Shown one piece after another: positions 1 through 64,000 of a stretch of 64,000 bases of DNA. Source of the DNA: Cylicocyclus nassatus (lineage: Eukaryota; Nematoda; Chromadorea; Rhabditida; Strongylidae); NCBI GenBank assembly GCA_958299035.1, contig CATQJL010000316.1, positions 30,817,441-30,881,440 on the forward strand, given 5' to 3'. The notes beneath the pieces are model-generated. The model was not told the origin of the DNA, searched no databases, and saw nothing but the letters and a program-made list of their open reading frames with translations. Every line of letters starts with the position of its first letter. The first letter of the stretch is position 1. The translations under genes and the position numbers were made by a program.

Positions 1-166
1 AACAGTTCGACAATAAAGTACTAAAGAATTTTACCCTAATTTTTATAATACGATTAGACAAGATAAAAGAGGACTCAAAAACTTAAGATAAAATCAATTA
101 GAAATATGTGTTTCTTGTTAAATAGTATCGTTAGGGTAAGTAGTGAATCGAGAGATCACTTTATGT

Positions 167-465
167 TTTGCAAGGGTAGAGTTAACCTCGTTTTGAGCTG
201 GGATAGTTTAAACCCTGATAAATCACGTTCATATTTACGGGTTAGTCGCTCTCGGGGTAAGTTTTACCTCCACGGTTATTTCAACCCTCAGGGTTGATGA
301 ATACAGGTTAATCGTTTCCGGAGTAAGGTTTACCTTCAAGGGTAGATTTAACCTTCGGTGTTAAGCCTACCCTGTTCTTCGTGGATACTGGTCAATCGCT
401 TTCCAGGGTTAACCTTACCCTCCAAGGTTAGTTTAACCCTTCAGGGTTCGTTGATGAATACGGCC
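167..465. repeat. Degenerate minisatellite, about 65-85 bp units
   Basis: Successive units share the order GGTTAATCG, then GGGTAAGG/TTTACC, then AAGGTTAG-TTTAACCCT, then GATGAATAC. The clearest unit boundaries are near 239, 304 and 391, each unit ending in a GAATAC/GGATAC box. Copies are about 70% alike by eye. The short open frame at 106-297 runs across it and is not a gene. The GGGTTA/TTAACCC words resemble telomeric repeats, but the nematode telomere is TTAGGC, so a telomeric origin is not supported. Confidence 0.6.
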
Positions 466-2002
466 GCAGGAAAGATGCAAAGATAAGGAAACCGCAATAA
501 GTGTTTGAATGTATTATTGACAGGCTTGGATTAAAGCTTAGACTATTTCAAAACATAGATCGGGCATAGAAAGCAGATCCGTCAGCTGTTCAAGACCTGA
601 TCATAGATATTCCATCGCCAGTGCGATTCTTCCCCTTTTCTGATCGAATGACATTTCGTTGCGTGCACGTCCCAGCTATATTTCATTCGTTTACAACAAT
701 TCTACCATCCTGATGTTCGTCGTTGGCCATATTCATGAGAGTCAGGCACATAGCGCGTATCTGATGGTTTTTTGGTCCATCCTTTTTACAAACACCTCTA
801 AACATCTCTTGGAGGAGTCCTTTGAGGTCGTTATGTCGCAAAGCATACACAATGAGAAGAGGCCTTTGTGATAGAAGTGTATAAGTGCGCAGTTCAAAAT
901 TGGCTTCTTGTACTATGACTCTACATTGTTTTTGCGACCCAGTCCTTTTCCCTTTTTCTGAGAACCTTGAACATTGTCTTTGCTTCAATGCTACTCTTTT
1001 GACTTTAACAACACTGAAAACACGGATATTTGCCATCTTGTCAAACTCCCTTTTTAAGTATGGTCTGGGAGTTCAGACAGTTGTATCTTATCGTACAGTT
1101 TTGAGTAGCTGGCCAATGTCCTCGTATAAGGTAATTTACCCTGTAACCGACCTGCAGGGGTGCTGACTTCGAGATACCAGAAACTTTATTTTGATTGAAG
1201 AATCTCAGCACTAGGGATTTTCTTCTGAGAATTCCACGATTCTTTAGCGTCTTGATGTGGTTTATGCTGCTAAGTTGGAAAAGGATACTGAGCCGCAATG
1301 ACAGGAGTGAAAAGAGCGTTAGGTAATTTCCGCTAAGCGTATCTGATATCTGTTTCGTCTATATGCTGAACGATTCTGTGGTAGACATTACAAGAAAGGG
1401 ATTACTTCCTTATAATTCTTCTCAGAGAGTCGTTTAGCAGATAAGGAATATCAAACACTTATCAGCGCATCATGTGACCCTCATGCTGATGGCATATAAT
1501 GGAGAAGGCTTAACACTAAACTGAAATGCAAAAGTGGCTAACATCATGGCTTCCGAAGTTGACAATCACCATCAAATTTCGGTCATACTTTTTATCCAGG
1601 ATTTACGCTTCCCCCTTTGAATAACTATGCTAATCTTCAGTACAACTATCTCGAGTAATCTATCTCATCGAAAAACCTAATCAAATACAATGTAGGCTTT
1701 CTAACCACTCATCAACTAGTTGTTCTAATGGAGACTGCTCAATGGTTTTGTATAGTATAATTATAAACAGATCCACGACAGCTATCAACGAAATTCGATA
1801 CACAATCTTTCAAGTTGCTTAATACTGTACAAACATAAAAGCGATTTTCTTTGATACTGCATTTTCAAAACCCATGCTGCTGTTTGTCAAGGCTGAGGAC
1901 TATAGTTGGATACAGATTTGCATATATTCTGTTCTTTGAGTCAATCGTTGCAGCCATTTGAGCATTTGTATGCAAATAGTCACCTTTAACAACTTTTGTT
2001 TA
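466..2002. other. Gene-free stretch, nothing recognised
   Basis: AT-rich sequence with no splice-bounded open frame that I can support. The longest frame (683-1036, minus, 117 codons) has no recognised domain, no clear acceptor or donor, and overlaps an equally long plus-strand frame, so I do not call it a gene. Confidence 0.5.
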
Positions 2003-3180
2003 TCTTATATATAAAGCTGAATGTCTGTTTGTATGTCTGTCTGTATGTATGTATGTATGTATGTACGTATGTTCCGAATAGAAAATTCATTTCTGAACCG
2101 ATCCGGACCAAACTTGGCACACATACACTACGGGCCCCGGCGGGTGTCATAGGCTACTTTTCGTCATCGATCGATATCGATTTTATCGATTTTTATCGAT
2201 TTTTTTGCTGAGTTCACCTACGGGGCTGGGAGTTGGCACAGGGGGGTAATCGAGCATGGGGATTCCGAATACAATATTGGTTTTCAGGATTATCGATTAC
2301 TTTTATCGATTTTATCGATTTTTTTGCAAAGTTTGAGCTACGGGGCTGGGAGTTGGCACAGGGGGGTAATCGAGCATGGGGATTCCGAATACAATATTGG
2401 TTTTCAGGATTATCGATTACTTTTATCGATTTTATCGATTTTTTTGCAAAGTTTGAGCTACGGGGCTGGGAGTTCGCACAGGGGGGTAATCGAGCATGGG
2501 GATTCCGAATACAATATTGGTTTTCGGGATTATCGATTACTTTTATCGATTTTATCGATTTTTGCAAAGTTTGAGCTAGGGGGCTGGGAGTTGGCACAGG
2601 GGGGTAATCGAGCATGCTGATCATCCCCAAGGGGGTGATCAGCATGCTCGATTACACCCCTGTGCCAAATTCCATCCCCCTAGCTCAAATTTTGCAAAAT
2701 CGATAAAATCGATAGAAGTAATGGATAATTCCAAAAACTAATATTGTATTCGTAATCTGCATGCTCGATTACCCCCCTGTGCAAACTCCCAGCCCCGCAG
2801 GTCAAACTTTACAAAAAAATCGATAAAATCGATAAAAGTAATGGACGATCCTGAAAACTAATATTGTGTTCGTAATCAGCATGCTCGATTACCCCCTGTG
2901 CAAAATCCCAGCCTCGCATGTCAAAATTTACAAAAAATCGATAAAATCAATAAAAGTAACCGATAATTCTGAAAACTAATATTGTATTCGGAATCCCCAT
3001 GCTCACTTCCCCCCTGTGCCAACTCCTAGCCCTGTAGGTGAACTCTGCGAAAAAATCGATAAAAATCGGTAAAATCGACATCGATCGATAACGAAAAGTG
3101 GACTGTGACACGCGCCGGGGCCCGAAGTGTATGTGTGCCAAGTTTGGTCCGGATACGGCGGAGCCGGGTAAGCCAGCTAG
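2003..3180 (+). mobile_element. Non-autonomous Helitron, copy 1
   Basis: The ends are canonical for Helitrons: 5' TC (TCTTATATATAAAGC) and 3' CTAG, preceded by a CGGCGGAGCCG hairpin (3156-3166) about ten bases before the end. The host bases are A on the left and T on the right, the usual AT insertion site, and there is no target-site duplication. Inside the ends, subterminal inverted repeats (GATCCGGACCAAACTTGGC near 2100 and its complement near 3140) enclose a long fold-back of 120-bp units centred near 2630. It has no Rep/helicase gene. It shares almost its full length with the copy at 6519-7700. Confidence 0.85.
2219..2635 (+). repeat. 120-bp tandem array in Helitron copy 1
   Basis: Units begin with CGGGGCTGGGAGTT at 2221, 2341 and 2461, exactly 120 bp apart, with a truncated fourth unit from about 2578. 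Each unit carries a GGCACAGGGGGGTAATCGAGC block and an ATCGAT-rich tail. The array ends at a perfect palindrome, GCTGATCATCCCC/GGGGTGATCAGC. After that the same unit recurs about four times in inverted orientation to about 3100, noticeably more diverged than the forward units. Confidence 0.9.
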
Positions 3181-3351
3181 TTATTGATAAGCCCGTGCGA
3201 TTGGGGCGTAATGAGTGCTGTGCGATCGCCATTGTAAACGCTCATCATAAGAAGTTTTCTACAACACTAAAGTGTAAAAGCTTTTTACGAGAAGTGATCT
3301 GTAAAAATGAATATCACATAAATACTTCTGCAAGATTTATAGAATTTACAG

Positions 3352-3737
3352 TGAAACCGTGCAAAGGCTAAGCGACTGGGATCGAATTCGAGCAGAGTTT
3401 TTGAGAATTAAACGCCAACAACGAAAACTTCGAAGGAAACAACGCGAAGAGCGCGCTCGTGCTGCGGCTGGAGTAAAAACGCTTACAGGGGACCGTGTCC
3501 CTTCAGCGGTAGGAGAGCGCACACATAATCATCGCCATCCCCACAATGGCGAAATTGCTCGAGGAGTAGTGGTGAGTCGTCGAGGTTATGCTTTTTATCA
3601 GCTTTTTTGAGGATGTTTAAGAATGTTTCGTTTTTCAGTGGCGAGAGATTGACTCAAACAGAGATTCCAGGGCGCTTCGAGTCGACGTTGATCCTTCTCG
3701 ACGAACTATCGATCGGGATGCAATAGTCAATTTGTAG
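3352..3737 (+). CDS. 3'-terminal two exons of an unnamed basic-rich protein
   Basis: I do not recognise the family. Exon A (about 3352-3571) follows the acceptor AATTTACAG and ends at GTAGTG|GTGAGT. Its product is strongly basic and probably helical (around WDRIRAEFLRIKRQQRKLRR), then His/Asn-rich (THNHRHPHNGE). A 67-bp intron ends in GTTTTTCAG, and exon B (3639-3737) continues in phase 0 with WREIDSNRDSRALRVDVDP and stops at TAG (3735-3737). The phase-consistent junction, short intron and downstream AATAAA make this a real gene end. Upstream exons are not found; the intron before exon A probably holds the Helitron. The Arg/Lys-rich helix could bind nucleic acid, but that is only inference. 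Confidence 0.65.
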
Positions 3738-3842
3738 CTGCTGTCTTTTAAATCTTTCTTATCGTTTGCTCGCTTGCGATAGAGAAGGCGGAACACTGCA
3801 CACGTACACGCGCAGCGGATTTTGATAGCGAGAAAGTACAAA

Positions 3843-3848
3843 AATAAA
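3843..3848 (+). terminator. Polyadenylation signal AATAAA
   Basis: A perfect AATAAA about 105 bp after the TAG at 3735-3737, in the strand of the preceding gene end. It is the most likely 3'-end signal for that transcript. Confidence 0.5.
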
Positions 3849-3849
3849 G

Positions 3850-5100
3850 CTTCAAAACGGGGTTTAAGCGATAGATTAACCGCCTGCTGTGGTTCGCGTA
3901 CTCTAGGGCAAGAGAGCACCCTATATTAATATTTTATATTTGATCACAATTGTGCCTGTTTTTTCTAAATTACATTGTATCTACCCAAGTCGTTATTGAT
4001 ATCGTCTGTGATGAATTTGAAAGATCTATCAAAGCAATATTGTATGAAGATGTCAAATGCTCAAAGTTGTTTCGCCAACGTGTTTAAATTTTTTATGAGA
4101 GGATCGTCGTTGACAGCAATCGTACCGCAAGTTGCAGACAGTGATTTAGTGTTATTGCGACTGTTTTCTCAGTCTCTCATTTCACACATAAGGTGCTGTC
4201 TATATATGTATATGTTTGTACATTTTGGATTGAGGATTTGATTTTTCTAGTACGCTAAATTTTCCAGATGAGCAGCGGAGAGGCGCGAGCAACACGCATG
4301 TCGAAATATCACTTGCCATAATGTCAATGTGTTTTTCTAAATTTATTTTTCAAAGTGCGTAGAGCAAGGAAGAATGATACGGAGACCATAATGTGTAAAC
4401 CGGATAGCAAACATGTCTGAATTCAAATTCTTTACATTTTAAGATTCAGCTTTTTAAACTACCAAGTTTTTCTTGCAAAACTTCTCCCAGAGGAGTCTCG
4501 GAGACATAATATAACCGCAACTTCTCGACTCAGTTCAATCAGTTTTGATAAATATTATTGAGTATATGTGTGCCATTCTTTATAACACAAAATCACCCAC
4601 TTTTGCCCAAGCAAAAGTGAGTGCGATAAAATTCTGTTTTTGAGCGAAGCTGCTCAAGACTTTGTAATATTTCGATCGTACTAGCCTATTTTGCGCGTGC
4701 AAGACAGTATACCACTAAGCAGTCTGTTAGAAACTCGCATGATTTTTTATTCTATTTTATAATGGTTCTCTTCACAAGTTCTTGTCTGAGTTAGCGACTA
4801 CGATTTGAAAAGCAGCGCAAGGTTCACCAGTTTGACTCAAATATCAGTAGTATCTCCAACCTTCTTGAAAACATAACCAGTCAGTGATTTTTTCTAGATT
4901 TCACTATAAGCTTCTTATATACTTGCTTGTTTTGAAAGTTCCGTCCGATTTTCAGTCGTTTTGTTTCAGCGCAGCTACCTCCTTAGAGTTTTCCCCTTAG
5001 TGCAGTATTATGAGTAGAATTTAGAAGCATTTTTCTTGCATTTTTCCAATTAGCAAGTCTCGATGAAATAGCTTTTCAGTGGTAAAATTTCAAGGCCCGA
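3850..5100. other. AT-rich stretch without a supported gene
   Basis: No exon with both splice signals is visible. A small hairpin, ACTTTTGC-CCAA-GCAAAAGT, lies near 4592-4617. The frames at 3975-4241 (plus) and 3635-3919 (minus) have no recognisable features. Confidence 0.4.
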
Positions 5101-5106
5101 GCTCAA

Positions 5107-5179
5107 GTTATCAAATGCAGTCATGTTAGGGAAAAGATTTTATGGAGAAAATTCCCGGAGCGTTCGTAAAGTTGTAAGA
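5107..5179 (+). repeat. 73-bp direct repeat, copy A
   Basis: The sequence from GTTATCAAATGCAG to GCGTTCGTAAAG recurs at 5782-5854 with only a few mismatches. In both copies the same frame stays open and reads LSNAVMLGKRFYGENS. Confidence 0.8.
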
Positions 5180-5371
5180 ATAAAATATTTTATAATGACT
5201 AAGGGTGTAATGTGCTAATAATACGCACTTTTCCTTCTACACATAAAATGTCTTACTTTTTCAAAATTTTCTTCAAAAACAAAGACAACTCATTTATTTG
5301 ATAAGGGACATTAATTTGTATATAGCGACAAGTGATATATTCAATATTGCATATTTAAGATAAAGCGATAG

Positions 5372-5513
5372 CAAGAAAAAGGCGAATATCGGGATCGACA
5401 TGCTTGCGCGCGCAAGGGAGGGTTCGAATGATGACTTTTTTGATTTGCTCGTAAAATTTTTCAAGCAGCAAAGACAGCTCAAGACTTCTCTTTGGCAACT
5501 AAATAATCTCTGA
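5372..5513 (+). CDS. Candidate exon, amphipathic helix-rich
   Basis: This plus-strand frame ends in TGA at 5511-5513 and reads like protein: acidic and hydrophobic residues alternate (EGSNDDFFDLLVKFFKQQ), followed by a Gln/Leu-rich helix (RQLKTSLWQLNNL). The upstream boundary is uncertain, because the frame opens only after a TAA at 5361-5363 and the nearest AG (GCGATAG at 5371) is a poor acceptor. It may be a coiled-coil end of an unidentified protein. It could also be a chance frame, since no downstream poly(A) signal decides it. Confidence 0.35.
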
Positions 5514-5700
5514 AGTGTGGGCTATTTGATGATGGCAGCCGCAAATTTTGCTCACGTGTACTTCTGGCTGGGTTGATAACGTAAATGAGTTCAGAGTTTT
5601 TCAGAGTTTCACTTCACTCTCAGGAGTTGCAGAAGCTGGAAATGCATCAGTTAGTTTTGATGTTATCATCACGAGTTTCTCAATAAACGAGTTTTATCAG

Positions 5701-5776
5701 CAGGCAAAGAAGAGTTATGCGTAATACGAATCAGTATAAACTTAATCTAAACCTGACAGCGAAGCGGGAGCAGAGG
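5701..5776 (+). CDS. Candidate short exon beside the 73-bp repeat
   Basis: The acceptor GTTTTATCAG (ending 5700) is followed by a frame reading RQRRVMRNTNQYKLNLNL, then a CAGAGG|GTAACG donor at 5777. If the donor is not used, the frame reads on through the second 73-bp repeat to TAG at 5897-5899. Boundaries are inferred from splice-like signals only, and no homologous family is recognised. Confidence 0.3.
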
Positions 5777-5781
5777 GTAAC

Positions 5782-5854
5782 GTTATCAAATGCAGTCATG
5801 TTAGGGAAAAGATTTTATGGAGAAAATTCCAGGAGCGTTCGTAAAGATTTAAGA
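5782..5854 (+). repeat. 73-bp direct repeat, copy B
   Basis: Second copy of the unit at 5107-5179, about 675 bp downstream. The open frame continues past it (…RKDLRSQAFSEMQRKQM) to a stop at 5899. Confidence 0.8.
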
Positions 5855-6053
5855 AGTCAAGCATTCTCTGAAATGCAAAGAAAGCAGATGTTGGACTAGT
5901 TCGCTTTTGATAAGATGACGTAGATGCGTGACTACAGGCGCTATCAGTTCAAAAAATGAAGTGTCTAAGAACTGCTCTTGACTGCATTTTAGAGACAGGA
6001 AATTGCTTTCTTGCTTGAGTGAAAGACTATTCAGCTGAAGAGCCTGACTTTCT

Positions 6054-6368
6054 CTTTAAAGGCAGTGTCCGGGCAAAAAGTCGATTTTGAGAGCGATCTT
6101 CCCAACTTCTCTAGCGCCCTGAGATCTCCACCAGCCAAGTGCGAATGTATGACTTGAAATCGGAACCGAGAAGATCGCTCTGGAAGCTGAGAGCGTGAAT
6201 TCACAGTGGGGAGGACCCCGCCCACCTGCTGATTTCCTTCCCGTATTAGAGCCGTTTTTCGCCGTTTTCGCGCTCTCCAATGTGCATTTTTGAATTCAGC
6301 GTAGCGAATAGGTCCGGGTAAGCAAAAAATCTCAAGATCGAGTTTTTGCCCGGACACTGCCTTTAAAG
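6054..6368. mobile_element. MITE with GGCAGTGTCCGGGCA terminal inverted repeats
   Basis: GGCAGTGTCCGGGCAAAAA at 6061 is mirrored by TTTTTGCCCGGACACTGCC ending at 6361, and TTTAAA flanks both sides (6055-6060 and 6362-6367) as a likely target-site duplication. It is about 300 bp long with no coding capacity and is richer in GC than its surroundings. A related end (GGCGGTGTCTGGGCAAGG) occurs at 32840. Confidence 0.75.
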
Positions 6369-6518
6369 CTGAGCAGTAAAAGACAGTTTTTGATTCAGTT
6401 AAAGACATTGTATTACAGAACATGTTAATTCATAGTCATGCGAGGCTGTCTGAGAGCGACGGCTCGAAACTTGATGAAACTTGATGCCGTCTTCTAGTTT
6501 GTACTATGCAAATCACAA

Positions 6519-7700
6519 TCTTATATATAAAGCTGAATGTCTGTTTGTCTGTCTGTATGTCTGTATGTCTGTCTGTCTGTGTGTACGTATGTTCCGAATA
6601 GAAAATTCCATTTTTGAACCGATCCGGACCAAACTTGGCACACATACACTACGGGCCCCGGCGGGTGTCATAGGCTACTTTTCGTCATCGATCGATATCG
6701 ATTTTATCGATTTTTATCGATTTTTTTGCTGAGTTCACCTACGGGGCTGGGAGTTGGCACAGGGGGGTAATCGAGCATGGGGATTCCGAATACAATATTG
6801 GTTTTCAGGATTATCGATTACTTTTATCGATTTTATCGATTTTTTTGCAAAGTTTGAGCTACGGGGCTGGGAGTTGGCACAGGGGGGTAATCGAGCATGG
6901 GGATTCCGAATACAATATTGGTTTTCAGGATTATCGATTACTTTTATCGATTTTATCGATTTTTTTGCAAAGTTTGAGCTACGGGGCTGGGAGTTCGCAC
7001 AGGGGGGTAATCGAGCATGGGGATTCCGAATACAATATTGGTTTTCAGGATTATCGATTACTTTTATCGATTTTATCGATTTTTTTGCAAAGTTTGAGCT
7101 AGGGGGCTGGGAGTTGGCACAGGGGGGTAATCGAGCATGCTGATCATCCCCAAGGGGGGTGATCAGCATGCTCGAACACCCCTGTGCCAAATTCCAGCCC
7201 CTAGCTCAAATTTTCAAAAAATCGATAAAATCGATAAAAGTAATGGACGATCTTGAAAACTAATATTGTATTCGTAATCTGCATGCTCGATTACCCTCTG
7301 TGCAAACTCCCAGCCCCGCAGGTCAAACTTTGCAAAAAAATCGATAAAATCGATAAAAGTAATGGACGATCCTGAAAACTAATATTGTATTCGGAATCCC
7401 CATGCTCACTTCCCCCCTGTGCCAACTCCTAGCCCTGTAGGTGAACTCTGCCAAAAAATCGATAAAATCAATGAAAGCAATCGATAATTCTGAAAACTAA
7501 TATTGTATTCGGAATCCCCATGCTCACTTCCCCCCTGTGCCAACTCCTAGCCTTGTAGGTGAACTCTGCCAAAAAATCGATAAAAATCGGTAAAATCGAC
7601 ATCGATCGATAACGAAAAGTGGACTGTGACACCCCCGGGGCCCGAAGTGTATGTGTGCCAAGTTTGGTCCGGATACGGCGGAGCCGGGTAAGCCAGCTAG
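6519..7700 (+). mobile_element. Non-autonomous Helitron, copy 2
   Basis: It has the same ends as the copy at 2003-3180: A|TCTTATATATAAAGC on the left, and the CGGCGGAGCCG hairpin (7676-7686) followed by CAGCTAG|T on the right. The forward 120-bp array has units at about 6740, 6860, 6980 and 7100, meets its inverted half at about 7145, and the inverted half has fewer and more diverged units. The CTGT-rich microsatellite just inside the 5' end (about 6535-6582) differs in length from copy 1. Confidence 0.85.
6739..7155 (+). repeat. 120-bp tandem array in Helitron copy 2
   Basis: Four forward units, three of them exactly 120 bp apart, nearly identical to those of copy 1. A G-to-C change (GAGTTGGC to GAGTTCGC) marks the third unit in both copies, so both arrays descend from the same array rather than from independent expansions. 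Confidence 0.9.
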
Positions 7701-10160
7701 TCGTTTATAAACCGAAAACTAAGATTAAGTTCAAAGGCAATGGCAAAGTATAGTGCTGAAATAGCTACACAATGCTGTTACTAAGTTGAGTATAAATAAG
7801 TAGAACTTTATCACGAAGCAGACATAGTACTTAATCAACTACCTGTTCATATAAAACTCCACATTATTCACGATTTTGCGTTATACAATAGCCTATGAAA
7901 AAATTATGTACATACTGAAATCTGTGAATGGGATCACAGAAATCATGGGACCCATCGTTGAGTAAAATTGCAATTTGCAAAATGCTGAAACCAATCTTTG
8001 GATTCATGTCAAATTCGCCGAATGACTTAGGAATAACGTTAATTTGCCAAGCCTTATTTCGAGGTACAGCACTTTTCCGCACCCTGTAGAAATTAATCTT
8101 GAATCATCCGAATACTCATCAATATATTAGGCTGTTTTGAAAATTCTGCCCATTGTGTATACCTCTTGTTTTGCCCTAGAAAACAATTTTTGATAAGCAT
8201 TTTTCGTTTCCCATTCCTCAATCAAATGTTCCTTTTCCTCTCCGATTTTTAGCTGTCGTCGGGCTAGTAAACGCCTTAACATTTTTGTGTCAGTCTAGTA
8301 CTGTCAAAGATTCGCCGTTTGTGAAATATTAGTGTTCACAACGGTCGTTTTCAAAAATGGCATGGTTGAACGAAGTTTAACTCAGAAATTGGAGAGAGCT
8401 TTTAAAACAAAACATACATTTTTGCAAAAGACAAAAATACAATTTTTTCCAATATGATCACTGTCAAAATACTCCAGATCGTATAGCTTGTTCACAAAAA
8501 CAAGGCAACGGCTCTATCTATTTAGGGTTCTTTTTCTACGTTGTCGTGCAAACTATTTCCAACTTTCATCGAAACCTTAAACAGATCCGCTGAATGCGCA
8601 AAAACTCAAGTTTCATAGCGCCTTACGTCTGGAACCAGCTAGAACATGAGAATTGCTGTTCTCTTGAAACAGGCTACTAGCGCTCATCTCTACTTGAAAG
8701 TAAAAACTATCCCAGCTAATCTATATAGACTGATTGTTCTTACAGCTTTTGGGACTGCAACCGCACACTGTCTCAAAAGCCTCGTACCAACCTTGACGCT
8801 CATTCGCTGTCACCTCCAAAAATCCGGGCTACACTAGCTGATAAACCATGGATTCCATAATTAGCTTAACAGCTGTTATATTATTGTGCTCTTGTATTGG
8901 TTAGTTATTATCGCTTGGTCATGTTTCATCTTGATGACTTTAAGTATTTCCAGTCACGTCGATAGATGACGACTTTTATGCTTTGAATGTAAGTCGTTGA
9001 GTGAACATTTTCTATAACAAAGTGCTGCAAAATGCCATTTTCAGAAATCATTTATTGTACATTTTTACTTCCCTAGTAACTCCACACTTTTCTAGCCCCT
9101 TTCATTAGGGCTGTATAATTTTATGACATGAAGAGGAAAACATGCCTCTATGTAATATTTATTGCTACCTTCACTGCAGACTATCAGAGCTCGATGTAAG
9201 TGTAATAGAATTTTTAAGGTCTGTGGCAATCCACAAAATGCCTTTAGGTAACTATTTTTGACTCTTAAGGTTAAGGCGCGATAATTCGGTTTTTTTTCGC
9301 GTGCTGGTTTTTTGCCTGGTAACATATGCAATTATGTATTGCAAAGTCTCGCCATCTGATGTCAAGAGAAAACAGAAAATAATAGGCTGCTGCAGTTTTA
9401 CGTTTTTTTTTGCGTCTATTCGCAATTCCCGTAGAATAAAAGGTAAACAAGCTCAAGCAGTATTCGAGCAATTTCTTCTTCTTCTATGCTTTCGATGATT
9501 CCTCCAATGAGCGCTAAGATATTTCCAAAAATTCGCAGCCTCCCCTTTACCTTCTCTAGATTTCGTGCAAAACAATGCTTTTCATACATTATATTGTATA
9601 GGTTTTATGAAAACATTTTTTCTAAACTAACAATTTTACGTTGGATCCATTTTGATCAAAACTCGCAGCGTGTGAAATGGTAAACGGTTCAGGTGTTATC
9701 CGCTACAACTCTTTTTTTTTCTTCTGACGAAGTTTTATTTGCGATGCATTCGGTGTTCGACAAAACCGCCGTATTTCTCAATTTTATCAATGCGCATTTT
9801 CTACTTCGGTTTTTTAAAAACCTTTCAAAGTTAGAATCGCTTTTACTTCGCAGGATTTAGGGTACTGATATGGAGATATTTTACTTTGAAATTCATGTAT
9901 TATGCAATACTTTCAGAATCCAATGCTTTAGAAAATTTTAAATACCAACGATAACTGGGAATAAACAAAGAGCTGATTTCAATTTGCGAAGGGTTTGCCA
10001 CGTATGCTAACCAATAGTGCTTATTAGAAAGTTTTGAATAAAAGAGAAACAAACGAAAATGTTTCAAATATTAGCGGAAATATAAACACGGTAATAGCAA
10101 AGGTTTCTAAACTTTGTCAGCGCTTGCTGGAGAAAACACTTCCTAGTAGCACTCATTTAT
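7701..10160. other. Gene-free AT-rich stretch
   Basis: Numerous short frames of 60-80 codons occur on both strands, but none has paired splice signals, a recognisable domain or a poly(A) context. I see no repeat with an identifiable partner. Confidence 0.4.
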
Positions 10161-10189
10161 AGTCAACCTAAATGATTCGTGTTCTGGTG

Positions 10190-10440
10190 ACGGGCTTCAT
10201 TACTGGAATATTCATTTTTCCCGGCCTTCGCTCTTCCCACTAATTTCTTACTTGGCGTCAACGGCTGCGTCCGCTAGCCGGGTGTGAAAACGAATCAGAT
10301 GGTTTCCCAGCTTGGCCCGTTCAACGAACACGTCTGCCCATTTCGTTTCAATGGCTTTCCTCGGGGACGTCTTGCTCCGCGTGCCTTGGTGTCCATATAT
10401 ACAGGGCCCAGCACGAGGTGGCATTTGAAAGTTTAGAAAC
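10190..10440 (-). mobile_element. 3' end remnant of an RTE-clade LINE
   Basis: On the minus strand a GC-richer block encodes RRPRGKP and, after a frameshift, ETKWADVFVERAKLG. This matches the RPRGRPPTRWxDVF region near the C terminus of RTE-clade non-LTR retrotransposon polyproteins, which are common in strongylid genomes. The frame then ends in TAA. It is a degraded, 5'-truncated fragment. Assignment rests on remembered family motifs, not on a search. Confidence 0.5.
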
Positions 10441-11348
10441 GTCCCCTTTGACTTTGCAAAAATTCACTAATAACTTTAACTAATTGGTAAGAAAACAACA
10501 GTGGGCGAAAGAAAGGTGGTTTTTGTACCAACAAATGTCATAGCAAGCAGAGGGGTTAAAACTAGGGTTAAAGTGGGTATTCGTAGGTAGAGCATGAATT
10601 AGAGAATAGATTTACGTAGAAATTTTTGAAAAATTGTGTGAAGAAAGGGGTAAACTATGACTTTGTTTGGTCTCGCTCAACCCAGGATGCTCTCAGGTTG
10701 CGGGGAGAGCAACCTAAAACAAAGAAACTTACAACTCCTTTCGTTCACATAATTTTTCTCATAATTTTTCATGCTTTTCGTTTCATCGTCTTCACGAAGC
10801 TAATCAAATTTGGTGATTCAGTAAAGCATAGTTCTTGTGAACAAACTTATTGTTTATCTTTTTATGCATAAAGAACATATTTCAACAAGATGAATTGTGT
10901 GCACGCAAGTTCATGCTTTAATCGTGTTTGTAACGTGTAAATTTACCTGTTTTTTTTAAACGACGTTAGAGCCTCAAATTTGGACTTAGGAGTAAAAACT
11001 GTGCTTGAATATTTTGTCAGCTCCGGGCATCCCCCCGACAATTACAATTTCCTTTTTGCTTCCCCTAAAAAAACGACATCCAGCGTGTGAAAGCTTCACC
11101 TCTGCTAAGCCCTGTCCATATGTCTGTTCTCGATGTGGCGGGCCCATTGTTGCTTCCCGTTCGCAACCTATTTCGTGTCACGAAAACGGGCAGTTTTCTT
11201 ATACCCCTTACTGCAAAGTCCAATAAGATGTTGCTTTTGTTATTAACATCAAAAAACTGCGCTCAACTGCTTACAAGGAAAGTACTTTCAATGGCCGTGG
11301 CCGTATGAGATGCATTTTTTTGAAGCATCTACGAACGTCGATTTCAAA

Positions 11349-12788
11349 TCTGCTTTCCGTTTTTGCGGAACGCTCTCCTGTAGAGAGTTATGGAAGCCTG
11401 AATATCCTGTTTAGGGGCGCTCCTTGAGCTCGAGGAAGGTGCTAGTGCGTTGGTGGCACAGTGATGAGTGGTTAGTTGCTGGCATTGAAGGGGAGAGGTT
11501 AGCGGTGAGCTCAGTAAGCACTCTAAATCGCCTGCAGACATGTACTGTAATGCCTTTGGCATACGCGACCTAAGAAGAAGATTTTTGACAGGGCTTTCGT
11601 ATCTGCTGTCCCCCCCCCGGAAAACAACTGATTCCGAATATTCCTTTCGGCGCAACGCCCCGCATAACTGTAAATATGTACTTCTTTCTATCCTTCAAAG
11701 CGATGTACAAGCGCTTCAATTCTCATGTGGCACATAATCTTGATTTCGTCGGGCAGAGTCGCGACTCTTTGAGGCTTTTGTCGCTCATATATCATCAATT
11801 AACCCCTCGTAAAAAATTTTTTGCACACTCTTGGTATGTGAACGGGTATTTCGATGAACATCTGGGGGCATTTGGAACGGCACTCCTACATTGATTCCCT
11901 ATTAATTTGATGGGTACCTCTAAGTATGAGAATTGCGCAGAGGTTTTCCTCATAAACTGTTCCCATTGTGAGAGATGCCTGTGTTTTGCCCACTTAGATT
12001 CGCTTCACCTCTGTACATGAATATTTCGTGGGAAAAAACCAAACCTCAATAAGCAGCAAGTAGTTCTGTCAGAAAAATTTTTTCTTAGGTCACATATGCT
12101 AAAGGCACTACAGCAAGTGTCTGCAGACGATTTAAGTGTTTAGTAAACTCACGCTCAAGATGCAAGATAGTTCGCCCTCCACCAGATTTGAACCGTCAAC
12201 ATGTCGCCTTCAATGCCAGCAACTACTCACTACACCAGTGATGTAATCACTACACCCATCAAACCCCAGATGTTCATCGAAATACCCGTTCACATACCAA
12301 GAGTGTGCAAAAATTCTTTTACGAGGGGCTCAAAATTGATGATATATGAGCGACAAAAGCCTCAAAGAGTCGCGACTCTGCCCGACTAAATCAAGATTAT
12401 GTGCCACATGAGAATTGAAGCGCTTGTACATCGCTTTGAAGGATAGAAAGAAATACGTATTTACAGTTATGCGAGGCGTTGCGCCGAAAGGAATATTCGG
12501 AATCAGTTGTTTTTCGGGGGGGGGGGGACAGCAGATACGAAAGCCCTGTCAAAAATCTTTTTCTTAGGTCGCATATGCCAAAGGCATTACAGTTCGTGTC
12601 TGCAGGCGATTTAGAGTGCTTACTGAGCTCACCGCTAACCTTTCCGCTTCAATGCCAGCAACTAACAACTCATCACTGAGCCACCAACGCACTAGCATCT
12701 TCCTCGAGCTCCAGGAGCGCCCCTAAACAGGATATTCAGGCTTCCATAACTCTCTACAGGAGAGCGTTCCGCAAAAACGGAAAGCAGA
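11349..12788. mobile_element. Fold-back element, about 1.44 kb, with tRNA-like insert
   Basis: TCTGCTTTCCGTTTTTGCGG at 11349 is mirrored exactly by its complement ending at 12788, and the arms stay complementary for several hundred bases (for example the GGGGCGCTCCTTGAGCTCGAG block at 11412 against 12703). Runs of C8 (11611) and G12 (12519) sit at mirrored positions. The centre near 12060 is poorly paired. No transposase is encoded, so this is a non-autonomous terminal-inverted-repeat or fold-back element. Confidence 0.8.
12174..12246 (-). pseudogene. tRNA-like sequence (Val-type A box, B box)
   Basis: Read on the minus strand, TGGTGTAGTGAGTAGTTGC matches a eukaryotic tRNA D-arm/A box, and GGTTCAAATCT about 40 bases later matches the B box/T loop. 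The stems do not pair well, so it is a tRNA-derived relic. The opposite arm of the fold-back (near 11455-11480) keeps an A-box-like piece but has lost the B box. Confidence 0.45.
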
Positions 12789-12802
12789 ATCTCGGGAAGT
12801 TT

Positions 12803-15007
12803 CAGGAATTTCGCGGAATAAACGCGAATCACGCAAACACGCAGCGCCATAACTTCCCTCGGAATGAATGTATTCTGAATACGGAAAAAACATTGGGTTC
12901 AGCTCGTCAAGACGAATCTTTCAGTATACTGCATGTCCTCGAATTTCCGTTTCCAGTTTTCTTAAATTCTTCAGCGGAGGTCCTTCGCAGGGATGTAAAG
13001 CAGCGCCTATTCAACGTAAAAAAAACCTATAAGTACTATTCGATAGTACTTTTTCTGTAGAGTATGCAGGCTAAAGAGTAGCCGCAGCCTTTTTTTCAAA
13101 TGAGATGAAAGCGTTGGTGAATTTTGGAAAAAACACGCGTTTCCAAATTCTACTCGTAACTTCCTTTTGGAATAAACACATTCTGAGTAGGAAAGAAGCA
13201 TTGTGCTCAGCTCTTAAAGGCGAATCTTTCTATTTACAGCATGTCCTTGCAATTTTAATTTCAGTATTCTGCAGTCTTTCTGCGGACGCTCTTCGCAAAG
13301 GTGTAAGGCAGAGCGCATTGCCCCTAGTAGATTCCAGCAAGAAAATTTATATAGTACTTCTTTTGTAGCTTATGGAGCGCCGAAGAATTAGCCGCAGACT
13401 TCGTCTCATAGGAAATAAAGGGCTGTTGAAGTACGGAAATATGTCGTTCTGAATTTTACCATAACCCTACAATATGAAGCTCTGCTAAGCAGATGTGATT
13501 TTCGTAATCAGCAGGTCGGATGACCTTTATAAGTTAGTTTTCCGATATGTTCAGGTTATTTTATTTTTTCTCGTTTTACGCTCCGGAAGCTCGCCGATGG
13601 ATTTTGGTCAAAATGTTGAAGCTCTTGAGTTGTAAGGAAAGTTTGCTTATAGAAGTTTTCAAACACGCTCTTTACGAAAATTGTGGTCTTTGAGAATTAC
13701 AATCTTTTTGGAGAGATACGGTGAGGTGACTGTAACTGCATCATGAAAGTGCGTAACTTTGCCCGCACTTCTCGCGTATCTGTCAGAAAACTTGCCTTCT
13801 TGCTTTTCTAAGTCAAAGTTACTAGGAATTGTGCTATCGCACAGTGCATGATCCAGGCTCCAATTTGTAACAATCGCGGAGTTACGCGCCTACGAAAACA
13901 CGTCCTCATGAATTTTGCCCAAAATATAAAGATCGCATAATTCTTCAAAATCCCTCCGTGAGTGCTTGTATGACACTCGCATTGCGGATATTATGTTCGC
14001 TTCGCTCAATGATTTCCACTGTATTGAATATGGTGCTTGCGTGTGCTTCAGTAGCTCTTGAATATCAAAGCTGTTTCGTGGCTGGAGCTCAAACTGCCAA
14101 ATCTAACACAATAATATCCATTAAACATGTGGAAAGGTTTGATTAGCTTCTTGTACAAGCGCTCACGGTGGAATATCGATGAAATATGCGATCTTTACAT
14201 TCTTGGCAAAATTCATGAGGACGTGTTTTCGTAAGCTCGTACCTCGGCGAATTTTATAGACTCGAGCCTGAGTCATGCACCATTCGATAGCACGGTTCCT
14301 AGTACTTTAACCCATAAAAGCAAGCAGTTAAGATTTCTGAAAGATACGTGGGAAGTGCAGGCAAAGTTACGCAATTCTGTGATTCACTTACATTACCTCA
14401 CCATATCTCTGCAAAAAATACCCTATATTCCTCAAAGACCACGATTTTCGTAAAGAGCGTGTCCGAAAACCTGTGTAAGCGAAGTTTTCTTACAATTAAA
14501 GATCATCAACATTTTGACAAAAATCCATCGGCGAGCTTCAAGAGCGTACACGAAAAAAAATGAAATAAGCCGAACACCTCGAAAAATTTGCTCATAAAGG
14601 TCATCCGACTTGCTGAATACGAAAATCACATCTGCCTTCATATTTTAGGGTTACGGTGAGTAAAACTTAGAACGACATGATTTTTCCGGAATTCATCAGC
14701 CCTTCTATTCTCTATGGAAAAAAGTCTGCGGCTACTCTTAAGCGCTTTATAATCTACAGAAGAAGTACCATCGAATAGCACTTACAGGTATCTTTTACTT
14801 TGAATAGGCGCTGCGTTACATCCCTGCGAAAGGACCTCCGCAGAAGAATTTGAGAAAACTGGAAACGGAAAATCATGCTGCATATAGAAAAATTCGTCTT
14901 AACGAGGTGAACCCAATGCTTCTTCCGAATTCAGAATATATTCATTCCGAAGGAAGTTATGACGCTGCGTAGTTTGCGTGATTCGCGTTGATTCCGCGAA
15001 ATTCCTG
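12803..15007. mobile_element. Large palindrome, about 2.2 kb
   Basis: The left arm from CAGGAATTTCGCGGAATAAA is complementary to the right arm ending GATTCCGCGAAATTCCTG at 15007. Long matching blocks include the 12985 region (against 14830) and the 13590-13690 region (against 14440-14540). The centre is at about 14050. The left arm contains an extra diverged direct duplication of about 340 bp (12810-13080 repeated at 13130-13440). It abuts the fold-back ending at 12788 and has no coding capacity I can support. Confidence 0.75.
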
Positions 15008-15090
15008 GAACACCGCGAAATTCCCAAAACTTCGCGGAATTCCGGGAATGTCGCTGACTTCCGCGAAATTCTCAGAATTCCGCGACTTGG
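14990..15090 (+). repeat. Short CGCGAAATTCC repeats at the palindrome edge
   Basis: CGCGAAATTCC or CGCGGAATTCC occurs five times within about 90 bases, with spacers of 8-18 bases. The other edge of the palindrome (12806-12830) has a related single block. Confidence 0.6.
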
Positions 15091-15119
15091 AAATTTTGCG
15101 CATTCTGAGAGTGGTATTG

Positions 15120-15930
15120 TATGCATGTCATATCAAACGGCCACGACCATTGGAAATACTTTCCTCGGTAGTGGGTACCCCACAAAAATTGTCGACGTGG
15201 CTGCAGCGTCGTCCCAGCTGAGTAACAGAGCGATGTAAGGACACTTGAGTCGAAAAGGGCTCAAAGTGCGTCCAGGGCAGGTCGGTGATTTCCTTCGAAG
15301 CCCAAATGTTTCTCAGACTGCTCTTCTCCTTCTGTTGAGTTCTTCCTCCAAGTCGTTCATGTTCATCGGACGTCCAAAATATAAGTAAGTTTTTTCAATA
15401 AAGTGCCTTTCTATGTCCTCACCCACAAAGGTGATCTTCATAAATTTACGTCTTGCTCCGATCTAGATGGTCTGATCGTTATTCCTACTTTTCTTGAGTA
15501 GTTATTAAGGCAACGTCTCTGCTTCAGTGATGCGATGCGAGAGAAGGACGATGTTGTCGGCAAAGCCAAGGTACGAGGGAAATCTTCCATTAACTCGTAT
15601 GCCTCTTTCATTTCAATCCATTGACTTTTTCACACATCGAGGCCGGATTGATAGTTCCGCGAGATTGTGTCGCCTTGTCGGACCTCCTTCTCAACTGTAA
15701 AGGTCAAAGAGCGATGGGAATAGCTGCATCATCGTTGTACAGTCCTTCTAGCAGTCGGCTAACGTCCTCCCTTATGCCGTATCCACTCCTTCGTCGACTA
15801 GCGTTGACAGGATTGTGCTAATTTCCAAACTTTCAAAGGCTATCTCGAGTCGACGAAGGTTAGGACGAAAGGCAGGCGGTACTCCCGGCAGACTTCTATG
15901 ATCCTCGAAATAGTCCGGAATAGTCCATAC
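15120..15930 (-). pseudogene. Degraded RTE-clade LINE reverse transcriptase fragment
   Basis: On the minus strand, despite frameshifts and stops, segments read in the order of an RTE reverse transcriptase: FESLEISTILSTLVDEGVD (near 15810), CLEGLYND, a VRQGDTIS block (near 15670), YLGFADDIVLLSH (near 15560; the FADD catalytic motif), then DLEEELNRRRRAV (near 15330) from the C-terminal part. These blocks are characteristic of RTE elements of strongylid nematodes, as I know the family. Neither start nor end is intact. The 10190-10440 fragment could be of the same family but is not contiguous. Confidence 0.7.
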
Positions 15931-18380
15931 AATTGAATGTTCTGCAAATCACAGCTTGTTCCTGGACTGGATTTCGTTTATTGTCCTAATTACGCGAGCA
16001 AAGTAAACACTGTGAAAAGCTTATACAGCACGTACAGCAGGTATACCGGAGGGTATCATCGAATCCTCCCCCCCCCCCCCGTCGCCCTTGTTGCGCAAAA
16101 AGGTTTTTAAAGTTCCTCTGGGAATTCTTTCTTTCAGAAGATAAGATATTAAAAACGACGCGAGAATCTCCGTAGACGGTGTCATCCAGCTCGCAGAAGT
16201 TTGAAGTGAAGGTGATCCGATCCTGAAGCCTTGGACGTCTTCATAATCTGAATCGCAATGCGTATTTCACCAGCGTTGTCATAATTCCTGGAGAAGGAAG
16301 AATTTTGCGTAACACAAATTGCGAATTTTCGTTCACTTTTATTCTACGAACTGCGGGTAGGTAAAAAAACAGAACAACCTCTGCCCTACTCTAATGTTTA
16401 CAAAATAAGGTTTTCTACATAACAAGGGATAGACCAGGAATGATATCCACGAAAGTCCCCGCGAAATGGGCTTTTCGTGCGAATAAAATGGGCTTAGTCC
16501 ATGCGGTGCGATAAGATATCGCATTTGCGAATTCATTCATTCCATACAAAAATGCTTGAGCAAACCTTTCTCCAACTTGCTTCAACCTGTTTACTCACTC
16601 TTGCAAACTGATTACGGCTGACCTATCATTATAATGACAGTCACGAGGATATTTTTGCCATCTATCATCTATGACTAGGCATCTAAATGCTTCCATCACT
16701 AAAATACTTGTAACATCCCAGCTTTCGTTTTTTAAGATTTCTATGAATCTGCATCGAATCAAAACCATACGCAGAGCCTTTTGCAGAAAGCAAACTTCGT
16801 CTAGACTTGCACTGCAATCTGTAATTCAAAATGTTGATCTCATAAGAAACGTTGAACTACACTGCAACCGAAAGGGTTTTTTAAGTCCAAAAAAACTACT
16901 AATCTGTTAGCACTTCTTTCTTTAACACTAATGCTTATATCTACAAATAGTCGAAGAACTTTTGAACCTACATTTCAATCTCATGTGTCCCCAATTTTCA
17001 AGATGTAGTAATTCAGAAACTAATTCTATATAGACGGGGAATAATTTTTCTCCGCACTTACTTGGGGATTAAAGACATTTAAACAGTAATGATTTTTCCA
17101 TTATCGGCATCTGCATCGGGGATATCGTAAGAAGAATTGTGGTTTACACAAAATTTCAAATTTGCAAAATTTTTAGTCATTAAGCATGCAAAGTACTTCT
17201 AATCAGTGTTTATTAGTTATCAATATTTCTTGGGAGCAAATACAAAATCACGAACTTGAAGTGCCGCCTATGATGGTCGGTTTTACGAGACTAGTCAAAA
17301 GATAGCTTCTGAATAAGTATCTTGAAAATAATTTTTGAATTCAAATCATGAATTCAGTTTTGGTTGATGATTTGAAGAGTTAGAAAACTTTATTTGTCGT
17401 AAAACTTCATCGACATATTTGGAAGCATTTGAGTTTGTTAGTGAATTCTTGGTGAATTCAACCTTCTTTCATAATTTTTATAGCGTTTATACGTGTATAG
17501 AAAGAAACACACGTTGCAGACTTCGTATAAAACATAAAACTTTCTCCACTCACTTGTGACCTTAAAATAAGCTGAGGAACATATTTTTAAAAATCGCAAT
17601 CAAAAATATGCAAAAAGGTCAAAAATGGGCTTAGTCCCAGCTCACCTTGCTGCTGGGAGTAAAATGGGCTTTCAAGTCCATTTAAAATGGAGGTAAATCC
17701 CATTTTGCCCCATTCTAAATGAACTTTTCGCGTGATTCTTTCGCAAGCGAGAGCTCAAGTAGGGTTGAATCATTTTCACTACACCGCTTTGCCTCGTGGT
17801 TGCGATGGGATAAAAATTTTTGGACAACGCGAGCGAAACCAGGTTCCGACCACTCTCCACCCGAACGAATAAAGGATTGAAAGTCTATTTTCCTCCATTA
17901 TGGACTTTCGTGGATATCATTCCAGAGGTTACGTGGCCCTACCACATGAGATGTCTGAAAACACTTGCCTTGGAGCACTGATCTCAACTATGTTCGCTAT
18001 TTGCAAAGCGATTTTCTGGGGCAAGTTATGCATGTTTTACAATGGCAAATTGCATTGTTGCAAAGGTGCGTTGGGAGATTATTTTGCTTCTCTCGAATAC
18101 TAAAAAATTAGTCGAAGTACAATGGTTTTTAGACGAAGTTGGTCGTAACTCCTCAAAATAGAGTATGCAGCTTGGCTAGCACTAAGAATTTTGACGAGAT
18201 CTAATGCCTTCTATTTTCGTTGGGAAAAGAGTTTACAACTTCCTTCAGAAGGTCGCTCTGCAGATAGCCAACATGGGCTCGACAGCGTTTAGACGAGAAT
18301 TTCCATATATTCATATGGAAAGACCACGTTGACTTCCCTTTCTAAGATCTATGAGTGACTGATGTATGACCATATTTTAG
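15931..18380. other. Gene-free stretch with a weak terminal inverted repeat
   Basis: A run of 12 C lies near 16069. GGAATGATATCCACGAAAGTCC at about 16437 is mirrored at about 17902-17925, and ATGGGCTTAGTCC words occur near both ends, so a decayed element may span about 16430-17928. No exon is supported. Confidence 0.35.
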
Positions 18381-18651
18381 GATGACATGGAGGACATCAC
18401 CGATAATGCGGATGCAATGAGTTATATCTCACAAAAAGAACTTCTGTCAAAAATCTCTTTACCTTTGGCTACAACAAGGCCAGCTACTTCTACTGCCCAG
18501 CTTCAGACTACCAAAAATGAGACTTTTGCTGATCTTTATGGTGATGAAGAGAATTCATCATGGCCGGAACTATATGATACACACATCAATGGGGGTTTCG
18601 ACCCGCCATTTGCAATGTCAAGACAAATTGGGATGAAGAGTTTGGAGGCAG
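18381..18651 (+). CDS. Coding exon, acidic Ser/Thr-rich protein (unnamed)
   Basis: The acceptor CATATTTTAG is followed by 271 nt of open frame ending GAGGCAG|GTAATT (phase 1). The product begins DDMEDITDNADAMSYISQKE, then a Thr/Ala-rich stretch (TTRPATSTAQLQ), then DLYGDEENSSWPELYD and a Pro/Gly segment. Composition is acidic and low-complexity, as in extracellular or disordered regions, and no domain is recognised. It is one of three plus-strand exons of similar style (with 25020 and 28191) that may belong to one gene with very long introns, but its phase-1 end does not join directly to the exon at 25020, so at least one exon between them is missing from my reading. Confidence 0.6.
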
Positions 18652-19216
18652 GTAATTCCTCTCATGGGTTTGCAACTCTGCTTTTTCTCATGCACTCACT
18701 ATAGCACAACTGATGATCGCAAATTTTTCTTCGTTCATAGTTAGATATCAATCGTGACTTATTGCTGCAATTAATTTATTACAATCATGCTGCTCAAGAG
18801 TTAGCTAATGTTTTTGCATCTGCACATTGATAAACATGCTCAAGCCCCCCTTCCTCACTTCTAAAATCCCAGCCAGTCGGAAAAGGCGGATTACCGAAGG
18901 CGGAGAAAAATTAGATTGCAGACTTTGTGCAATTCGGTATTCAAATCATAGAAATCTAAAATGGTTGTCAACCTACCCTCTTCATTCTAATTTTTTTCAT
19001 TGCATCGTTCGCGAAAAAAAAGAATACAAGCTGTCGCACAAAAGCGGATTTTTTAAAAACTCTTTGGTGAGCGAGGCAGCAGTCTAAAAATATCGCTGTC
19101 CATTCATCCGATGTTTGGGACGGCTTCTCTCAAATGTGAAATTTCTGAAGCGTACCCTCATCTCAAAGCAGTTCGTGCACTCTCTCTCTCTCTTCATGCA
19201 TAGACTTTTTGCTTAG

Positions 19217-20212
19217 GGAGCCTCCAGACCGCGCCGGGACCGCGCCGATTGTCGCTTTTGCAGCCGGTAGCTGCTTTCACGCCGGTTGCCGCTATTGCAG
19301 CTGAAGCGCATTGTGTCACATTTTGTCCTTGGAGCGTCGCGAGAGGCCTATTGGCACTAAATACTGGGCTTTTCGATTTCTTTGTCATCACTCTTTTGTT
19401 TCCAAAGTTCTCTTCTTTGCTATAGTAATTCATTACAAAAATGGTTCGTTTTATCTGAATCCTTTTTTTCGGTCGTCTACGATGCTGTAAAAATCGATCC
19501 ATTGTCAAGTGAAACCCTTTCAGTCTAAATCCCGCTGTAGAGCTATTGCAAGGCAAGGCCTTTTAGACGTCTGTCTCGTTTTGAAACTGGTTTACTATGC
19601 TGGATGAGCGAGTTGCGAATGTACTAAAATAGCGTTCCGCAAGGATTTATGAGCTTCCAGATTTGTGTGAAGGCGGGTTGCGGGCCTTCCCTGATTTCAA
19701 TGGTAAACCTAACGGGAGAGTACGAAAAACAATGCTGCATGAAGTTCCGACAAGTTTACACTTACATTCAAAGAAAGTCCGCAATCCGATGTCCTTAATA
19801 GAAATAGCATAGCTTCAAAACTAAAGACAAATTCAAAGAAACTTTGTTCTATGAAATCGATCAACTACCGCAAAAGAATAGCCTAAAAAAGAATGAAAGA
19901 CAAAACGCCTTTTTTTGCCTAAAGAAACAACTCTACAGCGGGAGGTAAATTGAATATTCGACAATGAGTCGATAACTCCAGAATCGTATAACCTCCAATG
20001 AATTACTTACGGAAAGAAGAAGACTTTGGAAACGAAACAGTGGTGGCAAAAGAATCGAAAACCTAGTATTTAGTGCCTATAGGCTCTCGCGACGCTCCAA
20101 GGACAAAATCTGACACAATGCGCTTTAGCTGCAATAGCGGCAACCGGCGCGAAAGCAGCTACCGGCTGCAAAAGCGACAATCGGCGCGGTTTCGGCGCGG
20201 TCTGGAGGGTCC
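19217..20212. mobile_element. Fold-back element, about 1.0 kb, GC-rich ends
   Basis: The left end, CCTCCAGACCGCGCCG, is mirrored at the right by CGGCGCGGTCTGGAGG. The next 300 bp remain complementary (for example GCTGCAAAAGCGACAATCGG against its complement, and the GAGCGTCGCGAGAG block), up to a CTCTACAGCGGGA block at both inner ends. The spacer is AT-rich and no gene is present. Confidence 0.8.
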
Positions 20213-20213
20213 A

Positions 20214-20587
20214 TGTTGAACCTTGTTATTTTGTTTTAATTCCATTCTTTGAAAACTCTTCAGAAAAATACAAGTTTTTGTCAAACTTAAGCAGTTTGTA
20301 CACTAGTGATCTTATACGTCTAGAAGTGAACTCTAGCTTTCTACGAGAGCTAGTTGTCAAGAATCGTTTAATGAAGTTGGAATAAAAACCCAACAAGATT
20401 GACGTATCTTGAAAGTTTGCCTATTCTAAAAACTTGAGCATTACCAGTAACTAAATAAATAATTGAACAATCAAATGAATAAATAAATAAATTATTGAAA
20501 GGGAGGCTAAATCTAATATCTCTCGAGTACTAGCTATTGTAAAAAGCTAAAAATTCACGATTTTACTTCCAGTTGCTTGTTGTATAC
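20214..20587. other. No feature seen
   Basis: AT-rich sequence with AAATAAAT runs near 20450-20490, but no gene and no repeat partner in the window. Confidence 0.3.
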
Positions 20588-20836
20588 ATACTAGCTTGAA
20601 CAGCTTGGCATTGCTTTTGCAAAGCTTTGAAAATGCTGCAACTTCATGTACGAATTTCTAATGTGGAGTATTTGCGTGAGCAAGCTAGCTTTTGTAGAAT
20701 TTTTCTGAATAAAGTTCCGATTTTTTCCCGGTTGTTGGGTTCGGATCTTGTTAGGTTTTGCCTTTAAATCTCGCGTGAATCGAAATTCTTGCGAGTTTTC
20801 GTATACTGTTCGATATAGTTTACTTTGTTCTATCAA
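20588..20836 (-). CDS. Candidate exon, unnamed
   Basis: This minus-strand frame of about 80 codons ends at TAG (20591-20593) and has protein-like composition (SKLYRTVYENSQEFRFTRDL, then a basic Gln/Asn-rich part). There is no ATG in the first 60 codons. The nearest upstream acceptor (TTCTACATTCTAG) would put an in-frame stop just inside the exon. I list it only because both its length and its composition exceed the background. Confidence 0.2.
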
Positions 20837-21320
20837 ACGGCTTCCCTTTGCTTATCTAGAATGTAGAAGATGTGAAATGTTTCTAGGATTTTTACATTTT
20901 TGGCGCGAGATATATGCATTTATTTGGTAGAGCTATGAGGGACTCTCTCTGCCTTGCTGAGCTAAAATTAGCACGCTGATCAGTTCATTTTTCCAGAAAA
21001 TTATTATCAACACTATAAAAGCTTTAAGTTGAAAGCCGTCCGGCTATTTTTTTTCAGACAAAAGAGGAGAAAATGTTTAATAGGAGTTTTGGTCACCTTA
21101 GGAGTGATCTAAAAATATTCTTTTCAAGATTTGCAGTATAATTTCAGATGGAAAAGCCAGACAAAGCGTGAAGTCATTTTGCTGCCGCTTGCTTCTGCCA
21201 GTGGATGTTGGACCTAGCTACTCTTCTCTGTTCTACGCAAATCTAATATGTGCACCTTGAAACAGGATGATTATTGTTATTTAATGTTTATTTCAAGCTT
21301 GTTGAACTGGGGTGAATATC

Positions 21321-22326
21321 TTAGGTCGTTTCAAAAGTAATTTCGCTTTTTTCAAACGGGCGCCACATTGGAACAAAAATTTCTAGGACTTGGAAGCGTT
21401 CGATGCAGAATTTCATTCTCTTTCTAATGGTTATAAAATTGTTGCAGAACAATCAAAGAGCTTTTAGAAAGCAGCCAAAATCTGCGACCCATGCCTTTTG
21501 AGATTGTCAAGTTTCACAATTCTTCAAAACTTATCAATCCTCAGAAGAAATTCAAGTAACGATTCGATAGAGTAAACCTTATAGAATACAGTACTGTTTT
21601 TTCTCTTTCTCGTAACTCGCCGTGATTTTTTAAAAGATTTTTTAACAGAACCATCGATTTTGGCAGGCCCACGTCAGGCCACAATCGCATCAAAGGTCAT
21701 AAATTTTCGGAATTTGGGGCTACCAAGATGGTGCTATGAGTTAGCATTAATTTTACAAAGCAAGTGAAGGTTTACGGGTTCGAATAATTCCGATTTTTCC
21801 GGGTCCAGCCCGGAACGCGCTCGAAAATATGATTTACGATGATTTTGTACGCGAAAACTCCACAAAAGGCAAACAAAAGACATCCATTAGAAAGAGGAGA
21901 ACAAGCCGCATTGATTAGTGCGCGAGCTGCTCTTCTTTTGATGTTCTACGTGGATTTAGCTGCCCAAGTACGGAAATCGATAGCATCAGTCAAAATTCTG
22001 TTAAAAATGTATGACAAGCTATGAAAAGGAGAAAAAAGTAAAACTGTATTCTATAAGGTTTACTTTATCTCGTTACTTGAGCTCCTTCCGAGAATTGATA
22101 TGAAAGTTTTAGAAAAAAAATCGTGAAACTTGACCATGTCAAAAAGCATGGGTCGCAGATTTTGGTTATTTTCCGAAAGCTCAATGACTGTTCCGCGACG
22201 ATTTTATTGGTGTTGGAAAGAGAATGAAATGCTGCATCGAATGCTTCCAAGATCTCTCAAAAACCTTGGTTCCATCAAATGTGGCGCTCGTTTGAAAAAA
22301 GCGAAATTACTTTTGAAACAACCTAA
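21321..22326. mobile_element. Fold-back element with mariner-like ends, family 1
   Basis: TTAGGTCGTTTCAAAAGTAA at 21321 is mirrored by TTACTTTTGAAACAACCTAA ending at 22326. The arms stay complementary for about 300 bp (GCGCCACATT blocks and CTGCGACCCATGC blocks). TTAGGTxGxTxCAAAAGT ends are typical of mariner-superfamily elements. No transposase remains. Related copies lie at 58261-59262 and 60841-61658. Confidence 0.8.
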
Positions 22327-22328
22327 TA

Positions 22329-22977
22329 TTAGGTTGGTGCAAAAGTTTCATGCACAGTCCTATACTCTCCTTATTACGTCTCGCCAAGAAACGGTCATTT
22401 CTTAAAGCGAGACCAAAGCTTGCTCAAAGCTTTTTCTTGGACATTCCTAGCAAAAATGTCCTGTCGCATGAAACCTCCGTTCAAGAGTGTATTTCAAGCG
22501 AGCTTTTGCATAATTCAGCATTAAAACTGAGAAGTCCTTAGCCTAAATGTGCTGCCGCATAAAGCCCTTTAAAGCTTTCCTTTCTTCGAGACTTATGCTT
22601 TTCAAAGCAGAAGTACGGTTTTCGCAAGATAAAAGCGGCCAAAGTGAATTTCAAGCCTTTCCTGTGAGATTCAACACTGAAACCTAGAGAATCATATCAA
22701 AAATCTCCTGCCGCATGAACACTAAGTCTTTTCTTTCATTAATACAATCTCTCTCTGCTGTGTTGTTTTTATTGGCAAAAGTAGGGATTTCACAGAGGCT
22801 GCCAAAAACAAATGCATCAAGTTCTGTGAATTTTCACATTAAAGTCTAGTTGGAAGAAATTTGTTCTCGAGTGGATTTGTTGGGTCTTTCCTTTCAGCAC
22901 ACCGAGCTCCCTCTGCTCATTTGTTTTTAGAGGCAAAAACAATACTTTCACATTGTAAAAGCATCCAAAAGTAAATA
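22329..22977 (+). repeat. Solo mariner-like end and degenerate GCATGAA repeats
   Basis: TTAGGTTGGTGCAAAAGTTTC at 22329 abuts the previous element (TA between them) but has no convincing inverted partner. Downstream, TGTCGCATGAAACC (22462), TGCCGCATAAAGCC (22552) and TGCCGCATGAACAC (22712) head loosely repeated units with AAAGCTTTxCTTxC blocks. It is probably a decayed non-autonomous element. Confidence 0.4.
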
Positions 22978-24225
22978 TTAGGCTGGTGCAAAAGTTTTTT
23001 CAATTATTTCAATCCATCGGCAAACACGTTAGAATGAAGATAAACAAACACTTCAAAATGTATCCGATGCAGAATTTCTTCCTCTTTCCAGCTGCTGAAC
23101 TCCATTGCGTTTCGTTTAGAGAGTGATGAGATATTCGCTGAAAATCGGAACCATTCGTTTTTACCGTGTCCAACTTTCACTGATTTTAAAAAATTTTGTA
23201 TAAGACTTTCGGAGAAGCCCTAATAAATACCAGATAGGGCAAACCTTTTACCAACTTATGCAAATTTTTCTCTTTTTCAGCTCTTTTCAGATTCTTGCTG
23301 AATAATTTTCTAAAAGTCTCGTGTTTTGGATAAATCGCATATCCTGTCATTGCACAAACCTGCAAAACCTACAGAATACTGAGATTTCGAACAGTAGATT
23401 ATTACTACCGCGATTATTACAAAGTAGATGAGCGATTTTCGCCTCAAATTATGAAGATTTTGAAACATAGTTACGTCAGTGCGCACTCCTGAGATTGAGA
23501 ACTACTGCGATTTCCCCACAAATTTCATCTGTCTCGACAAAAAAAGACAAGTGTTAGAAGGAGAAGAAAAAGTTGCATCGAATGGTGACTGGAGTGTTTC
23601 ACATTATATGTTCTAAGAGGTTGAAATAGGCTGAATGCAAAATTCAGTCACTTCAAAAAATAAATCGTAGAAATTCTGAATGACACGCCGTAAGGCTAAT
23701 TGCTTCTGTTGGTAAAAGGTTTGCCCTATCTGCTCAGACAATCGCTGGGGGCAGGCGGGCACCGGAAAAATAGATTGCTGATTTCTCGCACCCCGCTCGC
23801 GGATTTTTTGCAAAGCAATCAGGACTTTTCGGAAGACCGCTTGCTGAGTCAGCGGATTTTTGAGAGACCGCCTGTTGAATTTTTTTCGCTCTTATCTTTT
23901 GCAGATATATTGCTGAATCTCTGAGGAATCGAGAACTCAGCAAGCGGTCTTCCGAAAAGTCCTGATTGCTCTCCAAAAAATCCGCGAGCGGGGTGCGAGA
24001 GATCAGCAATCTACTTTTCCGGTGCCGGCCTGCCCCCGGCGATTGTCTGAGTGCTGGTTATTAGAACTCCGTCACTCTCGAAAGGAAATACAATGGGAGT
24101 TTGGCAGCTGGAAAGAGGAAGAAGTTCTGCATCGGATGCATTTTGAAATGTTTGTTCATGTTCACTCTGGCGTGTTCGCCGATGGATTGAAAAAAAAAAA
24201 TGGCAAAACTTTTGCACCGACCTGA
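22978..24225. mobile_element. Nested fold-back element with mariner-like ends
   Basis: The outer ends are TTAGGCTGGTGCAAAAGTTTT (22978) and AAAACTTTTGCACCGACCTGA (ending 24225), continuing into complementary CATCCGATGCAGAA-type blocks. A second, nearly perfect inverted repeat lies inside: the block from about 23729 (GACAATCGCTGGGGGCAGG) to 23850 is complementary to about 23938-24053. The inner repeat is GC-rich and much better conserved than the outer one, which suggests a younger insertion inside an older element. Confidence 0.8.
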
Positions 24226-25019
24226 TAGATCAAAAGTATTACGTCAATAGGTAAGCGACTAACTTTTGGTGAAATTTGTTTAACTGGAGACACGTCCAAG
24301 CTTTGAGTAGCAGTTCCACACAATCTTTGCAATGCTCAATTTCGCACTACCCGCCCTCCATGCTAGGAAGGCGAAATTGGTGGGCATCTCTGGTGAAAAA
24401 ACTTTTACAATTGTGATGTAATTGAGGAGATTTCTAGGAATAAGTAGAATTCGTCGCGAAATGGGTGTACGCAAAAAGTAGGTTCTTATTTGCTAAAATT
24501 TGCCCTCACCCGAGAATACCAAAAAAAGACACGCATGCATGTATAATCGATCTGCACCTGTTGAACTTGTTACGTCATCCAATTTCATCGATTTGTTTTC
24601 CTCCCTGTGAGCGTAAAGCAAGTGCTCATAAATAAAGTCTCAGCCCACAAAGCCCATATGAGTACAGTCTAATGGAAAGATCAAAACATATTGACAAGAA
24701 ATAAAGAATAGTTCATTTTACCTTTCAAATTTCTCTTGATTTTCATTTTTGGAGGAAGAGAAGGCTTTTATTAAAACTCTATTCAGGATTGAGTGAAACA
24801 TGGGTAAACACAACAAAGAGCTACTCTGGTAACATGATCAAAAGTCTAATCACGTACAACTTTCAAATTCACTCACATTCCCTTAGCTAAAGCAAAATGA
24901 CGCGTCAAAAAAAGTTCACTTCACTTTACATGGTTCAGGCGTAACTAATGCATTTTGTTTTCTAAAAAACGCAAGAAAAAAGCCCATTTACGACGACCGT
25001 TTTACATGCTTTCTTGTAG
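24226..25019. other. No feature seen
   Basis: AT-rich intergenic or intronic sequence. No splice-bounded frame or repeat partner is visible. Confidence 0.3.
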
Positions 25020-25115
25020 ATAATAAAGAAAGGAAAGCCTTCATCTCTCAATGATACCGCCAATGAAGAAGCTGTCGAGAGTACTGCGCAGACTTACTTT
25101 CCTCCGGTAATGCAG
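25020..25115 (+). CDS. Coding exon, unnamed acidic protein
   Basis: The acceptor TTTCTTGTAG is followed by 96 nt of open frame (KKGKPSSLNDTANEEAVEST, then AQTYFPPVMQ) and the donor CAG|GTAAAT. An alternative donor 9 nt earlier is also in frame. Both edges are phase 0, and so is the start of the exon at 28191. The two therefore join without a shift across a 3.1-kb intron filled by fold-back elements. The protein family is not recognised. Confidence 0.55.
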
Positions 25116-25679
25116 GTAAATAATTCATTTTATCTCACGTGTTATCTTTCTTTGTCAAGCAGGTAGTTGTGTTCATATTGTTGAAGCACAGATACTAGTC
25201 ACAATCTCTCTATCCAAGGCAATTGATGCCTTCCTTGAGATTTCGAGAATATGTAGGGGATTCTTCGAACTAGAAGCTACGGCAGTGGCGCACGCAGCTT
25301 ACGCAGCTGCGATCGGGGGGGGGGGGGAGATAATGATGTCGCTACATTGTTCCAAATACGCCGTTACCTTACTGTTCACGTTCATGTTCTTTCGGTATGT
25401 CTTCAACATGAACACACTTGAGTTCTTCTCCGCTTTGTACACCCATACAGACATGCTGATTGCGGATGCTATAAGCAGCCGTTGAAGTAGAGCCAATTGT
25501 GGTTCCAAGAAAGGTCGTTTGCTGCAATAATTCCCACATTTGGGATGAGCATACATAACGTCGTCGATTGAGAATTTAGTACCCTAATTTCAACGCGTAT
25601 AAGGCGTGGGGGATTTTTTCCAAAATCGAACAGCCCAGACACGCCAAAAGACTTTATAACCAAAGGACCCTATAACGTG

Positions 25680-27030
25680 CTGTATATTCAGAAGTGCGAT
25701 AGTTGGAGCGGAGTCTCCGCTTACCTTCACTTCTGAGCAAGTACGAGGTGACCACCTTCACTTTTGGGTTTGAAAAAAAATTTTTGCTGAAGCTTAAAAG
25801 AAAGAAAATAAGCAAAGGGAACGCAAAAGAAAGTATTGAGAGCACATATCTATGTAGAGGTCGATCTAGACAGTAACCGCCGAGAACCAGGATTTTGAAT
25901 GATAAAATAGCGAAAAATCATGCGAAATTTCCACTGTTATAAATCTGGTGATTGAAGATGTCAGCAATTGCGACTTGATAGATTTTGAAGTGCAAGTGTT
26001 GTTCTACTAGACAGTGAAAAAATTAGGTCGATTTGAGCAGTGACCGCCAAGAACGAGAATTTCGAAAAATTAAGCGATTTTTTAATGACAGCTGACGTTT
26101 AGATTCCTATAAATCTGGAATGTGAAGATGTGCAATGTTGTGACTTCATAGGTTTTGTAGTGTAGGGATTGCTCTATCGGATTTTGTCTTAGTCGTACCG
26201 ATCCACTGAGATATCGCCAAGCCTCAGGCTCTCAAAAAAACAGGTAAAATACCGCTTTTTGAATTTCAACAGCTCATAACTTCTCCATATTGCATAAATC
26301 ATGCTGCGACTTCATAGGTTGGATTCTCCTCTTTAAGAGCTTTCAGATGATCTATAAGATATGGGGGTTTCGCGACTCTTACGGCATATGCCGGGGGGTG
26401 GAGACTTTTCACCTCAAAGTCTCCACTGGCGGTCTCCAGCCAATGCATTAACATGGGCGAGGTGAAACAAAAAACAGGTAAAATACCGCTTTCTGAATTT
26501 CAACAGCTCATAACTTCTCCAGAATTGCATAAATCATGTTGCGACTTCATAGGTTGGATTCTCCTCTTTGAGAGCTTTCAGATGATCTATAAGATATGGG
26601 GGTTTCGCGACTCTTACGGCATATGCCGGGGGGTGGAGACTTTTTACCTCAAAGTCTCCACTGGCGGTCTCCAGCCAATGCATTAACATGGGCGAGGTGG
26701 AGACTTTAAGGTGAAAAGACTCCACCCCCGGCATATGCCGTGAGAGTCGCGAAACCCCCATATGTTATAGATCATCTGAGAGCTCTTAAAGAGGAAAATC
26801 CAACCTTTGAAGTCGCAACGTGATCTATGCATTTCTGGAGAAGTTATGAGCTGTTGAAATTCAAAAAGCGGTATTTTACCTGTTTTTTTGAGAGCCCGAG
26901 GCTCGGCGGTATCTGAATGGATCGCTACTAAAACAAAATCCGATAGAGCAATCTCTACACTACAAAACCTATGAAGGAACAACACTGCACATCTTCACAT
27001 TCCAGATTTATAGGAGTCTAAACGTCATCA
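25680..27030. mobile_element. Fold-back family F, copy 1 (with internal duplication)
   Basis: GACGTTTAGATTCCTATAAA at 26094 is mirrored by TTTATAGGAGTCTAAACGTC ending near 27028, with long complementary arms. The inner part is duplicated in tandem with a 235-bp period (26243-26463 and 26478-26698), each with a GGCATATGCCGGGGGGTGGAG block at the tip. Older partial copies of the arm precede it from about 25880. Sequence from about 25690 onward matches 54240-55720, a second and more diverged copy. Confidence 0.7.
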
Positions 27031-27215
27031 CTAACAAGGGAAGTTCGCCAAATCGAAATGGCCGATTGATACGTGGTATATACCCGGACGCTGGGCTCGG
27101 GAGGTTAGTATCAAATGTGCGCCCATTAGCTGCGACGCGTTATTGTGAAGCAAGTTATGGTCCTCTGAAGATTTTGGCATGTGCATGTCTAGAGAACGCA
27201 CAATTGTCCGATTGT

Positions 27216-27289
27216 GGTCGTGTGGTGTAGTGGTTAGCGTCTCGGACTCACAGGTGACCCGGTGAGGGTTCGAATCCTGTTGCTGTCCA
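27216..27289 (+). pseudogene. tRNA-Val(CAC)-like sequence in left arm
   Basis: A 74-nt segment keeps TGGTGTAGTGGTTAGC (A box/D arm as in eukaryotic tRNA-Val), CTCACA at the anticodon loop position with CAC at 34-36, GGTTCGAATCC (B box/T loop) and a CCA-like end. The acceptor stem relies on G:T pairs with one mismatch, and the anticodon stem does not pair, so it is a tRNA-derived relic rather than a functional tRNA. Confidence 0.6.
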
Positions 27290-27700
27290 CATGTTTTGCG
27301 TTCTTCTCAAAATTCATTTTTTACCTGTTTTATGCCTTACTGACGTAAAAAATGAAACAAACGGGTGGTTAAACTCTACTGATTATACATCCTGCTGTGT
27401 CATTCTCACAAGGTAGCCCATTAGCAAGAATCAATACGACGTGATACAACTTGGAGATTGTCACGTGAATACTACGTGCAATCGAAGAAAGTATGTGGGA
27501 ATGAGGATTTGGCAAATCTTCAAAGTCAATTGAAAAGCCGTCGCTAAAAAGTCGTTGCTATGTTCTATGAAAATTTTACATATGAAGCATTGGTCGAATT
27601 TTCGTGAGAAAATCATCCCGTAACCCGTGTGTGTCATTTTTTACCTCGATAATACATAAAACAGGTAAAAAATGATTTTTGAGAAGAACGCAAAACATGT

Positions 27701-27774
27701 GGACAGCAACAGGATTCGAACCCTCACCGGGTCACCTGTGAGTCCGAGACGCTAACCACTACACCACACGACCA
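27701..27774 (-). pseudogene. tRNA-Val(CAC)-like sequence in right arm
   Basis: Nearly exact inverted copy of 27216-27289, including both internal promoter boxes and the same broken anticodon stem. Either it was present before the inverted arrangement formed, or the two arms are kept alike by gene conversion. Confidence 0.6.
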
Positions 27775-28190
27775 CAATCGGAGTGTTTGTGCGTTCTCTA
27801 GACATGCACAGGCCAAAATGTTCAGAGGCCCATATCTTGCTTCACAATAACGCGTCGCAGCTAATGAGCGCACATTTGATACTAACCTTCCGAGCCCCAC
27901 GTCCGGGTACATACCACGTATCAAACGGCCATTTCGATTCGGCGAACTTCCCTTGTTAGAACCTACATTCGTAGAAGATCGTAAGATATCACAGTTTTAC
28001 GCTCTTTAAGGTGTATATCCTATTCTGAAAAGCCACTTCTATCAACAATCTTATCAAAATCGGAAGTGTTTTTCAAGTAGCTAGCAATTGGTGCTTTCAT
28101 CAACCATCCTTCCTTGTAAAAAAGAGACATTTACAGCGCAAGCTATTGAGTTGAGTTCTAATTACAAGTGCTGAAAGGTTACAACTACAG

Positions 28191-28310
28191 GTGCAAGAGT
28201 ATGCACTGGATGAAAACGATTACAAATCTTCGACTTCCACACCAGACGTTGCGCGTCGACATGATAGCCCCTTGTCATATTTCGACGACTACTACGAAAG
28301 AACAACAGAG
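28191..28310 (+). CDS. Coding exon, acidic Tyr/Asp-rich (unnamed)
   Basis: The acceptor ACAACTACAG is followed by exactly 40 codons ending GAG|GTTTGC: VQEYALDENDYKSSTSTPDV, then LSYFDDYYERTTE. Both edges are phase 0, which fits the exon at 25020-25115 upstream and the exon at 37068 downstream. The donor is weak beyond GT. Composition resembles sulfatable Tyr/Asp-rich extracellular segments, but this is a guess. No family is recognised. Confidence 0.5.
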
Positions 28311-29571
28311 GTTTGCCACAAAAAACATTTCTTCCAAGTTGTGTTATGCTGTTGAGTAATTTGCACTTGAAGGCACGAACGCTATAGCTTGGTCCATAGG
28401 CCTTATATCACAAAATCAAATCGTGCAAAAGTGTCTTGAAAATGATTCTTTTCCATATTTTGATGATTTTTTTTCAAAAAGTTATGCCCTTTCTAGGTTT
28501 CAAGCAAGAAGCAGTATCGTTCAAAGAGGTAGCTAATCATATAGAGAAACTTTCCACTTGCAATTCTCAAGGTTTTTAATGTACTTATAAAATTTATCTC
28601 TGATTGCTAATTGCTTTAGATCATTCGAAGAAAATTCTAAAAACGAACGAAACCTTAGTTAGCAAGCAAACTTGAACCTCCCTAAGAGAAGCAATAAGCA
28701 GTATAATCGCTTGATAAAAAAATCTTTGACCTTTTCTTTTCTTTGGTCACAACTATTCATTAGCAAAGTGTACGTATGCATAATCACCGCAGCAACATCT
28801 GTGTCACAGGCGAAATTTAGCTGCACAGTTCTCACTGTTTCTTGATAACAGTGTGCGTATGGTAGACACATCTGTCCTTGAGTGTACTACCTTTTACCAC
28901 AGGCAAATCAAACAAAAGCGTAACCGTTCGAGCCGCTTTCTTCGAATTCTTGTATGTTTGCTGAAATTGATGAATTCTGTGGTTTTCTGATCCTTGGCCG
29001 ACAGTACTAAACAAGTTTTCATAAGAACGAATAGGTCAGCCAACAAAGACCTCTGAACTCGAATTATTAAAAGCATACCACAACTTATTGTCTTTGTAAG
29101 AAACATGCTTAGAACTGTCTTATTGGAAGTCTTCGCAATTTTGCCATGTTTTGATCAATTGACTTTTGACGCTGCTGTGGCACTTAAGCACCAGGCATTC
29201 CTCACGCGATTTTGGCGGTCTTACAATTTGCCAGATGGCTTCAGTTCCAATTGCAGACTAAAAATGCACATGTTTATAACATTTGTAGGTTGCGAAATTG
29301 TTTTATTTTCTGTACATTTTCAATGCGCTTTTTGATGAGCCATGAATTGGGGTACTGCTAAATCGGGCCGCGATTGAAACTTCGTATGACCTTATGAAAG
29401 GAAGAAAATGCGGCGTGCTTCAGCATGCTTTATGCTTTCTTCGCTTTTTTAACTTCATTATGTTTATGGTAAAGAATAGTAAACACTTTCGAAGGCAAAT
29501 AGACTCCGTGATCAAGATTAACTAAGCTTTAGAACATTTTTTTCATGTTACTTTTCCTTTCTTTGATGCAG
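28311..29571. other. Probable intron or intergenic sequence
   Basis: No supported exon. Several 60-75-codon frames overlap on opposite strands without splice signals. Confidence 0.35.
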
Positions 29572-29875
29572 GCCCTCAGTCGCTGCATGCATTGAAGATC
29601 ATGCGGATTCTTAGTGACATGCTCTGGCTTCCCCCTTCTTATGGATTGCTGCTTTTCCCACGAAAACTTTGCCGACGTGAATGCGTTGAATTTTTTTCAA
29701 CACTTCAGAGCTTGAACACTTCTTCTCCACTTAAAGCGCTGTTTTGTCTCTATCCAGTATTCATGATACACTTCGATGCGGCATTTGTGAAAAAACACAA
29801 AAGCAGAGCACATTATACGCTTGAAATACTTTTGCGGTTGTACAAATTGCTAAACGTGGATAGACAAAAAATGAC

Positions 29876-30994
29876 CAGGGTCAAGCAAAAGGTGTGGCAC
29901 ACCATCGCTGGTTACGACCCCCCCCCCTGATTGCTGTCTTAATAAGACCCCCCCTTAACTATACACTTAAAATAGCATTACTTGAAGGCCCTGTCAAACA
30001 TGATGGGCAATATATCCATAACTAGCATGTCAGATAACCCCTGTAGACAAAGTGTGAGCGAATTCCGAAGATTCAAGATACTAGGCTACCTAAGTGAAAT
30101 GGTCAATTTCCAACATGGTTAACTTTGTTTCAAAGGTGAAATAGCTAGCTGTTTTTGCACTAAAGACAAAGCACTACTCCTTCTTTGTCCACCTCAGAAA
30201 TCCCGCTTGAAAAGACCTCCAAACTGTGGAATTAGAAGCCAACCATAATCTCGTTTTTCCCATTTTTCGCTTTTGATCGCGTGCTTTCACCAAATATTAC
30301 TCAGAGCTAAGAGGACGAATCAGGCTCAAATCACTCCTGTAAAAACTAGGAGATCTAGGCTATCGATATATATAAACATTGTTCGCTAAAAATGTTTTTA
30401 TGACATAGTTAATGGGGTGCGGCACACCCCCTTAAAAGCTGCGGCCGCCGCAGCTTTTAAGGGGGTGTGCCGCACCCCATTAACTATATCAAAAAACATT
30501 TTTAGCAAACCATATTTATATGGATCGATAGCCTAGACCTTCTAGATACCATAGGACTGTTTTGAGCCTGTATCGTCTTCTTAGCTCTGAGTAATATTTG
30601 GTGAAAGCACAGCGATCAAAAGCGAAAAATGGGAAAAACGAGATTTTGGTTGGCTTCTAATTCCACAGTTTGGAGGTCTTTTAAAGCGGGATTTCTGAGA
30701 TGGACAAAGAAGGAGTAGTGCTTTGTCCTGAGTGCAAAAACGGATAGCTAATTCACATTTGAAACAAAGTTAACCATGTTGGAACTTGACCATTTCACTC
30801 AAGTAGTCCAGTATCTTGAATATTCAGAATTCGCTCACACTTTGTCTACAGGGGTTAATTGACATGCTAATTATGGATAGGATACGAATATCATGTTATC
30901 ACTATTATCAGATTACCCAACTACGACCCCCTCCCCTTTTGACTCCTCAATACGACCCTCAGGTGTGGCGTGCCGCACCACACGCTTGACCCTG
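29876..30994. mobile_element. hAT-type fold-back element, copy 1
   Basis: The ends are CAGGGTCAAGC and GCTTGACCCTG, flanked by a perfect 8-bp target duplication AAAATGAC (29868-29875 and 30995-31002), as expected for hAT transposons. Just inside are TACGACCCCCCCC-type C runs. The arms are complementary all the way to a perfect central palindrome around GCGGCCGC (about 30447), so the whole 1.1 kb folds back. It encodes no transposase. A relative is at 42526-44027. Confidence 0.88.
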
Positions 30995-31036
30995 AAAATG
31001 ACCATGAATGAATCTAATCTCCCATCAAAGCAAGTA

Positions 31037-31236
31037 CCCTATTTTCAGGTGTATAAGCCGCACCCTTTTCGCTCTAAAGGCGAACACGCCAAAAGACTGA
31101 CTGTCATTATGGAGTGCATTAAGTGAGAGCAGTATGCGATAAGGCGGCCGCTTAGCGAGACATATGCGCGGCGGCACGCCTGGTTCTGCTCGCGTTTAGA
31201 GCAAAAAGGGTGCGGCTTATACACCTGAAAATAGGG
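31037..31236. mobile_element. 200-bp MITE, TA target duplication
   Basis: CCCTATTTTCAGGTGTATAA at the left is the complement of TTATACACCTGAAAATAGGG at the right, with about 45 bp of inverted repeat including GCCGCACCCTTTT. It is flanked by TA (31035-31036 and 31237-31238). It is non-coding. Confidence 0.85.
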
Positions 31237-31573
31237 TAATGCTGCGGCTCCAATGCCAACCTCCAATTTGGAATACAATTGGAATATTTGTTCTAAGCTA
31301 TGTTGTAGTCGCAAAATCTGTTTTGGACGCAACGCCTCGGATTTCATCTGCTTAGACGTGTTTCAAAGTTTGCGAAAAATCTCTATTCGAAAGTAATAAA
31401 ATTCTCCCATTTTTTTTGTTAAGTTACTGGTGTGCTTACTATCTTACAGCAAATTTCACGATCTTTCGCCTGTGCTGCTGTTAGGATCTCTCATACAATA
31501 ATGTGGATTGACATTCAAAGGCAGTGGCTCGGCAAATCTCATCATAGTTAAATTCTCGCTTACCTGGGGTTAT

Positions 31574-32091
31574 TCAGTACGCTGATTCCGAAAATCCACT
31601 TTTGAGAGCTTGAATACGCCGATAACGAGCGCTTTCAATGCCCTTCCCTTTGGAATTGGACGAGTGCTGCAAGGCTGATGACGACGAATCGTTGCGGGAC
31701 CCAATGGTTATAGCATTGCGGCGGGCAGCCTCCAGTGGTGAGATGGAAATTGCCAACTCGTCCGGATGCGTGTAAAAATGGCCTGCGCGTCTAAGTTTGA
31801 GAGCAATTTTCTCGGCAACGAAGGCATGCTGTGCAACCGGGAATGCACTGTTTTTATGCTTGGGCAATAAGGAGCCTATCGCGTTAGGATTTTGAGTTGT
31901 TGAGTTTTGCCGAGCCACTGCCTCTAATGGAGAAGGCAAGGTGAGAGTAACACACGACTTCGCGAGTAATAACTTTTTTCCAGTTTACCTGAACGACCTT
32001 CGATTCGGCTCACAAAATACAACATTTTTGCGTTTTGTCTGTAAACGTAGCCTTTGGCGGATACAGTTAATCGTAGAAAACAGCTTGGCAT
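31574..32091 (-). CDS. Two-exon gene, unnamed 150-residue basic protein
   Basis: Exon 1 (31989-32091) begins with ATG immediately after a pyrimidine-rich tract ending CCAAG, a good trans-splice or intron acceptor, and ends TCAG|GTAAAC in phase 1. The 65-bp intron ends in CTTGCCTTCTCCATTAG. Exon 2 (31574-31923) continues in phase for 116 codons including the stop. The product starts MPSCFLRLTVSAKGYVYRQN, has ARQNSTTQNPN, a possible amphipathic helix (HAFVAEKIALKLRR), a short echo of its own start (EAVARQN and EAARRNA) and a Ser-rich basic tail. I recognise no family. A strong donor (CCCAG|GTAAGC) lies just after the stop, so a 3' UTR intron or a different last exon is possible. Confidence 0.6.
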
Positions 32092-33052
32092 CTTGGAGAC
32101 AAGGGAGGGAAAGTGGAAATTTGCGCCTATAGTGAAGGGCTGCAGAGATGCATAAATTAGAAATCGTGAGTATGAGCCCATCTAGCCTATCACTTTATAT
32201 TTATAACTAGAATGCAAGCACTAATAAGCTGTAGATGCATGCGTTCTATTAGAGTCTGTGACTGAGTTATCTATGCTGTAATTCTGCAGCATCAAAAAAA
32301 GTTTTTCAGTAGTAAAACATATTCGTGTTTTCTAAAGTTAATTTTGATTATACGAAATCACACAAGTAAAGGGGTAGGCAGAAATGCCACTCGTTTGATA
32401 TAGTGAAAACGTTCTTTCATTTTTGCGTTTAATTGGAAATGTGGCTTAGGTCTACTAGAATGGTCATTTTCGCTATTAGGCACAAATAGCACCATAAAGA
32501 CAGTATCTGGGCAGGACCTCTGCTTTTCCTAGGAAACCACGGCAAGACTCTCCAGGGCGGTAGGTTTCCGTATGTGCGAAAGTGTTTCTTGTTTCGACTG
32601 TGTTTCTGGTTTTGACTAAAACATCATGGTATCCAAATGTGAGTTTTGTTCGAGTCTGTCCCTCTTGCTCGGTACTAATATCCCAGAGTAACTATTGCCC
32701 GCACACTGCTTATTGAAACAAAGCACCCCGTAGCTTGTCCAAAATTGGATAACATGTTCGCCAAACATCGCGCTTGCCTTGAATGTCTGAATGGGAAAAT
32801 AGATCATAACTATGCATGATCAACTGAAGTGCAGCTTGAAGGCGGTGTCTGGGCAAGGTGAGAGTATGTGGGACTTCAGCTACATGTGAAATGGGTTTCT
32901 TCGGACCAGTTCTCGCACAAGTTTGAGCTCCTAGCGTTGAACTAATTGCGAGAGGTCCGCATACTTTTTTGGCACGTGTTAGAAAAGTATGAAGTTCTTC
33001 CCGCTTACAAATGATGTAGCTTGTAAAGGCATAGTCAGAAGTGGGAGCTAAT
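32092..33052. other. Mixed stretch with MITE-end fragments
   Basis: AGTATCTGGGCAGGACC (about 32502) and GGCGGTGTCTGGGCAAGG (about 32842) resemble the ends of the MITE at 6054-6368 but lie in the same orientation, so no intact element is defined. A 134-codon minus-strand frame (32710-33114) reads through this area. It overlaps the preferred terminal exon at 33053-33088 in another frame, and I leave it uncalled. Confidence 0.35.
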
Positions 33053-33742
33053 TTAAAAAGCTGTTTCCGTCTTCTTTGCCACGTGCCTCTGCAGAGAATT
33101 TGGGCAAATTGCAAGGTGTTCGTGTTGGTTTTCTCCGTTATCCGGACTCACATTTTCAAAAGGCTCTCATGAAATACGCTATTCAGTTTAAGTACCGTTT
33201 TACGAGGACCTCCCTGCCACGTGTCAGGAAATTGACAGGCTTTGTCCCAATCTAACATGTTTTTTCTAAATCATTACCGGTGAAATAGAAGATTATTTTT
33301 TGATCAGCTAAAGGCTGTTTAACTGTTTTTCATAAAAGCAAAACAATTTAGAGCGTTTATTAGAACATCTTATTGCTTTCGGCAATGATTCGAAAATGTT
33401 CTTCTCTTCAAACTCCGTCCGCCATGCGATTCTAGTCGGGAAAGGCTACAAATGATGGATGGAGTAACTCGCTAATGCTCGTTTCGCCGCTTAGACGATG
33501 GGAATTTAGCGCAATCCTCTATTCTAAGCGAGTCCAATCTTTTTATTGATCAGGATAACATTATCATTTTAGTAATGTTCATTTTTGAAATTATTTTATC
33601 GAAAATGGGACCATTAAAAATTGAGGAACAGATTGAACTTACGTCACAGGTAGGGCAATACAAACACTTGGCAAAACGTGCTAAACATGTAGGTGGCATG
33701 TCAAATTTTTTTTTGACAAGTGTAAAAGGTTGACACTCCTTC
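33053..33742 (-). CDS. Two 3' exons of a Cys-rich protein (unnamed)
   Basis: The exon at 33643-33742 lies between the acceptor CAATTTTACAG and the strong donor GAC|GTAAGT, and encodes KECQPFTLVKKKFDMPPTCL then AKCLYCPTCD: five cysteines in 33 residues, three of them in a C-x2-C-x2-C cluster. It ends in phase 0 and joins to a short terminal exon (33053-33088; acceptor TTCTCTGCAG; RHVAKKTETAF then TAA) across a 554-bp intron. The pattern suggests a secreted disulfide-rich or metal-binding protein, with a cystine-knot cytokine-like fold as one possibility I cannot confirm. Upstream exons were not found. The terminal exon is less certain than the Cys-rich one. Confidence 0.5.
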
Positions 33743-35473
33743 CTGTAAAATTGGGACCAATTATGACGCAAGGAAAGAAACGATACTCTTCTTTGAAAAA
33801 ATGGGTCAGGATAATGGAAAAGTACCTTCTTTGCTAAAGTGCTTTGCTAAAGTGCTCCTTTTTGGCAACTAAATGTTAGCATGACCTCATGTCACAGTTT
33901 ACTGAAAAAAAGGTTTGATTTTCCAGTTTACGTCCAGCATTGTTTATCAAAATCAGCAACTTGCATCAATCAATGTACTAAGTTGAGTCTTTTTCAACCT
34001 TCGCCCAAATGAGGTCATCTTTAGACAATCTTAAAATAATGTCTAGCGCAACATTTCATCCTCTCTTCGGCAGTAATGTTGGTTGAGGCAATTTTCCTTT
34101 TGCTCAGAACCCTTAATTGCGAAGCCGACATTTGTGCCCTTTGTAATTTTCGCTAATATTTAACATTTTTATTTCAAAATTTAAAAAACTTGAATACCTG
34201 GAGATGGGGCAAGTGTTTTTTTTTGCAAATTATTTTCTAGGTCTTGACTAGCTTTTTCAGGCGTATTTAGAATATCCGACAACTCTCAAATTTAAAAAAA
34301 TTGCGTTAAACCGTACAAAAATCTTGAAATCAAAAGGGTTCGAAACTTTATTATCATCGGAATTAATTTGAGGGAATTATCAAGCGTCGTTTCAAAATAT
34401 CATGATTTGAAATTTTTGGACAAAGATATGCCAGTTGCAAATATTCAACGTGAACACCTTGAGTTCAAGAATTTTGTGATCAACTCAGCGGTATTGGAGC
34501 CAGGCTCGGCACAGGAAGCATTGAAAGATGAATATCGTTTTTGGGACAACAAGCGGTTTTTGTGGCCGGATAAACAAAAAGATTCCGTTTTTTAGTCGAA
34601 GTGTTAAAGTCAAGGGGACTTCGTGCGAAAGTTCAAAGATTAAAGGGAACTTCGTTCAAAAAGTTTCAGGTGCCAGCTCGTGCCCTGACTGTAACATTCA
34701 AATAGACCTTGTAAGGGCTGAAAAGAAAAGGAAGCGTTTTTTTTAAGCAACTCTGTATCAATATCTCTGATATGGGCAGGAGATTAGAAAAGGTTTTCGG
34801 CTTCGAAGCTAAACATCCGAGAATGTAAAAAATCTACTTCCGACATCTTGTTTTCCTGTTTTTCATTGGTGAGATTTCCTCAACAAGCTTTACAGCAAAC
34901 AGAACAATTTACCAAACTCTCATGTTTGTGTTACCACTACTTGTGCTTGATTCCTCTCTTAACGACTTTTCAGCTACAATTGTTTGAGGAGTAACTTATA
35001 AATTCGAAAAATCTGTGGCAATAAACTATTCTATACATTTTCTGGATTATCTTTACCTTCCCTTCTCAAGACTGCCTTCGCTGCCCAACGTCAACATTAA
35101 AGAGGCGTTGAAAAGAAAACTTTTTCGAGTTTAAAAAGATTTTTGAAACTTTTCAGCATACCTGAACCACTGCAGAGGCTATAGAATTTCTCTTTGAGCT
35201 TAGAAGATTTTCTTAAGTTTTTTTGTACTCATGCGACCTAAGTGGAGGGTGACATAAAGTACTTGCCAAAATTGCATTTTTTCCTTTCTGGGTTTCCAAA
35301 AGTAGTGGATTCTTTTTTTTTTTCAAATTCTTCTGATGTAATGAACTCAAGTGATTTGTTAGAGCAGGCAAACTTTCAAATGCATATTACTTTTTGAAAA
35401 ACACCATGCAGTACATTTGTAAAAGAAAAAAATGCGACAAAACTCATTACACAACCTAATATTAGGCTGAAAA
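33743..35473. other. Mostly unannotated, with a dispersed repeat at 34500-34700
   Basis: The segment around 34525-34700 (ATATCGTTTTTGGGACAA, TTTTTTAGTCGA, GGGACTTCG, GGTGCCAGCTC in that order) parallels 58030-58200 inside the large palindrome. The rest shows no supported exon. ACAACCTAA at 35452 is a solo mariner-like end. Confidence 0.45.
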
Positions 35474-35863
35474 CTAACAAGGGAAGCGTGTGTAGTCGAA
35501 GTGGCCTTTTCAGATGAGACCCATACTGCTTTGGAGAGTATTGCGCAGTGATTTGAAATTTACCTTCATTATCTGCCAAGTGCCTTTGGACACCGAGAAA
35601 AAAATAGAACAAAACTAGAGTAAAACCGCTCGTATTTGCTCACAAGATCCAGTGTTGAGTATCAGAGCAGTTCATGCAATGGATACATTTTGTGTAACAT
35701 GCTAATACTTAACATTGCTTTATATGAGCGCTTGACGGTCGTATCTCTGCCTCCAGAGGCGCCTGGCAGATAATGAAGGCAGATTTGGAGCTATCATGGA
35801 ATGCTTTTCAAAGTGGTATAAGTTCATTTAACGCAACTTCGACTAAACATGCTTCCCTTGTAA
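35474..35863. mobile_element. Fold-back element, about 390 bp
   Basis: CTAACAAGGGAAGCGTG at the left and CATGCTTCCCTTGTAAG at the right are mirrored. The arms include TAGTCGAAGT and AATTTACCTTCATTATCTGCCA-type blocks against their complements. The terminal motif matches that of the tRNA-bearing element at 27031-27959, which suggests one transposon family with different cargo. Confidence 0.7.
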
Positions 35864-36131
35864 GTTACTAAGACTAACTTCTTTCATAACATTACTCTGT
35901 TTAGATGTAGCGCACTCAAACCTCTAGCAGTATGTAGGGCGTAATGTGTGCTATACGTCGCACAAATGTTCAAATTTAACACGAATTGGAAAACTCCCAT
36001 TCATTTGAAAACTAGTGAGTTCGAGAATTTTTGGGGTTGTAAAACAAAATGAAGCCGTTAGCAGCGTAAATTATGCGCATTAATCTGGAGTTTTACATGA
36101 GTTGTTGCTAAACGCCTCTTCTCTTGTTTGG

Positions 36132-36333
36132 GACCGGCCAGACTATTTGAAGAGGTGATTCCTGCGACTCCTGTAATTCCTGCAATTCTTGTGATTCCTT
36201 TACTTCCGATGTACCGCACTACGGAGCGCTTTGCAAATTTTGACATACGTTGTTTTTTCGCAATATACATTGTTATGGGACCCGCAGCAATCACAGAAAT
36301 CGCAGGAATTGCGGGAATCACAGGAGCCGGTCT
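36132..36333. repeat. Short imperfect inverted repeat, 200 bp
   Basis: GACCGGCxxxxxxTxTxxGA with runs of GTGATTCCTGCGACTCCTG on the left mirrors GCAGGAATTGCGGGAATCAC…GCCGGTC on the right. Each arm is itself built from 9-12-bp ATTCCTGC-like words, so it is a decayed MITE or a simple inverted repeat. Confidence 0.55.
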
Positions 36334-36804
36334 CTTTAGCTTAAGACCCCATCGCAAACCTACAGTAATCCTACAAAAAGGCCTCAACACGCAACCTTAT
36401 GATCGTTTCGTTACTAACATATAGGATACCCTCCATGCCAAGTTTCAGTCCAATTTGTCAAATTCCATAATTTTTACCTTTACCGTTACCTCTTTACCGT
36501 ATACCCACCGTAACCCTCACTGCGACTTCGAAGTTCGTGGCAAAATGGCAAAATTTGGGTGCGCCATATTGGAGAGGAAAGTTATTGAATGATTCGTAAG
36601 ATTTGGTTTCCAACCTATTATATTTGCCGTTATTTTTTTAAGGTGTGGTTGTAATCCCCTCTCTCCGCCATCCTTTCCTTGTTTCCCTTCAAACTGACTT
36701 CTCCGTGCAAGCTTTTCTCCACACCTCCGTCCATTCTTTTTCTTCATCTCTACAGTTCTTCATGCTCACCACCGCTTCACCGTTTCATTCTGTGAAAAAC
36801 CGAA

Positions 36805-39800
36805 ATGGGGATATCGAAATCAAAGACAATTCGTACCCGAGAACTTCTGAAGCCACCTAATGCCGTGTCCTAACATATGAGGACAAAATGCTTGAAGAAG
36901 AAAAATTGCAGCGTGTCTGTTAAAATCTTCAGTTTGAGTTTTCGTGCGTAGGTAAGATAATAAAGCTGAAATTCGAAAATGCTAGGAGAAAAACTTTTGT
37001 AACGGCGTATGAGCTAAGCGGATGAGCGGGAGATTTATCTAAAAAAAGACCAGGTTTGATACTTTAGGAAGACAGAAAGCGGAGGGAGCTCTTGGAGCAA
37101 GGATACGAGCAATACCGTCACATCAACTTCAATGTAAGTCAACATTTCACGTCGATAAACAATCATGTTAGATGACTTGTTTTCAGAGAGGACGTAACAC
37201 TGTGCCTGTCGATCTTTTCTTTAACGTCAACCCCGAAATACGTCTTGAGCAGTTCAAGCCTAAGCCTGAATCACATGCTCCATTTGCCATTGCGCGAGGC
37301 TACAAAACTTTACACGGAAACGATGTCAAAATACTGCGCCTAACCGATGAAACGACCTCTGAGCCAGGAAGCGGAGAACTACCTCAGAAAGTTATTCTCG
37401 TAGACGAAGTCTCCGATCAACATTTTCAAGATGATTTAGAAATCATAAATGACATAGACCCAGACCTGCAGCCGAACCCTGCAGAAACGTACCCTAAAGA
37501 GATTCCAAGAATTCCTGATGAAATGCAACAGGGTGCTTCTTGGCTTCAAATGCCATCAATCAATAGCGTCGATAGTCTGATCGAACAGCGGGAAGAGAAA
37601 GAAAGTAAGTCATTGCTTAATTTTTCAGCTTCCTCTGTATGGAGTAAAGTCTGCTTACACAATTCCTTCCAGAAGGTGGTAGGAAGACCTCGGAAATCCC
37701 TTTACTTGTTTATGAAACAACGCCAAGTCCCGTCAACATCGAAACTTCCGAGAACATAACCTTATCCTCAGTCTTGAATCTCACAACGAACAGTACAGCG
37801 ACGAACATGTTCACAGTGCGTCCTGAGTTTGCAACTCCATTGCTTTCTGTTATCAGCGATCTCGTCCGAGACGAGTACGACTGGGAAGACAAAGGAGAAT
37901 GGAGATCGGGAAAAAGCCCGGCTTCAAAAAAGAGATCTTCGGGTATTCTTGGATGGAGAGGCGTATTTCGAAAACATAAGAGGATGGGCGTGCAGCAACA
38001 TCAAGAATTTCCTCGAGGAGACATGCTCAACGAAAAAAAATTTGCGGTCCTAAACCCAGTTCGTGAAAAAGAGCAACCATTAACTCAAAATTCGAGGTAA
38101 GAAGCTGAATAAAAATTCACATACATCTCTTGAGGTATACCATTTCATATCCTTATCGAGATATAGCTGCTAGACTTATTTAGTGGGTATTATTTCGCTT
38201 GGAGCAATAATGTCTCCTTAGAAAAAATATATCTTAGCAGTTTGTATCAAGTCGTAGTTAACCGTGCAATAACATGACCGGATGCAAGATGGTGAAAAAG
38301 ATATCGTAATTTTCCTTTTCAAAAGAGATTCATCACTGTGAGAGTCTCAGAAGAGCCCCAACTAATACTTCTCGTTACATGCTAAATCGTCCATTGTTGG
38401 CTAGAAGGTTTTGTAAAAGTTGATCTCATTATCATTAGGTGCAAATGATCCTCTTCGACAGTGATTCGTGAAAATGCATGAAGTATATACTCGATAGAGC
38501 AAAGCAAGCTTCACAAGGCAACCACCAGTTTTTCTCAGAAATCATAATGTACCTCTTGTCGGGGATGCGTAGCAAGCGGCATCCGGGCAGCCGACTGCTG
38601 CCACAGCCAGATGCCAGAGCTGGCGTCAGGTTGCGGCAGCAGATGGTTAATCAAGCCAGTCGTCTGAAATCTCCTGCCGAGAAATTTTCTCGCACCTCTT
38701 CACGCTGAGGTGCGATATCACCCACAGGGACACCACCATATCCTCAATATCTATGTACTTGCAAACCCTCAACTTTCTACATTTTACTGATATCAAGCAA
38801 ATGGACAAATCAACACAGAGTAGAGTTTTCGTAAAATGGTCACAAAATTGAATTCCTCAAGATCAGAAGCCGAATCAAAATGTTAAGTTGTTAAAATTGT
38901 TTTTTGAGAATTCAAATCGAAAGAGAACGGGCGACACAAAATGAGAAGAAAATCTTCTGGACATGACAAGAAAAGCTGTGAAAATCAGTACTTTTATCAG
39001 TATTTTACTTAAGATGCTTTCTGACTTTTTACACCTTTCCATACTCCTATATTGTGAGCAAAATTTCAAAACCAAATATAATGTCGTTACGAATTCTGAA
39101 ATCTTCATGGAAAATTATGTTTAATCTCGAAAGGACTGTGGCGAGCAAAAAATCTATTAGCACAGAAAACGAAGAGAAACGTGTCGGCCAAATTCGTTTA
39201 AAAAATTTCCAGAAGCAGAAGAAGCTCATTCAGAAGTTGCTCAAGCAATTTTTTCGTCTCAAATTTGTAACAGAAAAAACTATCTAATCTCCCATTTATT
39301 CGCTTTCGTAACTGTCTGTAAATTTTCAAAATTGTCACTGTATACTTATGTAAATGGTGGCATAGTTCTCAACAAACTAAGAATTTTTGCTGTTTAGAAC
39401 ATTATAGATGTTGAGGGTATTGCGCTGTCTCTGATAACTTGATATCGCACCTCACCGCGAAGAGGTGCGAGGAAACTTCTTGGCAAGAGGCTTCAGACGA
39501 TTGGCGTAAACAATGTACCATCTGCAAGGGCGCTGACGCCAGCCCAGCTCTGGCGGTTGGCTACGGCAGCAAGCGGCTGCCTGGATACCACTTGTACGCC
39601 TCCCTCTTGTCAGAAGCAAAACTTATTCAATCACTTCGAAGTCCGGATCTGCGCCAGGAAAAATTTTGCCAGCCAAGTCATTGTGAACAAAAGTACTCTG
39701 AAATATAGAAATGCAGCTGGAATTTTTTTTGAGGGTAGACAAGAGATAACTAATAAAAAATGGCGCCTTCCAGTCAGCGAACGCAATCAATAAATGCTGT

Positions 39801-40585
39801 CCTTATGTTGCATGCTGAGCATGTAAGAGATCGGTAGGATTTTCTCAACTAATTCAATGCTTGCGCCTAATGTGATCAATAAAGCTTCAAATTCCATGAG
39901 GATTACGATTTACAAAGTCTCGGTAGCCATTTTGGAGAGCATGCTGCTCTAACGAATTTGCCCCAAATCCTTTTTGTATTCACATTTCGGCTGTAGCTAA
40001 AACGCTCATTATTTTTTCAACAGCCTAGAAGGTTGTGTAAAATGTTTTGTCGCATTTTTAATTTGCTATTTGTATGTTTTCTGCTGTGATTCATCAAATG
40101 CTTGCTTCGATGAACATGCTAAAGAAAAGAATGAAAGCAGAAAACACGGCTGTACATACGTTTGTTGTTAAGTTTGCTGAGCCTGAAGAAAGATGTCGAG
40201 ATGTCTTTCACTGTAGTTTTATCGTCGTAAATATTCTTTGCCTTTTCGGTTTCACTTCTACTAAGTGGCAGATTGATACAAACTTTTGTAGAGCAGACTT
40301 GAAGCTCCCAACAACTCATATAAATTCTGTCGACTTTACAGAATATAAACGAAAATGAAACAAAAAAGGCTAACAAACTTATTACATAACTATAGTATAC
40401 TAGTAAACTATTTTAGCTTGTTGCGCCAGCCAAGCCAGCAGATGAGCTATCAACATCGTAGCAAGCAAAAGCGACAACTGCGAAGAGAAAAGGTGAATTC
40501 AGGCTCAAAAACTGTGCAGCTGGACTCCACGAACAAGTTTTCATCAAGTCTTCTCAAACAGCATTCTGTTAAGCGAACCTTAGAG
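36805..40585 (+). CDS. Multi-exon gene, unnamed acidic/Ser-Thr-rich protein
   Basis: Candidate exons are 36805-36870 (MGISKSKTIRTRELLKPP), about 36878-36918 (DKMLEEEKLQR), 37068-37133 (EDRKRRELLEQGYEQYRHIN), 37187-37604 (starts RGRNTVPVDLFFNVNPE), 37673-38096 (starts KGGRKTSEIPLLVYETT) and 40417-40492 or -40585 (LLRQPSQQMSYQHRSKQKRQ). From 37068 on, every junction keeps phase, and donors (GTAAGT, GTAAGA) and acceptors (TTTTCAG, CTTCCAG, TTTTAG) are good. The first two pieces do not join cleanly and may contain a frameshift. MGxxSKS resembles an N-myristoylation start if 36805 is the true start. The middle is Glu/Asp/Pro/Thr-rich with NxS/T sites, and the end is very basic. A frame at 40636-40773 (ending VVVTPCL then TAG) may be the last exon, but its phase is not reconciled. 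No family is recognised. Confidence 0.55.
38553..39612. mobile_element. Fold-back element inside the long intron
   Basis: The left arm (CTCTTGTCGGGGATGCG…CAAGCGGCATCC) is complementary to the right arm ending GTACGCCTCCCTCTTGTCAG. Arms of about 200 bp include TGCCGAGAAATTTTCTCGC and GAGGTGCGATATCA blocks. The spacer of about 650 bp is AT-rich. It lies within the 2.3-kb intron between the exons ending at 38096 and starting at 40417, and explains most of that intron's length. Confidence 0.75.
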
Positions 40586-40773
40586 GTAGTAATTTTTTTA
40601 GGAAGTGTTAAATTAGAAATATTTATGAAATTAGTACGGCGGCCAAAGAACCAGAAGCGGCGTTAGTACGAAGATACGACTTTGGAATCAAGGTCGACTC
40701 AATCTCAGCCCAAGGAAGAAAGTTAGGCGAAGTTGCAAATGCTAGCCATGTAGTCGTAACTCCCTGTCTGTAG

Positions 40774-41624
40774 CATTGTGTGAGATTGTCAATTTGCAGT
40801 CAACCAATCAGGAATGTTGCGGCTTATAGCCGTAGTCATTGAATACACATAATTTCTCTTTAGTAAAGTTGAGTTATATTGTTTGCCTTTTTTAGATCAT
40901 TAAAAGACTGCCCAACCTTCTGCTGTACACAAGTGACACAAAGTCAAATGCAATAAGACAACTCTATCAGCAGACTGAAACGGCCGTATAAAGAGAGTAA
41001 AAAAGAAAAAAAATTTGAGTATTTCTTTGTTCGTTATCTTTAAAAAAGCTAAGTGGTGTTGTAAAAGACAGATAGCTACGATAACAGACTCTCATTTACT
41101 GGCTTATACTAACTTGGCTCTACACTCTCACTTTGAACCACCACAACTTCAAAGTAATTTCTCTACTACGGTACTAATCTTCACGCTTAGCGCTTCATCT
41201 TGTCGCTGCGGTCCCACATGCCTTCTTACGTGAACTGATTACTAAAGAACTGAGCACGAAAGAAGTTTTAATCGCTGATATTTGGACCTTATGTATGTAT
41301 AAAACGAACAGAGACCATAATGGTGATTGGTAGGAAGGTATCAAAAAATAGTGGACATAGGATACATACATAGGAAGGCACTTTTTCAGAACGACTACTT
41401 TATTACTGGTGTTTCAAGCTCTTATATTACAGCGGCATGCTCTAAACTTATGGGCCAATCCCAAAATCATAGACCAATTTAATCGACTTGACTAATCCTG
41501 TAAAGAGTTGTTCGGATGTGTTCATTGCAGGATGACCTAAAATGCCAAGGTTTTATGTTTGCAGCAGTAAACAAGAGTGCGCCAAGCAATTTTTTTAACA
41601 ATTTAGAAAAATTACACTTTTAAA
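40774..41624. other. No feature seen
   Basis: AT-rich sequence downstream of the previous gene. No supported exon or paired repeat. Confidence 0.3.
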
Positions 41625-41871
41625 ATGTTCAAATTTTCACGGTTTCTAATCAAAAATAAAGCCGTGATTGACCTACATCAAATATATCAAGACGGAATTG
41701 TAGGCAGCATGTTGGAAAAGCTTGACTCAATGAACCTCAAAGAAAAGCACCTAACACAGCTTAACCTTTTGTTGAGCGACCTACCATTTAGCTGCGGAGG
41801 ACAAATTTCGAACGTTCTGTTTTTGTTTACTGTGAAAAATTGGCATACTATCCAACAGGGGAGGACTGCCC
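41625..41871 (+). CDS. Candidate first exon, unnamed
   Basis: From ATG at 41625 the frame reads MFKFSRFLIKNKAVIDLHQI and continues with a plausible helical region (SMLEKLDSMNLKEKHLTQLN, SDLPFSCGGQISNVLFLFTV) to a good donor, GCCC|GTAAGT at 41872. No acceptor is needed if this is a 5' exon. The next exon is not found. A minus-strand frame of similar quality lies just downstream (42248), so the strand of the gene here is uncertain. Confidence 0.35.
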
Positions 41872-42247
41872 GTAAGTAAAAATCTGCCGAAAAAAGGTCT
41901 GAGATACCAAAACAACTCGAAATGAATCTTTTCTCACAGGAAAGAAATATAATTCAATGTATTAGCACTTAGATTTTGATGTCAGTAAGTCGATAATTGT
42001 GCAAATTTGCACAGAAAAAAGTCAATAAATCGCTCTTTATTTATGAGCCAGCTATAGGGATTTGGGCGGTTGCGGGAGTCGGTGAGTTTGCGGTCACTGC
42101 ATGCGCTTCAAGCTTTCTAGTTACCTTTCTCGTTTCAAATGCTTTTTCTGCTATCAGATGTTAGCTTCCAATTACCTGAAACTATAATACGGAATTGTTC
42201 AACTTGTTCAAGGCCTTGTGCATTCTGCGTGTACAGTAGCAGCAAAC

Positions 42248-44100
42248 TCACCGAGTTTTACGATTACGCAGAACCCTAACTAATATCGTATCTGTAATCA
42301 GCGTCTGAAGCCGATTCAAAATGTCTGGGTCTCTTGTCAAAAGGCTAATCTGAGTCAGGTACCTTTCCTCGTCTTTAAAAAAGAGAGGTATTCGCAAATA
42401 ATCGAGCATATTTAGTGCTAATTGTGAATCTGGTGTCAATATCCACGTTTTTAGGCAAACCTTTGAATCATAGATATAACACACGATAATGAAAGGAGCC
42501 AAATCTGCAATAAAAGGTTTAAGACCAGGGTCAAGCGTGTTGATGCGATCCTGGACCCTCATTTACGACCCCCCCCCCCCTTGAAGGTACCCATCCGCAC
42601 ACCCCCCTCCTCTCCTCCCCTCCCTCCCCCTTACCTCCCCTGCCCACATTTCTCGCGGTAAGCTGCATAAATAAATGTCTATCTCAAAAAACACCTGCGT
42701 GACAACTTCAGTGAGGTTTCGGAAGCAGAATTTCTAGGCCATTGGGTGCGCCCAGCAACTCTAGCACATATACACGCCTTCAATAATGTTTGAGATTTTG
42801 AAAGTTTACTTTTGAATTTTCAGGCATACTTCAGGCCAAGCAAATTCGATTCCCGTATGCGACACAAATTTTTACACGGAAAACAAAATGACATTCTTGA
42901 ACTATAAAAGATGTTTTCGACTAAGAAGCTCAGTTCTTACTCTTCCACAGTTTTTCCTGCGAAAAAAACCGCTTTAGCGCCGTCCAGAACGACGTCAAAA
43001 ACATGCATGAGCACGGTAGTTTGAAAATTCGTAACTAAGGCCAGGAAAAGACTGAGAGGCTGCAAGGAACAGGTTCTGTAGCATAGTGCCCAGACTATTC
43101 ATAAAAAAAGTTTCAGCCCTTGAGGAGCAGTGAGCTCGAAAAAATTTAGATCAGGCTCTCGCAAATTTAGATGCGATCCTAAAAAGCAAAAACTGGGATT
43201 TTTGAGCTTAAAATTTTGTAACTTACCAGAGAAGTTATAAAACAGCCTGAAATTCTTATGATAAGAACTAGAGGTATGGCCTCGTATTACAGCAAGTTTG
43301 CAGCTAACGAGCTTCAACAGCTCCGAAGAAATTTAGATCAGGCGCAGATACGACCCCCCTTTTCTCATTTTTTGCTACCATACATAAAATCATAAGAAAA
43401 TCAGTGAAAATCAATCAGTTTATAAAATAACACGATTTCGCACAGCAGTAGCAGGGCTTATCTAAAGTATATATAAATCGTAAGGGCCGCATAAATGGCA
43501 TTACAAAAAGATTTACGAACTATTGATTGTCATCGTTGATCTACATGTGCGCTTTTGTCGAGTGTGCGAGTCTTCAGTGAGCCTTTGGAAGCAGGATGTC
43601 TACACCAATTGGCACATCCAACATCTTTGTCACACATACATGTCTTTAGTAGCATTTGAGCTTCTAAAAATTCATGCCAGCAGGGTTCGATCCCCAGACA
43701 GGTTTGAGACAATATTTTGCGGGAGAAATAGCGATTCCCATAAAAAAAGGAACTAAGTCATAATCTTTTAAAAGTGCAGCAAATGAAGCGAATTTTTACG
43801 CTTGCAAATGTTTTCAAATTATTGCTCACTCGTTTTTATTTGATACATTGGTACACGGCATTCCATGAATTAATTGTTAAGAACATATACTAATTGTTGC
43901 TATTCGGTTTGCTTTCAGTCGTACGGTTTTTTATCCAAACTACCCCCTCTTACGACCCCCCCCCCCCTCACCGTAGGCTCCCTTTACGACCCCCCGTTGC
44001 GACAGTCGCATCACACGCTTGACCCTGATTCAGACCTTCCGTTTCGGTCAGGTTCTCGCCAGCTTTTCGAGAAATGAGATTTATGGTAACCATTTGATTG
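42248..44100 (-). pseudogene. Minus-strand open frame split by a hAT element
   Basis: A protein-like frame (FIADLAPFIIVCYIYDSKVC, then TWILTPDSQLALNMLDYLRI, ending ILVRVLRNR before a possible GTAAAA donor at about 42255) runs into the right-hand end of the hAT element at 42526. On the other side of the element, past one copy of the 8-bp site, the same frame continues upstream (INLISRKAGENLTETEG). The insertion therefore lies within an exon-like frame. The family is unknown. The intact exon would be at least 110 codons. Confidence 0.4.
42526..44027. mobile_element. hAT-type element, copy 2
   Basis: The ends CAGGGTCAAGCGTGTTGATG and CACACGCTTGACCCTG match the ends of the element at 29876-30994, and both have TACGACCCCCCCCC runs just inside. 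The flanking octamers, TTTAAGAC and ATTCAGAC, agree at 6 of 8 positions, as expected for a decayed hAT duplication. The interior is 1.5 kb without a transposase frame. A tRNA-type B box (GGGTTCGATCCCC, 43684-43696) lies inside. Confidence 0.8.
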
Positions 44101-45589
44101 TACATTTTGTTTTGCAAAATCTACCTGACGCTTTTTTATTAGATAAGGTCGCCCTAGTTAAAGCATATTGCGTATCATTGTCTTCCTTGTGTTTCAATGC
44201 TGCGCAGAGAGGTAATGTACTATTCTACAATTTTTGCTCTGTTTTCACAACAAACACATCTCGCAATTAAATGGTTAGCATAGAAGTACAGTTTGCGAAA
44301 GCACACCGGTGGTTGAATTGAAATACTTCCTGTGTTTCAAAAACTTAGTAAAGCCATCACAAATAGGTAAAACATGCAGGCCTTGAAAAACTCCAAATTA
44401 TAGTTACTTCGTCTCCTCCTATTTGCCTGAAACATGTGCAATTGCTTTTACGACTGATTGTGCAGTTATTGCTTGCTTTAACTGTCACTTTCAGCGGCCG
44501 GGTGATTGCATGGAGAGAATGGCTTACCTAGTCATTTCTCAGTACTTGTGGAGAACAACTAAAAGATTCTGTTAGAGAACTATGTGTGAGGATCAAAGCA
44601 TCTAAATGAACTAGCAATATGGAAACCGGTATCTCATTGTACGTATTGCTGGCAAAGTCCTAAATCAATGCTTGACATAGCTATCGCAATCTTGAAATGT
44701 AAACCCGATAAGATTGCTTGCGGCAAAAAGCTACAAACATTGCGGATAAACTCCAAAACTCCAAAACCAAAACGAACTACAAAAAGTTGCTTCAAATAAT
44801 AATTTCATTTCATATCAGCCTCTACGCTATCTGCTACTGTCACATCAGATGCTGTTGCTGGTTTAACTCATTCAAACCGATTGTAATTTTGTGCTTGAAC
44901 ACGAATTTAAAAGTACGGCTCACTAATGCATTTTAAAATTGCAGGCTCTCCGACGCAGGTGACGGCGCCAAAACTTTGGCGTAATAAAAGGTTATAACTC
45001 TTGCTATTATGTCGTCTGTTGTGAATCTATTCCTTATCAGAATTGACAAGAAAAACATGTGGTTAACTCAGAGTTTATTATTACAGAAACATGTGTGTAA
45101 TCAAATTCATTGTCCCAATCTACAGCGCTGATTCAAAAGAAAATACCGAAATGCATTTAAGTATTTCACTGAGTTCTGCGATAAAGTAACATAGCTTAAT
45201 CTTTCTTCATGCAGTCAACGTGAGCCAACATGAAATAACCTAACGAGATCTATTCAATCTACCTTACAATTAGAAGAAAGTGCTGAAGAAACAAGTGCAA
45301 CATTCAAGAAAATGACACATAGGCGGTGTTTACAACATAGACATCCATCTACGATTACGTTAAAAATCACATTGCAGTATCCATGGAGTGACAAGCATTA
45401 TAGTCATTTTATTGACGCAATACAAAGGAACGTTGATAAGAAATTATGTATCTTATCTTAGCAATAAACAATGGTAGGCTTTGGAAGAGTGACTAATGCT
45501 TCGTCTTCATAACGTTTGGTTAGAAAATTCCTTCCATGTTTTTCTAAAACGAAAAGCTATAAACTCAAGTGAGATATAAGCCTTGTAAA
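44101..45589. other. No feature seen
   Basis: AT-rich sequence. The frames at 44019-44270 and 44718-44936 have no splice support. Confidence 0.3.
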
Positions 45590-46275
45590 ACCTAGTTGGC
45601 CGTGCGTGCCTAAAACTAACTACATAGGCAAGCGGTCCTCGCAAGGCGCTTTAGACGGTATCTATAAAAATACGTCTAAATGAGGTGCGCGCTCATTATC
45701 ACTTGTAGGGCGTCGGGACCTCAAGTCTGCAGACGCTCCGCGTCTTGGTCTTCGAAGCGCGACGCTTGCCATTGCATTTCACAAGTCCTGTACATATTTG
45801 ATTTCTCGAGTACTAGAGACAAGCAAGTCAACGAATTATTTTTCATGTTTTTGTGAGTTTTTTCTTGTGTTTGTTCCTTGTTTATGTCGCTTTTTGTGTG
45901 ACAATGTGTTGTGATTTACTGGGTCTCCTCCTTCTACTTATGCACTCTGCGTGCAATATAGATGCAATCTGCTCCAATCCCAACCATGCCAAAATTGGCA
46001 TGGTTGACGGCGGGAATCCATGTCGCGAGAGTAATGCGCACGTCTCTATGGCTGTCTAATCTCTTCTCAATCTCTTTGCTCTCTGCGACAGCGCTCGTGT
46101 GCAGCACAAACCCTTGCGCTGCGAGCGCGCAATTCAGCCGACGGTTCGGTCTGATCCTGATTGGGTTAGACTGTAGTAAGCGGGTCAGCTTCGCCGCTCT
46201 GGCAGCTGACCATCGGCCAGACTCTGTATTGCACAGTATTTTGAATTGGGGGGTGCCTACCCGTAAAAAGAGCAA
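45590..46275. repeat. Two GC-rich blocks, probably repeat-derived
   Basis: Blocks at about 45595-45770 (TTGGCCGTGCGTGCC, GGCGCTTTAGACGG, CAGACGCTCCGCGTCTTGG) and 45930-46275 are clearly richer in GC than their surroundings. The second is open on both strands (114 codons minus, 127 plus). High GC on both strands without splice signals argues for a dispersed repeat, not a gene. A hairpin CATGCCAAAATTGGCATG lies at 45987-46004. Confidence 0.4.
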
Positions 46276-46849
46276 AAACTATTCACAAGTACGTGGCAAG
46301 GTTTGCTCACGGTTTTGCGGTCCTTCAATGCCTTTTTCATGAAATTTGTGCAGAAGGTTCTTCTTGAGGGCATCAAAAGGAGCGGAGTTTTTTGAGAGGG
46401 GCGAAGCCAATACAGAATACTTTGGTTTTCCAAAGGGTTACTATATTAGGTTGATGCAAAAAATGCGTGCTTTGCAGAGTTTCAACTTGTGAACTTTTTG
46501 CAACTCAGCGCATTCTGTTTCTACTATTACCGACGGGTAAACTACTAACATGGATTGAAAAACAATTTTTTCTGTAGCCTGTCTTCGACAAATTGTAGTT
46601 GCTCCTTTCGAAGTTTGTAAGTAAGAGCAGCTGTTATCCTCTCTTATGGGCGCCAACTCTGTTGTACATGAAGAATAAAGAGCTCAAACGAAGGGAAATA
46701 AAAAAAAGATAAAAGTGTAAAACCACCAAAAACCTTTTGAATATTTTTGAAGTAGAGCGTGAGGTGCCAAATCATGATTTCCAGTTTCATGTGCGTTGAT
46801 GCTGATGTTTTTCAAAGTGCTAACATGATGTTACTTCTTGCGCTTGCAG

Positions 46850-46968
46850 AAATAAGCAAAGCTTCAGCGACTGCTTTCTTCCAGAAAAGCCTCTGGATTT
46901 TAGAATAATCGCAGCAACTATCCAAGTTGAGGCGTCGATTTCTCAGTTTCAGTTGATTGAGAGCATTA
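46850..46968 (+). CDS. Candidate internal exon, unnamed
   Basis: The acceptor TTCTTGCGCTTGCAG is followed by a frame reading NKQSFSDCFLPEKPLDFRII then AATIQVEASISQFQLIESI, and ends ATTA|GTAAGT, a consensus donor. Both splice sites are strong and the sequence between them is open and protein-like. It starts in phase 2 and ends in phase 1. Partner exons were not found, and the family is not recognised. Confidence 0.45.
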
Positions 46969-47102
46969 GTAAGTAAGCAAAGTGTTGAAAATTTCTCGGC
47001 TATTTGAAGTTTTCCGTAAATTATTCTATGGCTACCTGGAGGGTTATTTCAACCGCTGTTAAAGAAATGAGAGGAGCACCTAAGTAGTGTGCAAAAGTAG
47101 TT

Positions 47103-47351
47103 TTAATAAAGAAAATTTGATGGAGATAAGCTGGACTTGAACTGTTTATAAGAACACAGATCAAAACTATTGTTTACACCAGTATTGTAATTGGCAGCAA
47201 CATGCGGGGCGTCGTTAACAGGGACAGACTGCACTGCGGTCAACTTGTCAAATGGCTCGCTACATCGCTTGCTTCGCTGGACAGTTGCCCGGGATAGTCG
47301 TTTTTTATTCTTCCAGGTATGCGGCTCGGTAGCAAGTCTTTTGGAGAACAT
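47103..47351 (-). CDS. Small single-exon gene, basic N terminus (unnamed, 82 residues)
   Basis: ATG at 47349-47351 lies about 40 nt downstream of a TATA-type box (ATATAAAA, 47392-47399, minus strand), and the frame runs to TAA at 47103-47105. The product begins MFSKRLATEPHTWKNKKRLS and is rich in Lys/Arg, with a neutral, Asn/Ser-rich second half (HVAANYNTGVNNSFDL). There is no signal peptide or membrane segment. The start fits the promoter spacing. The gene points away from the small gene at 47979, with about 500 bp of shared upstream DNA. It may instead be the last exon of something larger. The function is unknown. Confidence 0.4.
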   Translation of the reverse strand: MFSKRLATEPHTWKNKKRLSRATVQRSKRCSEPFDKLTAVQSVPVNDAPHVAANYNTGVNNSFDLCSYKQFKSSLSPSNFLY

Positions 47352-47391
47352 TTGACATATCTGGGCAGCTCCAATGAAGAAAATTGGCGCG

Positions 47392-47399
47392 TTTTATAT
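47392..47399 (-). promoter_or_regulatory. TATA-like box for the 47351 gene
   Basis: ATATAAAA on the minus strand, 41 bases before the ATG, followed by a CCAAT-like CCAATTTTC. The start site would lie close to the ATG, leaving a very short leader. Confidence 0.35.
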
Positions 47400-47855
47400 C
47401 TGTAGGTTCAAGGTATCTCAGCGTAAGCATGCAAACATGGTAAATCCTTCAGTTGTAGGCGCTGCCTTGATTGCTGTGATGTCCGAAATAGAGTGTTAAG
47501 CTACAAATTATCGAAATCAAGAATATGAAGCGACAGATTATGGAAACCTCATTTGCTGAGTGCGAAGTTGATATTCGACAAAGGCGCTCTGGGTGTAAGT
47601 GGTTGAAGTAACCTAGTAACACACCATATGACAACTACTTCAACTCTGATCCCTATGACGACATCTTTCATCTGCCTTCGTGTTTCTCAAAATTACAATG
47701 CGATCGTCTGTCTTCCATACATTACGCTATCATTTCAAGAAAATGTACGGCACTAGTTGCCAATAGTTTTGAGTCAGTAGTTTATATAATTTCGCACCAA
47801 TGTTTTTCAACTAGCAATCTTAAGCGGTACTTGACGGGATGCAAAATTCTGCATT

Positions 47856-47861
47856 TATAAA
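47856..47861 (+). promoter_or_regulatory. TATA box for the 47979 gene
   Basis: TATAAA in the context CATTTATAAAGGC, about 118 bases before the ATG at 47979. It is oriented opposite to the TATA box at 47392, so the DNA between them may act as a divergent promoter. Confidence 0.4.
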
Positions 47862-47978
47862 GGCCAGCAGAACTCTTTCGCTATCAAAAAGGATTATTTG
47901 CGACATTGCTTCTTATCATCCTTTCTGCCAGTTCATTGCAGTCTACAAGCTCAAAGCCAAATCAGATCAGTAATTAAA

Positions 47979-48226
47979 ATGGAAGACCACGCAAGCGAGC
48001 AAGATTCTGAAAATGTTTCGGCACCATGGACCACGTCAACATTATCGAGGCTTTTTAGAGTATTGTGAGAATAGGCGTTGTTTTTTGCTATACTTCTATA
48101 AAACCATGAGCAGTCAGTTTTCTTTCATTACTCAGGATAGTTGGAGGGCTTGGAACGACTTTACAGAAAGCGCCGGAGTGGGCTACAATCCCACAAACAT
48201 CGAGCCAAGATGATCATAGAAATTGA
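47979..48226 (+). CDS. Small two-exon gene, unnamed 58-residue protein
   Basis: Exon 1 (47979-48064) begins MEDHASEQDSENVSAPWTTS and ends TATT|GTGAGA in phase 2. A 71-bp intron ends in TTACTCAG. Exon 2 (48136-48226) restores the frame as IVGGLGTTLQKAPEWATIPQ and stops at TGA. A TATA box upstream and a perfect AATAAA at 48271-48276 complete a plausible transcription unit. The product has an acidic N terminus, a short hydrophobic middle (RLFRVLIVGGLG) and a polar tail. I recognise no family. If the intron is not removed, the frame stops after 29 codons. Confidence 0.55.
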
Positions 48227-48270
48227 TATAAAGTTATTAGGGCGATTGGAATGTGATGGGACACCTAAAG

Positions 48271-48276
48271 AATAAA
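48271..48276 (+). terminator. Polyadenylation signal AATAAA
   Basis: Perfect AATAAA 45 bases after the stop of the small two-exon gene, on the same strand. Confidence 0.5.
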
Positions 48277-48493
48277 TGTAGTTTTCTCAAACAGAAAAAT
48301 CAATGTTCATGTCAAAATCTTCTGGTCGAGGTCTATAGATAAGCATTGTCGCATGTCGTGCCTATCTATAGACCTGTCTATATGTCGCATGGTGTCGTGT
48401 TTATAAGTGCCCAAAATCTAAGCTCGACACTTCAAGTTAAATTTGAACTGAAGCAGCAACGCCGCAGTAAAGCAAATGAGCCCGCCAAAAATA

Positions 48494-49203
48494 TTAGGTT
48501 GAACCGAAAGTTCGTTCGCACCATTTTCAAAAATTCATAACTTCGATTTTTCTGACCGATTTCACCGCTTTTATTTTTGTATAAAAGAGTAAGTCATTTT
48601 CCTTATAATGACATCGTAGCTGCTTGCTACTGATCATCCGTTACATAGATAAGAGCGGTAGAAGAAAATTAGTCAAAATTCGAATTTTCTGTGTGGGGTC
48701 ATAAAAAATCGGAGACTTGCAACAAAAATCGGAGCAGTTAGTATTACAGATATTTTCACCAGCTCTTTCTAACTATGCAAAGTTTGCGCTGATTGAGCGT
48801 CTCTATGAAAAGTTATGATTTCCCTGAAAAATGCCAAAACAAATCAAATTCGCCCTTTTGTATAGCTTGTCCGGAAATCGTAACTTTTCAAAGAGACGCT
48901 CAATCGGCGCAAACTTTGCACTGTTAAAAAGAGCTGGTGAAAGAACCTATAATACTGACTGCTCCGATTTTTGTTGCCAGCCTCCGATTTTTTATGACCC
49001 TACACAGAAAATTCGAATTCTGACTAATTTTCTTCTACCGCTCTTATCTGTGCAACAGATGATCATTAGTAAGCAGCTACGATGTCATTAAAAGGAGAAT
49101 GACTTACTCTTTCATAAAAAAGTAAAAGCAGTCAAATCGGTTGGAAAAAGCTGAAGTTATGAATTTTTGAAAATGGTGCGACAGAACTTTCGGGCCAACC
49201 TAA
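48494..49203. mobile_element. Mariner-like fold-back element, 710 bp
   Basis: The ends TTAGGTTGAACCGAAAGTTC and the mirrored GAACTTTCGGGCCAACCTAA are flanked by TA on both sides (48492-48493 and 49204-49205). The arms are complementary for more than 300 bp to a centre near 48845. There is no transposase. Its ends differ from those of the 21321 family, so it is a separate subfamily. Confidence 0.85.
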
Positions 49204-49205
49204 TA

Positions 49206-49425
49206 TACAGTCGAGTAGATTTAGCGGTAAATATAGTGTGCTTACACAAAAGGTGAAATGCGGTGAAATTGGCGCGTGAAGAAATAGTTTCGACTGTGAC
49301 GTCGGCCAATTGCGCGCGCAAGATACCCGCGGTACTGACGTGGCTACTTGTTCACGCGCAAATTTCACCGCATTTCACCTTCTGTGCAAGCACACTATAT
49401 TTACCGCTAAATCTACTCGACTGTA
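49206..49425. mobile_element. 220-bp MITE, TACAGTCGAG ends
   Basis: TACAGTCGAGTAGATTTAGC at the left is mirrored by GCTAAATCTACTCGACTGTA at the right, with about 100 bp of arm including GGTGAAATGCGGTGAAATT. The CAGTCGAG-type ends and flanking TA resemble Tc1/mariner-derived MITEs. It directly abuts the preceding element. Confidence 0.85.
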
Positions 49426-49774
49426 TGTGCTGCAATGGGTTAGGGGACTATCACCAGATCACGACAGCCTGATGGTCCCAACGCTTGCAGTAGAAGATAT
49501 AGCATTGTGTATTAGGTGACATATTATTTATTCTCTCATCAAGGTGATCGAATGAGCTCACTTTTGATGAATGGCATCTGGCAGAGCTGCCTAGCGAAAG
49601 ACAAAGCCAAAGCTTGTTGCCTCCTGACCAATTGTCATTTCATAAACTGTGGCTGCAAAACTTGGAAGTTGTCGATCAGACGCGGAAAGAAAGGATTGTT
49701 GATTCAAGTGTTCGAATACAGCTTACAACTATATAGATTTCAGGTTGACTGTTAGGTACAAATTTGTTAGGTAC
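49426..49774. other. Unique spacer before the Penelope-like element
   Basis: The frame at 49516-49755 has a Cys-rich stretch (CCLLTNCHFINCGC) but no splice signals and no partner. I do not call it a gene. Confidence 0.3.
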
Positions 49775-49777
49775 AAG

Positions 49778-50636
49778 ACCACGAGACGGCTGGCTTCCGT
49801 TCCTGAACATACAATTGATGGTGGCTAGCGGCTCGGTACGCATTAAATGGTACCGCAAAGAGAGTAATAAGAACATCATTTTGCACGCAAAATCCGCGCA
49901 TCCGATAGCCGTTATACGAGCTGTCATACACAACATGTTCGAAACGGCAAAGAATGTCTGTAGTGGCAAGACTGAAAGAGAAGAGTCATTGGAAATTGCG
50001 GCTAAAATAATGAGTTCAAATGGATATACGATGCATTTTAAACGCCCAAAAAGAGTCCCGACGAAGACAAGCGAGCAGAGTATTAACAGAATAGCTCTGT
50101 GCTTGCCTTTCATCTCCGAAAGGGTCACTGCCGAAATCAAGCAATGTCTAGCACAAGCACAGCTGCAAAAGGATGTTGTATTGGTAAATATTCTACGAGA
50201 TAATCTTAAGAAACAGCTAGTGCGCAACAGGCTGTACGACAGAACCTGTGCTACACGAGATTGCGTAGTGTGCCCTTACGGAAGACCCGGTGACTGCGCA
50301 AAAACTGGCGTCGTTTACCAAATAGAATGTACGAGCTGCTCTTCCGTTTATATCGGTGAAACCGGCCGGCCATTAAGCGTAAGGATAAATGAACACCTCG
50401 CTAGTAAGAAACGTCAGAGCATAATAAGCCCGCTAGGTAAACATAGGAAAGTAGAACATGGCGGTGATGATTTTGAAATCAAGTGCAAAATATTAGCCTT
50501 GGAAGATCAAATCTCTGCACGAAAGGCTTTAGAGGCGTCTTACATACTTGCCCGGAATCCGAAAATGAACGGCAAGAATGAAAAGCTTTCTATCACAAGT
50601 GATCTATTGCCGTATCTTGCATTATGCGAACTGTGA
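49778..50636 (+). pseudogene. PLE C-terminal fragment with GIY-YIG endonuclease
   Basis: This open frame repeats the last 285 or so codons of the complete copy's ORF, beginning at RPRDGWLPFLNIQ in the thumb/linker after the reverse transcriptase. It contains the Cys cluster CATRDCVVCPYGRPGDC, then the endonuclease core VVYQIECTSC…VYIGETGRPLSVRINEH, and ends LALCEL. It lacks the polymerase and has no start of its own (an ATG lies just upstream by chance), so on its own it is a dead fragment. Its amino-acid sequence is identical to the downstream copy. Confidence 0.85.
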
Positions 50637-50842
50637 GATAGCTGATCTATACTTAAGCAGCCTCTAACTGTTCCGACTGCTCATTTCGTCACTGCACTCC
50701 ATCGAGCAAGTTCTGAAGCAGATAACACTGCTGTCGGTGATACACTCGGTGGGTAGATTTCTACGCCCAGCCTCTCGATCTTCATCCTAGACGAATCGAG
50801 TACGCAGATGGGAGAAGGGCTTGGCAGCAAGCAGAGTGATAT

Positions 50843-50912
50843 CAACGTGACTGACACCTTTCCAGGCCTCTGAAGACGGTGTGTAACCGAAAAGTCAGGC
50901 AATTAAGTGTGT
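50843..50912 (+). ncRNA. Hammerhead-like motif, upstream pseudo-LTR (weaker)
   Basis: Core CTGAAGA (50870-50876), a short stem II (GGT 50878-50880 with ACC 50886-50888), GAAAA (50889-50893) and GTC (50894-50896), with stem I GCCT/AGGC on either side. Here stem III would be AA/GT with a mismatch, so this copy is less likely to cleave than the one downstream. Confidence 0.3.
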
Positions 50913-50962
50913 CATCGTTAGAAACCTGTACGGCACAGAAAATTAAGTGAAGTTGTACTAGA

Positions 50963-53635
50963 ATGCCCAGGTTACAAGAAAGGAGGACTTTTGACATAAT
51001 TTCTATTGTACCGCCAAACATGTCCTCATTAGCACGCGAAGCGTTAGCTCTTCGCCAAAAGGCCGTCGTCACTCGACAACAACTGTTTTTCCTCAAACGC
51101 TGCAAATCAATTGGATTAGTTCCACGTTTCATTGCAAATAAGAAGTTGGGATTGACATGCGGCTTACCGGAAGATCACTCAATGATACGCGGGCTTTATA
51201 TGAACATCCTCAAAGTAGTGATCAAGGAAAAACAACGCACCCTATACACGAGCTTGCTGAAATGTAAAACTAAAGAAGAACATTGTCGTCGTTATCTGTG
51301 CGATACAATTTGGCTGAGGATCGAAAGTGCGTCAAAGCAGATATGCGACTCTTTGCGCTCCAAAATCAAATCCCGACTTTGCGAAAAATTCGAAAAACTC
51401 TCGGGCGAAGGTAAGCAGTCTTTTGGGAGTAGATAGAAATCCGCCAGTTATTCACACTCACAATACAACTGCTCGATCTGAAAACAAAAGAACGGCAAGG
51501 GTTACTGTGCTAGGTCAAGCTCAGATCTCTCCGAATGCTATTGAATTTCTTAGTTTAGGACCCTCTTTCGCACCAACCCAGAATATAACAGCCAGAACAT
51601 ATCGCAGCGTATTGGGTTCACTGCAACGATTTAGAGACCAGCTACGGGTTAAATTGAGGCATGACGAACAAATGCAAACATCTGATGCTCTTAGTAGAAG
51701 GACCTTACCATCAATCCCATTTCCGTCTTCATTCTACAAAGAGCCTGAACCTTATGCTGTTGCAGACACCAAGTTCCGTATACTTTCGTTGGGTATATTG
51801 AAAATTCTCAATAACAACAAAGGCATTAGAAGATCTAACTTGACATGCGCGCAGGAGCAGGGTTTTAGAGAGATAAGGGAGCTGACTAGTAATGGAACTA
51901 TTCGCCTTTCGGTCAGCGATAAAGGTGGAGAATTTGTAGTCATGCCACAGGATCTTGACCGCGCAATAACTGAAGAACATTTGTCAGATCGAACTATCTA
52001 TCAACCAACAAGTGAGAAGGAATTCCTTGCACAAAGCAAGAGGTTGAATCATGTATGGACGTTGATAGGTAGAGAAGCAGGTCTTAACGAGAAGTTTCTT
52101 AGTAGGATAAAACTGGAAACACCAACGTGCCCTGTCTTCTATGGACTAGTTAAAACGCATAAACTCTCTTTGCGCGATATGCAGTCTATGTCCGCTAAGT
52201 CGTATAAAGTACGGCCCATCATCAGCTGTACCAAAGGGCCAACGGATCGAATATCATGGTTCCTTAATAAAATTGTCACTCAACTCTTAAATAAGGTGCC
52301 GGCCCATTTGAGCAGCACAGTCATTTCCTTGAGCTGTTACGGCAGACGAACTTCGACCAGAACTGCGCGTACGAGTCGTTTGATGTCACCTCTTTGTATA
52401 CTAATGTATCCACTGAGAGCGCCTTGCAGGCACTTTTTGAGATGCTGGACTCACATGCCAAAACCATGCTGATGTACGGTCTCAGCAAGACGCGCATCAT
52501 GACGCTCATCAAGGAATGCTTGAGTTGCAATATCTTCAAATGGTCTGGGAAATATTTTGCGCAAGTTAGAGGGCTGGCAATGGGTCAAAGGCTAGCACCC
52601 GTATTGGCAGTCTGCTTCATGAGCAAAATAGAACAACCTGTGCTAGCCAGGAGCCCGCTTATGTACTGCAGGTACATTGATGGTTGTTGTATCGTTACTG
52701 CAACTCAGTCCGAAATGGACGAGTGCTTCAGAGTACTCAATCAACAATCGCAGTACATAAGCTTAACAAGAGAAAGACCACGAGACGGCTGGCTTCCGTT
52801 CCTGAACATACAATTGATGGTGGCTAGCGGCTCGGTACGCATTAAATGGTACCGCAAAGAGAGTAATAAGAACATCATTTTGCACGCAAAATCCGCGCAT
52901 CCGATAGCCGTTATACGAGCTGTCATACACAACATGTTCGAAACGGCAAAGAATGTCTGTAGTGGCAAGACTGAAAGAGAAGAGTCATTGGAAATTGCGG
53001 CTAAAATAATGAGTTCAAATGGATATACGATGCATTTTAAACGCCCAAAAAGAGTCCCGACGAAGACAAGCGAGCAGAGTATTAACAGAATAGCTCTGTG
53101 CTTGCCTTTCATCTCCGAAAGGGTCACTGCCGAAATCAAGCAATGTCTAGCACAAGCACAGCTGCAAAAGGATGTTGTATTGGTAAATATTCTACGAGAT
53201 AATCTTAAGAAACAGCTAGTGCGCAACAGGCTGTACGACAGAACCTGTGCTACACGAGATTGCGTAGTGTGCCCTTACGGAAGACCCGGTGACTGCGCAA
53301 AAACTGGCGTCGTTTACCAAATAGAATGTACGAGCTGCTCTTCCGTTTATATCGGTGAAACCGGCCGGCCATTAAGCGTAAGGATAAATGAACACCTCGC
53401 TAGTAAGAAACGTCAGAGCATAATAAGCCCGCTAGGTAAACATAGGAAAGTAGAACATGGCGGTGATGATTTTGAAATCAAGTGCAAAATATTAGCCTTG
53501 GAAGATCAAATCTCTGCACGAAAGGCTTTAGAGGCGTCTTACATACTTGCCCGGAATCCGAAAATGAACGGCAAGAATGAAAAGCTTTCTATCACAAGTG
53601 ATCTATTGCCGTATCTTGCATTATGCGAACTGTGA
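50963..53635 (+). pseudogene. PLE reverse transcriptase / GIY-YIG ORF, frameshifted
   Basis: The reading frame changes twice: 50963 to about 51412 (N-terminal region), about 51413 to 52321, and about 52322 to 53635. Motifs in order are VTVLGQAQISPNAIEFLSLG (PLE-specific N-terminal motif), FYGLVKTHK, KVRPIISCTKGPT, FDVTSLYTNV (motif A with the first Asp), GLAMGQRLAPVLA (motif B), YCRYIDGCCIV (motif C), the Cys cluster and the VYQI/VYIG endonuclease. Motif C reads YIDG, where the catalytic centre normally has YxDD. Total length of about 890 codons fits the family. With two frameshifts and a lost catalytic Asp this copy is almost certainly inactive. An intron at 51410 (GAAG|GTAAGC) was considered, but no suitable acceptor follows. 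Confidence 0.85.
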
Positions 53636-53956
53636 GATAGCTGATCTATACTTAAGCAGCCTCTAACTGTTCCGACTGCTCATTTCGTCACTGCACTCCA
53701 TCGAGCAAGTTCTGAAGCAGATAACACTGCTGTCGGTGATACACTCGGTGGGTAGATTTCTACGCCCAGCCTCTCGATCTTCATCCTAGACGAATCGAGT
53801 ACGCAGATGGAGGAGGGCTTGGCAGCAAGTAGAGTGATATCAACGTGACTGACGCCTTTCCAGGCCTCTGAAGACGGTGTGTCAGGAACCGAAACGTCAG
53901 GCAATAAAGTGTGTCATCATTAGAAACCTGTACGGCACAGAAAATTAAGTGAAGTT
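52774..53956 (+). repeat. Downstream pseudo-LTR
   Basis: Direct repeat of 49775-50954. It contains the 3' third of the ORF, the stop at 53633-53635 and about 320 bases of 3' untranslated sequence with the hammerhead-like motif. Confidence 0.9.
53853..53912 (+). ncRNA. Candidate minimal hammerhead ribozyme
   Basis: Core elements occur in order: CTGAAGA (53868-53874), stem II GGT/ACC (53876-53878 with 53888-53890), GAAAC (53891-53895) and GTC (53896-53898). Stem I pairs GCCT (53864-53867) with AGGC (53899-53902) and, across an internal loop, CTTT (53856-53859) with AAAG (53906-53909). Stem III is only ACGT with no loop. Vestigial, self-complementary stem III of this kind is known from PLE hammerheads that cleave as dimers. 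Against it, C53875 is left unpaired at the base of stem II. Predicted cleavage is after C53898. Confidence 0.45.
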
Positions 53957-54239
53957 TCTTGATTGTTTGTTTAGTTTTCTCTTTGAATGTGAGACAAGTG
54001 TGACTCTCAACAGCTTGGAGTTCTTTTCAAAAATTTAATCGTAATTCCACAGGAAAGAGGAAGTCCGCGACTTGCTCTTGACTGTAAATCTGAGTTGAAG
54101 CTTTACAGAATGGTTGTTAAAGATTGGCGCGAGACACATGACCAGGAGAGTTATTGATGATCAAACAATATGTACATTTTTAAACACCCTATATGTGCAT
54201 GTTTTGCTTGTGATCGGAGATACCGACCATACGAAGGTA

Positions 54240-55720
54240 TGAACAGGCCTGCGATAGTGGGAGCAGATTCTTTACTTACCTTTATATTTAAGTTGGTACA
54301 TGTTGACCACCTTCACTTATTATGCCTAGAAATTTTTTTTCTCTAGCTGATGCTAAAAATAAGTAAAACTAATGCGAAAAAAATCAGTGAGACACAATCT
54401 TATTGCATCACTTACCGCAAGCACCTGCAGGCCATCACCGCCATAGGCGTATTCATGCCTCAGCACTTCGCACGGTTTCAGCGAGAAGCTTTTCGATTGC
54501 TGATGGATCTTAGAGCTCTAACCCAACGGGCTTCTTTAGAGCCACAATTACGATAAATAGAACGGCATTAATATTCCAAGGATCGTGTTTATTAGATGTT
54601 TCGTGAGGGCGAAACTCACTTTACGAATTTTATTTAGCAAATTTTGTTTAACAAAGTGTGAAGAAAGTATGCAGATTTAAGAAATGCCGAGAATCAGTTT
54701 TGATTTGTAAAATTTCGAAAAATGTGAATTTGCATTTATAATAGGTCTGGTATGTGGGACTGTCAACAACTGAGTGTTGTTGCCAGATAGTCAGTAGCAG
54801 TCAAACGGGAGTTGCTCAGAAAACAGGAATTGCGAAAAATTATGCAATCTTAGGTCGCTTAGTGACCACTGACATTTCGATTCTCACAAATCTTGAGTGT
54901 GAAGGTACGTGATAATGAGACTTTGTAGGTTTTGTTGACTAAGGCTCGCTCTATCAGACTACTTTTCAACGGTGCCAATCCATGGAAACCTCGCCAAGAG
55001 CCAGGCTATTCAAAAAGCAGGTAAAAAATTGGTTTTTGAACTTAAACCCTCATAACTTCTTCAGAGCTATATGAATCCAGTTGCGCTTCCATAATTTAAA
55101 ATCTCCTCCTCAAGAGCTTTCAAGAAGACATAGAATATATGAGAGGGGGAGAGGGGTTGATGTGTTCTACAATTTATGTTCGGGGAAGAAGCTTCTCATC
55201 ACAACTCCACCCCACCTAACGAGTATTGTCTGGTGAGCTTCTCCACCCCTGGTGTGAGTCGCAGAAGTATCCTTCATAGTACAAATCATCTGAAAGCTCT
55301 CGAAGAAGAGATCCTAACCTATGAATTTGCACCCTATTTCATTTATTTCTCGGAGAATTGAACCGTTAGAGTTCAAAAACCAATTTGCACCGGCTCTCGT
55401 CGAATTTATCTAGATCGGCACGTCTAGACTGTAGCCTGATAAAGGAAAATTCTCTCTACAAAATTACAAAGTCGCAACATCATATACCTTCACACTCAAA
55501 ACTAATAGGAGTCAAAATTCATTAAATTCGGCTTCATTAAGTAACTTGGGATGATGTAATTTCTTGAATGTTCTCGGTGAGAACTCGCAGATTGACTGCT
55601 TTATTGACTATTTGATAAAACAACACCGACCTTCGAAAACCCATGAAGTCGCAGTTGTTGACATATCCACATACCAGATATTTATGCTAGTGCTTGTGAT
55701 GTTCTTTGCTGTTGAATAAA
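54240..55720. mobile_element. Fold-back family F, copy 2 (diverged)
   Basis: GCGATAGTGGGAGC…GTTGACCACCTTCACTT parallels 25697-25770. Later blocks (GTGAAGGTACGTGATAATGAGACTTTGTAGGTTTTG, CTCGCCAAGAGCCAGGCT, CAGGTAAAAAATTGG) parallel 26120-26255. The right arm (about 55340-55520) mirrors the left (about 54890-55060). The tip near 55145-55255 is rich in GGGGAG and CTCCACCCC. The internal tandem duplication seen in copy 1 is absent. Confidence 0.6.
54353..54556 (+). CDS. Candidate C-terminal exon within repeat family F
   Basis: The acceptor TTTTTTTCTCTAG is followed by a frame of 68 codons ending TAA: MLKISKTNAKKISETQSYCI, then HLQAITAIGVFMPQHFARFQ and a Leu/Arg-rich helix (REAFRLLMDLRALTQRASLE). 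Composition and length are well above the local background. The 3' part has no counterpart in the other copy of the surrounding repeat, so it looks like a captured or original host exon. The family is not recognised. Confidence 0.4.
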   Translation, partial: LKISKTNAKKISETQSYCITYRKHLQAITAIGVFMPQHFARFQREAFRLLMDLRALTQRASLEPQLR

Positions 55721-56221
55721 TTAAGTTATTGTTTTTCAGGTAATTTCTCGATATACTGGATCAAACAGTACTCAACATTGACTCAGTTTGCCAAACATTT
55801 TACAAACTGAAAATTTTTTCATAGATGATTACATATCACACCAGACATGTGTGATTATTAGGCGAACGCGATGAGCGATGAGCCATTTTGGTCGAAGAGA
55901 GGTGTTGCTCGGGCAGAAAGGGTTGGTAAAGTCATCATTCGCTTGAGTGGAAGACGGTATAAATGCATTTGTGGTAGCGCCTGTAGCAGATCCGTATCTA
56001 CAAAACTAATTCCTCTCAAGTCTCTGAGTGATACACTATTTTGTCATACATCACCTAACAGTGTACACTGTCGCTCAACATATTGCTAACATTATTACCC
56101 ATTTCCGTACATCATATATAATCTGAACTGTTGATAATTCAGAGTTACGAAATAAAATAGAACTTTTGTAGCTTTTGGCCGTCAATTATGTGCTACACCT
56201 CGAAAACCTTTAACCTTTATT

Positions 56222-56235
56222 CCACTTCTTTCAGG
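56222..56235 (+). promoter_or_regulatory. Acceptor (trans-splice) directly before the start codon
   Basis: CACTTCTTTCAG followed by one base and then ATG. A polypyrimidine-AG site one base ahead of the start codon is characteristic of spliced-leader addition in nematode genes. A cis intron in the 5' UTR would look the same. Confidence 0.5.
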
Positions 56236-56539
56236 ATGCGTTCATTCACACTCTGTCTTTTATTCGCTTTCCTCCTCGTATGTTTCGCTGAGGAAATGTT
56301 GGAATTCAGCCCTGACGATATTCCAGCCGAGTTAGTTCTATCAATCTCTACACATGCGATCTTTTTCTTAAACGCCCTTTTTAAGCGCTCCCATCATCCG
56401 AGAAAAAAGACAATTTGGGTGGGGAGGCTATGGCGGATATGGGGGAAGATGGGGTAGAGGATATGGAGGCTATGGAGGTTATGGTGGCTACGGTGGTTAC
56501 GGTGGCTATGGTCGTCGCTATGGAGGAGGCTGGTGGTGA
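56236..56539 (+). CDS. nlp/caenacin-like Gly-Tyr-rich secreted peptide precursor
   Basis: Exon 1 (56236-56330) encodes a signal peptide (MRSFTLCLLFAFLLVCFAEE) and an acidic pro-region (MLEFSPDDIPAE). A 55-bp intron (GTTAGT…TTTTTAAG) is removed in phase 2. Exon 2 (56386-56539) continues DAPIIREKR, a dibasic cleavage site, then QFGWGGYGGYGGRWGRGYGG with six more GGY-type repeats, ending RRYGGGWW and TGA. The total is 82 residues. Gln after the Lys-Arg site would give a pyroglutamyl end. This layout matches the QWGYGGY-type neuropeptide-like/caenacin antimicrobial peptides of Caenorhabditis epidermis (nlp-29 group). Induction by infection or wounding is known there but only inferred here. AATAAA follows at 56614. 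Confidence 0.85.
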
Positions 56540-56613
56540 CTGGGACTGCCATCTTTTTGAAACGCTCAACATCGTGATTTAACGTATTTTATATTGTATA
56601 ATAGATGCATGAA

Positions 56614-56619
56614 AATAAA
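56614..56619 (+). terminator. Polyadenylation signal AATAAA
   Basis: AATAAA 75 bases after the stop of the nlp-like gene, in the same strand, consistent with its 3' end. Confidence 0.6.
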
Positions 56620-56639
56620 ATGCTTCTGTTCATTTTTTT

Positions 56640-57499
56640 ATGCAGGACCGCGTGGGTTAACCAAGCGTTGCTTGAAAACGATCTAAACAAGTTTTTAGGA
56701 TCGTCTACTCCATAAGATCTAATTTATGTTCTAGTTTTTCAATCCAACATATGGCAAGAGTAAGACTTACGACTTAAGTTAGCCCAGTGGGTCACTCTGC
56801 TAAACAAAAACGGTCTTGAACAGTTTACAACTCTTTACAAATTATAATTCTTTCACATGATGCGCAGAATGTGAAAGTATAGTTTTTAAAGATACATTCA
56901 AGATAGCTGCAGCGACAAAGTTGCCACAATTTTTCTGCTTTGAACGACACTAGATGGAAATTCATCCCCATGATCATATGTCCTTTCTAGATTATATCCG
57001 TCGTGTTCCAACAGCTTAGTTACAAATTCCAGATAGATGCAAGCTTCAAGTTGAATTAAGCATCTGACTCTACTGTTTGTAAAGATGTGAGCATTGTGCA
57101 ACGTTAGAACATGGAAGAAATCAATGTTATAGCAGGTAAAAATCTTCTTAAGAAATATCGTACTAATATAAGAGTGACCTAAAAAAATGTGTACACTGTT
57201 TGGTCGTCTCTCTTGCTTCGATGTCTCTCCTCGATCATTAGGTGCCATTCTGTAGATCGTGGTTCACCTTAGATTTGCTGTATGAAGCGAAATTCCAATC
57301 TTTTTTGCTACTGTAGAATTACGGTATGAACTTTCAGCACACAGCGCCATAGTGAAATAGGCCGTTCGAAAAAAAAATTCCGAAAAACTCTGGAAATTTG
57401 TGTAGCAGGGATTTTGAGCATGCTGATTCCATTATGCAGCTTTTCACAAAAATTCTGAGCATTTTCAAACCCTCAAATGTCTGTCTAGTGTTTGGCGTC
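56640..57499. other. No gene supported
   Basis: The minus-strand frame 56898-57248 (116 codons, starting MAPNDRGETSKQERRP) has no acceptor or family signal. It may belong to the left arm of the palindrome, whose matching right arm lies beyond the window. Confidence 0.3.
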
Positions 57500-58260
57500 T
57501 CTGAAGACGCTTAAGAACTGGATGTACATATTGTTTGACGAGTAGTTATTTTCCCACGAGAGTGCAAAGAAATGAAAAAGTGATTTGATCACTGTGTGGA
57601 AACGTAAAATAACTTCGGTTATCAATGGAAGAATTTTAAAATGGCAAAACACAGATTCTATTGCCATTCGCTAAGTGTATTCAAATAAGTTACTCATTCT
57701 CCACACCCATCATAACATAAAAGCGATAAAGTCAAAAAACTGAGCTTTTAGAGGTTTACTGGTAACGATGATAACTGCCTTCTACCGATAGTAGAAAAAT
57801 CTGACTACTTGATATGTAATAGTAAAAGCTTTGAACTACTTTTTTCAAGATAAAATGCATAAAAACCACAAGCATTTATATGGGTATTTGCATAAAAGCA
57901 AGCTTATTACTAACCAACTTGATAAAAACCAGTTAAGGGAAATGGAAAATCTGTATTTATTCCCCTTTTGAACAAAACGATTGGATGAAGAATCAAAGGG
58001 CACGGCTTGGCACAGCTGGCACTGGTCAAGCTGGATATCGTTTTTGGGACAATCAGACAAAAAATTGCGATCTTTTTTAGTCGATGTTTCGTTTTTTGAG
58101 GGTTTACTACGTTTAGGGTTTAGAGTCAAAGGAAACTTCATAAGAAATTCTCAAGATCAAAGGGACTTCGCTTCTCAATTACCCTGGTGCCAGCTCTGCC
58201 AAGCCCTGTCTGGACTCGCATTCTTGTCACCGGCTGTCAACTCTAATCACTTTCTTTATA

Positions 58261-59262
58261 TTAGGTCGTTCCAAAAGTAATTTGGGCGACACATTTGATG
58301 GAACAAAGATTTCTAAGAGATTCTGGCAGTATTCGATGCAGCATTTCATTCTCTTTCAAAGGGTCTTGAAATCGTTGCAAAGCAATCAATGAGCTTTCAG
58401 AAGAGAGCCAAAATCTGTGACCTATGCTTTTTGAGATGGTCAACTTTCACAATTTTTCTGAACTTCTATATCAACTCTCCAAAAAAGCACAAGTAACTTC
58501 TTTATAGGGCAAACCCTACGGAATTCGAAACAACTTTTTCTCCTTTCCGTAGCTTGTCATACATTTTTAACAGAATTTTAACTGATGCTACCGATTTCCA
58601 TACTTAGACAGCTAAATCCTCGTAGAACATCAAAAAAAGCAGCTCGCGCACTATTCGATGCAGCATTTTCTCCTCTTTCTAACAGGTGTTGTTCCCGATT
58701 CGTTTAGCTTCCGGGGATAAAATCATCATAACTCATTTTTTAGCGAGCTCCAGGTTGTAGCCGAAAAACTCGAAAATTGATATTTCGAACCCGTAAACTT
58801 GCACTTACTTTGTAAAATTAGTGATAACTAATAGTAAAATCTTGGTAGTCTCAAATTCCGAAAAATTATGATATTTGATGCGGTTGTGGCTGATGCAGGC
58901 CTGCCAAAATCTGATGGTTTTGTTAAAAATCTTTTGAAAAATTATGACGAGCTATGAAAAAGAGAAAAAAGTAGTTTTACTGTATTCTGTAAGGTTTGCT
59001 CTATCGAACCGTTACTTGAACTCCTTCGGAGGGTTGATATAGAAGTTTAGAAAAATTGTGAAAGTTGACCATCTCAAAAAGCATAGGTCGCAGATTTTGG
59101 CTCTCTTCTGAAAGCTCAATGATTGCGCTGGAACGATTTCATGACCTTTAGAACGAAAATGAGATGCTGCATCGAATGCTACCACGATCCCTTGGAAAAC
59201 TTTGTTCCATCAAATGTGGCGCCCGTTTGAAAAAAAACGAAAATATTTTTGGAACAACCTAA
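58261..59262. mobile_element. Mariner-like fold-back element in the left arm
   Basis: TTAGGTCGTTCCAAAAGTAA at the left mirrors TTTTTGGAACAACCTAA at the right. The arms share GATGGAACAAAG, CTTTTTGAGATGGTCAAC and ATCAATGAGCTTTCAGAAGA blocks. It is the same family as 21321-22326. Confidence 0.8.
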
Positions 59263-59361
59263 TAATTTGCGTCTGGATAATCTGATTTTTCGATATTATT
59301 CCTCCTATCCATTCTATATCGACTGAATTGATGTGACTACAAAGTGGTCGTGTTTTTGCAG

Positions 59362-59704
59362 TGAGGTGCTTATGCAACGAAAAATTTTAATTGGAGGCCA
59401 GCCCTTTTCTCATTAGCGCTAGCCCGAGTTGCTGCATTACATATTCTTGCTTATGATGTACATAGATTTCAACTCAGTTCAGAAGGAAATTGGATTGGCA
59501 GGTTCCGCTTCGCAATGGTTCGTGCCGTTTCGCAGTTACAGTATATCATTTCGTGGTAAGCACCCATGTCTGCATCTCTTCATACTTCTCAGTCTGTGCT
59601 TGGCAAGATGTCAGCGCTGTAGGCTCGCAAAGCATCCGGCAATGTGGATGCGCTGCTCCACTTCAATGCTTCGCTTACTCCGTTTTGAAACATACTGTAA
59701 TTGA
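59362..59704 (+). pseudogene. Two-exon unit, left arm of palindrome (frameshifted)
   Basis: Exons 59362-59555 (acceptor TGTTTTTGCAG, donor TCGTG|GTAAGC) and 59593-59704 (acceptor ACTTCTCAG, stop TGA) are the mirror image of the minus-strand unit at 60398-60741. Exon 1 is one base shorter here, with five A's where the other arm has six (about 59379), which brings in an early stop (…GGQPFSH then TAG). The splice sites are intact. Confidence 0.5.
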
Positions 59705-60397
59705 GTTGTAATTAATAGTACATACATTGGAGATTAGACACCACTGTAAGGCAGTGATCGGAAAAATTGCGAGTGTGAGCTTTTCGGACCTAAATAGCTT
59801 TCTGGATTCGCTGCCAAGATGGTGCTCGTATCAAAGAATAACTTTCCTGCGTTGCCCCTTCTTGGCAATTGCTGAGTGTTGAGCGAGGGATTCCCGCCTA
59901 AAACAGCGACCGGCTGCAGGATACTGTACTCCAACCATATTTCAAAGATGCACCAAGAAACACTCCACTTCAAATCGAAGGCTTCTGGCACTTGCTGCAA
60001 AATTAGTGCCAAGTATTCTGCTTCATGTGCGATATTTTAATGGCCTTGCGGCGACGAGAAACAGAAGAAGGACTAGCTGAAGTTCTTCTGTCGTGTGATT
60101 GTTGCTTCTAATAGCCACATACACTTACTAGCGTCTTTCCCCAAAATTTAAGACACTCAATTACAGTATCCTGCAGCCGGTCGCTGTTTTAGGCGGGGAT
60201 CCCTCGTTCAACACTCTCAGCAATTACCAAGAAGGGACAACGCAGGAAAATTATTTTTTTGATACGAGCACCGTCTCGGCAGCGAATCCAGAAAGCCATG
60301 TAGGTCCGAAAAGTTCGCACTCGCAATTTTTCCGATCACTGCCTCTGAGGTTCTACAGTGGTGTCTAATCTCCAATGTATGTACTATTAATTACAAC

Positions 60398-60741
60398 TCA
60401 ATTACAGTATGTTTCAAAACGGAGTAAGCGAAGCATTGAAGTGGAGCAGCGCATCCACATTGCCGGATGCTTTGCGAGCCTACAGCGCTGACATCTTGCC
60501 AAGCAAAGACTGAGAAGTATGAAGAGATGCAGACATGGGTGCTTACCACGAAATGATATACTGTAACTGCGAAACGGCACGAACCATTGCGAAGCGGAAC
60601 CTGCCAATCCAATTTCCTTCTGAACTGAGTTGAAATCTATGTACATCATAAGCAAGAAGATGTAATGCAGCAACTCGGGCTAGCGCTAATGAGAAAAGGG
60701 CTGGCCCCCAATTAAAATTTTTTCGTTGCATAAGCACCTCA
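60398..60741 (-). CDS. Two-exon unit, right arm of palindrome (open)
   Basis: Exon 1 (60547-60741) lies between TTTTTGCAG and TCGTG|GTAAGC and reads EVLMQRKNFNWGPALFSLAL then ARVAALHLLAYDVHRF and GNWIGRFRFAMVRAVSQLQY. A 37-bp gap containing the intron ends in ACTTCTCAG, and exon 2 (60398-60509) continues in phase as a Cys/Arg/Leu-rich tail (CLARCQRCRLAKHPAMWMRC) to TGA. At 37 bp the intron is at the lower limit for nematodes. Upstream exons are not found, and no family is recognised. The unit is conserved in both arms of the palindrome, with a frameshift only in the left. Confidence 0.4.
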
Positions 60742-60840
60742 CTGCAAAAACACGGCCACTTTGTGGTCACATCAATTCAATCGATATAGAATGGATAGGA
60801 GGAATAATATCGAAAAATCAGATTATCTAGGCGCAAATTA

Positions 60841-61658
60841 TTAGGTTGTTCCAAAAATATTTTCGTTTTTTTTCAAACGGGCGCCACATTTGATGGAACA
60901 AAGTTTTCTAAGGGATCGTGGTAGCATTCGATGCAGCATCTCATTTTCGTTCTAAAGGTCATGAAATCGTTCCAGCGCAATCATTGAGCTTTCAGAAGAG
61001 AGCCAAAATCTGCGACCTATGCTTTTTGAGATGGTCAACTTTCACAATTTTTCTAAACTTCTATATCAACCCTCCGAAGGAGTTCAAGTAACGGTTCGAT
61101 AGAGTAGGTATAGGTTCGAAATATCAATTTTCGAGTTTTTCGGCTACAACCTGGAGCTCGCTAAAAAATGAGTTACGATGATTTTATCCCCGGAAGCTAA
61201 ACGAATCGGAAACAACACCTGTTAGAAAGAGGAGAAAATGCTGCATCGAATAGTGCGCGAGCTGCTTTTTTTGATGTTCTACGAGGATTTAGCTGTCTAA
61301 GTATGGAAATCGGTAGCATCAGTTAAAATTCTGTTAAAAATGTATGACAAGCTACGGAAAGGAGAAAAAGTTGTTTCGAATTCCGTAGGGTTTGCCCTAT
61401 AAAGAAGTTACTTGTGCTTTTTTGGAGAGTTGATATAGAAGTTCAGAAAAATTGTGAAAGTTGACCATCTCAAAAAAGCATAGGTCGCAGATTTTGACTC
61501 TTTGCTGAAAGCTAATTGACTGTATTGCAACAAGTTCATAACCTTTCGAAAGAGAATAAAATGCTGCATTGAATGCTGCCAAAATCTCTTAGAAACCTTT
61601 GTTCCATCAAATGTGGCTCCCGTTTGAAAAAAGCGAAATTACTTTCGGGACGACCTAA
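60841..61658. mobile_element. Mariner-like fold-back element in the right arm
   Basis: TTAGGTTGTTCCAAAAATAT at the left and ACTTTCGGGACGACCTAA at the right. It is the inverted counterpart of 58261-59262, shorter by about 180 bp. It therefore predates the palindrome and was duplicated with it. Confidence 0.8.
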
Positions 61659-62366
61659 TATAAAGAAAGTGATTAGAGTTGACACCCGTGACAAAAAGTG
61701 CGACCACATGACAGGGCTTGGCAGAGCTGGCACCAGGGGATCTGAGAAACGAAGTCACTTTTGATCTTGAAAGTTTCTTATGAAGTTCCCTTTGACCCTA
61801 AATCCTAAACGTAGTAAACCCCCAAAAAACGGAACATCGACTAAAAAAAGACCGCAATTTTTTGTCTGATTCTAATTCTTCATCCAATCATTTTGTTCAA
61901 AAGGGGGAATAAATACAGATTTTCCTCAATTTCCCTTAACTGGTTTTTATCGAGTCGGTTAGAAATAAGCTTGCTTTTATGCGAATACCCATATAAATGC
62001 TTGTTGTTTTTATCCATTTTAACTTGAGGAAAAGTATTATAGTTCAAAGCTTCTACTATTACATCAAGTAGTCAGATTTTTCTACTATCAGTCAAAGGCA
62101 GTTATCGTCGCTACGAGTAAATCTCTAAAAGCTCAGTTTTTTGATTTTTTGGAAATCTTTTTTATGCTATGATGGATGTGGAGAATGAGTAATTTATTTG
62201 AATACATTTAGGAAATGGCAACAGAGTCTGTGTTTTGCCATCTCAAAATTCTTCCATTGGTAACTGAAGTTATTTTACACCTGCGTCACCTCTGCTTCGC
62301 AGAGGCTCGCATTGGCCCTACTATCTATGTGCCTAACTCATTCTCGTAATTTAGCGGCATTTCCCA

Positions 62367-62600
62367 TTATGAGGAGGCTGCAGACGAAACGCCGTTGCTC
62401 CCATCGCCGCAGGAGTTTTCATGTATGCGAGCCCTAGTGTGCAACGATAGCATTTGCTTGAGAGCTTTCTTCAGGAGGAGCAAAATTGTGAGATGCTCGG
62501 GAGAATTCAGCTGCACTCTTAACTTTCTCAGCAGGAACCTCTGACAACGCAGGCGCTTTTCTATAAGCGAAATCTGCCGCTTGAAACTAAGAGCTTGCAT
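62367..62600 (-). CDS. Candidate small ORF, basic coiled-coil-like
   Basis: Reading from ATG at about 62598, the frame of about 77 codons begins MQALSFKRQISLIEKRLRCQ and continues RFLLRKLRVQL…LTILLLLKKALKQ, with leucines at heptad-like spacing, then a Gly/Ser-rich end and TAA. A GTTTTAG acceptor about 70 bases upstream could serve for leader addition. No family is recognised, and it may be a chance frame inside an insertion. Confidence 0.3.
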   Translation of the reverse strand: MQALSFKRQISLIEKRLRCQRFLLRKLRVQLNSPEHLTILLLLKKALKQMLSLHTRARIHENSCGDGSNGVSSAASS

Positions 62601-63768
62601 GTCCGTCACAGCGTCTCCCAGTGCCCTCTCCTTACTTAACAGTTGTTATTCTAAAACTCACCCGAATGATGGCGATTACCACCAGTGAAGTGTAAACAGC
62701 TATCCATTGCAAAGGCTCTACCAGATTAGAGTGGTAACTTCAAGCATAAAAAACTTCTCGTCGAGAGTGAAAATTAATTTTTAGTAACTACTGAGGTTAT
62801 AACGATTTGATTATTGACATGAAAGCCGTCGCTACTGCACATTACATCTCTGAGCAAAAATCTGCCCTTTTGTACATGAAATTTCTAGAAAATATGAACA
62901 AAAGCTGAACTATCTTTTCCGGCGTCGCTTTCATGAAAAATTGAGAATTTCGAACATTTTTTGTCCGTGCTCATGCTTTATAGGGTTTCCAACGAAAACA
63001 ATCACTGAGCTACTGAAGTGTAAAAATCTTCCTCCAATTTTCTTCATCAAAACCTATGTGGATGGATGGGCTTTACATGCGATTCTGAGGAAACGGCGCA
63101 TTGGTTCCGCTCCTCCTTGCCCATGTTGAACCTACATGCTAAAAGCATGTAGATTAGCATAAGTAGCTAGCGCCATCCTTGGCATAAAAGATAGTAGAGC
63201 TTTATGACGTCTTTAAAACTCACCTCGCGATGCTGAGCATTACCAATGAATTGTAAACAACTACTCATTCCAAAAGCTTTTTTATGTGAGATCGGTGACT
63301 TTTGAAAGATGAAATTATTCTGCAGAAAGATAGACGCAAATTTGAATCAGTTGTTGAATTCATTACGGCTTAGCAAGTGCTATAGCGGACAGTGACCACC
63401 ATGAGCTACATCCCTGAGCAAAAATCTTTTTAATTCTCCAAGTAGAAGCTTGAGAATTGTGCGGTTTATTCCACCAACCCTTTTTGGCGCCATATATCTA
63501 CAATTTCCATCTTTTAATCAATTTTTGAGCTGAAATCGATGGCTTGCCCATATATATGTCGTCAAAGTTTAAAACTTTGCAAAAGATCTAAATACGGACT
63601 CAGTTCTGCAAGCTCAAAGCGGTGCGGATCCGTTTGAAGCACAGTTTTTGTGCGATCCACGCAGCGGATCCGCTCGCCCTTGTACATGGTGAGCTTATAT
63701 GCTGTAAGCATGCGCTGTGCAAAAAATCGGCTCAAAATCTCGGCTGTAGCTCGCTCTATGAATTTTGT

Positions 63769-63897
<129 letters not shown>

Positions 63898-64000
63898 AGC
63901 CCGTTATTGTAAGTTATGATTTCCACACGTGATAAAATCACTTTCTTACTTCTTTGCACTCTCGTGGGAAAATAACTACTCGTCAAACAATGTTTACATC

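What the first reader, a model, noticed from the sequence alone, without database searches (positions are those of the whole stretch)
53853..53912. Hammerhead-like motifs in both Penelope pseudo-LTRs, spaced one element apart
Seen: CTGAAGA, GAAAC and GTC in hammerhead order at 53868-53898, with GCCT/AGGC as stem I, a CTTT/AAAG extension across an internal loop, and a self-complementary ACGT in place of stem III. The other pseudo-LTR has the same arrangement at 50870-50896 with a spoiled stem III. Known: Penelope-like elements carry minimal hammerheads in their pseudo-LTRs, some with almost no stem III that act as dimers. Inference: cleavage at both sites (after 50896 and after 53898) would release one RNA of about 3002 nt starting just before the ORF, exactly one unit. 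The unpaired C53875 beside stem II is the main weakness.
Basis: partly seen in the sequence, partly recalled or inferred. Interest (0 to 1): 0.75.

Follow-up and report, generated by a model that had tools for sequence, protein, structure and literature searches.

The report
Retrotransposon hammerhead with extra core base
A jumping element in this worm-like genome carries an RNA motif of the self-cutting hammerhead kind, kept in dozens of related copies but always with one extra letter inside the normally fixed core, so it is an unusual version of a known ribozyme whose actual cutting still has to be tested.

Summary
The two motifs (cut sites after 50896 and 53898, 3002 nt apart) lie in the pseudo-LTRs of a broken Penelope-like element (RT + GIY-YIG) in a 515-Mb, probably nematode, genome. 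I examined 70 of 85 other PLE loci found by protein (57-68% identity to the query; about 20 sequence groups): all 70 have the motif at the same place after the ORF, 58 with a strict core and 12 altered or cut off. Stems I and II show compensatory changes, core position N7 varies (A/C), H17 is never G (68 readable), and GAAACGT is fixed (70 of 70). So this is a minimal type I PLE hammerhead. Unusual: one extra nucleotide between A9 and stem II in 70 of 70 loci and in the window's family. The CTTT/AAAG extension is not conserved. Cleavage is untested. Insertion 3' ends cluster 55-69 and 95-119 nt beyond the cut (85 of 102), so copied templates crossed this site uncut or re-joined. That weakens the release-one-unit model. 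Verdict: new variant of a known kind.

The parts
53864..53902 (+). Hammerhead motif of the 3' pseudo-LTR: stem I 53864-53867/53899-53902, core CTGAAGA 53868-53874, extra C 53875, stem II 53876-53878/53888-53890, GAAA 53891-53894, CG 53895-53896, U 53897, predicted cut after C53898
   Evidence: read directly; descriptor; covariance model 49 bits (the window copies are among the sequences the model was built from); compensatory changes in relatives
50866..50900 (+). Same motif in the upstream pseudo-LTR, predicted cut after C50896; palindrome ACGT changed to AAGT
53875..53875 (+). Extra nucleotide between core A9 and stem II; C here, mostly A in relatives
53883..53886 (+). CAGG insertion in loop II, in this copy alone (1 of 30)
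53857..53863 (+). TTTCCAG ending right before stem I, resembling a nematode 3' splice (trans-splice) acceptor; TTNYAG at or one base from this place in 40 of 43 aligned motifs
   Evidence: the resemblance is recalled, not tested
53903..53908 (+). AATAAA hexamer (poly(A)-signal-like) directly after stem I
   Evidence: 34 of 43 within 18 nt of the cut
50923..50973 (+). Start-codon hairpin: AACCTG 50923-50928 / CAGGTT 50968-50973 with ATG 50963-50965 in the loop, downstream of the hammerhead
49775..50954 (+). 5'-truncated first unit of the element, up to the end of its pseudo-LTR repeat
50963..53635 (+). RT + GIY-YIG coding region of the second unit, split into three overlapping frames (50963-51436, 51327-52472, 52394-53635)
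53956..53956 (+). 3' end of the element, +58 from the predicted cut
44926..44995 (+). Degraded hammerhead relic of another pseudo-LTR
   Evidence: covariance model 25.3 bits, E 1.3e-4; sequence

Best explanation
It is a minimal type I hammerhead of a Penelope-like element, of a clade variant with one extra base between core A9 and stem II and with stem III reduced to an A-U pair plus CG, i.e. a palindromic ACGU that can pair with the ACGU of a second motif. Shown by sequence: the fold (compensatory changes), the fixed core, the fixed extra base, its place directly before the ORF and before a start-codon hairpin whose loop covers the first of two insertion 3' ends. Inferred: transcripts of tandem units cleave slowly and conditionally (paired with a second motif and/or helped by the element's protein) after H17, giving an RNA with its 5' end about 66 nt before the AUG. 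Cleavage trims some transcripts, but the molecules that are reverse transcribed are those left uncut or re-joined, because reverse transcription starts downstream of the cut site.
For: Two hits against 0.01 expected per strand. Other PLE loci of the genome: strict motif at the same place after the RT-EN ORF in 24 of 30 and 34 of 40. Reading all 70 by position, without demanding H17 or the 5' core: A6, G8, A9, G12, A13, A14, A15.1, C, G, U16.1 and the inner two pairs of stem II 70 of 70; N7 A52/C18; H17 U42 C23 A3 and no G (2 cut off); exactly one base between A9 and stem II in 70 of 70 (A65 C4 G1). Pair counts on 43 distinct sequences: inner stem I 98.8% of cells paired, pair 20-58 GC29/AU11/CG3, pair 22-56 UA33/UG7/CG3, stem II pair 33-45 CG39/UA3/AU1; 25 both-side cells against 5.7 in shuffles and at most 5 when slid. 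RNAalifold finds the same stems unprompted. Copies of the window's own family with open frames of 888 and 891 aa carry the family motif. Weak palindromic stem III working better as dimer: axolotl (PMC7229834 passages). PLE hammerhead cleavage with protein, and an earlier observation of self-cleavage at 3-25 mM Mg2+ cited there (PMC11167929).
Against: No cleavage was tested. A C at the matching place of the CChMVd hammerhead is strongly detrimental (PMC3705267 passage), and the window family has C. 8 of 70 loci have lost U4 (L061, L067, L068, L085, L091, L096, L107, L110) and one C3 (L105); L061 and L067 lie with open frames of 938 and 910 aa. In the own family C3 is changed in 3 of 30 copies. 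So activity may be dispensable. Lone-molecule folding prefers to pair the extra C with G12 (-11.2 against -8.7 kcal/mol for the same fold without it). Two measures do not stand out from shuffles: number of pairs with both-side change (4; reached by 57 of 500) and of extra pair types (9; 137 of 500). Rfam models do not recognise it (best on a relative 22.5 bits against a cut-off of 48.5).
Confidence: 0.72

Rival explanations
1. The motif keeps the hammerhead fold but is no longer, or hardly, a self-cleaving ribozyme: the extra core base has turned it into a structured binding or packaging site for the element's RT protein or a splice/poly(A) regulator.
For: Extra base in the core of 70 of 70 loci, natural loss of U4 in 8 and C3 in 1 of 70, start-codon hairpin right beside it, insertion templates uncut or re-joined.
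Against: The unpaired core letters, N7 freedom and the H17-not-G rule are kept, which a mere binding hairpin would not need; an extra A at the same place only moderately slows a viroid ribozyme (PMC3705267 passage).
Confidence: 0.22
2. Chance resemblance within an ordinary pseudo-LTR.
For: Only two copies in the window, both from one element; no Rfam match.
Against: 0.01 expected per strand; conserved with compensatory changes in about 20 sequence groups of relatives.
Confidence: 0.01
3. A fully working hammerhead whose double cleavage releases monomers that are ligated into circles, and the circles are the rolling template that gives tandem copies with fixed 3' ends.
For: Motifs exactly one unit apart; 3' ends at +55-69 or +95-119 in 85 of 102 copies while 5' ends vary; retrozyme precedent (PMC7761336 and PMC7229834 passages).
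Against: Linear read-through of tandem arrays explains the same anatomy without cleavage; the PAc hammerhead was dispensable for insertion in vitro and RNA-seq showed no ends at its cut (PMC11167929).
Confidence: 0.15

Closest known systems
Minimal type I hammerheads of Penelope-like elements (Cervera and de la Pena 2014; Lunse, Weinberg and Breaker 2017)
   Same: In the pseudo-LTR of PLEs, in tandem, reduced stem III, proposed to cleave as dimers (reviews PMC7761336 and PMC6155905, passages)
   Different: Here one extra base follows A9 in every locus examined. Of the two primary papers I saw only reference-list entries; they are not held, so whether they show such an insert is unknown to me.
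PAc, Poseidon of Anolis carolinensis (PMC11167929)
   Same: Hammerhead at the pLTR-ORF junction, RT start inside an AC-rich stem-loop downstream of it, optional tail between two RT start sites (section read)
   Different: There the ORF begins at stem II and the cut is 26 bp inside it; here the ATG is 64-77 nt after the cut. The PAc core sequence is in a figure and was not seen.
CChMVd plus-strand hammerhead with extra A10 between A9 and G10.1 (PMC3705267 passage)
   Same: One extra nucleotide at the same place of the core
   Different: Viroid, an A; changing that A to C was strongly harmful, whereas the window family has C
Axolotl HHR_Amex1 (PMC7229834 passages)
   Same: Weak stem III closed by a palindrome; dimeric constructs cleave better
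   Different: Non-autonomous retrozyme repeat of 330 bp, with loop 1-loop 2 contacts

Membership tests
Hammerhead ribozyme, type I | CUGANGA core strand between stems I and II | tested here: met
   Window copies; strict in 58 of 70 other PLE loci, 12 changed or cut off; N7 A52/C18
Hammerhead ribozyme, type I | GAAA strand with A15.1-U16.1 and H17 not G | tested here: met
   70 of 70 GAAA and U16.1; H17 U42 C23 A3, no G, 2 cut off (read without demanding H17)
Hammerhead ribozyme, type I | Stems I and II supported by compensatory change, stem I open-ended | tested here: met
   two of five summary measures are not beyond the shuffles
Hammerhead ribozyme, type I | No nucleotide between A9 and base pair 10.1-11.1 (consensus core) | tested here: not met
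   One extra base in 70 of 70 loci and 30 of 30 own-family copies; exception known in CChMVd
Hammerhead ribozyme, type I | Stem III of two or more pairs in one molecule | tested here: not met
   A-U plus CG with no loop; ACGT in 42 of 43 aligned motifs; four of 70 loci (L061, L067, L068, L107) have a longer ACGTCGACGT; reduced stem III is usual for PLE hammerheads
Hammerhead ribozyme, type I | Cleavage after H17 | not testable with these tools
   needs RNA
Hammerhead ribozyme (Rfam models) | Score above the gathering threshold | tested here: not met
Penelope-like element | RT joined to GIY-YIG endonuclease | tested here: met
   RVT_1 and GIY-YIG in 52394-53635
Penelope-like element | Tandem or partial-tandem units with pseudo-LTRs | tested here: met
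   Period 2998-3002 in the window; arrays L040-L042
Penelope-like element | Optional tail: two discrete 3' ends | tested here: met
   45 of 102 at +55-69 and 40 of 102 at +95-119

The most novel reading that the evidence does not exclude
A whole PLE radiation has fixed an extra nucleotide in the hammerhead core, making a ribozyme gated by dimer pairing or by the element's protein, packed within about 60 nt between a trans-splice-acceptor-like TTNCAG and an AATAAA signal and followed by the start-codon hairpin where reverse transcription starts: an RNA-fate switch in which a transcript is capped and translated, self-cut, or kept whole as template.
Probability: 0.25. Interest if true: 0.72.

Novelty: new variant of a known kind. 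Interest (0 to 1): 0.5.

Why it matters
The role of hammerheads in Penelope-like elements is described as unknown (PMC7761336 passage). A clade in which the core is altered in one fixed way, with natural variants that include U4 and C3 losses beside open frames, gives a natural experiment: comparing cleavage of A-, C- and U4C-type motifs with and without the element's protein would show whether activity is selected at all. The gap between cut site and insertion ends also separates the template from the cleaved product, which bears on why PLEs are tandem.

Tried and rejected
Rfam over the whole window at gathering thresholds, over both pseudo-LTRs and over six relatives at E <= 10: no hammerhead above cut-off; one weak type III match on L074. 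Outer stem I extension CTTT/AAAG: not conserved. Pairing of the extra base with G12: possible in 6 of 43. Cleavage footprint in genomic ends: of the 41 rows none starts exactly at the cut and one starts 9-10 nt before it, but only the 40 best of 472 candidates were scored, and a copy that begins at the cut would match few bases and rank low, so this is no fair test. L048 and L064 (one array, one event) stop at GAAACGT, within a base or two of the cut; that alone is not evidence of cleavage. Viral-contig protein search: nothing. Pattern scans of viral contigs with and without the extra base (4 and at least 120 stretches) and of prokaryote contigs (at least 120): the patterns differ in permissiveness and the numbers are near my rough chance estimate, which no tool computed, so no conclusion. 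A whole-genome count of motifs with 0, 1 or 2 extra bases was wanted but did not complete. Dropped before counts: 4 of 60 distinct rows judged chance hits (L016:2327, L044:568, L067:2087, L068:2359). A1 holds 43 rows chosen by me from the 56 remaining distinct sequences, own-family rows thinned to three. Its rows were found by descriptors that demand H17 not G, so the unbiased H17 count is that. In A2 (31 rows chosen from those listed) the two own-family rows are misaligned at the left arm, which lowers the percentage; there too the number of pairs with both-side change (106 of 500) and of extra types (500 of 500) is not beyond shuffles. rests on the 30 fetched of 41 own-family rows; 15 of the 85 rows were not examined.

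Full report
What is there. The window lies in a 514.7-Mb assembly, G000, contig C316. The element at 49775-53956 encodes RT and GIY-YIG domains. Its best protein relatives are from Ancylostoma, Haemonchus and Necator, so the host is probably a strongylid-like nematode (inference). It is a 5'-truncated unit followed by one full unit with period 2998-3002, and its coding region is split into three frames.

The motif. Both pseudo-LTRs contain stem I GCCT/AGGC, CTGAAGA, an extra C, stem II GGT/ACC, GAAA, CG (AG in the upstream copy), U, C. A descriptor search finds only these two in the window, against 0.01 expected per strand, and none if the extra base is forbidden. Rfam does not call it.

Own family. 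A DNA search of the genome gave 41 matches, with 40 of 472 candidates scored. In the 30 fetched and aligned copies U4, G8, G12, A13, A14, U16.1 and C17 are fixed; C3 is C in 27, G5 is G in 29, A6 and A9 are A in 29, A15.1 is A in 28; the extra C and the GGT/ACC of stem II are fixed; the CAGG at 53883-53886 occurs in the window copy alone. Copies with open frames of 888 and 891 aa exist and carry the family motif; one unit in the L041 array has C3U upstream of its frame.

Other relatives. A protein search with P0052 gave 85 matches, with 85 of 10,844 candidates scored. I examined 70 of the 85: 30 with long flanks and 40 as stretches of 326-344 nt. The 70 fall into 20 single-linkage groups at 85% identity of the pseudo-LTR piece (24 at 90%, 11 at 80%). 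The strict motif is present in 24 of 30 and 34 of 40. The other 12 show a changed or cut-off version at the same place: U4C in L061, L067, L068, L085, L091, L096, L107; U4C with G5A in L110; C3U in L105; a deletion over C3-U4 in L060; and a stop right after GAAACGT in L048 and L064. Exactly one base stands between A9 and stem II in 70 of 70: A65, C4, G1. Over the 56 distinct sequences, own family included, it is A36, C18, T1, G1.

Structure. On 43 distinct sequences inner stem I is paired in 98.8% of cells, with three pair types at one position (GC29, AU11, CG3); stem II has three types at its third pair (CG39, UA3, AU1). Both-side changes number 25 cells, against 5.7 in shuffles and at most 5 in slid versions; two other measures (pairs with both-side change, extra pair types) are within the shuffles. 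RNAalifold on its own proposes the same two stems and leaves the extra base unpaired. The extra base could pair with G12 in 6 of 43, and the outer extension is paired in 37.8%. Read without demanding H17, N7 is A52/C18 and H17 is U42, C23, A3 with no G among 68. These freedoms are what the hammerhead mechanism predicts (recalled rule). Stem III is ACGT in 42 of 43: too short to close alone, but self-complementary, so two motifs could form a four-pair stem III. A weak palindromic stem III that works better as a dimer is described for axolotl (PMC7229834, passages).

The extra base. A single extra A between A9 and G10.1 is known in the chrysanthemum chlorotic mottle viroid plus hammerhead; it slows trans-cleavage moderately, C or G there is strongly harmful, and U is favourable (PMC3705267, passage). 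Of other natural core insertions, ones after A6 or near C3 lower activity and one within GAAA is thought to be accommodated (PMC3088659, passages). None of the listings and passages that I saw mentions a fixed insert in PLE hammerheads (searches), but the two primary papers on PLE hammerheads are not held, so they could already show it.

Neighbourhood. TTNYAG ends at the outermost stem I base in 37 of 43 and one base before it in the 3 own-family rows; it resembles a nematode splice or trans-splice acceptor (recalled). AATAAA follows within 18 nt of the cut in 34 of 43. Further down, an 8-pair stem (AATCTCGG/CCGAGATT type; shorter in the own family) encloses a loop of 36-44 nt, 60% A+C, with the ATG at its 3' side; 93.4% of cells are paired and one pair is UA15/CG14. 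The right arm is coding, so part of its conservation is protein-level, and some measures are within shuffles.

Insertion ends. In the own family most 3' ends lie at +55-64 or +100-110; L039 ends at +80, L004 breaks at +414 and a copy in L029 at +15. Over 102 copies in which the end could be placed, 45 fall at +55-69, 40 at +95-119 and 17 elsewhere; low values can reflect lack of a close relative, and 17 further copies ran to the end of the fetched stretch. By position the first class falls in the loop of the start-codon hairpin. This resembles PAc of Anolis, where reverse transcription starts internally in an AC-rich stem-loop and the optional tail lies between two start sites (PMC11167929, main-text section read). 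In PAc the hammerhead cleaved only with protein present and its mutants did not affect insertion; the same paper's methods cite an earlier observation of PLE hammerhead self-cleavage at 3-25 mM Mg2+ (passage).

Reading. The motif is a hammerhead by fold and core, of a variant form. That it cleaves is likely for groups with A inserted and less sure for the window family with C. Because insertion ends lie past the cut, the copied RNA was uncut, re-joined or circular at that site. A simple model in which cut monomers are the linear template is therefore disfavoured; 5'-end trimming, conditional cleavage or circles remain open.

Limits. One genome; relatives of one PLE clade; alignment rows chosen by me; no RNA data; host identity inferred from proteins; whole-genome counts of 0, 1 and 2 extra bases did not complete.

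Noticed in passing
window 50923-50973 and relatives: Conserved start-codon hairpin with a loop of 60% A+C just after the hammerhead; by position the first class of insertion 3' ends falls in its loop.
   Followed up: partly
window 53857-53863 and A1 columns 13-19: TTNYAG at the 5' edge of stem I in 40 of 43 aligned motifs, like a nematode 3' splice or SL trans-splice acceptor, with AATAAA on the other side of the motif.
   Followed up: partly
L061, L067, L068, L107: U4C core but a longer stem III (ACGTCGACGT, three pairs and a UCGA loop possible); L061 and L067 have open frames over 900 aa.
   Followed up: partly
L048:1244-1307 and L064:1200-1263: Element sequence stops right after GAAACGT, at the predicted cut, in two units of one array.
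   Followed up: partly
window 44926-44995: Degraded pseudo-LTR hammerhead relic; six PLE proteins find no coding region near it.
   Followed up: partly
window 48504-49426: Long inverted repeats (277 nt 90%, 111 nt 84%, 48 nt 90%) just left of the element, perhaps a fold-back transposon.
   Followed up: no
L007, L010, L018, L026, L034: Own-family copies in inverted pairs, a layout often seen in PLEs (recalled).
   Followed up: no
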